Source: Mytilus galloprovincialis (taxonomy: Eukaryota > Mollusca > Bivalvia > Mytilida > Mytilidae). From it: a stretch of DNA of 64,000 nucleotides. The notes beneath the pieces were generated by a model that was not told the origin of the DNA, ran no database searches, and worked only from the letters and a program-made list of their open reading frames with translations. The translations under genes were made by a program, and so were the position numbers. Where the stretch lies: positions 31,000,958-31,064,957 of the forward strand of contig NC_134842.1 in the NCBI RefSeq assembly GCF_965363235.1, given 5' to 3'. Position 1 is the first letter of the stretch. Every line of letters starts with the position of its first letter. Below, in pieces: positions 1 through 64,000 of the stretch.

Positions 1-2093
1 AGTTCCGGGGATAGTATGGTGTCCAGTATGTGAAGAGGGATTATGCAGTGAGTGTCTTGATCACCATAAAGCAGTAAAGGCACTGAGAAACCATGATACT
101 ATGCCAATAGACTGCTACCAAGATATTCAAAAGGAAGTGCATGATTTAGATTTGCAGTGTACACTCCACAATGAAAAGTATGAACTGTACTGTCCTGTTC
201 ATGAAGTTCACTGCTGTTTCCAATGTGCAAATTCCGAACATAACAAATGCACAGGAGTAACTCTTCTTCATAAATTTATAGAAAACATTAAATCATCAGC
301 ATCTCTTGTTAGTCTAGAACAAGCATTACAAGAATGGATAAAACACTTTGAAAAGTTAAAGTTAAATAGAAAAATAAACATTGATAGAATTGAAAAGCAG
401 GCATCTGATATGGTAGAAGAAATTGGTAATATTAGAAGTGATTTAGAAAACCGAATTGCAGCTGTTGAAAGCCAATTGAAAACTGATTTAAAGTTGCAAA
501 AGAGTGAACAAAAAAGTTCCATTAAGAATGTAATTGATCAATTAGAAAGTCATAGCAATGTCTACATTGAAATGTATTCAGCTCTTTCAAAATTAAAAAA
601 GAATGGGACAAACTTCCAGTTATACACCATCATTAAAAAATATGAAGCCAATCTGCTAAAAGAAGATAAAGCCTTAGGGTTAACAGAAAATGAAAAGGGA
701 ATTCAGGAAATAGATTTTTTCTTTTCTAAATCATCTGAGATTGATCAGTTTCTTACCAAAGATTCCAGTTTTGGGATAATAAAGATAAATCCTTTACCCC
801 CAAGTTGCAAAATGAGTATCAGAAAAGACCACACTGCCCAAATGCTTTCAACAGAAATGGTAAATTCTGCTGTTATTTCAAAGGGACCAGTAACAGTTCA
901 AGATCCTGAACATGCAGTTATAAACAGTCAAGAAACGTGGTTCAGTTGCTTCAATGGAATTTGTAAAACATATAAAGACTTACAGCTTAGCAAAAAAGTA
1001 TGACAATATAGAAGATGCTAATTTTTCAAATGCTGTTATTTTACCCTCAGGGGATATTATTATCACTGATTGTGCAGAACAGGGTGGCATTTTAGTTTTT
1101 GATAAAAATGGATTTTTGAAATCAGAAATTAAGAATCTCGGTAGAGCTCATTGTGCTTGTTTAGTAGATAATAAACATTTAGCATTTTCATTCCCAAAAA
1201 ATGAAAATGTAAAACTATTGAGCATTGACCACATGAAATTACTAAACACTTTTAAGCTTGGCTCCACATGTGTTGGATTAGCATCTGCACAAGGAAATAT
1301 TGTGGTCTGTACTAGACCCTCTAGGCCAAAATTAAAAATATGTTTGTTTCCCCTCCCCCCACCCGGGTCAAAAATAAGCCCCCGGGTCAAAAATTATTTT
1401 CCACAAAAAAATCGAAATTATTTTTTTCCTGAAAATAATTTGTTTCCATTTTTGGAAAGTGCTTGAAAGCAGGATTGATAATCTAAATAAATACACTCAA
1501 ATTGAGCACAAACAACTGATAAGTGGCCTGGACTGGACAAGTCAAACAATCCATGTGACCTGCATGCTATGACAATCACATCCAGTTAAAAAAAAAAAAA
1601 AAAGAACCTGCCTTCCTGGTCTATTTACAAAGGGTAGACCCGGGGGAGGGGAAACAGACATTCTTTTAAATGTGGCCCTAGTATATTTGTTATAGACACG
1701 TCAAATGGGAATATTTTGAAAGAAATGGATTTACACTTGAATTATATTACTCATGTGCAGTTTTATCAGACACATATGTTGATAACACAGGTGAATTCAA
1801 ATATCATTTGGTGTTTTGATAAATATGGAAATGAGGAGAAAAAATTTGACTTTGGAAATAAGGACTTCAGAAACCTGTGTGTTGATAAATATGGAAATAT
1901 TTTTGTTTCTGAAGTAGACTCTAACAAAATTTATGTACTTTCTTTCACCAGTGGAAAGACAAGAGTTCTTCTGAATGAAAATAATGGGTTAGAACAACCA
2001 AAAGCCATTGCATATAATGAAAAGTCTGATTCCATTGTGATTGTTGGAATGAATGGTATTTTCTCTGCCATTTTTGACATTATCTATGAATAA
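1..2093 (+). pseudogene. TRIM-like B-box / coiled-coil / NHL protein, 5'-incomplete and disrupted
   Basis: An open frame enters from the left edge. It shows a B-box 1-like zinc motif (WCPVCEEGLCSECLDHH, about 17-73), then a B-box 2 (CTLHNEKYELYC to HNKC, about 158-250), then a long charged coiled coil (about 280-700). After position 954 come propeller-like repeats with NHL character (ILPSGDIIITDC, VDKYGNIFVSEVDSNKIYVL). This order is that of TRIM2/3/TRIM56-like proteins, usually E3 ligases or RNA/signalling adaptors. The RING would lie left of the window. Two lesions are visible. The B-box/coiled-coil frame stops at 1001-1003 while the propeller continues in another frame that overlaps from 954. 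A 370-bp miniature transposon splits the propeller at 1312-1681; the frame resumes as SIFVIDTSNGNILKE, so one copy of the target site restores the reading frame. Stop at 2091-2093, poly(A) signal at 2102-2107. No introns, as in many bivalve TRIM expansions. It is probably a young pseudogene; a base-call error for the frameshift cannot be excluded, but the insertion stands. Confidence 0.8.
1312..1681. mobile_element. Miniature inverted-repeat transposon inside the TRIM-like gene
   Basis: The two ends are imperfect inverted repeats of about 45 bp. The left end runs from CTAGGCCAAAATT at 1321 to CCCCTCCCCC near 1360. The right end, read in reverse, runs CTAGGGCCACATTT to CCCCTCCCCC. A CTAG duplication flanks it (1312-1315 and 1678-1681). 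There is no coding capacity. Removing the element plus one CTAG rejoins the propeller frame of the host gene exactly. The exact left boundary (1316 or 1321) is uncertain. Confidence 0.75.
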
Positions 2094-2174
2094 AGATAGG
2101 AAATAAATAGTTAAAATGGTCTAATAAAAAGTGTCAAATTCTGGAAATCACTTGTTTGTAAGTTAAGTATAAAA

Positions 2175-2267
2175 GAGACATTAACCTCGGCTGAAGGTCA
2201 AGGCAGAGACATTAACCTCGGCTGAAGGTCAAGGTAGAGACATTAACCTCGGCTGAAGTTCAAGGTA
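2175..2267. repeat. 31-bp tandem repeat, 3 copies
   Basis: Three nearly identical units begin at 2175, 2206 and 2237, each starting GAGACATTAACCTCGGCTGA. They differ at one or two positions only. Confidence 0.9.
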
Positions 2268-2485
2268 TCAAATTGCCATCTCTTCACTCTCTATCATCTT
2301 CTGTCACTTCAACTTATGCAATAGTGAAAAATAGATTAACATGTTAGCAGAATTGTTTTCTTCATTTAAACTTTTACACAATACTTATCACCTCAAATCA
2401 TAGATCAAATACAATTTTGGGTAGCTTCACTTTTACGTACTCTTAAGTTATGTCCCTTTAAAACATATATGCAAACATTCCCCAT

Positions 2486-2984
2486 TTATTTATATCGATT
2501 ATGGTTTATCAAAATTAAGACAATTGCATGATGACATTGCAAATATGTTTGTTGACCAGTAGAAAACAACAACATACTGTAAGTATCATTCACAGAAAGT
2601 TTGGTTGATGTAGTAGTTTCAGACAAAACATCTTTTACAACAATGACCGTCTCCAAATGTTGGCAATAGCTCACATGGCCAAGAGCTAAGGAGAAAATTT
2701 GAGAGGCTACACAGCAAATTATCAATAATTCAATATTACAGTAACTCTGTAAACTTGAGCTGATTTTTGTCCGGACTCCACCAAATTCACAAAAAATGAG
2801 AATATAGAACTATATATTAGTAATGAGAACACCCTTATAATTGCACATTCTTTTCTTTCGTACCAGAAATTATTACCTGATTCTTGATCTCAAGTAGCCT
2901 GGGGGAAAGTAGAATTTGTTCCAGGGTATCAATGGTAATGAGAAAGCAACCGATGACATACAATAACAAAAGTAGGTCTGACAT
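2486..2984 (-). CDS. Hypothetical small membrane protein, two exons
   Basis: Not recognised. On the minus strand an ATG at 2984 opens 36 codons (2984-2877) starting MSDLLLLLYVIGCFLITI, a hydrophobic segment. They end at a good donor, CAG|GTAATA. A 130-bp gap ends at TTTACAG, and the frame then continues in phase 0 from 2746 to a stop at 2486. That second part contains another hydrophobic stretch (LLIICCVASQIFSLALG). The product would be about 122 aa with two or three membrane segments. A donor-like ACA|GTATGT inside the second part suggests the 3' end may be spliced differently. No homology is recalled and there is no expression evidence, so chance open frames are a real alternative. Confidence 0.25.
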
Positions 2985-4138
2985 GGCAAATTATTGAATG
3001 TTTGTCCTCTTGAGTCCTTATTTATTTGAATACGGAGTTGTTAAAAAGTCATACATTGGTTGTTTATTTTTTAGAGAAAACATGCAGTGGTAAGCCAGGT
3101 AAGGTAATTTTGTTGTGATTAGCCTTGTGTATTATTTCCAGTTGTTGAATTTATGGTCTGTTATCAGTTATCCAAGTCTTAGACTACCATCTCTGAGTCC
3201 GGATTCTTCAAAATCCAAGGTCTTTTTCAAATAAAATCTAGGTCTTTGTTCTGACAGATACTATAAAAATAATTTTCTAGACAGATTTTAAATAACAAAA
3301 AATAATTTTATTTTGAAAAATATCAAACCATAATAATTTGATGGAATACATTCATTGCATAACAATATAAGTAGAAATATATAAATATATATTAGTTAAA
3401 TCAACAACCCATCACTATTTTCCCATTTGATATTTTATTTATTTAGGACCTGGGAGAATAAAATAATTTCAAGTTACATCTGCCCCTATTAAATATTTCA
3501 TTCATAAATCATCTTTTTTTTTACATTAAAGTTCATTCTTTTATACTTTAATGACTTTTTACAAACTTCAAGAAACTTGGACAGGAAGCAAACAGAAATG
3601 TCATAAATGGGAGATAAACTCTAATTGGTTATTGAAAGGTGGAAGGACCTTTATTTAGATGTCTGGATTAAGTTTTTTTTGTGGGATTTGTGGGTTTTTA
3701 AGGTAACATGACTCAGGAATTAATGATTAAAATGTTTCCTGATAAGGGAAAGAATGGTTCAAATTTTAGTGAAATTAAAAAATTCAACTTTTTTCCCACT
3801 CCCCTATTATAAAACAATTGAAAGTTATATTTCAATGTGCAGTTTTAAACTTTATCTCCTCCTCAAACAGGTGGATTTTATTCTTTCATACTTGTCAGTT
3901 TGGTATTCAATTGTTAAATTTATGAAACTAGTAATATTAAAGAGGCAAACAGTTTCTGCACAAAAACTCTTAAAAGTAAACAAAAAATATACAAATTTCA
4001 ATAGATCTCCACCCTCTGAAGTTGAAAAGTTATGATTTAGTTTAATTTTATACAGTACACTTTTTGATCACAACTTTATAAAACAATAAACATCTAATAA
4101 ATATTTGAAATTACTTGCTTTTAATTGATATAAACCAA

Positions 4139-5017
4139 AACTAGAGGCTCTCAAGAGCCTGTGTCGCTCACCTGACTCTACTTGGGTTTAACAAAAAAAG
4201 ATATTAATCATAACAGGTACTTAAATAATGATTGAGGCCAAATTTGGTTTAATCTTGCATTCCATTCTGTGGTTCTCTAAAGGAAGATTTCCCTATGTTA
4301 AACTAAGTCCCTGGCTGGCGGCCATCTTGGATAATGGATCGGCTACATAGTAAAAACACTTGGTCAACACCTCATAAGAAACAGTCATGCTATGTTTGGT
4401 TTCATTCCATTTAGTGGTTCTCTAAAAGAAGACATTTGTATGTATTTCCCATAAGGTCCTATGTTAAACTAAGTCCCCTGCTGGCGACCATCTTGGATGA
4501 TGGATTGGCTACAAAGTAAAAACACTTGGTCAGCACCTCATAAGGAACATTTATGATATGTTTGGTTTCATTCAATTCAGTGGTTCTTTAAAAGAAGACA
4601 TTTGTATGTATTTCCAATAGAGTCCTATGTTAAACTAAGTCTGCTGCTGGCAGACATCTTGGAAGATGGATCGGCTACAAAGTAACAACACTTGGCCAGC
4701 ACCTCATAAGGAACATTCATTCTATGTTTGGTTTCGTCCCATTCAGTGGTTCTCTAAAAGAAGACATTTGTATGTATTTCCCATAGGGTACTATGTTAAA
4801 CTAAGTCCCCTGCTTGCGGCCATCTTGGATGATGAATCGGCTACAAAGTAACAACACTTGGTCAGCACCTCATAAGGAACATTCATGCCATGTTTGGTTT
4901 TATTTCATTCAGTGGTTCTCTAGAAGAAGTTCAAAATGTAAAAAGTTAATCGACGACGATGACGGACGACAAGTGATGAGAAAAGCTCACTTGGCCCTTT
5001 GGGCCAGATGAGCTTAA
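4139..5017 (+). mobile_element. Dispersed repeat with hairpin ends and a 166-bp internal tandem array
   Basis: It starts with a hairpin (AGGCTCTCAAGAGCCT) followed by GTGTCGCTCACCTGA. It ends with CGACGACGATGACGGACGAC and a second hairpin built on TTGGCCC TTT GGGCCA before AGCTTAAAAA. I associate these ends with a very abundant bivalve repeat. Between them are about four units of 166 bp; the phrase CATCTTGG recurs with that spacing near 4323, 4489, 4655 and 4821. No protein is encoded; short open frames at 4666-5011 are by-products of the array. Class uncertain (non-autonomous). Confidence 0.7.
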
Positions 5018-8000
5018 AAATGGAAAAGATAGAATAAGATTTATTAGTTCATGACACAAAATTCCTACATTAACTTGACAAAAAATAAAAGACATCACTC
5101 CTTCAAAGTTTACCTAAAAATAGATACCAGGTACATACATAAGGTCCATTAGTTTTGATTACACAACATATTATTACCTCCCGTAACAGAAACAAGATTG
5201 TCAACAATACAATCAAACACTTAGATTATAAGATTATAATAAAAAAGACACATATTAGTTCTACACTGTGAATGAAAATACCATTAAAATTTCCTCATCT
5301 GAATACAGACTAGCATATGTAATATAGTGTAATATTTGCTCTGATGTTTATTGTGGTTAATTAATTAACCTCACATAGACACTTAAGGACTTTTGACATT
5401 TATCATACATCACTTATATAGAACTTTTTTCTGACAAAGAGGAGAAAATCCAATGTTTATACATGTTCAATCATCCTAGAGATATGCAGGACTCTGAACA
5501 GTGATGGTTTGATGCTGCTACACCAACTACTTTGTCAATGCTTTTCATTTCCATGTAGAAGACAATTTGTATGTTAGAGAAGAGTGATTAACGGTTTTAT
5601 AAACTTTTTATACTACAAAAAAAAAGGAGAATTGTGGATAGTAGACAGTTAACCAGATGTTGAGATTTTTATTGTTGAAATCTAAAAACTGTTCCTTTTA
5701 TGTACGATGAGCGGCTTTCTTTAAATACATACAGGTCCGCAGACTCTGTATTGTTAAATACTTAACAGTAAACCAGGAACTTATTAGAGGAAAAAAGTAA
5801 TGACAAAATGTTATTACAAGACCATCAGCAAAAAGACCATCGCACATCGTCATAGACCATCACACCTCCATGTCCTACAGATATATAAGATAAGTATGGT
5901 CAATGTGAAAATCACTAAGTCTCTAAAAGAAAATTGGTTAATCATTTAGAAACAATAAAAGGTTAGGCAGCTCTTAATATTAATAACTTAAATATACTCT
6001 TGACCAATCATTTTTACTATAAGAGGCTCTTATAATTAAAGTGCTTGTAAGCACTGAAAGTAAAGATTGCTTCAATTTATCTGTGGGAAGTAAAATTAAA
6101 TATAATTTGGTTGTAGTTGATTTAACAGCTATTCTGTTATTCTAGACAAAGGAAGATAACCCCAATTTATAAAGACTATCTTAACAATGACATCATTTAT
6201 ATTTTTAAAACAGATATTAGATTCTTGTACCTTGGAAAAGTTCATACCTGCCAACTTTTCAAAATGCCCATGGGGGTTTTACATGCAAGATGGCTCTCAC
6301 AGTTCTACAAAACCTTTAAAGAGGCCTCCAAATTTATTTTTATGATGTTTATTTGATTCTTCATACTTTAACAATCCTATATAAATGGTAAACTTGATTG
6401 TTTGGTTTTAAATTGAGGACAAAATTGCTCTTTCAAAATTTCAAATTGAGAGCCTCCACAGGGGAAAACCCCCCCAAATAGTGACAGTTGGCAGGTATTA
6501 AAGTTCTGCAGTTTTCTTGACAAGTGTACTATCATTGTGTGCCTTGAATATCTGAGCATATATTAAATCAATAAATTTCTGGAAATGTTCATGGATAGGA
6601 TGATAGAATGTTATGATTAATGCACTATATTGTGTGTATCAAAAAGTAGTGATCAGCCTTGGAAGATTTAGATATCGTCAGTCCCATAAGGCTTTGATTG
6701 CAGTTCATGCAATCTTTACCTAAAAATGATTGGTCAAAAGCACATTTAAGTTAAATCAACCTTTTATCAGATATATATAAGAAAGTTTCAATGTATTTTT
6801 AAATAGAGCAAAAAAACAAATAAATTATCTGCAAGCGTAATATAGCAAAAAAGCTTTTTACAATGCTTAAAAGCCATATACACACACACATAAACAGTTA
6901 TTCACTTTATTTGTATAAATGGACATTCGTTGTATTTGTACAAATCTCTTCTTTATAATGTGACTAGTCAGGCATGCATATACAACTTTTATGATTATTA
7001 AACGTTAGGAAAGTCCTCTCTGAAAAAGCCATCTACCAATATTCTGATAACAAGCCGTCCTTATGTATCAAAGATCGTTTATACATTTTTACCGAACATC
7101 TAATTTTATGAAAAGTTCAAAGAACTAAATAAATTATATTGAAATGATGATGAAGGTGGTTTTAACCTTTAACCACCTTGACTAACTATGAGGGTCTTGC
7201 ACAGATGGTTGAGATGGTGTTTAATACAAAAAGTTAAATTTGCTAATAGAAAATTTTTTATTATGGTATTTATTATTCGATATTTTCGTTGTTTATTCTC
7301 AAGTTTCAAATATTTTGACATGCATAATATTACTAAACAAGTAACAACAAAAATATAAACTAATAAACAAATAGACCTGTGAGAATTCTGCTTCTAATAG
7401 TACAAAGTCAATTAAAATCCAATTTGAAATGAGTATTTATGGAAAAAACTACTTTGATTATAGCAAATTCTTGATAGATTCTCATGGATTCTAAAACTTG
7501 AATGTTGATTGAATCTTTATTGATTTGATCAAAATATATTTTGATTCATTTTTATATAAACATGAAAAAATCATTCTGAATCAATGAAAAGCATGCCAAA
7601 TAATCTCTTGACCTTGCCTGCAGTTTTTATTTCTATTACAATAATGAGGATCATTTATTCGTCAAAAACAGCTGTGATTACAACAATGCAGCCATCATGA
7701 ACAAACTTGTGAATATCTCAATGTCTGTTGTCATCAGTAAAGCCTCAGTAAATACATGTGTTTCCACTGGCCCTAACTACTATTACTTTTTTTTTTGTAA
7801 TTTGTAAACAAGCAATATCAAAGAAGTACTACTTTGACATTTAAACTACTTGGAAACACAGGTGTATTTCTTTATAGGCCTTAAAATATCAACAGATGAT
7901 ATAAATTTAATAGATCCTATTAACACTTGTTAAAATTATTAAAAGAATGAAGGAAGTCACTAACAAAATAAATTAACTGGTTATTAACATTCAGTGGCAA

Positions 8001-8089
8001 ATATCGGAAGACATAGGACAATTATTGTATAAATGATCTATTTGAAAAAAAGCACCCATTACTATTGGTATTTAGGGACTGGTCTATTA
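5018..8089. other. Intergenic stretch
   Basis: AT-rich DNA with no convincing exon on either strand. The only structured item seen is the miniature element at 6244-6498. Confidence 0.5.
6244..6498. mobile_element. hAT-like miniature transposon
   Basis: Inverted ends ATACCTGCCAACT (left) and its complement AGTTGGCAGGTAT (right) bound about 255 bp. Flanks AAAAGTTC (6236-6243) and TAAAGTTC (6499-6506) look like an 8-bp target duplication with one change, which is the hAT size. The left end, AAAATGCCCATGGGGGTTTT, recurs in reverse at about 11755-11816, so the family is dispersed. Non-coding. Confidence 0.7.
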
Positions 8090-8237
8090 ACACATGAGAC
8101 CAAGGTAAGGCATTTCTATATCTAAACACGGTTTGGGTGTCAAATTTTTGTGCAAAGCATCACCAAACGTAGACAACCAAGCCATTGCATCTTCTAAATG
8201 AATTTTCTTTATCAACAACCCCTGCATTCTGTAATAC
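8090..8237 (-). pseudogene. Extra copy of exon 2 of the neighbouring minus-strand gene
   Basis: About 85 bp (8162-8245) repeat exon 2 of the gene at 8391-11230, including its acceptor (ACACATAG|G). They encode YYRMQGLLIKKIHLEDAMAW, against ...KKMHLEDAMAW in the true exon. Homology ends near 8162. The frame then runs through unrelated sequence to a stop near 8090. The copy lies downstream of the last exon. It could be an exon-duplication relic or, since acceptor and frame are intact, an alternative terminal exon giving a different C-terminus. Confidence 0.6.
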
Positions 8238-8390
8238 CTATGTGTTAAAATAGAATATTGTCAATACTTAAATGTGTGAAAGATATTCTAAAATATCCCA
8301 TATTATGATATAGGTGGTTACCCTTGAATCAAAAATGCCTTCCCTGGGTATCATGTATGCTTGAATGGGATATTTCTAAGCAGCTATAAG

Positions 8391-11230
8391 TTATCTTAGT
8401 TTTGCATCATAATTGGCATCTGTCACAAAGTTCAATTGTTTAGACTTCCTTTTCCTGTCACTTCTAGAGTTTAGGGGTAAGACCTGGTTATTGTTCATTA
8501 CATAACACACTTTATTCCATAGACCACGACACATGGCGATAAGTTTCACATCTTTGACTACTTTTTTGGCAAACTTGAGTTGTTTCCTGTAAATACAGAA
8601 TGGGAAAAAGTATTAGTATACAGATTATATCATAATTTGCTAAAATATAGTTTATCCCATGCTTTGTGATGAAATATGATTAAAAAATCTGTCACTGAGC
8701 TTGCTTTCAATGCATAGGGTTGAAGATGGACACATTTATTAAGATTTAACAGGTAAAAAACATTATAAGATAGATAAAAGAAAGAAAATTAATAACTGAG
8801 TTTTAAAGTAATTAAAATGAACTAGAGAGTTCCTAAAGAATGCTTTTATTTTTAAAAAAGAAAAAAAAACATTGAGTCACAGTATTATTTTTATGCATTT
8901 AATCAAATTATTTGAGTTATCTCCCCTTATTTGGTTTCTTCAATCTGTTAAAAAAATAATACCACATAAATATTATTTGTACAAGCTTTTGAAACTTCTA
9001 TAATTTCTATTTGTAGCACAAATTCCATATTTTAAACTAAAGGCTTCACAGTGATCAAGAATTGCTTATCTGGCAAAAATATTTTGATACCATTTTCCTT
9101 TCTTTTTAAAAATTTGTTCAACTTAAAAAATAATCCGAAAACAAACTACTTATATATAGGTTAAGGATGCTTACCTGATTATATATTTACTCTCCTTGAA
9201 GTGACCTTGCTGCATCAGACTGAGGGCAAAGAAAAGTCTACATCTAGATATTGTAATTGGATCTGCCATCTCCATAGCAATAACCATCTGTTTAAATGAA
9301 ATCTTTCCTGCAATGACAGCCTGGGAAAAATATGTATATATTTTCTTACAATTGTTTTAAATTAATACATGTACAGACAAAGTAAGTTGATTCTTTCTTT
9401 TTCAATTTATATCTAAATCAGTTTTTGTGGGCTTACAGTGTATCTCACTGCTCATTGTATTACTCTTGATAAAAAAAATCAGGACAAGTCAATTGTATTA
9501 AATTTAGTTAACTTTGTTGATAAAACCACATTTGAACTGTTTTGTAAGTAAATCTTATCTTATCTGTACCAAAACTTAGCATCTCAGTTCATTATGGTAT
9601 CAACAAAATAGATAAAGTTGTTCTCTTTAAATATTATGAATCTCCTACTCTATCTATGTTTGTACTACTGCATTTTTGAACTGATTATGTAAATATTTTT
9701 GTGGGCTGTTGCTTTTCCTGATGATATCAAAAGTAGTCCTCTAAACTCCTCCTATGAAGAAAAAGAACCACCTAATTAAAATGGACAACCAGGCCAAAAC
9801 ATCTTCTAAATGGACTCTATATCAAAGGTCCATGTATCAGTACTTACATGAGATTCAAAGTAATCCCCTAATGAAGAGTAGGCACCACCTAATGTAGACA
9901 ACCAAGCCATGGCATCTTCTAAATGCATTTTCTTTATCAACAATCCCTGCATTCTGTAATACCTATTTGTTAAAAATAGAATGTAAATACATACCATGCA
10001 TCAGTATGTTAATATCAATTGTAAATTAAACAACAGAACAGTTAATTTCCTTCCCAGTACAGTATGTTTAGTATAATGAACTTTTTTTCAGTAACTCTGA
10101 TTTTTAACCGGTATGTGAAATTGTTTCATGATATAATACACCAGTATTATTATTTTCCATAAAAAATTAGTTGGAGAGCCACAAAGAAATCCTATTCTGT
10201 TACTCTTAACTATGTATTAAAAGTTTTTGTCAACAGGGTAAGCAACTCATCAAATATAATTTCCAATAGCAGGTGTCAAGGCCAGAAACATGGCAATACT
10301 GTTACGTTGTACATACATGTACTAGACGATGCTTGCAAAATTGTGGTTCAATTGGGCAAGTGTTGAAACAAAGAGTTTTTAAATTTTGCAGGCAGCATGT
10401 CAACTGAGCATGAGCAAAAGTGTATATGATACGGATAGATAATGGTTTCCAAATTGTGTTATTTTCTCAAAAATTGGTGTTTTCTGGGAACAAAAATTGT
10501 TTTAAAGACAAATTTAGGAAGTACAAAACACTACATTTAAACGTCATATCACAAATATCTCCGACTTTCTATGGTTTCAGATCTAGAGGAGATGCGGCTC
10601 AATGATCTGTCTTTTCCTTAAATAGTGTAGATGTTGTATAAGTGCTAGATGTGCAATGAATCATAGGAGAAAGAAAAAACTTTACCAAGCATAATCTATT
10701 TTCTGCTTTGGATATACTGGCTGTATTTCAATGACAAAAGGCACTGCCAAACATCCATCAAATATATCAGAAAAATCTCCATCACTGGGATAATAATCAT
10801 AAATAAATGAATGCCTCCTCTTAAGCCTCCTTAAAAATCTTCGTCTAAACTTAAATGACCATTTCAGTTCTGAAGTAATACATGAGGCAAAATGAGCTTC
10901 TAATTTGACAGTTGCTTTAAGAATCGGACAAATCTCGGTGGCTCCAACAGCACAGCACACTCCTGGCGTTATGTTGATTTCATTATACTTATAGTGTTTA
11001 CCAACATTGTTATCTATACAAGTATCATTTACATGTGAGGAGTCACAAGGTCCATAAATGTTTGGCACTATCTTAAGCAGGCATGGATGAATTTGCCTGT
11101 TGAAAGTGTTCAGAATGAGGGCAACACCTATCTCCTCAGGTCCAAAATTGGTATCAGCTAGTTCTTGTGAATAAAACCAGTAGTCATGAATCCTCCTGTC
11201 AATCACAACATACAACAGGTAATCAGCCAT
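8391..11230 (-). CDS. Conserved metazoan protein of unknown function, 4 coding exons, 333 aa
   Basis: Coding exons: 11230-10686, 9962-9848, 9320-9175 and 8586-8391, with consensus GT-AG junctions and matching phases (545+115+146+196 = 1002 nt). The ATG at 11230 sits just inside an exon whose acceptor (TTCCAG) ends at 11237, so a 5' UTR exon lies upstream. The N-terminal half starts MADYLLYVVIDRRIHDYWFY and contains a cysteine-bearing segment (GVCCAVGATEICPIL) and a basic RRRFLRRLKRRH stretch. The C-terminal half is helical and TPR-like (AMAWLSTLGGAYSSLGDY; RCRLFFALSLMQQGHFKESK) and ends in a basic tail. No signal peptide or membrane segment is evident once the intronic extension of exon 1 is discarded. 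From memory it resembles an uncharacterised animal family (DUF4807-like), but I am not sure of that name. The gene structure is firm; the function is unknown. Confidence 0.85.
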
Positions 11231-11434
11231 CACATTCTGGAATAAAACATCATACATTAATATAATACATATTACAGTTAAAAAAAAAAAAATGGTTGCC
11301 ATGATCATTTGATGATGCTGTAATAGTGTAAAGAAGTGGAAGATAGGAAGGAGTTATTTTAAACTTATAAATTGAACAGAAACTGATACCACTATAGCAA
11401 AAAAAAAAGAAAAGATGAACAAGTAAAAAAATTC

Positions 11435-11720
11435 CTAGAATACTAAAGAATGGGCAAAATGAACCCTACCAAAAATAAGGGGGTTTACTCGGGTGCTCCA
11501 GAAGGATAAGTATTGTAGGCAGTACCTGCTTAATATGGTAAATATGGCATTGATCCTGCAACTACAAATCTGGTGATTACTGATTAGTCTCATTAAATGG
11601 TTTAACCCCAATGAGAAGAGGAGTACACAATTTTTATAATAAACAAAACAATTAATTTTACAATGACTTAAGGCTTGTAAAAGTATGAAAAAGCCAAAAA
11701 GCCACATTAACAGACATTTC
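11435..11720. repeat. Dispersed mussel-type repeat fragment
   Basis: The stretch ACCCTACCAAAAATAAGGGG followed by ACTCGGGTGCTCCAGAAGG (11465-11512) matches, with changes, a segment at 34035-34080 (CCAACCAAAAACTGGGGGTG ... GGTGCTCTGAAGG). The two places therefore share a repeat family. No coding potential survives. Confidence 0.5.
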
Positions 11721-11874
11721 AAGGCCCCAATAAAGGTTTTGTAGGACTATTAGTATTATAAGAGCCATCTTGCATGTAAAACCCCCATGGGCATTTTAAA
11801 AAGTTGGCAGGTATGCAGATGAACTAAACAACTCTCTTTTAAATCAGCAAAATGTACTAGACTGGGTATCAAGT

Positions 11875-12737
11875 CCGTTCGCGCCCAATATACTTTCGCA
11901 CCCTACACGTTCGCACCTTGCACGTTCGCACCCATGGTCCGTTCGCACTCTACACGTTCGCGCCCAATTTTAATTCAAATTCCAGTTGAATAATTGGAAA
12001 ATCATGACTGTTGTTTTAATTGCTTTCGTGTAAATACTGAATGTATTTATAGCTTGGTATGAGTAAAAGATTGAAGATTTTAAATGAAAAACACAAAAGA
12101 TAATTGTTTTTAACAGCTTGGTCCCTTTGATCTGAAACAATGAAACAGTACAATATAGCAATACACTATTATAACCAAAACATGATAAAATTTATTCAAC
12201 ACACAAAAAAAAAAAACGTAGTCAGAATCTCACTTCATTTTGAAACAAGTCAAAGAAACAAAGTTATAGCAATACACTAACCAAAACATGATTAAGAGTT
12301 ATTCAACACAAAATAAAACGTTGACAGAATCCCACTTTATTTAGAAAGGAATATTATTTTTTTTAACAATACACTATCCAAAACATGATTAAGATTTATT
12401 CAACACAAAAAAAAAATGCTGTCTCACTTTATACACCTTATCGATATTTGTCAGCCATTACTGGATATCACACAGGTTCCCCGTAAAATTTTGACGTCAT
12501 AGAATAAAATATCTGACGCCACAATGGAAAAGTGATTGTTGTATGCATCAAAAGTTCAAGCGGCCAGGTCAGCCGGACGATAAGGCTAATAGCGATAAGG
12601 TGTATTTTGAGACAACGAAAACAGTTATACTTATAAGAATACTACTTGCTAAAACTTGATTACAAAGTTATTAAACCCAAAACCAATTAAAATTGGGCGC
12701 GAACATGTAGGGTGCGAACAGACTTTGGGTGCGAAGT
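11875..12737. mobile_element. Foldback-like element with ends made of an iterated TTCGCACC motif
   Basis: The left end repeats the core CGTTCGCACC or CGTTCGCGCCC about six times (11875-11975). The right end carries the complement (TTGGGCGCGAAC, GGGTGCGAACAG, GGGTGCGAAG) at 12690-12737. The longest paired arm is TTCGCGCCCAATTTTAATT with its reverse complement. The interior has three imperfect copies of a roughly 100-bp unit, each starting CAATACACTA (12160, 12270, 12365), and a nested miniature element at 12433-12603. Non-coding; class unknown. Confidence 0.6.
12433..12603 (-). mobile_element. ACACCTTATCG miniature transposon, copy 1
   Basis: Ends ACACCTTATCG and CGATAAGGTGT flanked by TA, 171 bp. 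The body (TGACGTCA, CACAATGGAAAAGTGATTG, GGATATCACACAGG) is the reverse complement of the copies at 12861 and 51461. It is nested within the 11875-12737 element. The TA flank suggests a Tc1/mariner-type non-autonomous element. Confidence 0.85.
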
Positions 12738-12860
12738 TTTATTGGTGTTAAAATAACATGGAAATGCCTAAAATGATAGTATTATTCAATAATATTATGT
12801 TGAAACTATTTTTTTATGTATATTGGGGTATATTGGGGTATGTTGGGGTACAATGTATAT

Positions 12861-13020
12861 ACACCTTATAGCTAATACCGGCTGACCCGGCCGCTTGAAC
12901 TTTTGACGTCAACAACAATCACTTTTCCATTGTGGCGTCAGATATTTTGTTTTATGACGTCAAAATTTTACGGGAACCTGTGTGATATCCAGTAATGGCG
13001 GACAAATAGCGATAAGGTGT
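12861..13020 (+). mobile_element. ACACCTTATCG miniature transposon, copy 2
   Basis: 160 bp from ACACCTTATAGCTAAT to AGCGATAAGGTGT, inserted in a short TATTGGGGTA tandem repeat. The body is nearly identical to copy 3 at 51461-51620 and inverted relative to copy 1. Confidence 0.9.
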
Positions 13021-14080
13021 ATTGGGGTAAAAAGTCACGCCGACAGACCAAGGCCAAAAGGTATGGCAAAGCAAAATGACTGAAGAGTGAAGTGGTCAAA
13101 AATGTTTTAGAAGTTTTTAATTTATACATAAACATCATGATCATTGGAGTCTCAGTATACGTGTATTATGACTGTAACTGATTGATTCATAATTTAGACT
13201 AGTATAAATTAGTCCACACGCACTTGTTTCTATCAATGACAACTTCATATTACACATATCTGTTGTAGTGTTGTGGGTTATCAAGTTATGGATGAGAATA
13301 TCATGCTTGCTGACTTATAAATTTATCGATATCTATTGAAGATTTAAGTCAGTATACTTATTCAGTTATTACATTTCATGTGCAGCTCTCGATACTTCTA
13401 TACCATTCCGTCTGCTTAAAATAAGTCCTTTCTGCGTTTTAGATTTCACGAAAATAATTTTTACAATTTCAAGCTTTTAAACTACCTAGATCGTTTACAT
13501 TTCCGGTAAATAAGAACAGGCTTGTTGACAAACATATCTTGCCTGTTTTTGAGTTCAAGTCGTTAATCCTCATCAAATGGTCAACTTTTAACCATTAATG
13601 GTATATTGACCTAAATAATGAAACTAACTTAATACATTTTGTAATGATCAATTTTCAAATAGGGACAAAACAAAGACCATGTCATGCAATGACTTGTCTG
13701 TTATTTGTTGACAGTGTTGTCACATAAATTTGATAAAATTGGTAATTCACCAATTCTATTTATTGTAATGGACTCATTTTAAAATTACATATTGATATGC
13801 AGCATACAAAATGAATGCATACCTCCACTCAATTACTGACTATGAGTCAGGAAGGAACTAACTTAAATGCCTTTTACAGTTAGGCGTCAAACACCATTTG
13901 CTGCTACCTTTAGCATCAAATTGATTATAATTTTACTTTTATGATTTATCAGAGGTCTCAATTGTTGCTGTTTTTAAAAGTTAACGTGATCTGTCAAAAT
14001 CAATCTATTTTTTTATCATCTAAAAGAAAGTGCATATTTTTTCTATGGCCTAGTTCCAGTGAATACTTCTTGGAATTCTA

Positions 14081-14710
14081 GACAGTTTGGCACCCAGACA
14101 AATCGGTACCGGACAAATCGGCACCCAACATAGACAAATCGACACCCGTGAAAAACAATTCGGCACTCAGACAAATCAGCACCTAGAAAAATCGGCACCC
14201 AACATAGACAAATCGGCACCTTATAAATTATTTATCTTTGATCTAGATATAATCAAAAAAATTAAAATTTCCTGGCACTGTTTATGTATGAGGGCATGAA
14301 ATCAATTTGCATGTTTAGTGTGAATATATAGCAATTAAGTTTGACTGTTATTAATTTGTCTCCTGCACTATTTATAACATTATTGTCAATATTGTGTATT
14401 TTTCTTTCTTCGATTTGTTTTTCAGAATAGGACATCCTTTGAATTTTACTAACATTCTGGGCTTTAAGCACCGATTCGATATCTTCGATATTTAATTAAA
14501 TGATGATTATTCTTTTTGTTATGCATATTTTATATACAAATTATACTATCTGCAACAATTCTTTATTTTTTCATAATAATTTTTTTTTTAAACGAGGTGC
14601 CGGATTGTCTTGGTCCAGAAATGTCCGGATACCAAAATGTCCAAGATTAGTGCCGAAATGTCTTCGGACTTGGGTGCCAATTTGTCTTGGTGCCGATATG
14701 TCTTGTTACC
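14081..14710. mobile_element. Foldback-like element with ends made of an iterated ACAAATCGGCACC motif
   Basis: The left arm (14081-14222) repeats variants of GACAAATCGGCACC about eight times. The right arm (about 14597-14710) repeats the complement (GGTGCCGATATGTCTTG and variants) about six times. The interior is AT-rich and non-coding. The architecture matches the 11875-12737 element but the motif differs. It ends about 150 bp before the CPAP start codon, so it lies in that gene's promoter or 5' intron. Confidence 0.65.
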
Positions 14711-14856
14711 TACTTCTTGTACCTGTTCCCTTAGTATACATTCTCCTTGATCCTGATCAAAATTTATAATAATGATATGATTTTTTCTTCTAGTTTTAGG
14801 TATACTATAGGTACATTGGAAAATCATGTAGAAGAAAAATATCATAATTTACGGAC

Positions 14857-17800
14857 ATGGCCAATTACTTTGGACCAAACTCTGCAGCCTGGACTGCAAG
14901 ATCTGGGGTTGTTCTAGACCCAGAGAAAAATGGTCCAATGGCCTTCAATGGAGCTCCAAATATAAATACGATAATGTCTCAGGCTGGGAAGATGGGATTT
15001 GATGACAAACAGAGTGTACCAAACAATAAAGGTCAACATTTTCGATCACAACAAGATGGTCAAAATGTAGGCTTGCCATCATCTGGTGAAAATATGTCAT
15101 CTCAATCAAATGGTCCTCATTTTAATAATGCCAGTATTGCTAACAACTCAAGCATGCAAACCATGGTTGCTTCAAACTCAGGAATTCATCAAAATATGAT
15201 TCCGAATAATATGACATCTCAGTCAGGAGGTTTTTCTGTAATGAATTTAATGGATACAGATGTGAATTTTGTGTCCATGGGTGGTCAAGGTATGCCTCCA
15301 ATGAATCCTATGGGCAGAACTATGACTTCTACAATGAATTCAGCATCCATGGGTGGTCAAGAAATGACTTCAATGAGTAATATGATGGGTGGTGAAGGAA
15401 TGACTTCAATGAATAATATAATGGGTGGTCAAGGTGTGCCATCAGTGAATTCCATGGGAAGAACTATGACTTCTGCAACAAATCCTGTGTCAATTGGGGG
15501 TCAAGGAATGACCTCAATGAGTAATATGGTGGGTGGTCAAGGTATGCCATCAGTGAATTCCATGGGAAGAACTATGACTTCTACAACGAATCCTGTGGCC
15601 ATGGGTGGTCAAGGAATGACTTCAATGAATAATATGATGAGTGGTCAAGGTATGCCTTCAATGAACTCCATTGGAAGAACTATGACTTCAACAATGAATT
15701 CTACAGGATACAATATGACAGGACTACAGCAAAATGTACGTCTGATGAATGCCAATATACCACCTCACATGTTTATGCAGGCTGTAAACTTTGATTCTTC
15801 ACAGAACCAAGAAGAAATGAATAAAACTATGGGTATGTCTTACTCTAAATCTAATTTGTTATATAAAAAAAAAAATATAATGTATAATCATAATCATAAT
15901 CTGTTTTTCAACAATATCATGAATATAAAAAAAACTCATTTACTGAGGGCTTTTAAATTTTGTTAGCACTTTTTTTATTTTATAAGGTTATATCTGAGTT
16001 ATAGTTTACACAGGAGTTCATAGACCTGCATGACCTGATAAAACTACACTAGTTTTGGAGTAGGGTCTTGTTACATACATGTAGACTGAAATACTACTGT
16101 TTTTAATTTGAGATTAATAGTATTGTGAATTTACACATGCCATGCATAATCAGATTATATTTATTAAGTATTAAAAAGAAATAAATTATAGATAATAAAA
16201 CCAATTAAAACCATTTTAGAAACCTCTATGGACATACTGGAACAGCAACAGGCCATGGAGCAAAGCAAGTTGTTACATAGATTTAAAGAACTTAGACAGT
16301 TACAGATACAACAACAAGAAATGTTAATGAAGCAACAACAAGATCAACTAGAGTCACTTAGATTTGAACAACAAAATGTACATTCTGTTATAGCTAAACA
16401 ACGCAAAAATCAATGGGGTATGATATTCTAATACTGTAAATATAGAAAGATGTTTTGCAATGTTTTGTTAACTGAAAACATAGTGATGGGATAGGTTTTT
16501 TTCTGCAAAAATGAAAATTTGCATTTTAAATTTTGATAAAATAATTTGAATGCAGTAGTTTTTTGTCACAGACATTAATTCTAAGTCTACATGTTTGCAT
16601 GAAGCAAATAATTTTTGAACTAAGCCTTATATTATTATGTTTTAAAATTTACTTTGAAATTAGCTGTATGTATATTTAAAGCTTAAACTTTGCTTTTGCA
16701 ATAAAATTTCAGCTATTTAAGATTAAAATTTCTCTTTTTTTCATCAGGAGGTCAAGTAAATACAGATTTAGGTGAAACAAGAACACCACCCAAACGACAG
16801 AAGGCACAAGGAAGCGGATTGGCTAAAGCAATGAGCATGACACAGCAATCACACCAAACTCACCAATCACAGCACCCAAATCAATCACAACAAAGTTACA
16901 TGGACTATGCTAATCAGGTCAGATTTGTTTAATTTTTACCATATCATAATACATACATTTTTGTAGGTAAAAAAACAAAAACAAAACAAAAATAATAATC
17001 AAGTTTTAATTTACTGTTTATGAATGCATATCTGAGCACAATTGTCAAATAATAGGACAAAAATGGAAATTTGGGAATTTTGCCATATTTTCTATCATCT
17101 GTTTTCTTAAATCTTTGTGAATTATTTGATCAATTAATTTTGCTTTCATAGTTACAATAACAGTCATATTTGAAAGTCAATTTGACTAAATATTTGTTGG
17201 CTATGTTTACATGGTTTATGTTTTGTAATAAAGATAAACAACAAAAAAAGACCAAACAATCTGTGTACTTACAACACAACAAAATACTTTATTGGTAACA
17301 CTATTGAAATCTAATTTCATATCCTTTCCATATTTAAGTGACTTTGGGAATAAAAATGGTGAGCATTTTACTTTCTGTATATGAGGAAAATATTGAATAA
17401 AAAATTATGCCTGTAGTTTAAAATATCTATTTTCAGTCTGCCTTGCCATGCCCAGTGATGTATGTCCCACTGAATGAAGATAATGATGAGATCAAGACCA
17501 ATCCTGACCTGTTTAGTGATACCAATTCTCATGTAGGGAGCCAGTGTACAGAGGATGGATTCAGACAGTTACCAGATTCTGCTTCTGAAGTGGGAGAGAT
17601 CCCACAGCTACCAAGCAGGAAACCAGTCAGTAGAGTTTCAACCATGCACATGTCTATGGTATGATTATCATATTTAAAACTGTGGAAAATCATTGCATGC
17701 AGAAAAATATGAATTTCAATTAAAAGATATGTTATTTTCATATCATCACAGAGGCAAATTTAGGAGGGGGGGCCTTTTTCATAAAAAATTTGGTTGGTTA

Positions 17801-20800
17801 TATAGGGAATCACTGAAGCGTGACAGAATCCCCCCCCCCCTTTTAGCCAGTCAGTGGGCCCCCTCTTATGAAAATTTCTAGATCCTCCACTGCATCAGTA
17901 TTATTAGAGGATGAAGGATTACAGTAGAAGCATTTTAGAATATTAACAAAGGAAATGAGCAATAATTGTCTTGTTAAGACATATGAACCTTAATATCACA
18001 TGTATATAAGTATAATCTAATAATTTTTAAAAGTGTTGACCTTTGCTTTTTAATTTGTCATTGATATTTTGTTTGAAGACTTTATAGTTCTGAATTGGTT
18101 CCATTTTAAATCACATTTTGTTCTGCTTTTAATGAGTAGAAATAAGATTTGAGTTATTTAATGAAATACATTTGTAGCTACATGTACCTCTCCCCCCCCC
18201 CCCCCCGACATATATATTTTAATTACTTTTCTGCTCCACATATAAAATACTTGTTTCTTAAAATATCCTAGTTATGGAAAATTACATTAATACATTTTAT
18301 TTTTTAATATTGTAGAAGAAAAGTTTAACTGATGATTTGGAGCAAGATGAAGGTTTTGGTACTCAGTCATTCAGGTCATCAGGTCAGACTGACCACCTCA
18401 AGCCTAATAGACAAATGGAAATTATGAATGGTCAAGAAGTTTATCATGAGGATGAGGACAGTGTCCAGTTAGAGGAGCAGAATCTTGACCAGGAAGAAGA
18501 CTATGATGATGAAGATGAAGAAGAGGAGGAGGAGGATTTTGATGTAATCAATAATATGTTATTTTGTTACCATTCAAATCATTTTTGTTGAGCCTTCGCC
18601 TTTAGTCTAAAAAACGAGACGTATAGATCCTACATTCTGTCGACAGCGTTGTCCTCAAATATTCACTCTGTGTTTAAAGTTTTTGAAATTTTGATAACTT
18701 TCTTAAACTATCCTGTTTTTCTACCAAACATGGACAGAAGCTTGTTTGTGTTCATAAGATAGTATCCAGAAATAAATTTTGTAAAAATAAAATTCCATTT
18801 TTTCCGTAATTTACTTATAAATGGACTTAGTTTTTATGGCCAGAAATATTACATTCACTCTGTGGTTAAAGTTTTTAAAATTTTAATAACTTTCTTAAAC
18901 TAACCTGGATTTGTACCAAACTTGGATGGAAGCTTGTTTATGATCATAAGATAGTATCCAGAAGTAAGTTTTGTAAAAATAAATTTCTATCGTTTCCATA
19001 TTTTACTTATAAATGGACTACGCATAGAAATATTGCTATTTCTGAATCAGTGACATTTGAATCAAGATTTGCAACATTTGATCTATTGACATTAAAAAAC
19101 AACACTTTGTATACAGTGTCAGAAATTCTCTCTTACGATGTCAAAGTTGTACAGGAACATCTGTCATGGCCAGTAACAGCCCTAAACTATAAATCTTTAT
19201 TAAACTTTCCTGAGAAATTTTGATGTGCTACACGAGACCTATTGCTGTTTCTGAATCAGAGGCATTTGATTTGGGACATTTCAGCTTTTCACTGAATATA
19301 AAGTCATATACAATAACAAAAATACAATGCATGCAGCATGCAAATAAATTGTGTATTAATTCTATATCCACTTTGATTAATATTTATATAAGATTTTGAA
19401 AAACAATCTGTCCTGAGAATTTCAAATTTTTTATTTATTTTTTACAAGGAGGAGGAGGAGGACCAAGATAATGTGACCTCAGAAGAAGAAGACAGACCAA
19501 TGGCAGGTGCTACGCTAGATGACAGACCAGTAATTGGATTAGGAGGTAAGCTTACTTCATAATACATTTGTGTGGCATTCTTCTTGGAATAAGTAGTTGT
19601 TTTACCAGCTAAACGAGTATATTGGTCTGTTGATTGAACTTTTTATTGTAATTTATGGTTATTGTCTTTTCTCCTTAGAGAATGATGTATTATTGGAAAT
19701 TCAGATAAATAGAAAAATTGTGCTACAGATCAACATAGTGTGAAGTAACTTTTATTGAAGTAGATGGGTGGTCATAATTTAAATCCATAGAATTTTTTAA
19801 TAATTTGTCAAAATGTAATTATATCATTCTTTTTAAAAAATGTAATAAAAGGTATGGGTCACCCTGCTTTTTTTAAGCTATGGGTTGAGCAAAATTGTCA
19901 GATTTTGTATAGATTATGCATGGAAAACCCAAATTTGTGTGATAAAAAGAAAACTCACCATAGAAGGTTAAGATAAAATATGAGAATATAGCCCCAATGA
20001 TATGCTTTCTGATAAGAAAAAGAAATAATGGGGTCACAGGACTCACTTTCTTGCTACATAATAAAATAGGTAAACTCACAACACATTCTATTATAAAAGT
20101 CACTTTATCGAGTTATCTCCCTTTTATCTGAGTTATCTACCCTTATATTGAAAATTTTTATTTGTCAAACTAGAAAATAATAATAGTAATAAAAAAAAAT
20201 GTATATGTAAATACATGTATGTTATATCAAGATGTATTTATTTTTTAAGAGAAAAAGACTTTTGAAGAATTACTAGAAGAACAACTAAGAGCAGAGGAGG
20301 AGAGGGTATTTATTTTCTGTCATATCTATTACAAGAAATTGATTTTTACTAGTGTTTTTACTCTATTACTGTGGATTATCGACTTGATACACTGTACTGA
20401 TGACACGATTAATAGATGTGTATTGGGAAACCATAAATTTGAATATTGAAGTAAATATGCTAAAAGCTTTGTTTGTAAGATTTGACATTACTGCAAAAAT
20501 GAGTCTCCACTTAAAAGAAAGTATAGTTTTTCTTCAATCTATGAAAATTAGTTCCCAAAAAATAATAGAATCCACAGAATACGATCTCTGATGTCTGTTT
20601 TAATTACGGTTATGTTTCATGGTATGAGTAGGAATGTCCATGTGCAGTTCAATCATTACACACTATGGAAGACACATTTTCTGTTCTTCAAACATTTTTT
20701 CAACAAAATATTTGATACTATTTGATACTATTACATCATAGGTCTTTATAATTGTGATGACCATGATTGACGCAACATTGTTTAATATTTTTTTTTTCAA

Positions 20801-23800
20801 ACAAAAAACTCCATATACCTCTAAGCACTCAAAAGGCAAATATTAAACATGTATATCAATTCTTTATTTGTCTACAGATGAGGCTACAAGCATCAAAAGG
20901 TGAAAATGTAGAAAGTCCAAAGAGATGTTTTTTGAAAAAGGGACAAGGAATTGCTAGGTATGGTTTACAGTCCAAATCAAAACCTACAAAAGATTTGAAA
21001 TCTGTAAAACCTAAAGTGGATAGTAATTCCTCACAGCAAAATAGACCATCAAAACCTGATACTCAACAAAATAAGTCTGCCAAACCAGACAGTAACTCTA
21101 GTCAGCAAACTAAAACAGCAAGGGGAGATAATAGACCGAACAAAATATTAAAGGGAGACAATTCAACAAAACCTCAGAAGGCTGGTGGAAAAGAGGCTGT
21201 TCCAGAAACCAAGAAACGAGGGGTAAATCTATTTAAACCTTTAGCTTTCAATTCATTTATAATTGTCAAATTACCTGAACATACAAGAAATATGTAAAAT
21301 AAACATTTTAAACATAATTTGCTGATGAATCAAAAAATCTGTGATACTTTTATACTTAAATACTTGTGGTTTAGAGATTTTGAAAAGCTTTTATGACACT
21401 ATATTGAAAAATTGTAATGGACTTGTTTGGCAAGTTAAATGATGTTAATGTGACATCTTGAAGGTTTTTTTGCTAATTAAAAAAAATTGTAAGCTTTGTG
21501 TTTCTATAATTTATGAATGATAATTTTTGTGTAAAAACTACTATTAGTAATGTATGAAAATAAAGTGTACTCCTCTAATTTTGGCGGTCAATTATTCTGA
21601 TTCTTTTTATTTTCAGACTTGGCAGGACAGAAATAAACTAAACTTGAAGACTTCACCAGCAAAGAACCAGAAACTTATTAAATCTCCAAATGCCAGAGAG
21701 GACATACTACCAAAATATCAGCAAACAAGTAGTGTCAATGATCAAAAAGTACAAGATAAAAGACTACTTAATAAACCTCCTAAAGGAGAACTTCCTAAAG
21801 GGAGACAACAAATTCAGAAACCAAATGGAAATATAAATAAACAACAAAGAACTGAGGAAAGGGAAACAGTGTCAGATTCCCCTGATTTCATGTCAGATAA
21901 TGATTCATTTGTTGTAAGGATACATCAAAGAGCAAAGAATGATGTATTAGAGAAAGAAGAAGTTGATGAATTTGAATATCTAGAGAACTGTGCAGACAAT
22001 ATGTCATTCTGTAGTCAGTCATCGTTTGTTACCAAAATATTACAGAAAGATAAAATGAAACATGATCCCTTAAAACCTTTACTGCAGGTAAATTTGTAGT
22101 CTTATTTATACCAAATTGAATGCTGTAAATTCAGAAATTAATGTGTTTTTATTAATGTGAATAATGGGATTGGGTAAGTATCACAATAATAAGAACTCTA
22201 ATTCTAAAAACTGAAACATAGACCAGATGCAGATTTTTTCTCTCGAAATTGCTACAATTAAAAACTCTCATTTTTATTCATTCTTAAAAAATCCCAGTAA
22301 TATCTTAATTTACAGTATCAACTTATATTGTACCTATAGATTTTAGAAAATTCAATTAGTTGTGCAAGATAATCATCATGTACTGATTGTGTACTTTTAA
22401 TACGTGTGTACATTGTGTAAAATGAGATGTTTTCTTTTTTACATTGCCCAATATAAGATGGCATCTTTTAAATATTCATAGTAAGTAATATATACTGATG
22501 TTTTTTCCAAGTTTCAGATAGAAGCATAAAAATGTTACACAGTCCAACAGTGAGCTTTAATATATGTACTTGCACTGTGAATATACACAATGTAAGTTCA
22601 TTAATGGACTGTTTAATGTTTATATCCTAAAAATATTAAATATTTAGGTTTCATGTTTCAGATTATAAGCTAAAATTAACAAGATTACAAAGTTAACTAG
22701 TCAACAAGTTTTCTTTTGTCTGATAAAATATGTACTCAAATTTACCTCTTTCTTTCTTACTTGTAGTCTCCAAGAACGTCAGTTGCAATGCAGCTTCAAG
22801 CTACAATCAAAAATGCAACACAGCAACATCAAAGTTTACATCAAGATGTTCACAGGTAAGTGAAATAAGGATTATAAGTTTGTTATTGAAAAATGAAAAC
22901 AAAAGTGTATAAATTACTGAAAGGTTTTAATAACAATTTCTAAGGGGTCATCCATAATTATCAACCATTTTCCAAAGTGTACAAAATGTACACTTAGGGG
23001 GACGGGGTTCAAAAATCAACATTTTTACAGTAAGCTTTTTTTCATCAAATGAAATAAAACAGTCAGATATGTTTCAGTTTCTTTTCAATGCAAATTTCTA
23101 TATTAAACTAAACTTTAATAGACAGGATCTTCTTTTTATTAAGAATTATTGATTCTTGTCTTGAAATCTGAAAATGGTTGATGTACACTTTCTGAGGGAG
23201 GGTGGGGGGTCTGAAAAAGTGTACGTTTTGTACACTTTGGAAAATGGTTGACAATTATGGATGACCCCTAATACAATGTAGAAAAGGGCTATAATTAGTT
23301 ATACTTCTGAAAATGGTCTGTTTAAACCTGAATTCTTTTTTCAACAACATTATATATTTTATTCACCAATTATAATTGTTACGTTGTTACTTCAAGGAAC
23401 CAAGCTTTTCTTTATGAAACTTTAAAATATTAATCATGAATTACTGAATTTTACATTTAAAAAACGACTAGAAGGACATTTTTTCAACAGTCAATTACCA
23501 ATGCAAGAAAAGTTTGAAAAGTGGAAACCTATTTTTTTTATGATCAGAAACATTTGAAACATTTGATAAGATAGACCAAAAGTAATTAACCTGCAAATAT
23601 TATGATAGTAACGAGTGCAAAATAGAAATCAATCATATGAAAACCCAAGAACCAAAGACTTGCTGGTGGACAATGAAATAACACAATAAGTGAACATTTG
23701 TTTGATTTGTAAGGTATTCAGTCATTAAAAGGGCACTTGCTGTCACAAGTTATCCCATTGTAAAATATTTATCCAAAAAATAAAAGTCTAATTTAAACAA

Positions 23801-26800
23801 TATATTGGGCATGGGATTGATAATATGTAGCTTTGTTTTGTGTGTATTTTAGTCTAAATGCCATTTAATTTACTGTCCAGTTGTCCTCTGAAGACCTCCG
23901 ATTGCCATATACGCGATATAAACATAAATATAGATAAAGATAGATATCAGACTTGTACATTTGGATTTTTCTAGGTCTATTTAATATCATATTAAAGATT
24001 AAAAGTATTCTTTTTCTTTTTATAATTCAATATGCACAATGCATGCCGTATCCATCTCTAGCTAGGGGTTTAAATTGAAGTTCACATGAATACTGATTCG
24101 AATTATTCACTTGCATTCAGTACTTCTTAGCTTAGCTTATTTTTACGAAATTGAAACATACTGGCTGCTAAAAGCGATATTTTGTTTCACTGTTTCACTT
24201 ACATTAATGATTGAACAAATAGAAAATCATATTTCATACTTAATATATATCTTATAGCTAGTGCCACTTTAAAAGCCTTAATTTTATTTATTAGAACTTC
24301 AGACCTTGGAGGCATAAAACTTTGCTCAGTGCTTGGAGCACAAAAATCATGCTCGAAACATGAAATCCAGCTATTTGATTGGTTGATTTTCGAGTCTGAG
24401 TACAAAAATCATGCTCAAAAGTTTTATGACTGTGAGGCCAGGTATACTGTTTGCCATTTACACATTCACATACAGAAATTACTTATAATGATATGTGGTA
24501 TGATTGCCAATGAAACAACTATTTTGTATCTACCAAAGTTCAAATGAAGTTGATTTTATATAAGCAATAATAGGCAACTGTATGTATGAATTTGTTTTAT
24601 AAATATGTCTACACAATGAAAGAAGAATAATGTAGGCATCTTTTATTTACTTCATTAAACTATCAATATTGTTAAAATTCATTTCAAAATCAATATATGC
24701 ATTTTTACAGGAATGTAGAGACACAAAATATAGAGCAACCAATACTTCAGCCTGAACAAGTGAAGAAACAAGAATCGAAGGTGGGAAAACCACAAGATCA
24801 ATCAGATGAGGAAGAAGACAGTTCTGAAGAAGACGAAGATGATGATGGAAACGAAGATGAGGAGGAAGATGAAAGTGAAGAAGAAAGCAGTGATGAAACA
24901 GAGAGTGAGGATGATAGTGACAGTGATGATTCTGATGAAGAGCTGCCAAAATCCCCTTCTAAGGTCATGACTAGGAAAGTGGCATCTCAAAATACTGTTT
25001 CAAATTTATTACAAAAACTGAAAATAAACTCGCATAACGATTCTACAGCTAGTCTCAATACAAGTTCATTTGTTCCTAACCCTAAATCTCCTTTAGTTAT
25101 ATCTAAAGAAGTAACTACTGCAAGTAAATCTAAGTCTAATTCTCAAGGATTTAATGGTTTAGATGAAAGTGTTGATTCAACGGATTTTAAAATTCATAGT
25201 CAAATTTCTAGTCTAAGAAAATCAACAGATTCTACATCTGACGATGGGAAAAATGACAGTGATGATAGCGAAAATTCTTATTCAAACTTAAAAATTCTTC
25301 CTAAAAGGACTGGGAAATATGATAGTAGTGAGACTGATAGTAAATTCACATCTGACTCAGATAACAAGCATCAAAGTGAATCAGATGATAAACATTCAAG
25401 TGATTTTGATGATGAAGAGGAATGGGGAGACACTACATTAAAAGCAAAATCTCCTAAGGAGAAACGTAATGACCAAGAAGGTGAGAATTTTATGATTTAA
25501 AATAAATCTTTTGATAAGAAAATAGTTATCTCTAGATATTTAATCAACCCATTGTAAAAAAAAATCTTTGATTTATTTGCCCTTATCTAGAGAAATCCTT
25601 ATCAAATCACAAATTTGCCAAATTTTATTAATTTCTTCGATCTATGTTTATAGGTACTTTATTTCATTAATCACTGTGATTGGTCAAGATTCATAACTCT
25701 TATAACAACATATCTACAGAGATATATCAAAGCATCTTATAACAACATATCTACAGAGATATATCAAAGCATCTTATAACAACATATCTACAGAGATGTA
25801 TCAAAGCATCTGTCAAAAAGCGTGATACAGGAAAACTGAACAATATTTTGTATGACATGAATATTATATTTTTTTAAATTAAATATTACTGGTTGGTATT
25901 TGAACTAAACTTTTTATTTTGCAGAAACCAGTAATGGAAGTGAAACACCTCCAACATCAAAGTTGGTGTCAAAATTATTTCCTAAATTGAAACCTCAGCC
26001 ATCTAAACAACAGATTCAGGTTTGTATGGTAACAAAAAATGTGACCAAATTATCCTCAAAATCAAACCTAGACTATTTCATCTTCAGGTAGAAAAAGCAC
26101 AATTTTGCCTCTTGTCAAAGTTATTCTCACAATTTGTACAACAAAATACATGAAATCTACTTCTTTTCCTCCCTTCATGAACATTAATGACAAAATCTCA
26201 CTATACTCACATGAAACACAATAAGGGAAATAATTCATCTCAAAGTAAGGCCTTCAACAATGAGAAAAACTCTTAACATCACTGCAAGACAGCCTCTAGA
26301 ACTTGCTTGGGTCAATTCCTTTAACGAAATGCAACTGCAGGGTTATATCAACAAATTATATTATATATCTTGCAAAGAAACAAAATAAATAATAGTCTTG
26401 ATGAATTTTATTTTAAAATCTTATACCATTAAGGCTTATAACTCATTTTGACTTGTCATTGGCCCTACAACATTGTCAAAAGTCTTTTCGTCAATTGAGA
26501 CAAATGTTCTATTAAATGTCAATAAGTTCTACTGTCAATCTTTTTGTTAAATTTTGTTTAAATATTCAAGTTTAAAAAAAAAGATATTGACAGAATATAA
26601 AAATTTATTAATTGATTTGTTTTGGTTGTTGGGTTCCTGTGTTATTCATGTCATTTTGTTAATACAATGAAAACATTCGATATTGATGCATTTGACAAAT
26701 ATGTGAACTCATTCCTCTTTAGGATCAGCAGAAACTACAGACAGTAAACCATACAGCAGCAAATGATGGTGTGCAGTCAAAGGTCTTAAGGGAGAAATTA

Positions 26801-29800
26801 GCTGAGTTGGAGAAAGAGATAGAGAAGTTCCGAAGTGAAAATGTAAACCTTGATAAACTACGCAAAGAAAGAGAGGAGGTAATTACTTTTAATAAAAAGT
26901 TAAGAAGATTAGGGCTATTTCATTCAATGAATGTGGAGGAGTAGTGAAATTTTATTTTTTAGACAGGGGTCATTGGTCTTTATTCATGTATTTGGTTGTA
27001 TGCATATGTCTATTTTATGAATGTCAAATTATTAAAAAAAAAGTATTTTGGTTGTGTGGTTGTGAGATTGAGGAGGCAAAGATCCTTTCCTTCCCTTTCA
27101 AATACTTTTTAAGTGAATTGTCCATAATGCAAAGTTTCCATATATTCTTAGAATAAAATGCTTACTTATGATGTCATGAATAAGTGAATTAAAATTTTCA
27201 ATATTTAAAAAAAAGTTTGTAATTGTTACTTAACCTTACTTTTGCCTCTCAGGTAGGGTTGAAAAAAAATTTTGATCTTGTTTTGCAGTAACTCAAAGGA
27301 TAATGATTTAAGTATTTTTGAAAGTATTTTAAAAAAAATAATTTTGAAAGTATTTATTAAAAAAGTTGTATTTTTGAGGTATTTTAAAAAAAATTGGTTT
27401 ATTTGAAAGTATTTTGAGAAAATGGTATTTTTCTTGTATGTGTTGTTTTACTTACCCTATCCCATCCCAATCAATATTCAGGTATCATTGTTGTTTAGTC
27501 TTTTCTATGAAATGCAGAATATGAATCTTTTGATTATTATTTTAGGGCCTATCACGTTTAAAGAAAGAAATAACAGACTTTGAAAAGGAGAAAAATAAGG
27601 AACTGCTCAGAATACAGGACTATAAGACTGAAGAAATGAAGAAATTAAAGTAAGTAACTACATATCTGATGTAGAATTATACTTTAAATTTAGTTTGCTT
27701 TCATTTACTAAGAAAAAAATGACTGAATTTGATTCGAGTTTTAAATGATTTTTTTGTGTCCTAATGAATTTGAACAAACATAAATGATCTTTGTTTTTCA
27801 TTTCAATATAAAAAAAGAAAAAATTGAAATAAAAAATTGAAGAAAACACTGAATTTGAGATTTGATCCTTTTATTTACAGGCATGAAAAGAAAATGTTTG
27901 AAAAGTATCAGAAGGCAGCCAGAGACATACCTAATAAAAAGGAGAGAGAAGAAATAGAAATGTTGAAAAATCAGGTCAGTTTGGTCAAGTTATATGTTTA
28001 GTTTAAACATATTTATTTATAGTGGATTGGGAAACAAGTTTTGCAACTAATATTAATCCCTTTCCACTTTGCCTTGTAGCAGCATTAGCCTACTCTTTTT
28101 CGAAATCTACAAGGGTGTCTTTAACGTGCAAGAGATATGGCTCTCTCTTAACACGGCTCAGCCATTTATCGTCCCCTTCAGACAGACTATCATCGTTTCC
28201 TCAAGACCATACTCGCAGATGGTGTCAAGGGAGAGCCGAAAATTGAGTTCCTGAAATTTTCATCCCAAACGGGAATGGAACCAGGAACCTTTGTGTTAGT
28301 AGTCCGATGCACTAACCACTACACCAGTTATATGGCCACTCTAGATCTAATAATCAATGGGTGGGATTCAAGCTATATGGCCACCCTGGACATCCTATCG
28401 TGGCATGTCAAATGGATTATGCTTATCATTTGTTTGAATATGAAGGCTCTGTCCATATATATCTACTAATGTAAGATTAAACAACCATTGCATTAGGAAC
28501 CCCAAGTAACATATACCTGCTTCTTTAACAAGAAATATTTAGAAGCAATTCTCAAGTTCTTGTTATCTTTCCCCAATATAGTATTATGTAGTTATGACAA
28601 AGTCTAGCTTTGTCATGGGAAATCCCAAATTAATTTAAATTAGAAGTACTGTATGCCATTAGATTTTGTTATAGTTTTATTAGCGTCTTAAGATTTTTTT
28701 ATTGAGATTGTATGATGAACAACTAATTTTAATTTGAATGATTGTACTCAAAGTTTAATGGTGCAAGTGAAACACTTTTTTTGCTATAATTATGGTCATT
28801 ATTTTTTTTATTTGTTAATCACTTAGATGACAGACTTACAAGAAGAAATGAAGAGAAAAGAGACAAGATGGACGTCCAGTAACTCCAGACTTAGGAGTAA
28901 GATAGAACAATTAGAGCAGGAAAACTCAGAGTTAAAAGAAGAAATAAAACTTATGGAAAAAAGAAGACTGGAATGGCTTCAGAAAGAACAAAATAATAAG
29001 GTATAAACACTATCTACAATGTTTATATATCAATAAGGTATAAACACTATCTACAATGCTTATATATCAATAAGGTATAAACACTATCTACAATGCTTAT
29101 ATATCAATAAGGTATATACACTATCTACAATGCTTATATATCAATAAGGTATAAACACTATCTACAATGCTTATATATCAATAAGGTATAAACACTATCT
29201 ACAATGCTTATATATCAATAAGGTATAAACACTATCTACAACGCTTATATATCAATAAGGTATAAACACTATCTACAACGCTTATATATCAATAAGGTAT
29301 AAACACTATCTACAATGCTTATATATCAATAAGGTATAAACACTATCTACAATGCTTATATATCAATAAGGTATAAACACTATCTACAACGCTTATATAT
29401 CAATAAGGTATAAACACTATCTACAATGCTTATATATCAATAAGGTATAAACACTATCTACAACGCTTATATATCAATAAGGTATAAACACTATCTACAA
29501 TGCTTATATATCAATAAGGTATAAACACTATCTACAATGCTTATATATCAATAAGGGTTTATGGTTTAGTCTTTGAGGTAAAGTTGAAAATAAACTGCAT
29601 ACATGTAAGACCACTTAATTAATGTTCTGTTTAAGGTTGGCTTAAATTTAAATTTATAAAAACTAGTCGAAACAATTATTTTAAATATCTGTGCTAAAAT
29701 AAAATTAAGATGAATGTTTGAATTTGCAGGGAAAATCTAAATCAGCAATAAGAAGTAGTACCCCATCACAGCTAGTCCCTACACAAAACTCAGCAGACTT

Positions 29801-32800
29801 TCAGACCACAGACTCAGATGAAGAGAAGGACCCTGTTAGAGGTGAGTCTAGATTTTTTTTACATTTATTGAAAGTTAAAGAGAAATAATGGTTTAAAATT
29901 TACTTTGGATCTATATTTGATAGAAATTTTAAATTGAAACTAACAAATTCTGATTAGAATGAAATAAATTGAAGATTTTGGTCTTTGAAATACATTTAGG
30001 AATTATTTTGGTTACTTTACTTTACAAATATAATTTCTTATGGTTAACCACTAACATGGGTAGCCAATGAAACGTGCTCAAATTAATGTTGCATATTCTG
30101 TTATTATATATTACTTTCTGTAGTTGATTAGACTTGCTTTGGTTTAAGGATATTTTTTACATTGAACACATTTTAGACTCCTCCAGTTCTAAGACATCCT
30201 ACTCACAAATGTCTCTGAGAGCCACACAGTCTGCTACACAAGTCAGAGTTCCAACTATTCCAGCACAGCAATCATCATCACAACCTTCACTGCCTAGCAG
30301 AACTGCCCAACCAAACTTTACCGGTCTTCAAGGAGGTTCCAAGACAGCACAGCCTAGCTTTACTGGTCACCCAGGTCCATCCAAAACTTCCAATTTTAGT
30401 AGTCAACCCGGTCCAGCTAAGTCACCCCAGCCTGGTTTTAGTAATGCCCAACAGAAATCACAGGACCATCTTTTGAGGATGTCTTTAATGGAAGATGTCC
30501 CCAGGGGTGGAGCAGTGGTTGCTATGCCACAAGAGTAAGTATATATTATTTAAGTGATGTGTTTTCTGTTAGCTTTGTCACTTTCAACAATTGATGAGAA
30601 ACTGCCTTGGAAAATTCCATTGATGTTTGAAGAACAATGCATAACCTTTAGAAGAAGAGTTACAATATTTCATAAAATAATTTTTTTTAAAACAATATAA
30701 ATGGACTACCGGTACCAACAAAATTGTCAAAGAAAAAAATGGTTAAAGTCAAACCATTATCCACAAAAATACATTATGGAAAACACTGTTTCACAAGCCA
30801 CATTCCAAATCAGTAGTAAACCTATAAGAGGACCTGGAAAGAAAGAGTTTTTCATTAATTGCATTTTATTTTCCTCATTTCATGTTTTTTTTTGTGCTAT
30901 AAAGAATGAATTGTGGAGTCTAAATTTCCTTTGAAAAATCAGGCATAGCACAAATTCATACGACGTACGAAAACATATGATATGACCATAAGTAATACAG
31001 AATAGACATTTAAAAGAATATTAACACAAGTTTGATATATTTTTCAGTACAAGTTTATACACAGATACAGAAGGGGATACAACAAATAGTGCTAATGTAC
31101 CAAGGAAGACTGCTTCTAAATATAGTGTAGATAGATCTATGATTGACAAAGGCAATAGTGGTTATGATGAATTTCAGCACAATGATGGCAAGGTTGGTCT
31201 TAGTACCACTTTAAAATATAAAAACTGTCACATTTGTCGGAAAATTATTTGAATACAATAGTGTAAGAAAAAGCTACATGACTATTGAAATCTTAGACAA
31301 AGTCTTAATTAAGCAAAGGGGCTATAAAACGGAATATTTCAATATTTTGAATGACCTAAATATTTGGAAGCATCATGAATAATTTTGATGTAGAATGTAT
31401 CCATCAAATGACTTAATAGATGTGTTACTGGCTGAATGATTTACTGAAGACCTTCATATTTCAATATTTTGGATGGGTTTAATATTTTGAGCATTAATCA
31501 AAGAATCATTTGGAAAATTCAGATCAAAGCTCCCTTCTCTTAAAAGATGCTTTTCTAACATTTTAAATAAAACTTCAGTTTATATTACTGTTTAAAATCC
31601 TTCTATTTAAACAAATCTTCCAAATGGATCATGTGTATCAGTCTATACTGTCTGGTAATAGAAACTGTGTCAAATACAAACAAACAAAAAACATTTTGTA
31701 ACAAAGTTCCAGTGTTCAATATTTATAGTTAAACAGGCTTTAAAACAAAATTGGATAGAACACAATGTTATGGTGGATCAGATTTTTGTTATTACACTGA
31801 TTTCAACATGTTTTACAGATTGAGAGGATATATAAGACTGGTGCCCGAGAGATTTTATTTGGTAACGGGACCAGGAAGGAGATATCAGCTGATGGGAAAT
31901 CTATTGTAGTATCATTCTTCAATGGAGACATAAAACAGATCATGCCTGATCAGAGAGTGGTAACTTAAACATTTTTTTGTTTCACTTTTATAAAACAACC
32001 CCCATCCCATGACTTAAAGTGGTAAAAAACACCTAACCTAAAATTTATTTGGCTGGTTAAATTTTCATAAAATTTTGACAAAATATTAATTAAATTTGAC
32101 CCTTTGACAAAAATATAAAAATTTCAGAAACTTGAACACACTTGATCAGGAAAAATTATTATAGGATATATAGCAGTTTGACAAACACTATTTATTTTGA
32201 TCATTCAGAAGCTTAATATTTCCTTAACAATAGAACATGATTCAAATGTCCAGCTAATATTTACAGAGTAATCTCCCTGTACATGTTATAAATGTAGATT
32301 GGTTACTGTTATTTTAAAACCAGAATTTTTTTTAATCTATATAATGTGACAATTTAAATGTCCAAATCCATGTATACTCAGTAATATATTGTCGAGCCTG
32401 CAACTTTTGTTCCAGATAGCGCGACATAGGGGTAGTGATCCGGCGGCGGCGACGGCGTTCGCTAACTTCTTTAAAGCTTTATATTTTAGAAGGTGGAAGA
32501 CCTGGATGCTTCATTCTTTGTATATAGATGCCTCATGTTACAAACTTTCCGTCAGTCACATGTCAAATGTCCTTGACCTCATTTTCATGGTTCAGTGACT
32601 ACTTGAAAAAAAAGTTCAGATTTTTTGTAATGTTAAATTCTCTCTTATTATAAGTAATAGGATAACTATATTTGGTATGTGCGTACCTTGCAAGGTCCTC
32701 ATGCCTGTCAGACCGGTTTTTTTTTGGACCTCGACCTCATTTCATGGATCAGTGAACAAGGTTAAGTTTTGGTGGTCAAGTCCATATCTCGGATACTATA

Positions 32801-35800
32801 AGCAGTAGGTCTAGTATATTTGATGTATGGAAGGACTGTAAGGTGTACATGTCCTACTGGCAGGTGTCATCTGACCCTGACCTCAATTTCATGGTTCAGT
32901 GGTTATAGTTAAGTTTTTGAGTTTTGGTCTGTTTTTCATATACTATGTGCAATAGGTGTACTATATTTGGTGTACAGAATGATTGTAAGGTGTACATGTC
33001 TAGCTGACAGATGTCATCTGACCTTGACCTCATTTTCCTGGTTCAGTGGTCAAAGTTAAGTTTTTGAGTTTTGGTCTATTTTTCTAATAGTATATGCAAT
33101 AGGTCAACTATATTTGGTTTATGGAAATATTTTATGAGCTATATGTCAGTCATGCAGGTTTCAATTGACCTTGACCTCATTTTCACGGTTCATTGCTAAG
33201 TGTTTTAAAGTATTTGTGTTTTGGTCTGTTTTTCATATACTATATGCAATAGGTCTACTATATTTGTGTGTATGGAATGATTGTAAGGTGTACATGTCTA
33301 GCTGACAGGTGTCATCTGACCTTGACCCCATTTTCATGGCTCAGTGGTCAATGTTAAGTTTTTGAGTTTTGGTCTATTTTTATAATAGTATATGCAATAG
33401 GTCAATGGAAATATTTTATGAGCTATATGTCAGTTGTGCAGGTTTTAATTGACCTTGACCTCATTTTCACGGTTTTTTCTTAATTTACAAGCAATAGGTC
33501 AATTATATTTGTTTTATGGGAGATTTCTTAGCTGTACATGTCTGCCTGGCATGGTTCATCTGACCTTGACGTCATTTTCATGGTTCTTTGATCAATGTTT
33601 AGTTTTCTTGGTTAATGTTGACAGTTGTAATAAAGCTTTATATTTAGGACTATCAACATAGTATCAATGATTAGTAAAGAAGGCGAGACATTTCAGCGTG
33701 TGCACTCTTGTTTATTTATTGTGCAGTTTGATATCTTGAAATGTGTTTTGAAAGACTTGGTAGTAATTTAGAACTGTAACTAAGGGAATATGATGGTCTG
33801 CATGTTATCATAGTTTATGTGATGATGTGAAATATCCGTTTTCCATCCGGTTGCCAATAGTGTAGTAAGTGGGATTAAACACCTACAAAAGAGGGGTGAA
33901 GGATACCAAAGAGACAGTCAAACTCATAGATTGAAAATAGACTGAAAACGCCATGGCTAAAAATAAAAAGACAAACAGACAAATGATAGTACAGAAGACA
34001 CAACATAGAAATCTAAAAACTAAGCAACACAAACCCCAACCAAAAACTGGGGGTGATCCCAGGTGCTCTGAAGGGGTAATCAAAGTACATTGGTATATTT
34101 ATTTACATCAGTGAGACATCAAAAACTTTATATTTTGTAAGTTGATTGGTATAAAATATGATTATCAATAATCAAGGTATAACTTTTTCAAGTAAGTTTT
34201 GTTTAAAAAATAAATCAAATTATGTTATAGTCTCCGTCTGAATTATATTATAGGTATATTACTATGCTGAAGCTCAGACTACACATTCTCATTATCCTGA
34301 TGGTCTAGAAGTTCTACAGTTTCCAAAGTAAGTATTATTTTTATCATATGAGAAAAAAAATTGAAATATAAGGTAATGTCAAAATGAAGGTACCCCACAA
34401 TGTAAGTCAACAACAAGGATATCTAGTGGTCTTAATACTGTCTCCAATGACACATCACGAGAATGAATTCAACAGGGATGCCCAAATATCTATTACAACT
34501 GTGAATTAAAAATAGGTAAAAGACACACAAAGACAGAAACACTTACTGATGAGATTCCTGACTTGGGATAGGGACCAGGAGTTAGAATAGTATGTTTTAA
34601 ACTAAATTTATAAGATAGTTATACCACAAAATTTTCAATTTTTTATCTGTATGTTTTAAAATAACACAATGAATGAACTCAATTACATTGATACCAATCT
34701 CTTAATTAAATCTTTGATTTCTTTGATTCCAAAGAAGACTTTATATTTTTTTTATTCAATTGTCTCTTCCCTTTTTCATGTTCAGGCAAATAAAATATGT
34801 TTGAATTTTTTGTATGCATTTTTTTCTTTTTTAAAAGTCTGTACAATTTTTCAAATAATTTCAGCAATCAACAGGAGAAACATTATCCAGATGGAACTAA
34901 GGAAATCACATTTGCAGATCAAACCATTAAATACTTATTCCCTAATGGTTCAGAGGAGAGCATCTTTTCTGATGGTACTGTTATACGAGTAGATAAGAAT
35001 GGAGATAAAACCATGGAGTTTCCTAATGGGCAGAGAGAAATACATACAAATGATTATAAAGTGAGTTTGTTATTTATAAGAAGACATAGAATTCATTGCA
35101 TAGTTGTGCCCCACCTAGGACAGTAGAGGGACATTATGAATTCCAGTCTGTGTGTCCATTTGTTCGTCTGTCTTTCCTCATTCGTTTTTATGCCCCTCCT
35201 ACGATAGTAGAGGGGCATTATGTTTTCTGGTCTGTGCGTCCGTTCGTCCGTCTGTTCGTTCGTCCGTCCGTCTGTCCCGCTTCAGGTTAAAGTTTTTGGT
35301 CAAGGTAGTTTTTGATGAAGTTGAAGTCCAATCAACTTGAAACTTAGTATACATGTTCCCTTTGATAAAATCATTCTAATTTTAATGCCAAATTAGAGAA
35401 TTTATTCCAATTTCACGGTCCACTAAACATAGAAAATGATAGTGCGAGTGGGGCATCCGTGTACTGTGGACACATTCTTGTTTCAGTCTGATCTGCCTCA
35501 TGTTAAAGTTTTTGGTCAAGGTAGTTTTTGATGAAGTTGAAGTCCAATCAACTTGTACACATGTTCCTTATGATATGATCACAGTCCACAGCGCATAGAA
35601 AACGATAGTGCACGTGGGGCATCTGTGTACTATGGACATTTAATGCATTTAGATAATTGTGGCAGATTTGACTTTATAGGCCTTTTAATATTGGTCTGCT
35701 CTCCAAAGAGATCTTTCATTAAGCCATTAGATTATCATGAAATGTGAAATATTAGAAATTGAACTGTAAAACAATTGAAGGAAACCAAATAAAATCAATA

Positions 35801-36021
35801 TCCAAAAGCATTGTTTGTGCATTTTTTTATATTAAGTTATTTAAACATGTTAAAAATGTTTACTTTTATATAAGTTATGTTTTATTTTTCAGAAGCGGGA
35901 ATACCCAGACGGCACAGTTAAAACTGTTTACCCAGACGGCCGACAGGAAACCAGGTATTCCAATGGTAGAATTAGAGTTAAGGACAGAGATGGGAATGTT
36001 ATTGTTGACAGAAGATGTTGA
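14857..36021 (+). CDS. CENPJ: Centrosomal P4.1-associated protein (CPAP/CENPJ/SAS-4), 23 coding exons, 1799 aa
   Basis: CPAP controls centriole length and pericentriolar recruitment by binding tubulin and STIL. Exons: 14857-15832, 16220-16417, 16748-16917, 17437-17658, 18316-18543, 19449-19545, 20250-20305, 20878-21222, 21617-22087, 22767-22855, 24711-25480, 25925-26019, 26723-26878, 27546-27649, 27881-27974, 28827-29000, 29730-29841, 30177-30534, 31048-31192, 31819-31959, 34254-34327, 34865-35060, 35893-36021. All junctions are GT-AG and all phases agree (5400 nt). Marks of the family: [15 protein letters not shown] (about aa 635), [15 protein letters not shown] (about 660-675) and [20 protein letters not shown] (about 890), i.e. 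the tubulin-binding region; a coiled coil (about 1240-1415) starting near [17 protein letters not shown]; and a complete C-terminal TCP10/G-box beta domain (about 1621-1799: [42 protein letters not shown]). It is longer than human CPAP (about 1340 aa) because of a Met-rich N-terminal array and acidic tracts (exons 5, 6 and 11). An acceptor-like TTCTAG just before the ATG suggests a 5' UTR intron. Confidence 0.96.
15280..15711 (+). repeat. In-frame 108-bp coding repeat in CPAP exon 1 (Met/Gly-rich)
   Basis: It encodes near-perfect 36-residue units of the type [20 protein letters not shown] followed by [12 protein letters not shown]. There are about 3.7 units, the first carrying an extra 12-residue part. 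Because the unit is a multiple of three, copy-number change would keep the frame. Confidence 0.85.
17749..17892. mobile_element. Miniature transposon in CPAP intron 4
   Basis: One end reads CAGAGGCAAATTTAGGAGGG and the other, in reverse, CAGTGGAGGATCTAGAAATT; G- and C-runs lie inside each. About 144 bp, non-coding. I associate the CAGTGGCGGATCTAG-type end with a common invertebrate miniature family. Confidence 0.55.
18587..19270 (+). mobile_element. Dispersed repeat with a tandem interior, CPAP intron 5
   Basis: The head TGTTGAGCCTTCGCCTTTAG followed by AACGAGACG resembles the head of the element at 32391 (TGTCGAGCCTGCAACTTTTG). The interior has two copies of a roughly 190-bp unit (18659-18843 and 18849-19033), each containing CATAAGATAGTATCCAGAA and TTACTTATAAATGGACT. 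Non-coding; the right end is approximate. Confidence 0.55.
22941..23270. mobile_element. Miniature transposon with about 50-bp inverted ends, CPAP intron 10
   Basis: Left end GGGGTCATCCATAATTATC; right end, in reverse, GGGGTCATCCATAATTGTC. Pairing continues inward through ACCATTTTCCAAAGTGTAC. TA lies on both sides (TAAGGGG ... CCCCTA). 330 bp, non-coding, probably a Tc1/mariner-type derivative. Confidence 0.8.
23725..24274. mobile_element. Probable miniature element in CPAP intron 10
   Basis: Left end TTAAAAGGGCACTTGCTG; right end, in reverse, TTTTAAAGTGGCACTAGCT. These are short imperfect inverted ends about 550 bp apart. There is no coding sequence and the boundaries are approximate. Confidence 0.45.
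24304..24437. mobile_element. Small palindromic element in CPAP intron 10
   Basis: The arms share CATAAAACTTT and CACAAAAATCATGCTC / GTACAAAAATCATGCTC in inverted arrangement across about 130 bp, next to the 23725-24274 element. Non-coding. Confidence 0.4.
25700..25810. repeat. 37-bp tandem repeat, 3 copies, CPAP intron 11
   Basis: Three 37-bp units beginning TTATAACAACATATCTACAG. The unit shares its length and the pieces ATATCTACA and ATATATCAA with the 15-copy array at 29001-29555. Confidence 0.9.
28010..28400 (-). mobile_element. tRNA-derived SINE in CPAP intron 15
   Basis: Read on the minus strand it opens with a tRNA-like head containing an A-box-like GTAGTGGTTAGTGCATC and a B-box GGTTCCATTCC (about 28335-28270). 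A body follows with GGCTGAGCCGTGTTAAGAG and CTTGCACGTTAAAGACACCC. The body resembles the conserved core of molluscan/metazoan SINEs as I remember it; that family assignment is tentative. The open frames at 28022-28254 are by-products. Confidence 0.7.
29001..29555 (+). repeat. 37-bp minisatellite, exactly 15 copies, abutting the CPAP exon 16 donor
   Basis: The array starts at the first intron base after exon 16 and runs 15 x 37 bp. Each unit begins GTATAAACACTATCTACAA and ends ATATATCAATAAG, with only C/T variants. Every unit boundary therefore recreates AAG|GTATAA, the same context as the genuine donor (AATAATAAG|GTATAAAC). After the last copy the sequence is AAGGGTTT, with no donor. Reading past the true donor meets TAA at the second codon. 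Confidence 0.95.
32391..33713 (+). mobile_element. Large dispersed repeat with an internal tandem array, CPAP intron 20
   Basis: The head TGTCGAGCCTGCAACTTTTG is followed by CCGGCGGCGGCGACGGCG. The tail is GGCGAGACATTTCAGCGTG then TGCACTCTTG. In between, about eight irregular units each carry GACCTTGACCTCATTTTC and a GGTTCAGTGGTCAA-type phrase (near 32571, 32733, 32875, 33020, 33171, 33321, 33451, 33562). Non-coding. Confidence 0.65.
33885..34085. repeat. Dispersed mussel-type repeat, CPAP intron 20
   Basis: It contains GACAGTCAAACTCATAGATT, AAAACGCCATGGCTAAAAAT and GGTGATCCCAGGTGCTCTG. Related pieces occur at 11465-11512, 42790-42975 and 48838-48937 (ACTGACAACGCCATGATAAA). The parent element is unknown; no coding capacity. 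Confidence 0.55.
35100..35640 (+). repeat. Dispersed repeat with (GTCC/GTCT)n tract, last CPAP intron
   Basis: A truncated copy (GTGCCCCACCTAGGACAGTA) is followed by a fuller one starting ATGCCCCTCCTACGATAGTA, a CGTCCGTC-type tract (35238-35280) and a body. The body's TTGGTCAAGGTAGTTTTTG and GAAGTCCAATCAACTTG recur in a partial second copy (35487-35640). The open frames here come from the repeat. Confidence 0.6.
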
Positions 36022-36567
36022 TAGTATATGAACATAAAATATGCAGCATTACAAAATAGTTATGTCAAAAAATACTTCAGCAGAGTTAATGTCTTAGCAA
36101 GTGTGATCTCAGGCCAATATTTCTATTTTCTTTTTTTCTTTAATGAAAGAGTTGTATTTATTGAAAAAAAATATAGATAAATAAGTGTATGAATGAAGAC
36201 ATAGAATCTCTATTTTATGAGTATCAATATTTTATCAAACAGAAATAAATTCAATAAACCCTTCTGAAAATTGATGCCTTCTAGCAAATAACATCTGTTC
36301 AGTCTGGCAAACTAGCAGAGAACAGCAAGAGATGAAATAAAATGGTATTAAATATAGATCTGAATATCCTCTTTCTCAACATCTTGATAACATAAATAGA
36401 TACTTAAAGTTACTCTAGATTTGTTCCTACAAAAAGAGACATGCATAACAATATTTATTTATTGAATTTTTAAGTATCTGCTTGAAACATTTAATATTGT
36501 CATGTATGATCTACATATATTTTTAAAAACCAGAGTCTTTCAAGCTTTGAAATGTTGTAAATATACA

Positions 36568-36962
36568 ATTGGTACATGAGTATTTTTTCTCATTATACTA
36601 GCATTGCTGTAACAGTTTTATTGGCACATGTGTAATTTCTCATTATACTGGCACTGCTGTAGCAGTAAAAATTGGTACATGTGTAATTTCTCATTATACT
36701 GCATTGTTGTAATATTAGTAATTGGTACATGTGTAATTTCTCATTATACTGGTATTGCTGTAATATTAGTAATTGGTACATGTGTAATTTCTTATTGTAC
36801 TGGAATTGGTGTAACAGTTGGTACATGTGTAGTTTCTCATACTGGTATTACTTTAGCAGTTGTAATAGACACATATGACTGTAATAATAGGCACATGTGC
36901 ATTTTCTCATTTGCTGCAAATATTGTTATTGACAATGTGCATTTTGTTATTTGCTGTAACTA
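36568..36962. repeat. Degenerate tandem repeat of about 60 bp, 6-8 units, CPAP 3' flank
   Basis: Units share TTGGTACATGTGTAATTTC then TCATTATACTGG and CTGTAATATTAG, and become less regular toward 36960. The open frames at 36593-37035 simply follow the repeat. Confidence 0.8.
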
Positions 36963-37661
36963 TTGTGTTTTTCTCAGGAACATATTACGAAAGAAGGCAG
37001 CCATTTTAACTGTATATACATGCACATGTATATAAAACATCACAAAGTGCCTGTCTATTTTAATTTGTTCCTCCATGTTGGTGCTATTTCATTTTCACTT
37101 GAGTTACATATTATTTATTTTCATTACTCATCTGAGCATTTAATGATTGTTTGTACAAGAGCCTTTTTTTGATATTTTGTGAAATGTATTTGTAACCATG
37201 CTGATCAATGGAGAAATGAAGGAGAATTCAGACACATGATGTATTAGATTCTTTAGGATAGATATATAATGTAAATTGCTGTTGATTCATTTATTTTCGT
37301 GGGTTCCACATTTTGTGGATTTTGTGGATTTAGGGAAATAGTATATTAGTGTTTAGTTGATTTCTTGGTTTACCAAAGTCTGCATACAATCCTATTGATA
37401 GATAATTTGCACTTCACTGAACATTCAAATTTGTGATTTATCTTAACCCATCAAATCAACTTAAATTGGTCACTGATGAATATTAATCAGCATAGATTAT
37501 ATTTAGGTATTTATGGACACTGCCATTGTTTATGCCTCTATTTTCTCAGAGTAGACAGGTTTCAGTGGCATTTGTGTGGTTTGTTGTACTATCTATTTTT
37601 TTTTTGGTTGTAAATGTTATCTTTAATGCCTTATTTTTTTTACCCTTGTCTGTTGTCAAAA

Positions 37662-37854
37662 TACAGTGGATTCATTTATTTTCGTTGGTACACATTTTCG
37701 TGGGTAACAATTTTCATGGATTAAAGAAAACTTGCATGTTCCTGGATATTTCATTAATTTGTTTTGAAGAATTTTGCATACAAGTGTACTGGAAATTTGT
37801 CATTCCCACAAAATCCATGAAATTGATATCCAACAAATCCATGAATCCACAGTA
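37662..37854. mobile_element. Miniature transposon with TACAGTGGATTCAT ends
   Basis: Left end TACAGTGGATTCATTTATTT; right end, in reverse, TACTGTGGATTCATGGATTT. About 193 bp. TA at both outer edges suggests TA target duplication. The adjacent 32-bp array begins within its last bases. Confidence 0.75.
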
Positions 37855-37979
37855 CATTCATTTCTTGTCAAAAGGAATACCAGGTACATTCATTTCTTGT
37901 CAAAAGGAATACCAGGTACATTCATTTCTTGTCAAAAGGAATACCAGGTACATTCATTTCTTGTCAAAAGGAATACCAG
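37852..37979. repeat. 32-bp tandem repeat, 4 copies
   Basis: Four nearly perfect units starting GTACATTCATTTCTTGTCA, immediately at the right end of the miniature transposon. They create the repetitive open frames at 37526-37999, which are not genes. Confidence 0.95.
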
Positions 37980-39146
37980 GTATATGTAAGCCATTTTGAT
38001 TGAAAATGAATACCACAAAGTATCTGTAATGTTAAGAATACCTTTTTGTATCTAAAATAAACTAATAAAAACCGTTGCATACTGATTTAGTCAAAATTAT
38101 ATACATTTGCACATTAGCCTCAAATTGGAACACTAGTTAATTGCCTTATTCTTCGGAGTTGAGAATTTTTTTCTAACAGAAGATTTTAAATAAGGCAAAT
38201 TTGTCTAAATTTGCTTTTTTGACTAGATTCTCATGTTGATAGTCATTTCTTCAGTGTAGAATTTTTTAAGGTTGTATCTAATATCTGATGTAAAATGTTA
38301 CATTAACATTTCCATATTAGACTTTCTGTTTATGTTTTGTCCAAAGAATTGTATGAATGAATTATCAATGCTAAAAGACCACCTCTGAACATTTTTTTTT
38401 TAATTTGTTGTATGGATAGTTTTGATGAGTCATCTACTTTAGTTGAAACATATTTTGTTAGTTAAAAATGCTAGTTTTTGAAGAATTAAAAAAAGCAAAG
38501 TTCTTATTAAACGTAAGGGTGAGTTTGAAAATGCTACTACTTTCTTAATCTGAGAGTTTTCTGTCCACTTTTGTTGAAAAATATTTCTTTTACACACCAT
38601 AGTTGAATGTTGAACACATTGTCATTATTTACATTAGCAAATGAGATGTTTAGTTTGTTATTTAAAAACAATTTATTTCCAAATTGACTACTTTATAAAC
38701 AGTAATCTAAGTGATTTTTTTCACATTTTTCCACTTGTTTTATTGTTTGTCATATAGTTATTGTAGATCTGGCATTTTTCAGTATTTATTGTTTTAATGT
38801 ATTTTGTTTGACATCATAAGTATTTTAAAGAGATGTAAAATTAGTATTATATGTGCAGAAAATGTAGTTCTTTTAGTGCTTAAGATCTGAGTAAATAGTT
38901 TTTAGTGCTGAATTCTTATATTTGTAATAAAAGATAAGTAAATCATATTTTTTATTTGTTTTATTCATGTTTTAGATGCTATAAGGTGAGATAAACCTTA
39001 TGATTATAGTACATTCATCTTCTTAGGTAACCTATAATTTGACCTAGTTGGAGAGAGTGTTTCTTTCTGTACCAGCTGTAAAAGATGGATGTGGAATAGA
39101 TAGATAATTTTGACATTGTACAATTATGGCTCTTTGAAATGATGAA

Positions 39147-39347
39147 TACTGTAAACCAACTAATTTTGCAGCTTTTGAAGTAGAAAAATATCTTGAATAT
39201 AAATCCTTGAAATAGGTAAGAAATGGATTTTCACCACTTAACTACATCAAGTTAATTTGAAAATCGCTAAATTAAATCGCCACAAAATGGGTTAGAAAAG
39301 GCTAATCAGCAAATACAGTATCTGCTAAAATAAGTTGGTTTACAGTA
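39147..39347. mobile_element. Miniature transposon with TACTGTAAACCAACT ends, copy 1
   Basis: Left end TACTGTAAACCAACTAATTT; right end, in reverse, TACTGTAAACCAACTTATTT. A better preserved relative is at 61083-61304. TA-flanked, non-coding. Confidence 0.8.
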
Positions 39348-40414
39348 TCCAAAATTGTCAAATAAAGGATATTTGATCCAGTCAAATAGGAATGCTGATG
39401 GTAGTGTAGATGAAATGTGTGTCTGAGGTGCCACATTACAAGCCTGGTATCTTTGGTGTGTTTTTACAACCAGTGGGTCAATGCAACTGGAGGCGGAAGA
39501 CTTCTGTTTTGCCTGCAATGAAAGACTTGGAAAGTGAGATAGTGTATTGCTTTACTGGAGGTAGAAACAGCAGAGGAGGATGGGTCAATCCTTTTTTAGT
39601 CAGTTTGAAAGGAAGTACTTTTGAAAGAACAATAATATTTTCTTTTAAGTTGCATTACTATCAGTTCATATCAGTTTGACCCCTCGTGCTCATGGTCTAG
39701 TCAATTGACAATGTAAAACAGGTTTGTTATAAATTGTGTCAATGCCAAAGTACTGACAAGTTTGATGATGATACGGTCGGGAACTGAGAATCCATCAGCA
39801 GCAGTAATGACTCAGTTCTGTAAAAGATTAAAACAATACTGCGTCAAAATCCCTTTTTACATTTTTCAGCCACGCTCAAACGTTGAATATTTAAAGGCAA
39901 GTATGCATAAAGATACAAAGATACGTTTATCTAAGATAATTAATACCAGCATAAATATTTACTACCATGTCTTTGTAGCTTCAACTTATAATTGCAATTC
40001 TTAATGTCAAAACATAACTCAAAGCAATCATTTAAATGAGATATGAAATACGTTTTTCAATCTCCTAATTAGTTTTCATTAACATCAAATTAAAAGTATT
40101 CCCATTTCTGGTTTACAACTCTTTTTTGATATTTTTCTAATGATATTTTAATGACGAGGAAAAATACGATCTTTAAAAACATGTTTATATGCTTTTGCGA
40201 ACTTAAGCACTATAAAACCAGGTCCAATCCACCATTTTCTACATTTGAAAATGCCTGTACCAAGTCAGGAATATGACCGTTGTTGTCCATTCGTTTGATG
40301 TGTTTTTTCATTTGATTTTTCCATTTGATAAGGGAATTTCCGTTGTGAATTTTTCTCATTGTTCAGCATTTTTGTGAATTTTTGTAGACACTAATTTCAA
40401 AAAGATCACTCATC

Positions 40415-42175
40415 ATGATTTACTTAACATTTTGTATATTGAGTACTCTGCCAATGATCAAATCGCAGGACAACTCTTCTGCTCCTAGAACCGTTTCCAT
40501 TGACGTGGACAATATTGGTGAGGTTTCAGTTTATTCTGATGATCTAAGTGTACATCCCCTCGGAAACACTGGACTATCATTTGTCCTTCATCATACAAAT
40601 GATCTCTATATCATAAACATTATTGATAGAACTTGTTCCGGTGTGTTCATAGATTTTTCTAATATCTATGAAGTGCTAGAAAATGAAACATGTAAGAGAA
40701 ATATTCATATCTCAAAGTTATTCGATTCTGTCAATGATACTTATAACGTAACTTTCATAGATGACGGTATTATTCCGTTATTTGAGGATATTGGTATTAC
40801 ATTTGTTGACAAACAGTGTATTGATGACTTTAAACTATTTTTATCCACCAAAGGAATTGCCAAAATAAGCAATGAAGAAATACATTACTTTCTTACTAAT
40901 TGGACAGATTGTGTACAATGTGTAACATTGGCAAAAGAACATATATTTCATGTTAATGTGTATGTGGAAAAAGGCCTATCAAAAGATGGCATAACGTCCA
41001 TTGGAGAATCACCAGTAATGTTTAGCTTTGAAGATGATAAATGTGTAGACAATTTTGTCGACTTTGTTGCTTTGTACGGACACATAGACATAGAACATCA
41101 GGACTTTCTTGTCAGTCCATCTAACATTAATGAATTTCATCGGATATATAAATGTTTAGATTTCCGTATTCCGTGTTATGGAGAGAGGTACGATGATAAT
41201 TTTCTTGTCCTTCCCCCAAAACCCGCCGCAATTGCAGGCTCTGTGCTATCAATTGTAATCATAGTGGTTAATACGTATGTTATGTTCGTCTTTCTACAGA
41301 CAAAAAACCGATCACCGATGGTAATAATGTTATCTGCAATTGCTTTGACCGACATGCTTACTGCAGTTTTTGTATGCACTCCTATGACAATACCATATTT
41401 GTTGTATGATCGCCAGATAACATTTTCTCCACATTATAATTCATGGTTATGGTTAAGTTATGACTATGTAACGTTTATTTTATGGACAGAAAGCTTTGAA
41501 ATAAGCAATATATTTCACATGGCATCAATTTTTATCACAACAGCCTTATGTGTCCAGAGAGCTGTTTCAATGCTGTTTCCAATATGGAGTAAAATACATA
41601 TAACCAATCAAGTCTGTGTGTACACCTCAATAGTCTTGTTTGGATATTCATTTATTTTGAATACAGTATTGATCATATGTCATTTGAATTTATCTTTGAA
41701 TATAGATGGTATACTTTGCATAGATTATGAACGTTTAGATATTTTAGAAATAGAAAGTTACACATACCTTTTGATTAACATATCTTATATTTCTTCTTGC
41801 ATCTTAATGGTTGTCTGTTCCTTCTACATTGCGTGTAAACTTACGCTATTAAGAGAAAACCTTAAGTGGGTTGACAGCCAAGAAGTACAGAAAAGAAATC
41901 GTAGATCAGCTGTCATTGTTGTTGTTATCTCTGTTATCTGTACTGTATCTGAAGTTATATCAATAATGACTTTAACTTTTCATTTTGCGACGGATGAACA
42001 GATAGATAAGTTTATAGGAGACTTCTTCGACTTGCTTTATCCATATCAACAATTGAGTATCACCATTGGATTCTTTTGTAATTTCTTTGCTTACTTATTT
42101 ATGGGTACACAATTGAGAGAGACAATTTTCGAAAGCTTCAAGAGAGTTATAAACTGCCTACAATGTAAGTGCTAA
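40415..42175 (+). CDS. Rhodopsin-like GPCR with signal peptide and repeated ectodomain, 586 aa
   Basis: A single coding exon. A TTTTTGTAG acceptor lies about 25 bp before the ATG, implying a 5' UTR intron. Residues 1-17 form a signal peptide (ending MIKSQ). Residues 18-265 are an extracellular region with N-glycosylation sites and paired cysteines. They contain two related blocks: ITFVDKQCIDDFKLFLSTKG ... NWTDCVQC, and FSFEDDKCVDNFVDFVALYG ... YKCLDFRIPC. Seven membrane helices follow: about 271-293, 300-330, 360-390, 400-425, 448-478, 496-523 and 547-571. TM3 ends CVQRAVSMLFP in place of the usual DRY motif; TM7 has NFFAY in place of NPxxY; TM6 lacks CWxP and has ICTVSEVIS. These features point to the FMRFamide/myosuppressin/srw-like side of class A, probably peptide-binding; the ligand is unknown. 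A decayed tandem copy follows. Possible poly(A) signal at 42756. Confidence 0.88.
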   Translation: MIYLTFCILSTLPMIKSQDNSSAPRTVSIDVDNIGEVSVYSDDLSVHPLGNTGLSFVLHHTNDLYIINIIDRTCSGVFIDFSNIYEVLENETCKRNIHISKLFDSVNDTYNVTFIDDGIIPLFEDIGITFVDKQCIDDFKLFLSTKGIAKISNEEIHYFLTNWTDCVQCVTLAKEHIFHVNVYVEKGLSKDGITSIGESPVMFSFEDDKCVDNFVDFVALYGHIDIEHQDFLVSPSNINEFHRIYKCLDFRIPCYGERYDDNFLVLPPKPAAIAGSVLSIVIIVVNTYVMFVFLQTKNRSPMVIMLSAIALTDMLTAVFVCTPMTIPYLLYDRQITFSPHYNSWLWLSYDYVTFILWTESFEISNIFHMASIFITTALCVQRAVSMLFPIWSKIHITNQVCVYTSIVLFGYSFILNTVLIICHLNLSLNIDGILCIDYERLDILEIESYTYLLINISYISSCILMVVCSFYIACKLTLLRENLKWVDSQEVQKRNRRSAVIVVVISVICTVSEVISIMTLTFHFATDEQIDKFIGDFFDLLYPYQQLSITIGFFCNFFAYLFMGTQLRETIFESFKRVINCLQCKC

Positions 42176-42789
42176 ACCGAAAATTGCTCTGCCTGCATCA
42201 ATTGATTCTAGTAAACAATGTACACGAGGTATAGTCTTACCACATACGAGAACACACCGCTAGTCTGTGACTGAATTAAAGTACCTACGCCTTATTTTCA
42301 GCCTGGACTTTTAGTATTCGTATTGTCATTTGAAATAGTCGTGCTGATTATAAGGCGCAGTTTTCTCTGCTTTCATAATCTTTGTTTGAATACGTCCTGG
42401 TTTTCTTGCTACAGCCGGAAACTACTTGTAGATATATTTTTTGTCAATGATTGAATTTAGTAGTGTCAATCCCTGTATAATTACATTGTTTGATAGTGCG
42501 CATGAGTTGGAACGTACAGATTATGTAACAGGTACTATCGGTTTCGTAACGGATTCGATCCAGAACTTGATAACTATTAGTAATATCAATTATGTGGAAA
42601 CAAAAGGGCCTTGAATGGTGTCATTTTTAACACCATTGTCCTATATTAGTTATATATAAATTTGAATTCTTTGATTCGTTGGTTTTACATCATGCCGGCT
42701 AACAAATTGGACCTCGTTATTGTAGTAGTATAGCTGTATATAATTGTTTTATTGAAATAAATGTTTTTCTCAAAGATATTTACCTTAAA

Positions 42790-42975
42790 TACATTAATTA
42801 GTAAAAAAGGGGCAGAAGAAAAACAAAACAAAAAACAAACATTCAAAATTCAAACTTCGAAGATAAACTGACAACGCCATGATAAAAAACGAATAACGAC
42901 GAAAAGAAGAACAAATCCATATTACGCTACATAGAAAACTAAATATTGATCAACACCTTCTTGCTTCACATGTGG
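42790..42975. repeat. Dispersed mussel-type repeat (copy in unit A)
   Basis: It contains ACTGACAACGCCATGATAAA, GAACAAATCCATATTACGC and CTTCTTGCTTCACATGTGGC. The same block in unit B (48838-49430) is split by an insertion at about 48938-49347. Confidence 0.6.
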
Positions 42976-43914
42976 CGCCATTCATGTAACTATCATATAG
43001 ATTGATAATTTGATTTTGATTTTTGCTGTTTTAACGCCCCTTTTAAGCACCGCATTTAGGCTATTTCATGGCGGCCAGTTTTTATTGGTGGAGGAACCAT
43101 CGACCTTCGATAGGAATATTTACAGATAGACAAAGTTTATAGCATCTATATATTGCTGCACTAGATGTCTATCTATTTTGACGTTTGGTTTCTGTAAATT
43201 TGAATTATACCACACATCTTCATTAATTCATATACAAATAACACTAACAAATTCAATATGTTTCTATAATAATTATTTTCCAAATCGATCTATGTATTTG
43301 AACCATCAACTCTCAGAATTTGATGAAAGAATACAGTAAAATAAATATTTAAAGCGATTATTATATTGAGTTATAATTGAAAGATAATTAAAAGCAATTT
43401 ATAACTATATGTCATAAATACACTGCAATTGTCATTTTCTTTTGTTGTACTTTAAATTATAAGTTTTTCCTTAAAAGATTCATAATTATCAAAAATTGAG
43501 TTTTTGGCATTTTTGCTAGATTTCGAATCATTCGTCAGATTGGATTTGGCAAAGCGGAATTGTCGAATTGCCAAATGAATACTGGATGACACCACCAGGA
43601 ATTCGAATACAAATTCAAATATTTTACAGTAAGCAGCATTCGGTTTGTAGAAAACTTTATGCGGTGACTGGTGACTTTACATTTGCAGGTTATGTTAAAA
43701 AAAATATAGGCCAAAGTCATTAACATGACAAGTTTTAATAATGGCGAGTTCATAAGAAAAGGTAAAGTCTATTAGAGATTTTCAATAAATTGAAATATGT
43801 ACGTTACTCGATGTAAGGACCTCATGGGACCGGTGATTGTCAGTAGTATAGAGAAGGACGTTTTGTTCGTGAGTCAAAGTACCGTTACGTAATATTATGT
43901 TACCGGCTAGTGTA

Positions 43915-44110
43915 TTAAAAAAAGGCATCAGTAGTGTACTGCTGTTCAATAGTCATAATTCTATTAAGCAAAAACAAGTCCGGGTAACAAACTATAACCG
44001 AGGAAAAATCATCAACTATAAAAAAAAACCACCCGGAAACACAGAAACACAGAACAACAACAAAAACAAACGCCAACATAAATAGGAACGGAATGTAGAT
44101 AAAAATGCAA
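43915..44110 (-). repeat. Dispersed repeat fragment
   Basis: On the minus strand it gives the phrase PDLFLLNRIMTIEQQYTTDA. The plus strand at 56690-56880 gives PDLFQLNRFMTMEQRYTTIA. The match, mostly at DNA level, marks a shared repeat; neither looks like a living gene. Confidence 0.6.
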
Positions 44111-45913
44111 TATTCCTGACTTGGTACAGTTTGTGGTAGTTTTTGGCAATTCAGTAGTACTGGTACATTTGTACATTGCAGACACTTTTGTTCTGAAAAG
44201 AACTTTGTTTTGACGGTATCTCTTACAACTAGGAAATTCTTGAATTGTATCAAATTATGAAGTCCTTCTTGTGTTTTTTTTAATATTCACTGATTCATTC
44301 TAACTCACGAATCTTCTATGGTGAACATTCAAATCAACTGATTTACTGAACATTGATTCTTTGGCTGGGTTATAGAAATACGGTCTTCGCAAAGGAACTA
44401 TCCTACAAATTGGAGGTGTAGCTAGCGATAAAACCAGGTTTGAATCACTATTGTTTTCCGGAAATGCCTGTACAAAGTCAGGATTATGACGGTTTTCCAC
44501 TCGTTCCGTTGGCCTTGTTCCCTTGCTTTAGATATTTCTTAATAAAACGGTATGCAGGCCCAAAATGTTTAACCGATTGAATCTTTACTTATTCTTTAAA
44601 CTTCTCTTCAAAACTAATCCATCATCAGGGACTGTGTCTTGTGTCCAATTTTTATTCCATCAATGACGTATTTTATTGAGGTTGTGAAGTCATTGCGCAA
44701 TTCAATAAGAATGACGGCAACTAAAATAGCAAAGATTTGGACTTCGATTTGAGAACAAACAAACAAAAAACTTCAATATGAGGGAAATAAAATTGGCCGT
44801 CTATTTGGAATCCGACTTCATAATGACGTCAGATTTGACGTCAATTTAAGGTACGAACTACGATAAGGGACCGGGCCACGATCTAAGTCTCAAATATATA
44901 TATATAGTTTGTTTTTGTTTACATGAAAACATTTGTAAAATATATATTAGTTATGGAGATTTTTAATGAATCTATAGCATCCTTTCAAGCGCATTTATAA
45001 TAAAAGTTTAGATATTTATATCAAATTAACGGCAATGCACAACCTATATTTTTTTTAGTACAAAAAAAGAAAAACACATCAAAGCGCATAACTATTCTAG
45101 GCTGGACTATGTTATGTCTTTGATTACCTAGTTCGGTGTACATCGGTAACTTTCAATTATAATTATCTTCGTTTATTAAAGTATATGAAGGAAATAAAAG
45201 ACATGAAGCATAACTTATTTTTGGCAACTTTGAAATCAAATTGTTGAGGTTCATATTAATATAGCTTTTACGATATCTTAATATATATACAGTTCCAAAA
45301 TTTACAATTTAAAATTACAAAGAAACATTTTTTTCTTTTTACATGGAGAACATCGTGACAACTTAACTCAGTTAAAACTAAAAAGATGCTTGACTTTCAA
45401 CTGATCAATGAAAAAAAATGCCACACTGGGATTTACTCGGTCTAATTCATTATACTTGCCGCGAGATATTCATGAACGAATATCCTTTTTTCCAGCGTAG
45501 CAGGTAATAATTGCTCCCGCTAGACAAAGATATTACACTTTAATGATGATTAGTATGAAACAATTATCATTCTTTTCCTACTCATTGAGATGATTTTAAT
45601 TGGTCCCGCTATTCAAAGGAAAACAATCTATTCATAATTGATTGTGTCTCGCAACAATAAAACATAAGTTAATGTTAATAAATTCAAGATATGAAGTTAA
45701 ACCATTGTCGTGACATCTGCCGATTCATTTGCCATGGATTCTTTTTCTGGAATCAACGCTAGCTAAATCTGTCGCTGAAATTGGCTCGTCAAATTATTTT
45801 CAATTGTTTCCTTTTTGTGCCTAATTTCATTAAGTTTGGATTGGCGAATTTACAGATTTCTGTTCACTAATGGAAATAATTTAAAAACTTACCTTTATTT
45901 TTTGTAATTTTTA

Positions 45914-46015
45914 TTTGCCTTCACTGGGAATCGAACCCCTCCTTGAAGTTTGTTATGCGTGACTGACATCAACACAGCAACGAAACCTCTCCGCTACCAA
46001 TGGGTTGCAATTTAG
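45914..46015 (-). mobile_element. tRNA-like SINE head
   Basis: The minus strand carries an A-box-like TTGGTAGCGGAGAGG and a perfect B-box GGTTCGATTCC about 65 bp later, then CCAGTGAAGGCA. The spacing is too long and the arms pair too poorly for a genuine tRNA, so a Pol III-derived SINE head is more likely. Confidence 0.5.
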
Positions 46016-46019
46016 ATGC

Positions 46020-46022
<3 letters not shown>

Positions 46023-46074
<52 letters not shown>
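46023..46074. repeat. (TA)n microsatellite, about 26 units
   Basis: Uninterrupted TA dinucleotides, directly upstream of the SINE-like head on its minus-strand reading. Confidence 0.95.
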
Positions 46075-46077
<3 letters not shown>

Positions 46078-46971
46078 GAACATATGATACACATCTGTAC
46101 AACGGACACACACGGCTTGTACTTTTATATATATACATAATAGGCAATTGTTGGTATCCGCAAGGTTAGCATGGTTAAGATCAATGAGAAAAGAGTCAAG
46201 TTAAAGGTAGGTTTGTCGGTTTGGGTTGGAGTCCCTGTATTCTCTTTGTTGTCCCTATTCTTTAGTTTTTCTGTTTTTCTTATTTTATAACTCTCAAAGC
46301 CGAATATTTTAAAGCCAAGAATGTATTCGAACCACAACAGTTGAACAGCTAAATGAAGATTAAGGACATGAAAATAATAACCAAATCCATCTAAGGCTAA
46401 CTGTGCATGAGGGAGTTGAAACCATAGAATTCGGTATTTTTGCTATACTTTTTAATCTCTGAATAATTTCGAAATATATATATATATAAATACTGACAAT
46501 TTAAAACGGTTTCTTAATAAATCATGTCGGTGCCGAAGTACTGACTGCTAAGCTGATGATACCCTCTGGGACTTTATAAATACTACTTCTGAAGCACTTT
46601 TATGAGTTTACATTCATCAGGAACGCTCTAAGTCGAATATTTGAAAGTCAAGTACATAAAAGACCGAAAGACGCGTTTATGTAAAATAATTAATAACAAC
46701 ATAAATTGTACCATTTCTTTGTAGCTTCTACTTATAATTGCAATTTTAAATGTCATTACGGAACAATCATTTAAAAGAGATATGAAATACGTTTTCAACC
46801 TCCTAAGGGAATCATTAACATCAGATTTGAAGTACTCCCGTTTCTGTTATAAAACTTGTTTTTATAGTTTTCTAATGATATTCCAATGGCATGAAACGAT
46901 GACATATTCTTGATACAGGTATATATAATATACGAATTTTGCAGACAATAATTTCAAAAAGAACAATCATC

Positions 46972-48711
46972 ATGATTTACTTCACACTATTGATATTGAG
47001 TGCTATGCCTATGATCAAATCGCAGGACAACTTTTCTTCTCCTAGAACCGTTTCCTTTAACGTCGACAATATTGGTGAGGTCTCAGTTTATGCAGATGAT
47101 TTAACAATCCTCTCGGAAACACCAAACTATCTTTTGTCCTTCATCATACAAATGATCTCTTTATCATAAACATTATCGACAGAAATTATTCCGGTGTGGA
47201 CATAAAATTTTCTAATATCTATGAAGTGCTAAAAAATGAGACATGTAAGAGAAATGTTCATATCTCAAAATTATTAGATGATGTAAATGATAACTTTTGA
47301 AGATGCCGGTATTATTCCATTTTTTTGAAGACATTGGTATAACATTTGTTGACAAACTATGTATTGGTGAATTTAAACTGTTTTATCCATCAAAGGAAAT
47401 GTCAAAATAAGCAATGAAGAAATACACAACTTTCTGAAGAACTGGACTGACTGTTTACGATATGTAATATTGGCAAAAGAACATATATTTAGTGTTAACG
47501 TGTATGAGGCATATCAGAAATTTGCATAATTTCACCGGAAAAATCATTAGCAATGTTTAGTTTTGAAGATGATAAATGTGTAGACAATTTCGTCGACTTA
47601 ATTGCTTTGTACGGATACATAGATATAGAATATGAAGACTTTCAAGTCAGTCCGTCTAACATTAATGAATTTCATCGGAAGTATACATGTTTAGATTTCC
47701 GTATTCCGTGTTTTGGAGAGAGGTACGATGTTAATTTCCTTTACCTGCCACCAAAACCAGCCGCATCTGCAGGCTCAGTTCTATCAATTGTAATCATAGT
47801 GAATAATACACATGTTATGTTCGTCTTTCTACAGAAGAAAAAACGATCATCGATGGTAATAATGTTATCTGGAATTGCTTTGACTGACATGCTTACTGCA
47901 GTTTTTGTATGGACTCCTATGACAATACCATATTTGTTGTATGATCGCCAGGTAACGTTTTTTTTCATATGATAAGTCATGGGTATGGCTAAGTTATGAC
48001 TATTTAACGTTTAGTTTATGGACAGTTCTAAGCTTTGCAATAAGTAATATATTTCACATGGCATAAATTTTTATCACAACAGCCTTATGTGTCCAGAGAG
48101 CTGTTTCAATGTTGTTTCCAATATGGAGTAAAATACACATGACCAATAAGGTCTGTGTGTACACCTCGATTGTCATGTTCGGATATTCATTGCTTTTGAA
48201 TATATCAATGATCATTTGTCATATGAATTTGTCTTTGAATATAGATGGTATACTTTGCGTAGACTATGGACGTTTAGATATTTAAAAAATAGAAAGTTAC
48301 ACAATCCTTGTCGTTAACATATCTTATATTTTTTCTTTCATCTTAATGATTGTCTGTTCTCTCTACATTGCGTGCAAACTTACGATTTGAAGGAAAAACC
48401 TCGAATGGGTTGACAGCCAAGAAGTGCAGAAAAGAAATCGTAGATCAGCTTTCATTGTTGTCATTATTTCTATCATCTGTACTGTATCTGAAATTATATC
48501 AATAATGACTTTAACTTTTGCTTTTGCGACGACTGAACAGGTAGATAAATTTTACAAAGGCTTCTTCTACCTGCTATACCCATATCAACAATTGAGTATT
48601 ACCATAGGATTCTTTTGTAATTTCTTTGCTTACTTATTTATGGGTACACAATTGAAAGAGACACTTTTCGAAAGCTTCAACAGAGTTATGCTTAAACTTT
48701 GTGAGTGCTGA
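46972..48711 (+). pseudogene. Decayed tandem copy of the rhodopsin-like GPCR
   Basis: It begins like the intact gene (MIYFTLLILSAMPMIKSQDN against MIYLTFCILSTLPMIKSQDN) and matches it to the C-terminus (GFFCNFFAYLFMGTQLKETL). Several lesions are visible: a frameshift after about residue 52 (near 47110), further shifts in the ectodomain (47290-47520), a frame change in the loop after TM2 near 47960, a TAA in TM3 where the intact copy has a serine codon (about 48064), and a TAA/TAG pair near 48283-48291. The longest open pieces are 47553-47972 (late ectodomain to TM2) and 48424-48711 (TM6-TM7). No functional receptor is expected. Confidence 0.92.
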
Positions 48712-48937
48712 ACCGAAAATTGCATTGAGTGGAGCAATTAATTCTAATAAACAAGTCTTACCACATATGTACATAATTGTTTTTATTAAAATAAAAGTTT
48801 CCCACCAAGATATTTACCTTAAATGCATTAATAAGTAAAATAAAAAGAGGCAGAAGAAACTAAACGGATATTCAAAACTCAAAAGTCGAAGATAGACTGA
48901 CAACGCCATGATAAAAAACGAATACCGACGAAAAGAC

Positions 48938-49347
48938 ATATAGATTCTATCACTGCAACAAGTGTTATATTTCTCCACTCGAGACAGTTAACATTTTCAT
49001 ATTTTAAGCGCAAGGCTTGCCGAGCTTTTTAGATAATAAAAAATTAACTGTTAGGAGTGAAAAAAAAATCGAAATACACGAGTTATTGTGGTGGAATCTG
49101 TTTCTCTAATGAATTTTATCCTTCCTTTCCAGAAATTTGCAGAAAGTTGTGTTCTTGTTATGTGACGTCATCAGGCAAGGTCGATTATTTCAGGACGTCA
49201 CAATAGGAAATTCAGAAGTAATCAAGAAAATATAATGTCATAATTAAATTTCGGCCAATCATTTGCTGAGAAAAGATTTTTTACTAGTGACGAAAAATAT
49301 TTTTCTCAATTCGCTCAGGAAATGTGAAAATAGCACAAAAATAAGAG
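48938..49347. mobile_element. Insertion of about 410 bp in the unit-B repeat block
   Basis: Unit A reads continuously through ACGACGAAAAGAAGAACAA. In unit B the same sequence is interrupted after CCGACGAAAAGA and resumes at AAGAAGAACAAATCC-type sequence. The insert contains TGACGTCATCAGGCAAGG and AGGACGTCACAATAGG and no coding frame. Its ends are not clear inverted repeats. Confidence 0.6.
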
Positions 49348-49973
49348 AAGAACAAATCCACAATACGCTACATAAAAAACTAAAGATTGATCAACACCTT
49401 CTTGCTTCATATGTGGCGCCATTCTTTTTGACTTAGTATTCTGTGCGTATTGATGGGTCCTGTTTTATTCCACATTGGCTACAGGTAACAGAGAGACTAG
49501 AATAGAACACGTTATTTTTCATTCGGAATAGCAAAAAACATACAAACATAAGCTCAGGTTAGCTTTTTAACGAATATGAAAACATATACAAAAAAACAAA
49601 AAACAAAGCATCATGCACATAATAAAACATACTACAAAATAAAGCCAAGCAACAATCAATTTTCTATCTATTTTAACATGGAGAACATCGCGAAACTAAA
49701 CTCAGTTATAACTAAAAAGATGCTTGACTTTCAACTGACCACATATTTTCCAATGTCACATTGTAATTCATGGGGCCGTAATTCATTATACTTGCCGCGA
49801 GATACTCAATGAACGAATATCCTTTTTTCCAGCGTAGCAGGTAATTATTGCTCCCACTAGACAGAAGTTACACTTTAATGAAGAAAATTATGAAACAATT
49901 ATAATTGTTTTCCTACAATTTGATTAGTTATTAATTGGTCCAGCTAAACAAAGGTAAAAAAATCAAACATAAG

Positions 49974-50917
49974 TAGGGATGGCAACGAGTATTGGAGTAC
50001 TGGAGAACTCGATCGGAAGGTCGAGGTACTCGAGTACAATTTTAGTAATCAGATACTAGGTTGCCTTTTATAAATCATGAGGTATTTGCCTTACATTCCC
50101 CTGACTTTAGTTCCCTTTGAAATATCCTTCGTAATATTAATAAAAATAATATCTATTCACAACGTAAATTCGTTTATCGTGAGACTTTTATGTGTTATAA
50201 CTTACTCTCAGGTTTGTCTATAAACGCAAAAAGTGTTTTAGCAGTATCAGCATAGCCCGTTCCTTTTCATGTGCTGGAATGGTTGTAACAAAACTTTGAA
50301 ACCTACTTTTCTGGGTCATTTTAGATTTCTAATAAAATCAAAATCAAAGTGCCCTGCGGTAAACCGTACACAATTGGTATGAGATCTACATTTAATGTAA
50401 TACATTGTCAATTGAAAAACTTTATTATTGTTTGATATATAATTAAATTTCTTTTGAAGTCAAATATTTTGTTGACAAATTATGAGACAAGTCGTAATAT
50501 AAAAACTCCATAGGAATAGATGATAGGATTGTCTATCAAGTCGGTCTTTATGAACATGTTGAGGAATTTATTGGCATGTTTCTGATTTCAAATTGATTCG
50601 TGAACGCACAAACAATAATTGCTGTTATGATGGATTACTTTTTAGAAACGGAGGTCCGTTATTCATTGTTCTTGTGACACAAAAAAGGATCAGCGATACA
50701 CATAACCAATGATCAAGTTATATTCTGTAGTCATACAGTTTGATTTCTGCAACAATCGTATGTCTTTCGTTAAGATATAAAGCGATATCATTATATGAAA
50801 GGTAATAAACAATATATTACATTCCAACAAAAAATCAAAACCTGTCAGTAGACGTTACAGATTTGTCCGAGTACTAGAGTACTCGAGTATTAAATTTCAG
50901 ATCATTTGACATCCCTA
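49974..50917. mobile_element. Non-autonomous hAT-like transposon
   Basis: Ends TAGGGATGGCAACGAGTA and, in reverse, TAGGGATGTCAAATGATC. Inside each end are GAGTACT-type motifs (TACTCGAGTAC). An 8-bp target duplication flanks it: AACATAAG (49966-49973) and AAAATAAG (50918-50925). The duplicate locus in unit A (about 45661) is an empty site, AAAACATAAGTTAATG. No transposase frame in 944 bp. Confidence 0.85.
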
Positions 50918-51397
50918 AAAATAAGTTAATATTAATAAATTCAAGATATCAAGATAACTAAATACTTAACCCTGTTGATCGTTTTTCGTTTTTCGCCAAG
51001 GCGTTATCAGATTGTCACCGACATATGAACTATCTAATTTGAGGGTCGTAATGGGGGTACCTTTATGACGAATAACGGTAAAAAATCTTGCCAAATGACG
51101 TTAACGGTAATTTTCGGTTCATGACGATTAAATGTGCATTTTTGTTTAGTCGACAAAAAATCTACTGATTTTGACGATCATGTTAACTCTTTTCATACAA
51201 TAACGGTAACGATACTTATTTGAGACCTATGACGAATCACGACAGGATATTTGAGGAAACACGGTAAAATTCTAACCAATTTGACGCTTACGGTAGCCGA
51301 AAATAATCGTTTGACACCTGACGGTAAAGGACATTCTTACCCTCTAATTTCAATATAATAATAAATGAACATTCGACAAGTATCTTATTTAAGGAAT

Positions 51398-51702
51398 GAC
51401 TGTAATATTGTTTCTGTCTATAAATAAATAACATAAAAAAAAACTTGGTGCACACTGAATACACCTTATCGCTAATCCCGGCTGACCCGGCCGTTTGAAA
51501 TTTTGACGCATACAACAATCACTTTTCCATTGTGGCGTCAGATATTTTGTTTTATGACGTCAAAATTTTACGGGGACCTGTGTGATATCCAGTAATGGCG
51601 GACAAATAGCGATAAGGTGTATAACGCGCGTAGCGGGTTAGTTAACAGTGTGCACCACATTTTTTTATGTTATTTAGAATAGACAGAAAAAATATTACAG
51701 TC
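51398..51702. mobile_element. Palindromic element split by a nested miniature transposon
   Basis: Arms at 51398-51455 and 51643-51702 pair as inverted repeats (GACTGTAATATTGTTTCTGT against GACTGTAATATTTTTTCTGT in reverse, through GGTGCACACTG). The ACACCTTATCG element sits between them. Confidence 0.75.
51461..51620 (+). mobile_element. ACACCTTATCG miniature transposon, copy 3
   Basis: 160 bp, ACACCTTATCGCTAAT to AGCGATAAGGTGT, nearly identical in body to the copy at 12861-13020. It lies inside the 51398-51702 palindrome. Confidence 0.92.
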
Positions 51703-52789
51703 TTTTCTTATAATTTAATTCTAAATTCCATTTTGAACCGTAGAAAACCATTAAAAACGTTGATGAAGTCATGGTCACATGACTCAATTATGTTTATGGG
51801 CTGATAACAAAATAACGTCAGCCAATCAGAAGACGCGTTACATCCAAAATTAAAGTATTGCTATTTACATTTGATAACGAGAATTGATATCAAGTGAATT
51901 TCACTCGAGTTATTTGATTTTTTTCTTTTATGCTTAACTCTCGTTGTGTTGAATAAAAATCGGCAAACTGTTGATCTAGTCTTTTAAAATGCCATTATGA
52001 CATCATATGTCATGTTCGCGCGTCAATCTTTAACATCGGACATTATTTTTGTTGTACCCCTCAGAATGTAATAACATTTTCCAAAACTAGATTTTCAGTT
52101 AAAAGGTGGTAATGTTTTGTTCATTATTGGATATTACTTATCTCCGTTGATATGGACAAAATGAACCTTAGTCATCGATGAGCCAACGAATTGCCAATGC
52201 TTATATGTTGTGTCTATATGCCATTTTGTGCTTCTTTGTTACATATTTGTTTGGTTTTTATAGTCATTAAGATGATAACACAATGTTGAGTGCTGTACCC
52301 CTATTTTTGACATTACCTATAATGTCTGTTTGTTTTGTTCACACATCGTTGTCAATATAATGGAATTTGATGCGACTGTCATACAAGTGAGAGGTTTAGC
52401 TAGCTTTATAACCAGGTTTAATCCAACATTTTCTACATAAAAAAATGCCAGTACCAAGTCAGGAATATGACAGTTGTTATCCATTCGTTTGGTGTGTTTG
52501 AGCTTTTTATTTTGCCATTTGATTAGGGACTTTTCTTTCCTTGTCCTCCGTGATGTGTGATACGAAAAATATCTCTTGGTGCTAGAAACAAATAACAGGC
52601 TATAAATATTTTACAAAATAAAAAAAAAACATAATTATGCTAAACAAGTGTCGATTGATATAAGTGTTCGATTCTTTTGTTGTCTAGTTACATTTTCGTT
52701 TTGTGTGACATATTCAGCAATATTTGTAAAGGAAATAAGAGAAATTGAATGTTAATTTTATTAAAAGGACACATTTATAATGTTAACAT

Positions 52790-52935
52790 AAAAATGTACA
52801 TGTCAGGGCCTTTTAATAATGCTATTCGGTATGGGTTTTGCTCATTGTTTGAGGTTGTTCGGTTACTTGTAATTGCTAGTTGTTATGTCATTCGGGTACT
52901 GGCGAACAGTTATCTCATTGTTAATCCTATCAGGG
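52790..52935 (+). repeat. Degenerate dispersed repeat
   Basis: GGTATGGGTTTTGCTCATTG followed by a GTTATCTCATTG-type phrase is a diverged complement of the repeat at 62790-62890 (GAGTGCCAATGAGACAACTC ... TACGGCCTTCAACACGG). Non-coding. Confidence 0.5.
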
Positions 52936-53499
52936 CTTTTTTTTTTTGTTTTATAATTAAGTCGTTCATATCAAAGCTCGTCAATGTCAGATCTGCTTTA
53001 TACGAAACTAAATTGTTATTTTACTAAAGAAGCATTTGTTTGCTTGAAAACTCACTGATTAGGAGTAACTGGCTTTGTTTTAGTTGTAGTAAATCTTCTG
53101 AAATTCAGACGGTCAATCTTTGTGTTCAACAATCTTGTTTCTAATAAATGATAATATTGTTCTGTTAAATCTTCTACCCGACATTGGCTCTAGGGATGAT
53201 AAGTTATTTGATGGATTTGTCGGGCTTTGAATCATCGATTACATTTGCATGGTCGGAATTTGAAAACTCTTTTACATTATTTGACTGTAAAATCTTTGGT
53301 TATCTTAACAATTTAAGGAACTGCAAAATTAGATCTGATTTTCTTTTCCAATCTTAATTTAATGATCCTCCAAAAATAAACTTTGATTTATTGCATGCAT
53401 ATTATATGAATAATGACTGGCATCTGCTTCAAATTAACTTCTAGTGACGGGTTTGATAAATTGCTGGACCCTCAGGGACTTTGTCCTTTTCCATTGTTG

Positions 53500-54240
53500 A
53501 AGCGATAAATGAAGTATCCAATGAAGTTTTGATGTCAGTGCAGCAATTACTATTACTTACTCAAGAACTTCATTAAAGTCGCAAAGGTTGGACGTCGATA
53601 TGAGAACCTAAAAAAAGAACTTTGTCTTGATGGACATAAAATCGGCCATCGATTTGGAATCTTTCTTTATTTTGCATTACCTGTGATTAAAAGACATGAA
53701 GCCTATTTTTTTTCCGGCAACGCAAATGCAAGGTGATTTTTAAAGTTACATCTTCAAGCAATGCCCCGGACTGTTAACGTTCATATCAATAAAACATTTA
53801 CAATAACTTGATAGATGTACAGCTACCATTTTTACAGGTTAATTTAGGAATTTCTAATGCAATGTAAGGGTACAAGGACATTCATTTTCTAAACTATTAG
53901 AATGATGACAGAGATTTTAGATTGATTTCAACCTGGTCTTTTTGTTTTAATCAACATCATCAATACAGCATCAGGTGTACTTCTTGTTTTAGTTTTGACT
54001 TATGTCAACTTGATATCTCTTTTAATGTCGAGGAAATCACAACAATTTAATTCAGATAAAATTGGAAAGATGATTGACTTTCATCATTTGAAAATAATAG
54101 AAATATTGCATTGGGATTTACCCTGTCTAATTCATTATTTTTGCCGCAAAATATTCATGACCGAACATCCGTTTTTCCAACAAAGCAGGTAATAATTGCT
54201 CCCGCTAGACAAAGTAATTACAATTTTTATGATGATTAGT
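53500..54240. repeat. Third fragment of the GPCR-region segmental duplication
   Basis: Similar in order to 44690-45550: first the CGTCGATATGAGAACC / ATCGGCCATCGATTTGGAAT block, then TTTACCCTGTCTAATTCATT, TTTTTGCCGC and GCTCCCGCTAGACAAAG. It carries no receptor sequence. Confidence 0.6.
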
Positions 54241-54544
54241 GTCATACATGTATGACGTACACGTCTCTTCCACATAATTGCAATAGTACACTTTATGAAT
54301 TTTATACTTCCGAAGCGCTTTTCTAAATTTACACCCAAATTCACAGAAAAGACAACTATAATGGCTGTATTATTTCAGATGAGATTGTAGTGTTAAGAGG
54401 TTTTTTTGTTGTTTTTTAGGTCCGTGTTGAAGGCATCTCTGTGACTTTAAAATGAAAACTAGCAGCAATAAAAGCGCTGGTCCTTTTTTTGTTTGTTGCC
54501 GTGCTTATACTGGATTGGTGTCATAGATTAATACCCCATATATA

Positions 54545-55935
54545 TAACGGAGTGTCTATTTGTCCGGCTAGCCGGACGAATAGTTAAAAATCTCTATTGT
54601 TTCGGCCATTTGTTTGAGCATGCGCAAATATTTAATATCAACAGCAGTGTCATGTGATGCGGAAATTGACCCGATTGCAAACGCGCGTATGCCATGGACG
54701 TTTTAAGAATTGATGATCGGAATATATATCTTATGATCTCATAAAGAAAGTTAGAGAGAATGTGATTGCTTTGAAACAAACTTCTAAAGGGAAGACTCTA
54801 GAACACTGATAGCGTGTGTACACAAACTGAGAGGAATTAAGCGTGAAATCTAACTCATTTTCTGAAATTGCTGATTTATTCCCATCACTCAGTACCTTTA
54901 CCTGTATCAATGGAGGCAAAACGAATAAAATCAATTCACAGGAAAACGACTAAAACAAGTATATCTGGATGCATTATTTCTAAGTTCTACTACAACCGAG
55001 ATATATGAATATGATACGATATGCATGGACTGGAAATAGTATATCAGGGTTGGGGTTTAATCCCCCTTTTTATTTCATTTTGTTTTATTTATTTTCTCAA
55101 TCAACTTTTTTTTCCTATCATAAACACAGTCTTTCTTTGGGGGACAATTTAACATGTGCCTACCCCTTTCTCTTATTTCTTTGTGTTAAACGAACATTTT
55201 GAATAAAAAATCATGCAAAATCATTTTACGACTTCATTCATTGGAACCAAACTTCAAGGAAATGATAAATTCAGGATCTTCTTTGGGAATATAATACATT
55301 CCCATTGAAGCCATAAATCAGTGGACTCCTAACCTTATTCATTGGTAGAATATTAAGAGAGGAGAGGCATTGTTGCCCCCTTTTCCTTTAAATTGAAAAA
55401 TAAATCACTATGAAAAAAACATTATTTGCATTGTTATTTGTTTTAGTGAATGGCACGTTTTTGCACAATTAATAGCAAAGTGACTTTAATTCAGAAATTT
55501 ATTTGTTGCATATCAATCGATGTTGATACTCTTCTTTTGGTCTCATTTGACAAGCTGTTTATATTAACGGGGAATCACCGGGCGTGTTCCATAGAACATT
55601 CAGTAGAAAAATCAATCAAAGTTGGTACTAGAGGAGTTTATTTCCAGGATAATTCTGTTTTTTTTGGTTTTTTTCTCAATATTACTATTTTCCGCAATGT
55701 TTTATCTTGAGTTTATAATCAGTAACGTGCGCGCGGAGAATGTGCAACAAATGAATTATAGCTTCAATGTTAGCATTGAAGGAGATCATTTACCACTACA
55801 TTCTCCATTGGATGCTACAATTACCACTTAGCCAACGCATATTCATTATTCTTGGTCATGTATGGCCGGAATAATAACATAAAAGAAGGGAAAAGCCATT
55901 TTCTGGATGGCCAGACGAGTAGCCACTGCCTATAT
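54545..55935. mobile_element. Possible 1.4-kb DNA element with divergent inverted ends
   Basis: GGAGTGTCTATTTGTCCGGC on the left and, in reverse, GCAGTGGCTACTCGTCTGGC on the right match at roughly 18 of 25 positions. TATATATA lies on both outer sides. No transposase frame seen. This could be chance. Confidence 0.3.
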
Positions 55936-56689
55936 ATAATTACCAGGTGATTGTTTGCCATAAAAACAATCGATGTAAAATAGAACACCTTATGTGTATG
56001 CTTTTAAGTTTTAAAAAATAAAGAAGTTACAAGAATCTTGAATCTTGAATCTTTAAAAAAAATCTTCTTTTATATAAATTTGTCTATGAATGGAAATGAA
56101 AGCATATCTAATCTATACAAGTGGTGTGCTTACGAAGACATATAATGATTGTATATAAAATAACTTGGCTCAGCAAAAATGAAAAGCAATACAAGATGTT
56201 TGTCCACACAGCTTTCATTCAAAACAAGTATTCTTATTACATTGAATCATTTAACTGATACAATGCACGATGTGTCCTAAAGGTTACTTGTAGCATCTTA
56301 TTTATATGTGTTACGAAAATATTTGAAGGGTAGCAGGTTATGTTTTTCGTGACATTTCGAAACAAACGCTAAACATAGAAATATGCAGATACTTGCAACC
56401 TCAGGATGACATTTTAAGTAATCAATATATTTGCTTGTACTTGCAATTTTGCAGTTAAGTTTTTGACCAAAACAAATAAAAAAAAGCTTAAAAAAATGTT
56501 TCAACTTAAAATATTCAAGGCATACGTAATAAACATTTAAAGGAAATAATTTCACGTATGAATAATGCAAAAGGTATCAGAGAAGAACAATGAATTGTGA
56601 AAGTTATATCCCCCACCCTAAATTGGATGCCGAAACAGGTACAAGTGGAAAAATTAACTGATTCATATACGCAATCAGATAGTCCGTTT

Positions 56690-56880
56690 CTATGTATGTT
56701 GACGTTTGTTTGTGTAGCAGTTCAGTGTTTCTGTTGTTCCGCTTTGTTTCTTCTTATTGTTGATATGCTTCCCTCATTTTTGGTTTGTGACCCGGATTTG
56801 TTTCAGTTAAATCGATTCATGACTATGGAACAGCGGTATACTACTATTGCCTTTATTCAGAAACAAAAGATGTAAGGAGC
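56690..56880 (+). repeat. Dispersed repeat fragment
   Basis: Plus-strand partner of 43915-44110 (see there): GTTTGTGACCCGGATTTG and ACAGCGGTATACTACTATTG. The following 56858-57040 is shared with 60240-60420, which is the downstream flank of the duplicated astakine-like genes. Confidence 0.6.
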
Positions 56881-57256
56881 AGATACGATTGCAAAATTAG
56901 CAGATACAGCGGTATTTCAATATACTGGAATTTCATAGGTGGTTTGAATGATGAAGTTAAATAAAAAAAAAATTGAACTTTAAAAGAAGAACACGTTTGC
57001 TGCCTTCAATTGTAGGAATAAGATACAGTGCTTCAAACCAATTTTTCTGCACCAGATGCGCATTTCGGCAATCAATATCTCTTTATATGGCTCGAGGCCA
57101 AAATATTTGAAAATCAAAAGCTTATTAAAAGATGAGCTATAAACCAGAAAAAGACAAAAAAGTATAGTCGAATCCAGGCAAGGAATTAAGAGCATTAATA
57201 ATATTTGTACAACATTTTGATTTGATGCATTTACTGTATGCTTGCGACACATCATG

Positions 57257-58880
57257 CTACTGCGGATCTCTGCAATAACCTAAAACAGAAAAAAATGAAG
57301 TTTCAATATTAAAAGCGTGCATTCATTTCATAAAAAAAGCCGAAGGAATTATGCTAGTTTATATGGAAAAGTCACAAAGATAAAGTAGTAAATATAGAAA
57401 ATAATATGTTTATGAAAAACGAAGTTCTAGTTTCACCAAGAACATGGCAAACATAGATCATAGGCTTTCTTTTTCCCTTGATCAAATTGCTTCGCGTTGT
57501 ATTTTACTTGACTTTGTTTAGACTTTGTATGCCTTTGATAGTCCTTTTGAAATTTAACCCAGAAAATTACTTTCAACACAAGGGGATCTATACATTTTGC
57601 TTCCGTTTATACACACCTAGTTCTCCGAGTGGAATATCATAAACACCCCTTCCTTTACATATTAATGGTGAGCTACATGGGCACCCAAATACCAGTTGGT
57701 CAGGTGGCTGTGATGCAGAACCATATCTAACGTAACATCCTAAAGTGACAGGTTTGTAAATGTATATGACTAATTCGGATAAATGTATATTTCTGTCTGT
57801 TCGTAAACAATTTTAAATGAAAAAAAAATAAATGAAAACCATTTCTCTTTGTGTTTGTTATTTCCCTCATAAAAGAATAAAGGAAAACTAAATATAATTT
57901 TGGGGTGCTTTCGATAATGTTACGATAATCTTTGCAAAAAAAGAAAAAAAAAAAAGAAACTTTGACATTCTATAAACACAGCAATACATAATTACTACTT
58001 TTTTTATGTTTTAATGCCAGTACATTGCAGATTGGTACCAAACTGTTTGTGCTAATAACCGCCTAATTAGTTTTGGGTGTATTCAGTACTTAATGAAAAG
58101 AATCGATTAATTTGGTTTTCTAAATTCCCTGAACTAAGCTATATAAAAGAAAGTTTTCTGGACGATTCTTCAATATAGAATTGTTAAGACATTTTATATA
58201 TTGTATGAAAAATTACATACTAGTATTTAAAATCAAATGCTTTGTATCTATACAGAAATTATTTTCATACATAGCACATTACCTGATTTTTCAGTCCCAA
58301 GTGGTTGACAGTATCCTTTGGGTTGGTCAACATACCTCTTTCCTATAGGTCTAACAATACTGATACAACATTCATTTCCAGAACAGTCTGCTGGTGTATT
58401 ACAAGGTGGTGGATTTGCCAGCTATTAAAACATTAAAATATTAAAAATTATCCATATTAATAAAATATAGTTTACAACATATATTTGCAATTAGGTTTGA
58501 TTTAAAAACATTCTGTAGTGGAAGCCTTATTATCAAACTCGATTTGATCAAATTCCATTCAATAACTTATTAAAGTCTCACGTTATGTACAAAGATGAAT
58601 ACATGTACATAATACATAACATATTTTTTACTCTACAATACAAAATCCACACAAAAAAGAAACTTTATAGCCCTTAAAACTATATAAGATACATAAAATA
58701 TATGTCCCACAGTAATAAAACTATCAGGTATATTGATGAATGTGACTTATTAATTATGTTGAAAATACAATCTAGATACTTATCATTTGAATTTCACTGC
58801 TCATATTTTTTTGAAAATATCATACTCACCACTATCATAAAACAAACAGCAAATATGTAAAGAAAAGTATTGAGCTCCAT
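57257..58880 (-). CDS. Secreted prokineticin/astakine-like peptide, gene 1, 111 aa, 4 exons
   Basis: Exons 58880-58830, 58421-58283, 57739-57617 and 57279-57257; all GT-AG, phases 0/1/1, 336 nt. Residues 1-19 are a signal peptide (MELNTFLYIFAVCFMIV then LA). The mature part has ten cysteines at 24, 30, 35, 36, 55, 65, 83, 85, 91 and 107. Spacings such as C-x5-C-x4-CC, C-x9-C-x17-C-x1-C-x5-C match the prokineticin (AVIT) fold, and the words NECC, YCQPLG and FGCPCSSPLIC are family-like. The N-terminal AVIT hexapeptide of vertebrate prokineticins is absent, as in invertebrate astakines, which are haematopoietic cytokines in crustaceans and also reported in oysters. Role here inferred: secreted signalling peptide. 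No exon is long enough to stand out as an open frame. A paralogue lies upstream. Confidence 0.9.
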
Positions 58881-60993
58881 AACAATAAAACGTGACTTTG
58901 TCTATAACATAGTACAACAGATAAGAAAGGTCAGTTGACATAAATAAATGTTCCTGTCTATGGACAAGGCGTTCGTAATTAAGTTCCAACAACAATAGTA
59001 GAAGATGTGTCACGATTGCCAATAACACAACTTTCAATAAAAACCAAAGGGTCATCGTGGTCAATAATTAGTAATTTTCACACTGCATAGTGAGATATAA
59101 AAGGTCCCAGAATTACAAATGTGAAACAATTCAAACGAGAAACATGAGAAAACCAGCTGATAAAACGAAATCAAATATGGGACTATTCAACCATCGAGAA
59201 GATATATTTTTCAAGTTCGTAGTGTATCAGCTATTTGCTATTTTGTCACTCGTGTAATGGAAATACAACGGGTCATTTCTAGCCAGATATAGTAGTGTTC
59301 ACCGATGAAGTCAAAAAATCGAATGCGAAACAAGTTGTAACAAATTGTTTGACCGATATGATGTGAATGTGTCAACTGACAAATGATCTAATATCTTTAT
59401 AAACTTAAATAATTGTATTTTCTGTAAACGATTTTAATTGTTTTCGGAGTTCGGTATTTTTGGTATGTTGCTTTTTTTTTTAAATATCTGAGCCAAAACT
59501 TTGACTAAATGTGATAAATTAAAGCACCTTGTTCTTTCAAAATAGTTTTGATTAGTATACTTTTATTGCAGTTTCAGTCCTCCTTTCAAAATATTTACTA
59601 CTCCCGGTTGAAACATATTTACTGAGTGGATTTACATGTGCAGATGCATGCATATCAGTGGCATATTTATCTCGTCGATCTACTTAGTTTCGCTCCCTTT
59701 AAAGTACATGCAATTCAACTTGATTTTTATCTTCTATGTGGAATTATAACAATTGAATAACTACTGTTGCCTCGAATTCAGCTTGGGCTTCATATTTCAT
59801 GTGACTGAGTTTGTTTTAACATATCTTCGTAACATGATGAGCATCGCTAATAAATATCTAGAAAAAGGACATGTTTGTTCAGCAATAATACAGAAAGGAA
59901 TTTCCACCACATATTCTTTTCATAACATGGATTATAATCTGTCTGCTACAAATGCAAGGACTTTTTTCCTTAATGTTCCCAAATCATGACACACGCGTAG
60001 TTGTTTCCAAACATGACATAATATTTCAATCTAGAAAGCCTTGAAGATTCTTTCATCAATGACAAACCTACATTTTGTTAGAACATTCCAATACCGCCTA
60101 TTAGTATTTTACAAACACCTCTAACATTAAATAAACCCAACTAGCTTGATTACAACGGTAACAAAGGCTACTGTTTGTTAGTTTTACAGTTGTTTTAAAT
60201 GTCGGAACTGGTGGAAGAAGAACAATAAATTGATTTGTACGCTTCAGAAACAAAAGGTTTAAAGAGCAGATAGGATTACAAAATAAGCTGATAGATCGGT
60301 AGTTTAATTAACTGGAATTTCATGGCTGGTTTGAATGATAAAGTGGAATCTGAATTTTAAACCGTAAAAGAAGAACATGTATGTTTCTGTCCATTGTAAT
60401 AATCACATACAGTGCTTCAAAATCAACGAGAGCTTAAATAAGTGCAACCTAATTTCTTTGTTTTCATTTCTTGTTAATGTTGACACTATGATTTGAAGAT
60501 ATATTAATTAACCCTCCCCCCATTATCACAAATTTGTTCACTTAATTTTGATGTTAAATCGTTTTTTTCTTTTTCTCTATAACACAAGAATAGGCATGCA
60601 CAATACTTAACCTTGCTGGTCAAGACACACTGTTGTTAACAGTGAGAGAGACTTCACAGACCATTAAAAAAGAAATCTAAACAATTATAAAATAATGGGT
60701 GATTGGAAAAAATCCCTCGATAATTTTCAATTTTTACCAAATTCATCTGGCCTAAATGTGGATTTTGAAACACGCGGAGGCCGTTTTGAAAAAAAACGTC
60801 AAGCGGAAAACTATTTCTTACGTTACAGGAGACCAACAGGAAGAAACACACCATGTTCGGTGCTTGTAATTTCAAACAAACTATTGTGCCAACATCTTTT
60901 CATTAAAATAAATTATTAACAAAAAAAAAGATTTAAAATATGTGTACGGCATGCTGCTTTGAAGCATTTATTGTATGTTTGCGACACATCATG
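58881..60993. other. Spacer between the two astakine-like genes
   Basis: The block at 60240-60420 repeats 56858-57040, showing that the duplicated unit includes 3' flank. A plus-strand frame at 60695-60919 (MGDWKKSLDNFQFLPNSSGL..., 74 aa) lies in about 520 bp (60430-60950) absent from the other unit. It has some coding character (FETRGGRFEKKRQAENYF) but no recognisable family or splice context. Nothing else seen. Confidence 0.45.
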
Positions 60994-63151
60994 CTACTGC
61001 GGATCTGTACAATAACCTAAAACAGAAAGAAAGATTTATTGCCATGCGTTTTACTTATTTCATAAAACAACCTACAATGAATTACTGTAAACCAACTTAT
61101 TTTCGCGGATACTTTATTTCGCGTTTTACCCTTTCTAGACCACTTCGCGGGTATTTAATTTCGCGATTTTCTGATGTACTTGATGAAGTTTAATAAGGAA
61201 TATTGGAAATTTTACATATTCGCGACGATTTAAATTCGCGTTATTTTTCTACTCGCGAAAGTCGCGAAAATAAATCGCTCGCGAAAATAAGTTGGTTTAC
61301 AGTATGCTAGTTTATGAGGAAAAATGCACAATGATAAAGTAGTTAATATCGTAAATAATTTGTTAATGGAAAGGATGGTATATTCTTATCTAGAACATGT
61401 CACGTATTGACCATATGCTTTTATCATTCCCTAGGTGAAAATGCTTTAACCTTTGCATATATTTGACCATTTGATATATTGACAGTCCTTTGAATATTAT
61501 CCAGAAACATGCTGTCACCTAATGGTGATCTGTACATTATACTTATAAATATACCTACCCAATTCGCCAAGTGGAACATCATAAAAACCCCTTCCTTTAC
61601 ATATTAATGGTGAGCTACATGGACATCCAAATACTAGTTGATCAGGTGGCTGTGATGCCGAACCATATCTAACATAACATCCTACAGTGACATGAAATAT
61701 TCGGCTTAATCAACAGTTTAAAATTTAAAAGAAAACAGATACATGTTATTGTATGTATTTGATCGTGTTAAATTTTGGGAAAGTGAAACAAATTGTTACC
61801 GGGTACATCAATATTTATATCACGATAATAAAATATCTAAAGCTATTGACTTTAACAAGGCCATGTTTCATTGCAGTTAGATGCTATAATTTTCTACAAA
61901 TAACCACCCGACGCCTACTAGTATACACCAAACTAAATAAAAAAAGTTAAGGAAAAGTCAGAATAGATTTATTGTTATATAAATTCCCAGAATCAAACTG
62001 TTTTTGAGAAATTTCTCTTTAATTTACTGTAAAATGACTTGAGCGTGTAGGTGAATGTAATATCTTTGACTGGCTTGCTAGCTATCTGAAGCATGAAGTC
62101 ATTATTAGGTTCTTCAATAAACGGGATTTGAAAAAAAGTTTTTTTTATTGTGTACCTAAGTAGCTTATTCAAAATAAAATATTTTTGTTTGTATACAAAA
62201 ATTATATACCAACATAGTATATTACTGGATTTTTTAGTCCCAAGTGCCTGACAGCGTCCTTGAATCCTAAGGTCAAGAAATCTCTTTCCTAAAGGTCTAA
62301 TTAAATTGATACAACATTCATTGGCAGCACAGTCTTTAGGTGAATTACATGGTGTTGAATCCGCCAGCTGTTATGTCATAATATCAAAATAAGGAGATGA
62401 GTTACGATTGCCATTGAGATAATTTTCCACCAAAATTGAAATTAAGTGGATGTATGCACTTATATGTAACCGTAGATCGGTCATTAGCAATGAGAAACAC
62501 CATTACCAAAGTCTTTAAAAACAGTTGTTATTATCCTTACTATTTATAGATGTAGTTTTACATTGTATCTTTTTAATTTGGAATAACATTTGTATGTGAC
62601 TCGTCGAAAAATTTATTATAAACTGGGATATTATCAAATTCAATATTTTTATAAAGTCTCACCTTTTGTGCAAAGATAAATAAATTATTGATTTAATATT
62701 TTTTTACAGCAAAACACTAAAGTTAATCAATACAGTAATATGAGTGCCGATAGAAGCAAAACAAAATACATTAAAATATATATAGATATAGGAAGATGTG
62801 GTGTGAGTGCCAATGAGACAACTCTCCATACAAATAACAATTTAAAAAGTAAACCATTATAGGTTAAAGTACGGCCTTCAACACGGAGCCTTAGCTCACA
62901 CCGAACAACAAGCTATAAAGGGCCCCAAAATTACTAGTGTAAAACCATTCAAACGGGAAAACCAACGGTCTAATCTATATAAACAAAACGAGAAACGAGA
63001 AACACGTATATATTACATAAACAAACGACAACTACTGTACATCAGATTCCTGACTTAGGACAGGTGCAAATATTTGCAGCGGGATTAAACGTTTTAATGG
63101 ATCCAAACCTTCTCCCTTTTTCTGAAACAATAGCATAACATCACAACAAAG

Positions 63152-63189
<38 letters not shown>

Positions 63190-64000
63190 ATACGATAAAA
63201 TATCAATTGGCAGACTTAACTCAATCAAAAAACGTATGATTAAACAATGAACGAATAAATTTGATCTGCGATATCTGAATACAAATGCACAGTTAATTAA
63301 ATATTAGAGACAAACATTCATAACAATAAAGATATAAACATGTGAAAGCTCTCTCACAGGCAAACAACCAATAACTGAAATATATAAGGGCATACACTAC
63401 AAGCACGGGGACACATTTTACTGCATCCACACAGCACGAGTAACAAACCCTGCAGTAAATAGATATATATGCACAGTAATAAAATTATCAGGTCCTTTTA
63501 CAATTGTGACTGATTTTTTTTTTTTTTTTTTTTGACATATAAACGTTTTATTCCTAAATATTTCCTGTGTACAATTACCTTAGTCGTACAGGATCAGGCT
63601 AAGGGTCCCTGTTTACAAATTGAAACCATCTATCCAGGGGAAATAGAAGGCAATAAAAAAAGTAGTCCACTTTTAACCTTGGATTTACATCTGGTTGATT
63701 GTGACTGATTAATTTTGTGGAATAAATTATATACAAATATTTTTTACAGTAAAACACAAAAACAAGCATTACAGAGACTACAGAAATACGATGGACGATA
63801 AAAGCTATATAAGATACATTAGAATAGATATACACAGTAATAAAACTATCAGGTCTTTTTTTACAATTGTGACTGATTAATTTTGTCGAATATAAAATCT
63901 TAACATGAACTGGTACCTATGCATTTTATTTTAGTGCTTACTTTATATGAAATTTTGAAAATTAAACTTACCACTGTCAAAACAAATACAGCAAAAATAC
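60994..64000 (-). CDS. Secreted prokineticin/astakine-like peptide, gene 2 (5' end beyond window)
   Basis: Exons: partial signal exon 64000-63972 (reading IFAVFVLTV before GTAAGT), 62367-62226, 61681-61559 and 61016-60994 (stop TAG). Same intron positions and phases as gene 1. All ten cysteines are kept (CNSPKDCAANECC ... RCQALG ... CYVRYG ... CPCSSPLIC ... GYCTDPQ). Exon 2 is one codon longer and differs at about 20 of 47 residues, whereas exon 3 differs at 2 of 40. The exon-2 donor is A|GTAATA rather than G|GTAATG, giving Arg instead of Gly at the junction. Intron 1 has received a dispersed repeat and a processed insertion; intron 3 a miniature transposon. It looks functional within the window. 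Confidence 0.88.
61083..61304. mobile_element. Miniature transposon with TACTGTAAACCAACT ends, copy 2
   Basis: Ends TACTGTAAACCAACTTATTT and its reverse complement are nearly perfect for about 25 bp, TA-flanked. The interior is full of TTTCGCG/CGCGAAA motifs. It lies in intron 3 of astakine-like gene 2. Confidence 0.9.
62790..63450. repeat. Dispersed mussel-type repeat with a 37-base A run
   Basis: Starts at GGAAGATGTGGTGTGAGTGC, continues with ACGGCCTTCAACACGGAGCC and CAGATTCCTGACTTAGGACA, and holds an A run at 63152-63188. I recognise it as a common mussel repeat but cannot name the parent element. It lies in intron 1 of astakine-like gene 2; gene 1 has no insertion there. Confidence 0.6.
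63516..63697 (-). pseudogene. 5'-truncated retroposed mRNA end
   Basis: On the minus strand: an open frame ending KVDYFFYCLLFPLDRWFQFV-NRDP-stop (stop near 63600), then about 65 bp of 3' UTR with an AATAAA signal, then a poly(A) tract (T run 63514-63533). Both sides carry the 13-bp duplication ATTGTGACTGATT (63503-63515, 63698-63710). These are hallmarks of LINE-mediated retroposition. The source gene is not recognised. Confidence 0.75.

What the first reader, a model, noticed from the sequence alone, without database searches (positions are those of the whole stretch)
57257..64000. Two tandem prokineticin/astakine-like genes with contrasting exon evolution
Splice-by-splice reading shows two four-exon secreted peptides with ten prokineticin-spaced cysteines. 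Between the copies exon 3 (40 aa, the CPC core) differs at 2 residues with about ten silent changes. Exon 2 (the N-terminal cysteine cluster and loop) differs at about 20 of 47 residues. That pattern suggests strong constraint on the C-terminal half and diversification, perhaps receptor- or target-driven, of the N-terminal half. Assignment to the prokineticin fold rests on cysteine spacing and family words; the function is inference.
Basis: partly seen in the sequence, partly recalled or inferred. Interest (0 to 1): 0.72.

Follow-up and report, generated by a model that had tools for sequence, protein, structure and literature searches.

The report
Mussel-like prokineticin/astakine-like gene trio
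This is a small cluster of duplicated genes for secreted, cysteine-rich signalling-type proteins in what is probably a bivalve genome, in which one half of the protein has stayed almost fixed while the other half has kept changing; the gene family itself is already known.

Summary
Two intact four-exon minus-strand genes lie at 57257-58880 and 60994-64022 (the second one's start codon is 22 bases past the window edge). A third intact copy lies outside, at window-equivalent 66250-68445. All nine introns are GT-AG, phases 0/1/1. Ten cysteines match the spacing of frog Bv8 in 7 of 8 comparable intervals. Silent divergence among the copies is equal in exons 2 and 3 (pS 0.315, 0.313), but replacement divergence is six-fold higher in exon 2 (pN 0.195 against 0.032; column-permutation P = 0.0001), so recent gene conversion does not explain the frozen exon 3. 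Exon 2 has pN/pS 0.62: positive selection is not shown, and relaxed constraint explains it as well. Formal family membership is weak: no Pfam match for the trio; profile matches to solved structures at best E = 0.025, though all three hits are prokineticin-type. At least nine family loci were found in this genome, all on one chromosome, eight within 0.48 Mb; three are disrupted. Most likely a known kind: prokineticin/astakine-like secreted factors. Receptor-driven diversification remains inference.

The parts
58830..58880 (-). copy A exon 1: start codon and signal-peptide-like stretch (17 codons), donor gtgagt
   Evidence: with its 5' flank aligned to B at 79.9% and C at 77.8% nucleotide identity
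58283..58421 (-). copy A exon 2: cysteines 1-5 and the loop with GKR; variable half
   Evidence: found in own genome at 31059238-31059378
57617..57739 (-). copy A exon 3: cysteines 6-9 with the CPC core; conserved half
57257..57279 (-). copy A exon 4: tenth cysteine and stop
   Evidence: exon with flanks aligned to B at 87.5% and C at 81.4%
63972..64000 (-). copy B exon 1, the part inside the window (start codon at window-equivalent 64022, outside)
62226..62367 (-). copy B exon 2; donor follows A instead of G at the last exon base
61559..61681 (-). copy B exon 3, CPC core
60994..61016 (-). copy B exon 4: tenth cysteine and stop, followed by an AATAAA
62770..63060 (+). high-copy repeat inside copy B intron 1 (40 near-identical places listed in the genome, itself included); helps explain why that intron is 1604 bases long against 408 and 172

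Best explanation
These are tandem paralogues of the prokineticin/astakine-like family: small secreted proteins folded around five predicted disulfides in the colipase/AVIT fold. Shown: three intact four-exon copies in about 11 kb, equal silent divergence across exons 2 and 3, and six-fold lower replacement divergence in exon 3. Inferred: exon 3 (cysteines 6-9, CPC core) builds the shared core or a shared contact surface under strong purifying selection in all three copies, while exon 2 (N-terminus, CC cluster and the GKR loop) tolerates or favours change and may set receptor or tissue specificity. They probably act as extracellular growth or differentiation factors on haemocytes or gut tissue, as reported for oyster astakine, through a receptor other than the vertebrate prokineticin receptors, because the N-terminal hexapeptide that those need is absent. 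The exon contrast is explained by uneven purifying selection; positive selection on exon 2 is possible but not shown.
For: Gene models and splice sites. Third copy. Cysteine intervals 5, 4, 0, 18 or 19, 9, 17, 1, 5, 15 (counted) match printed frog Bv8 (5, 4, 0, 11, 9, 17, 1, 5) except the CC-C5 loop. Profile of 6 of the 9 family loci against 177,635 distinct PDB sequences: three hits at E <= 10: spider U33-theraphotoxin-Cg1b 0.025, prokineticin Bv8 2.8, intestinal toxin 1 6.1. Bv8 and MIT1 are the AVIT family, MIT1 with a colipase-like fold (PMC3303826, passages), and a table in PMC12785369 gives a U33-theraphotoxin-Cg1c-like protein the Pfam domain Prokineticin (passage). The reversed profile gives no hit. 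Exon contrast. Introns of the copies align at 58-77% identity, so the genes are not recently homogenised. Oyster prokineticins: five transcripts with ten conserved cysteines, expressed in digestive gland, no AVITGA (PMC8398477, passages); prokineticins in virtually all sampled lophotrochozoan phyla, 35 transcripts in one monoplacophoran (PMC6425005, passages).
Against: No curated profile is reached: 0 families for A, B and C, and the genome search with PF06607 finds nothing, though it rang in none of its 14 control genomes either, so that miss is uninformative. phmmer of copy A alone against the PDB: 0 hits at E <= 10. Of the three profile hits, two have E above 1. A control profile with the loops shuffled but the cysteines kept still reaches three Dickkopf-1 chains at E about 3, so part of the fold signal is cysteine spacing alone. 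No transcript, receptor or structure evidence was available. One relative scores weakly with a fungal protease inhibitor model (PF12190, E 0.037, 15.1 bits against a cut-off of 25), a lower E than the relative that touches PF06607.
Confidence: 0.72

Rival explanations
1. Positive, target-driven diversification of exon 2 (receptor or antagonist arms race) with a frozen exon 3.
For: 21 of 47 exon-2 columns vary among three copies against 3 of 40 in exon 3. Against outgroup relatives, exon 2 has many columns variable within the trio and few fixed differences, exon 3 the reverse (19:8 against 3:14 with the 37.755 Mb gene, P = 0.0016; P = 0.00016 with the 30.595 and 0.0011 with the 30.859 Mb gene).
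Against: Exon-2 dN/dS is below 1 in all 3 pairs (0.34-0.67). Saturation of fast sites in exon 2 could give the same outgroup pattern: silent divergence of the trio from the 37.755 Mb gene is 0.8-1.6 over the two exons.
Confidence: 0.2
2. A different cysteine-rich secreted family of the same or a similar fold: Dickkopf-CRD2-like Wnt modulators, or protease inhibitors / antimicrobial peptides.
For: Loop-shuffled control profile reaches Dickkopf-1; one relative has a sub-threshold hit to PF12190, fungal protease inhibitor. Small cysteine-rich peptides often expand in tandem in bivalves (recalled).
Against: The real profile hits three prokineticin-type chains and no Dickkopf chain at E <= 10. The product is a single small domain without a Dickkopf N-terminal domain. 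The signal exon is not the conserved part (A-B dN 0.23), unlike the usual conserved-signal, variable-mature-peptide layout of many toxin and defence peptides (recalled).
Confidence: 0.15
3. Exon 3 looks frozen because of gene conversion among the copies.
For: A and C are closest in the 3' half: intron 3 identity 0.77 against 0.65 and 0.60; shared-site patterns differ between the exon-2 block and the 3' block, P = 4e-8.
Against: Silent divergence in exon 3 equals that in exon 2 (pS 0.313 and 0.315, P = 0.98); 8-11.5 silent changes per pair in exon 3. The shared-site difference can also come from unequal rates, since three copies have no root; on exons alone it is P = 0.06.
Confidence: 0.05

Closest known systems
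Oyster prokineticin/astakine (Cragi-prokineticins 1-5, CgAstakine)
   Same: ten conserved cysteines, signal peptide in four of five, no AVITGA hexapeptide, several transcripts per species (PMC8398477, passages)
   Different: no oyster sequences were available to align; a tandem trio with an exon-wise contrast was not described in the listings and passages I saw
Vertebrate prokineticins / Bv8 / AVIT family (PF06607)
   Same: seven of eight printed cysteine intervals identical to Bv8; C-x-PLG motif at cysteine 5 in copy A and in Bv8, C-x-x-LG in B and C
   Different: CC-C5 loop 18-19 instead of 11 residues; no AVITGA; below the Pfam threshold
Spider U33-theraphotoxin-Cg1b (2n8k), prokineticin-type peptide
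   Same: best profile hit among solved structures, E 0.025
   Different: weak, domain-level similarity only; nothing suggests venom use here
Dickkopf CRD2 / colipase
   Same: related cysteine layout (control; PMC6425005 passages)
   Different: single domain here, and not hit by the real profile at E <= 10

Membership tests
Prokineticin/astakine-like (AVIT/colipase fold) | ten cysteines in prokineticin spacing | tested here: met
   intervals 5,4,0,18 or 19,9,17,1,5,15 in A, B, C against printed Bv8; 7 of the 8 intervals that can be compared are identical; C9-C10 of Bv8 was not printed
Prokineticin/astakine-like (AVIT/colipase fold) | match to Pfam PF06607 above its curated cut-off | tested here: not met
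   0 of the 3 trio proteins match at all; 1 of 6 family members scanned reaches 13.1 bits against 21.6
Prokineticin/astakine-like (AVIT/colipase fold) | sequence-profile similarity to solved prokineticin-type structures, better than controls | tested here: inconclusive
   3 of 3 hits are prokineticin-type, best E 0.025, others 2.8 and 6.1; reversed control 0 hits; loop-shuffled control 3 Dickkopf-1 chains at E about 3
Prokineticin/astakine-like (AVIT/colipase fold) | secreted, single small domain | tested here: inconclusive
   hydrophobic N-terminal exon and 111-112 aa products; no signal-peptide predictor on hand
Prokineticin/astakine-like (AVIT/colipase fold) | three-dimensional fold with five disulfides | not testable with these tools
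   the folding tool's description admits only proteins read letter for letter from DNA, and these are spliced; no job was sent
Vertebrate-type prokineticin (GPCR ligand) | N-terminal AVITGA hexapeptide | tested here: not met
   no such residues before cysteine 1 in A, B or C; also said to be lacking in non-vertebrate members (PMC8398477 and PMC9756803, passages)
Astakine (haematopoietic cytokine) | stimulates haemocyte production | not testable with these tools
   needs an experiment

The most novel reading that the evidence does not exclude
Modular ligand evolution by exon: after duplication one exon of a cytokine-like protein became nearly immutable, a shared core or co-receptor surface, while the neighbouring exon diversified under selection so that each copy engages a different receptor, with past exchange between copies re-pairing the modules.
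Probability: 0.15. Interest if true: 0.5.

Novelty: new member of a known kind. Interest (0 to 1): 0.3.

Why it matters
Invertebrate prokineticin-like factors lack both the vertebrate receptor-binding hexapeptide and, according to PMC8398477 (passage), any phylogenetically related receptor in protostomes, so how they signal is open. A trio whose silent sites have diverged equally but whose two halves have not points to exon 3 as the part all copies must keep and exon 2 as the part that can differ. That gives a direct guide for domain-swap and binding experiments.

Tried and rejected
Gene conversion as the cause of exon-3 identity: rejected for recent conversion by equal silent divergence and diverged introns. 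A linked receptor: a rhodopsin-type GPCR lies at 40388-42175 with a broken partial copy near 47.5-48.2 kb, but its search lists 54 matching places over many chromosomes, itself and two pieces of the partial copy included, so the linkage is probably coincidence. A mosaic, exon-shuffled history: the shared-site patterns differ between blocks, but with three copies this cannot be told from unequal rates, and the silent sites of exon 2 show no B-C closeness. An exon contrast as a general feature of the family: the pair at 30.750 and 30.859 Mb shows none in dN (0.26 in exon 2, 0.25 in exon 3; dS 0.89 and 0.37, so dN/dS is if anything higher in exon 3), and the near-identical pair at 30.595 and 30.688 Mb shows none either (5 of 139 and 6 of 122 bases differ); one member of each pair is disrupted, so neither is a fair test, but neither supports a family-wide rule. 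Three weak exon-2 hits on C7 (E 0.88-2.4) were read and dropped as unrelated. A C13 hit (E 1.7) was dropped as noise. Members left out of counts: profile A1 used 6 of 9 family loci, the three disrupted ones left out; A2 and A3 used 7 of 9.

Naming the species was tried through a mussel-specific family (PF10690, label recalled) and never answered.
Full report
Observation. The stretch 57257-64000 was read and its minus-strand genes spliced. Copy A (58880 down to 57257) and copy B (64022 down to 60994) each have four exons on the minus strand, GT-AG introns and phases 0, 1, 1, and encode 111 and 112 residues. Copy B's first 22 coding bases lie past the window's right end. A third intact copy, C, lies at window-equivalent 68445 down to 66250, in the same orientation and layout. 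No further copy was found by tblastn in the 50 kb around them. Upstream sequence and 3' flanks are also alignable among the copies, and B and C have an AATAAA shortly after the stop codon, where A has AGTAAA.

Family in this genome. Exon-by-exon searches of the window's own 1.38-Gb genome find six more loci, all on the same chromosome C5: 30.595, 30.688, 30.750, 30.808 and 30.859 Mb (plus strand) and 37.755 Mb (minus strand). Three are disrupted: the 30.688 locus has a stop in exon 2 and lacks the AG acceptor at exon 3 where its near-twin has one; the 30.750 locus has a stop in exon 3; the 30.808 locus matches exon 3 only in two pieces in different frames, one with a stop. Eight of the nine loci lie within 0.48 Mb. 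These counts are lower bounds, because the tool scores only the best candidates and finds genes exon by exon. In the five relatives with both exons found (all but 30.808), intron 2 falls in phase 1 just before cysteine 6 and a phase-1 donor follows exon 3, as in the trio.

Exon contrast. Nei-Gojobori values (dS, dN) for A-B are 0.39, 0.26 in exon 2 and 0.42, 0.02 in exon 3; for A-C 0.43, 0.29 and 0.31, 0.035; for B-C 0.41, 0.14 and 0.51, 0.04. Fisher tests on rounded replacement and silent counts give P = 0.002, 0.018 and 0.054 for the three pairs; the third is not significant on its own. Pooled over pairs, pS is 0.315 in exon 2 and 0.313 in exon 3, and pN is 0.195 and 0.032. In 10,000 permutations of codon columns, the pN difference has P = 0.0001, or 0.0002 without cysteine columns; the pN/pS difference has P = 0.003-0.004; and the pS difference has P = 0.98. 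The pooled pairs are not independent, but the permutation is over columns, not pairs. Introns 1 to 3 align at 58-77% identity. Exon 3 is therefore constrained, not recently homogenised. Exon 2's pN/pS of 0.62 does not show positive selection.

Is the contrast special to the trio? Against outgroup relatives, exon 3 has 14-18 fixed differences and 3 variable columns, exon 2 has 8-11 fixed and 19-20 variable (P from 0.0016 to 0.00016 over three outgroups). Saturation of the fast exon-2 sites would give the same pattern, since silent divergence from the 37.755 Mb gene is 0.8-1.6. Two other pairs in the family show no such contrast, but each holds a disrupted member. I treat this as suggestive only.

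Identity. Curated profiles do not accept the trio's proteins: 0 Pfam families; NCBIfam 0 of 6 members, though that library is built for bacteria and archaea; phmmer of A against the PDB 0 hits. A profile of six members hits three chains of 177,635 at E <= 10: a spider U33-theraphotoxin at 0.025, prokineticin Bv8 at 2.8 and intestinal toxin 1 at 6.1. The last two are AVIT-family proteins, and MIT1 has a colipase-like fold (PMC3303826, passages); a table in PMC12785369 assigns the Pfam domain Prokineticin to a U33-theraphotoxin-Cg1c-like protein (passage). The reversed profile hits none. A profile with shuffled loops but intact cysteines hits Dickkopf-1 at about E = 3; Dickkopf's second domain is said in PMC6425005 to correspond to the colipase fold (passages). 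So the cysteine layout places these proteins in the fold, and the residues between the cysteines lean toward the prokineticin branch. I file them as prokineticin/astakine-like, and not as Pfam-recognised prokineticins.

Mechanism. [quoted passage not shown] haematopoiesis-promoting activity is reported for crayfish, shrimp and oyster astakines; no related receptor is known in protostomes, and an ATP synthase beta subunit has been proposed (PMC8398477 passages; PMC9756803 passages). The trio most likely makes such secreted factors. That exon 3 carries a shared contact surface and exon 2 copy-specific contacts is inference from the constraint pattern.

Literature. Searches with astakine, bivalve and prokineticin, Mytilus plus astakine, Mytilus plus prokineticin, prokineticin with tandem duplication, positive selection and mollusc (none of the 20 papers listed of 86 held the word prokineticin) and astakine plus gene duplication plus exon showed no account of a per-exon contrast in bivalve prokineticins. 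Apart from listings I saw passages only, of PMC8398477, PMC6425005, PMC3308963, PMC9756803, PMC13428168, PMC3303826 and PMC12785369. The library lacks most subscription journals, so this does not show absence from print.

Verdict. A real and statistically solid exon contrast in a tandem trio of a known family. The adaptive reading is open. Interest is modest.

Noticed in passing
window 40388-42175 (+) and about 47508-48234 (+): Single-exon rhodopsin-type GPCR (7tm_1, E 7.5e-6, 26 bits against a curated cut-off of 30.5) with a long N-terminal part, and a disrupted partial copy downstream; 54 matching places in the genome, these included.
   Followed up: partly
window 20767-21297 and 34794-35126 (+): Exon-sized matches to the CPAP tubulin-binding region (below cut-off) and to Tcp10_C (above cut-off), possibly one centriolar CPAP-like gene crossing the middle of the window.
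   Followed up: no
window 2-2093 (+): B-box zinc finger (above cut-off) followed by open frames with weak beta-propeller matches, resembling a TRIM-type gene cut by the window edge.
   Followed up: no
window 62770-63060: Repeat with 40 listed places at 99-100% identity, itself included (1329 candidates seen, 40 scored), inserted in copy B intron 1; looks recently active.
   Followed up: partly
relatives at C5 30.595, 30.750 and 30.859 Mb (L013, L016, L014): The CC-C5 loop carries a run of basic residues (GRKRRS or GRKKRS type) where the trio has GKR; possible proprotein-cleavage site inside the domain. Not tested (sequences).
   Followed up: no
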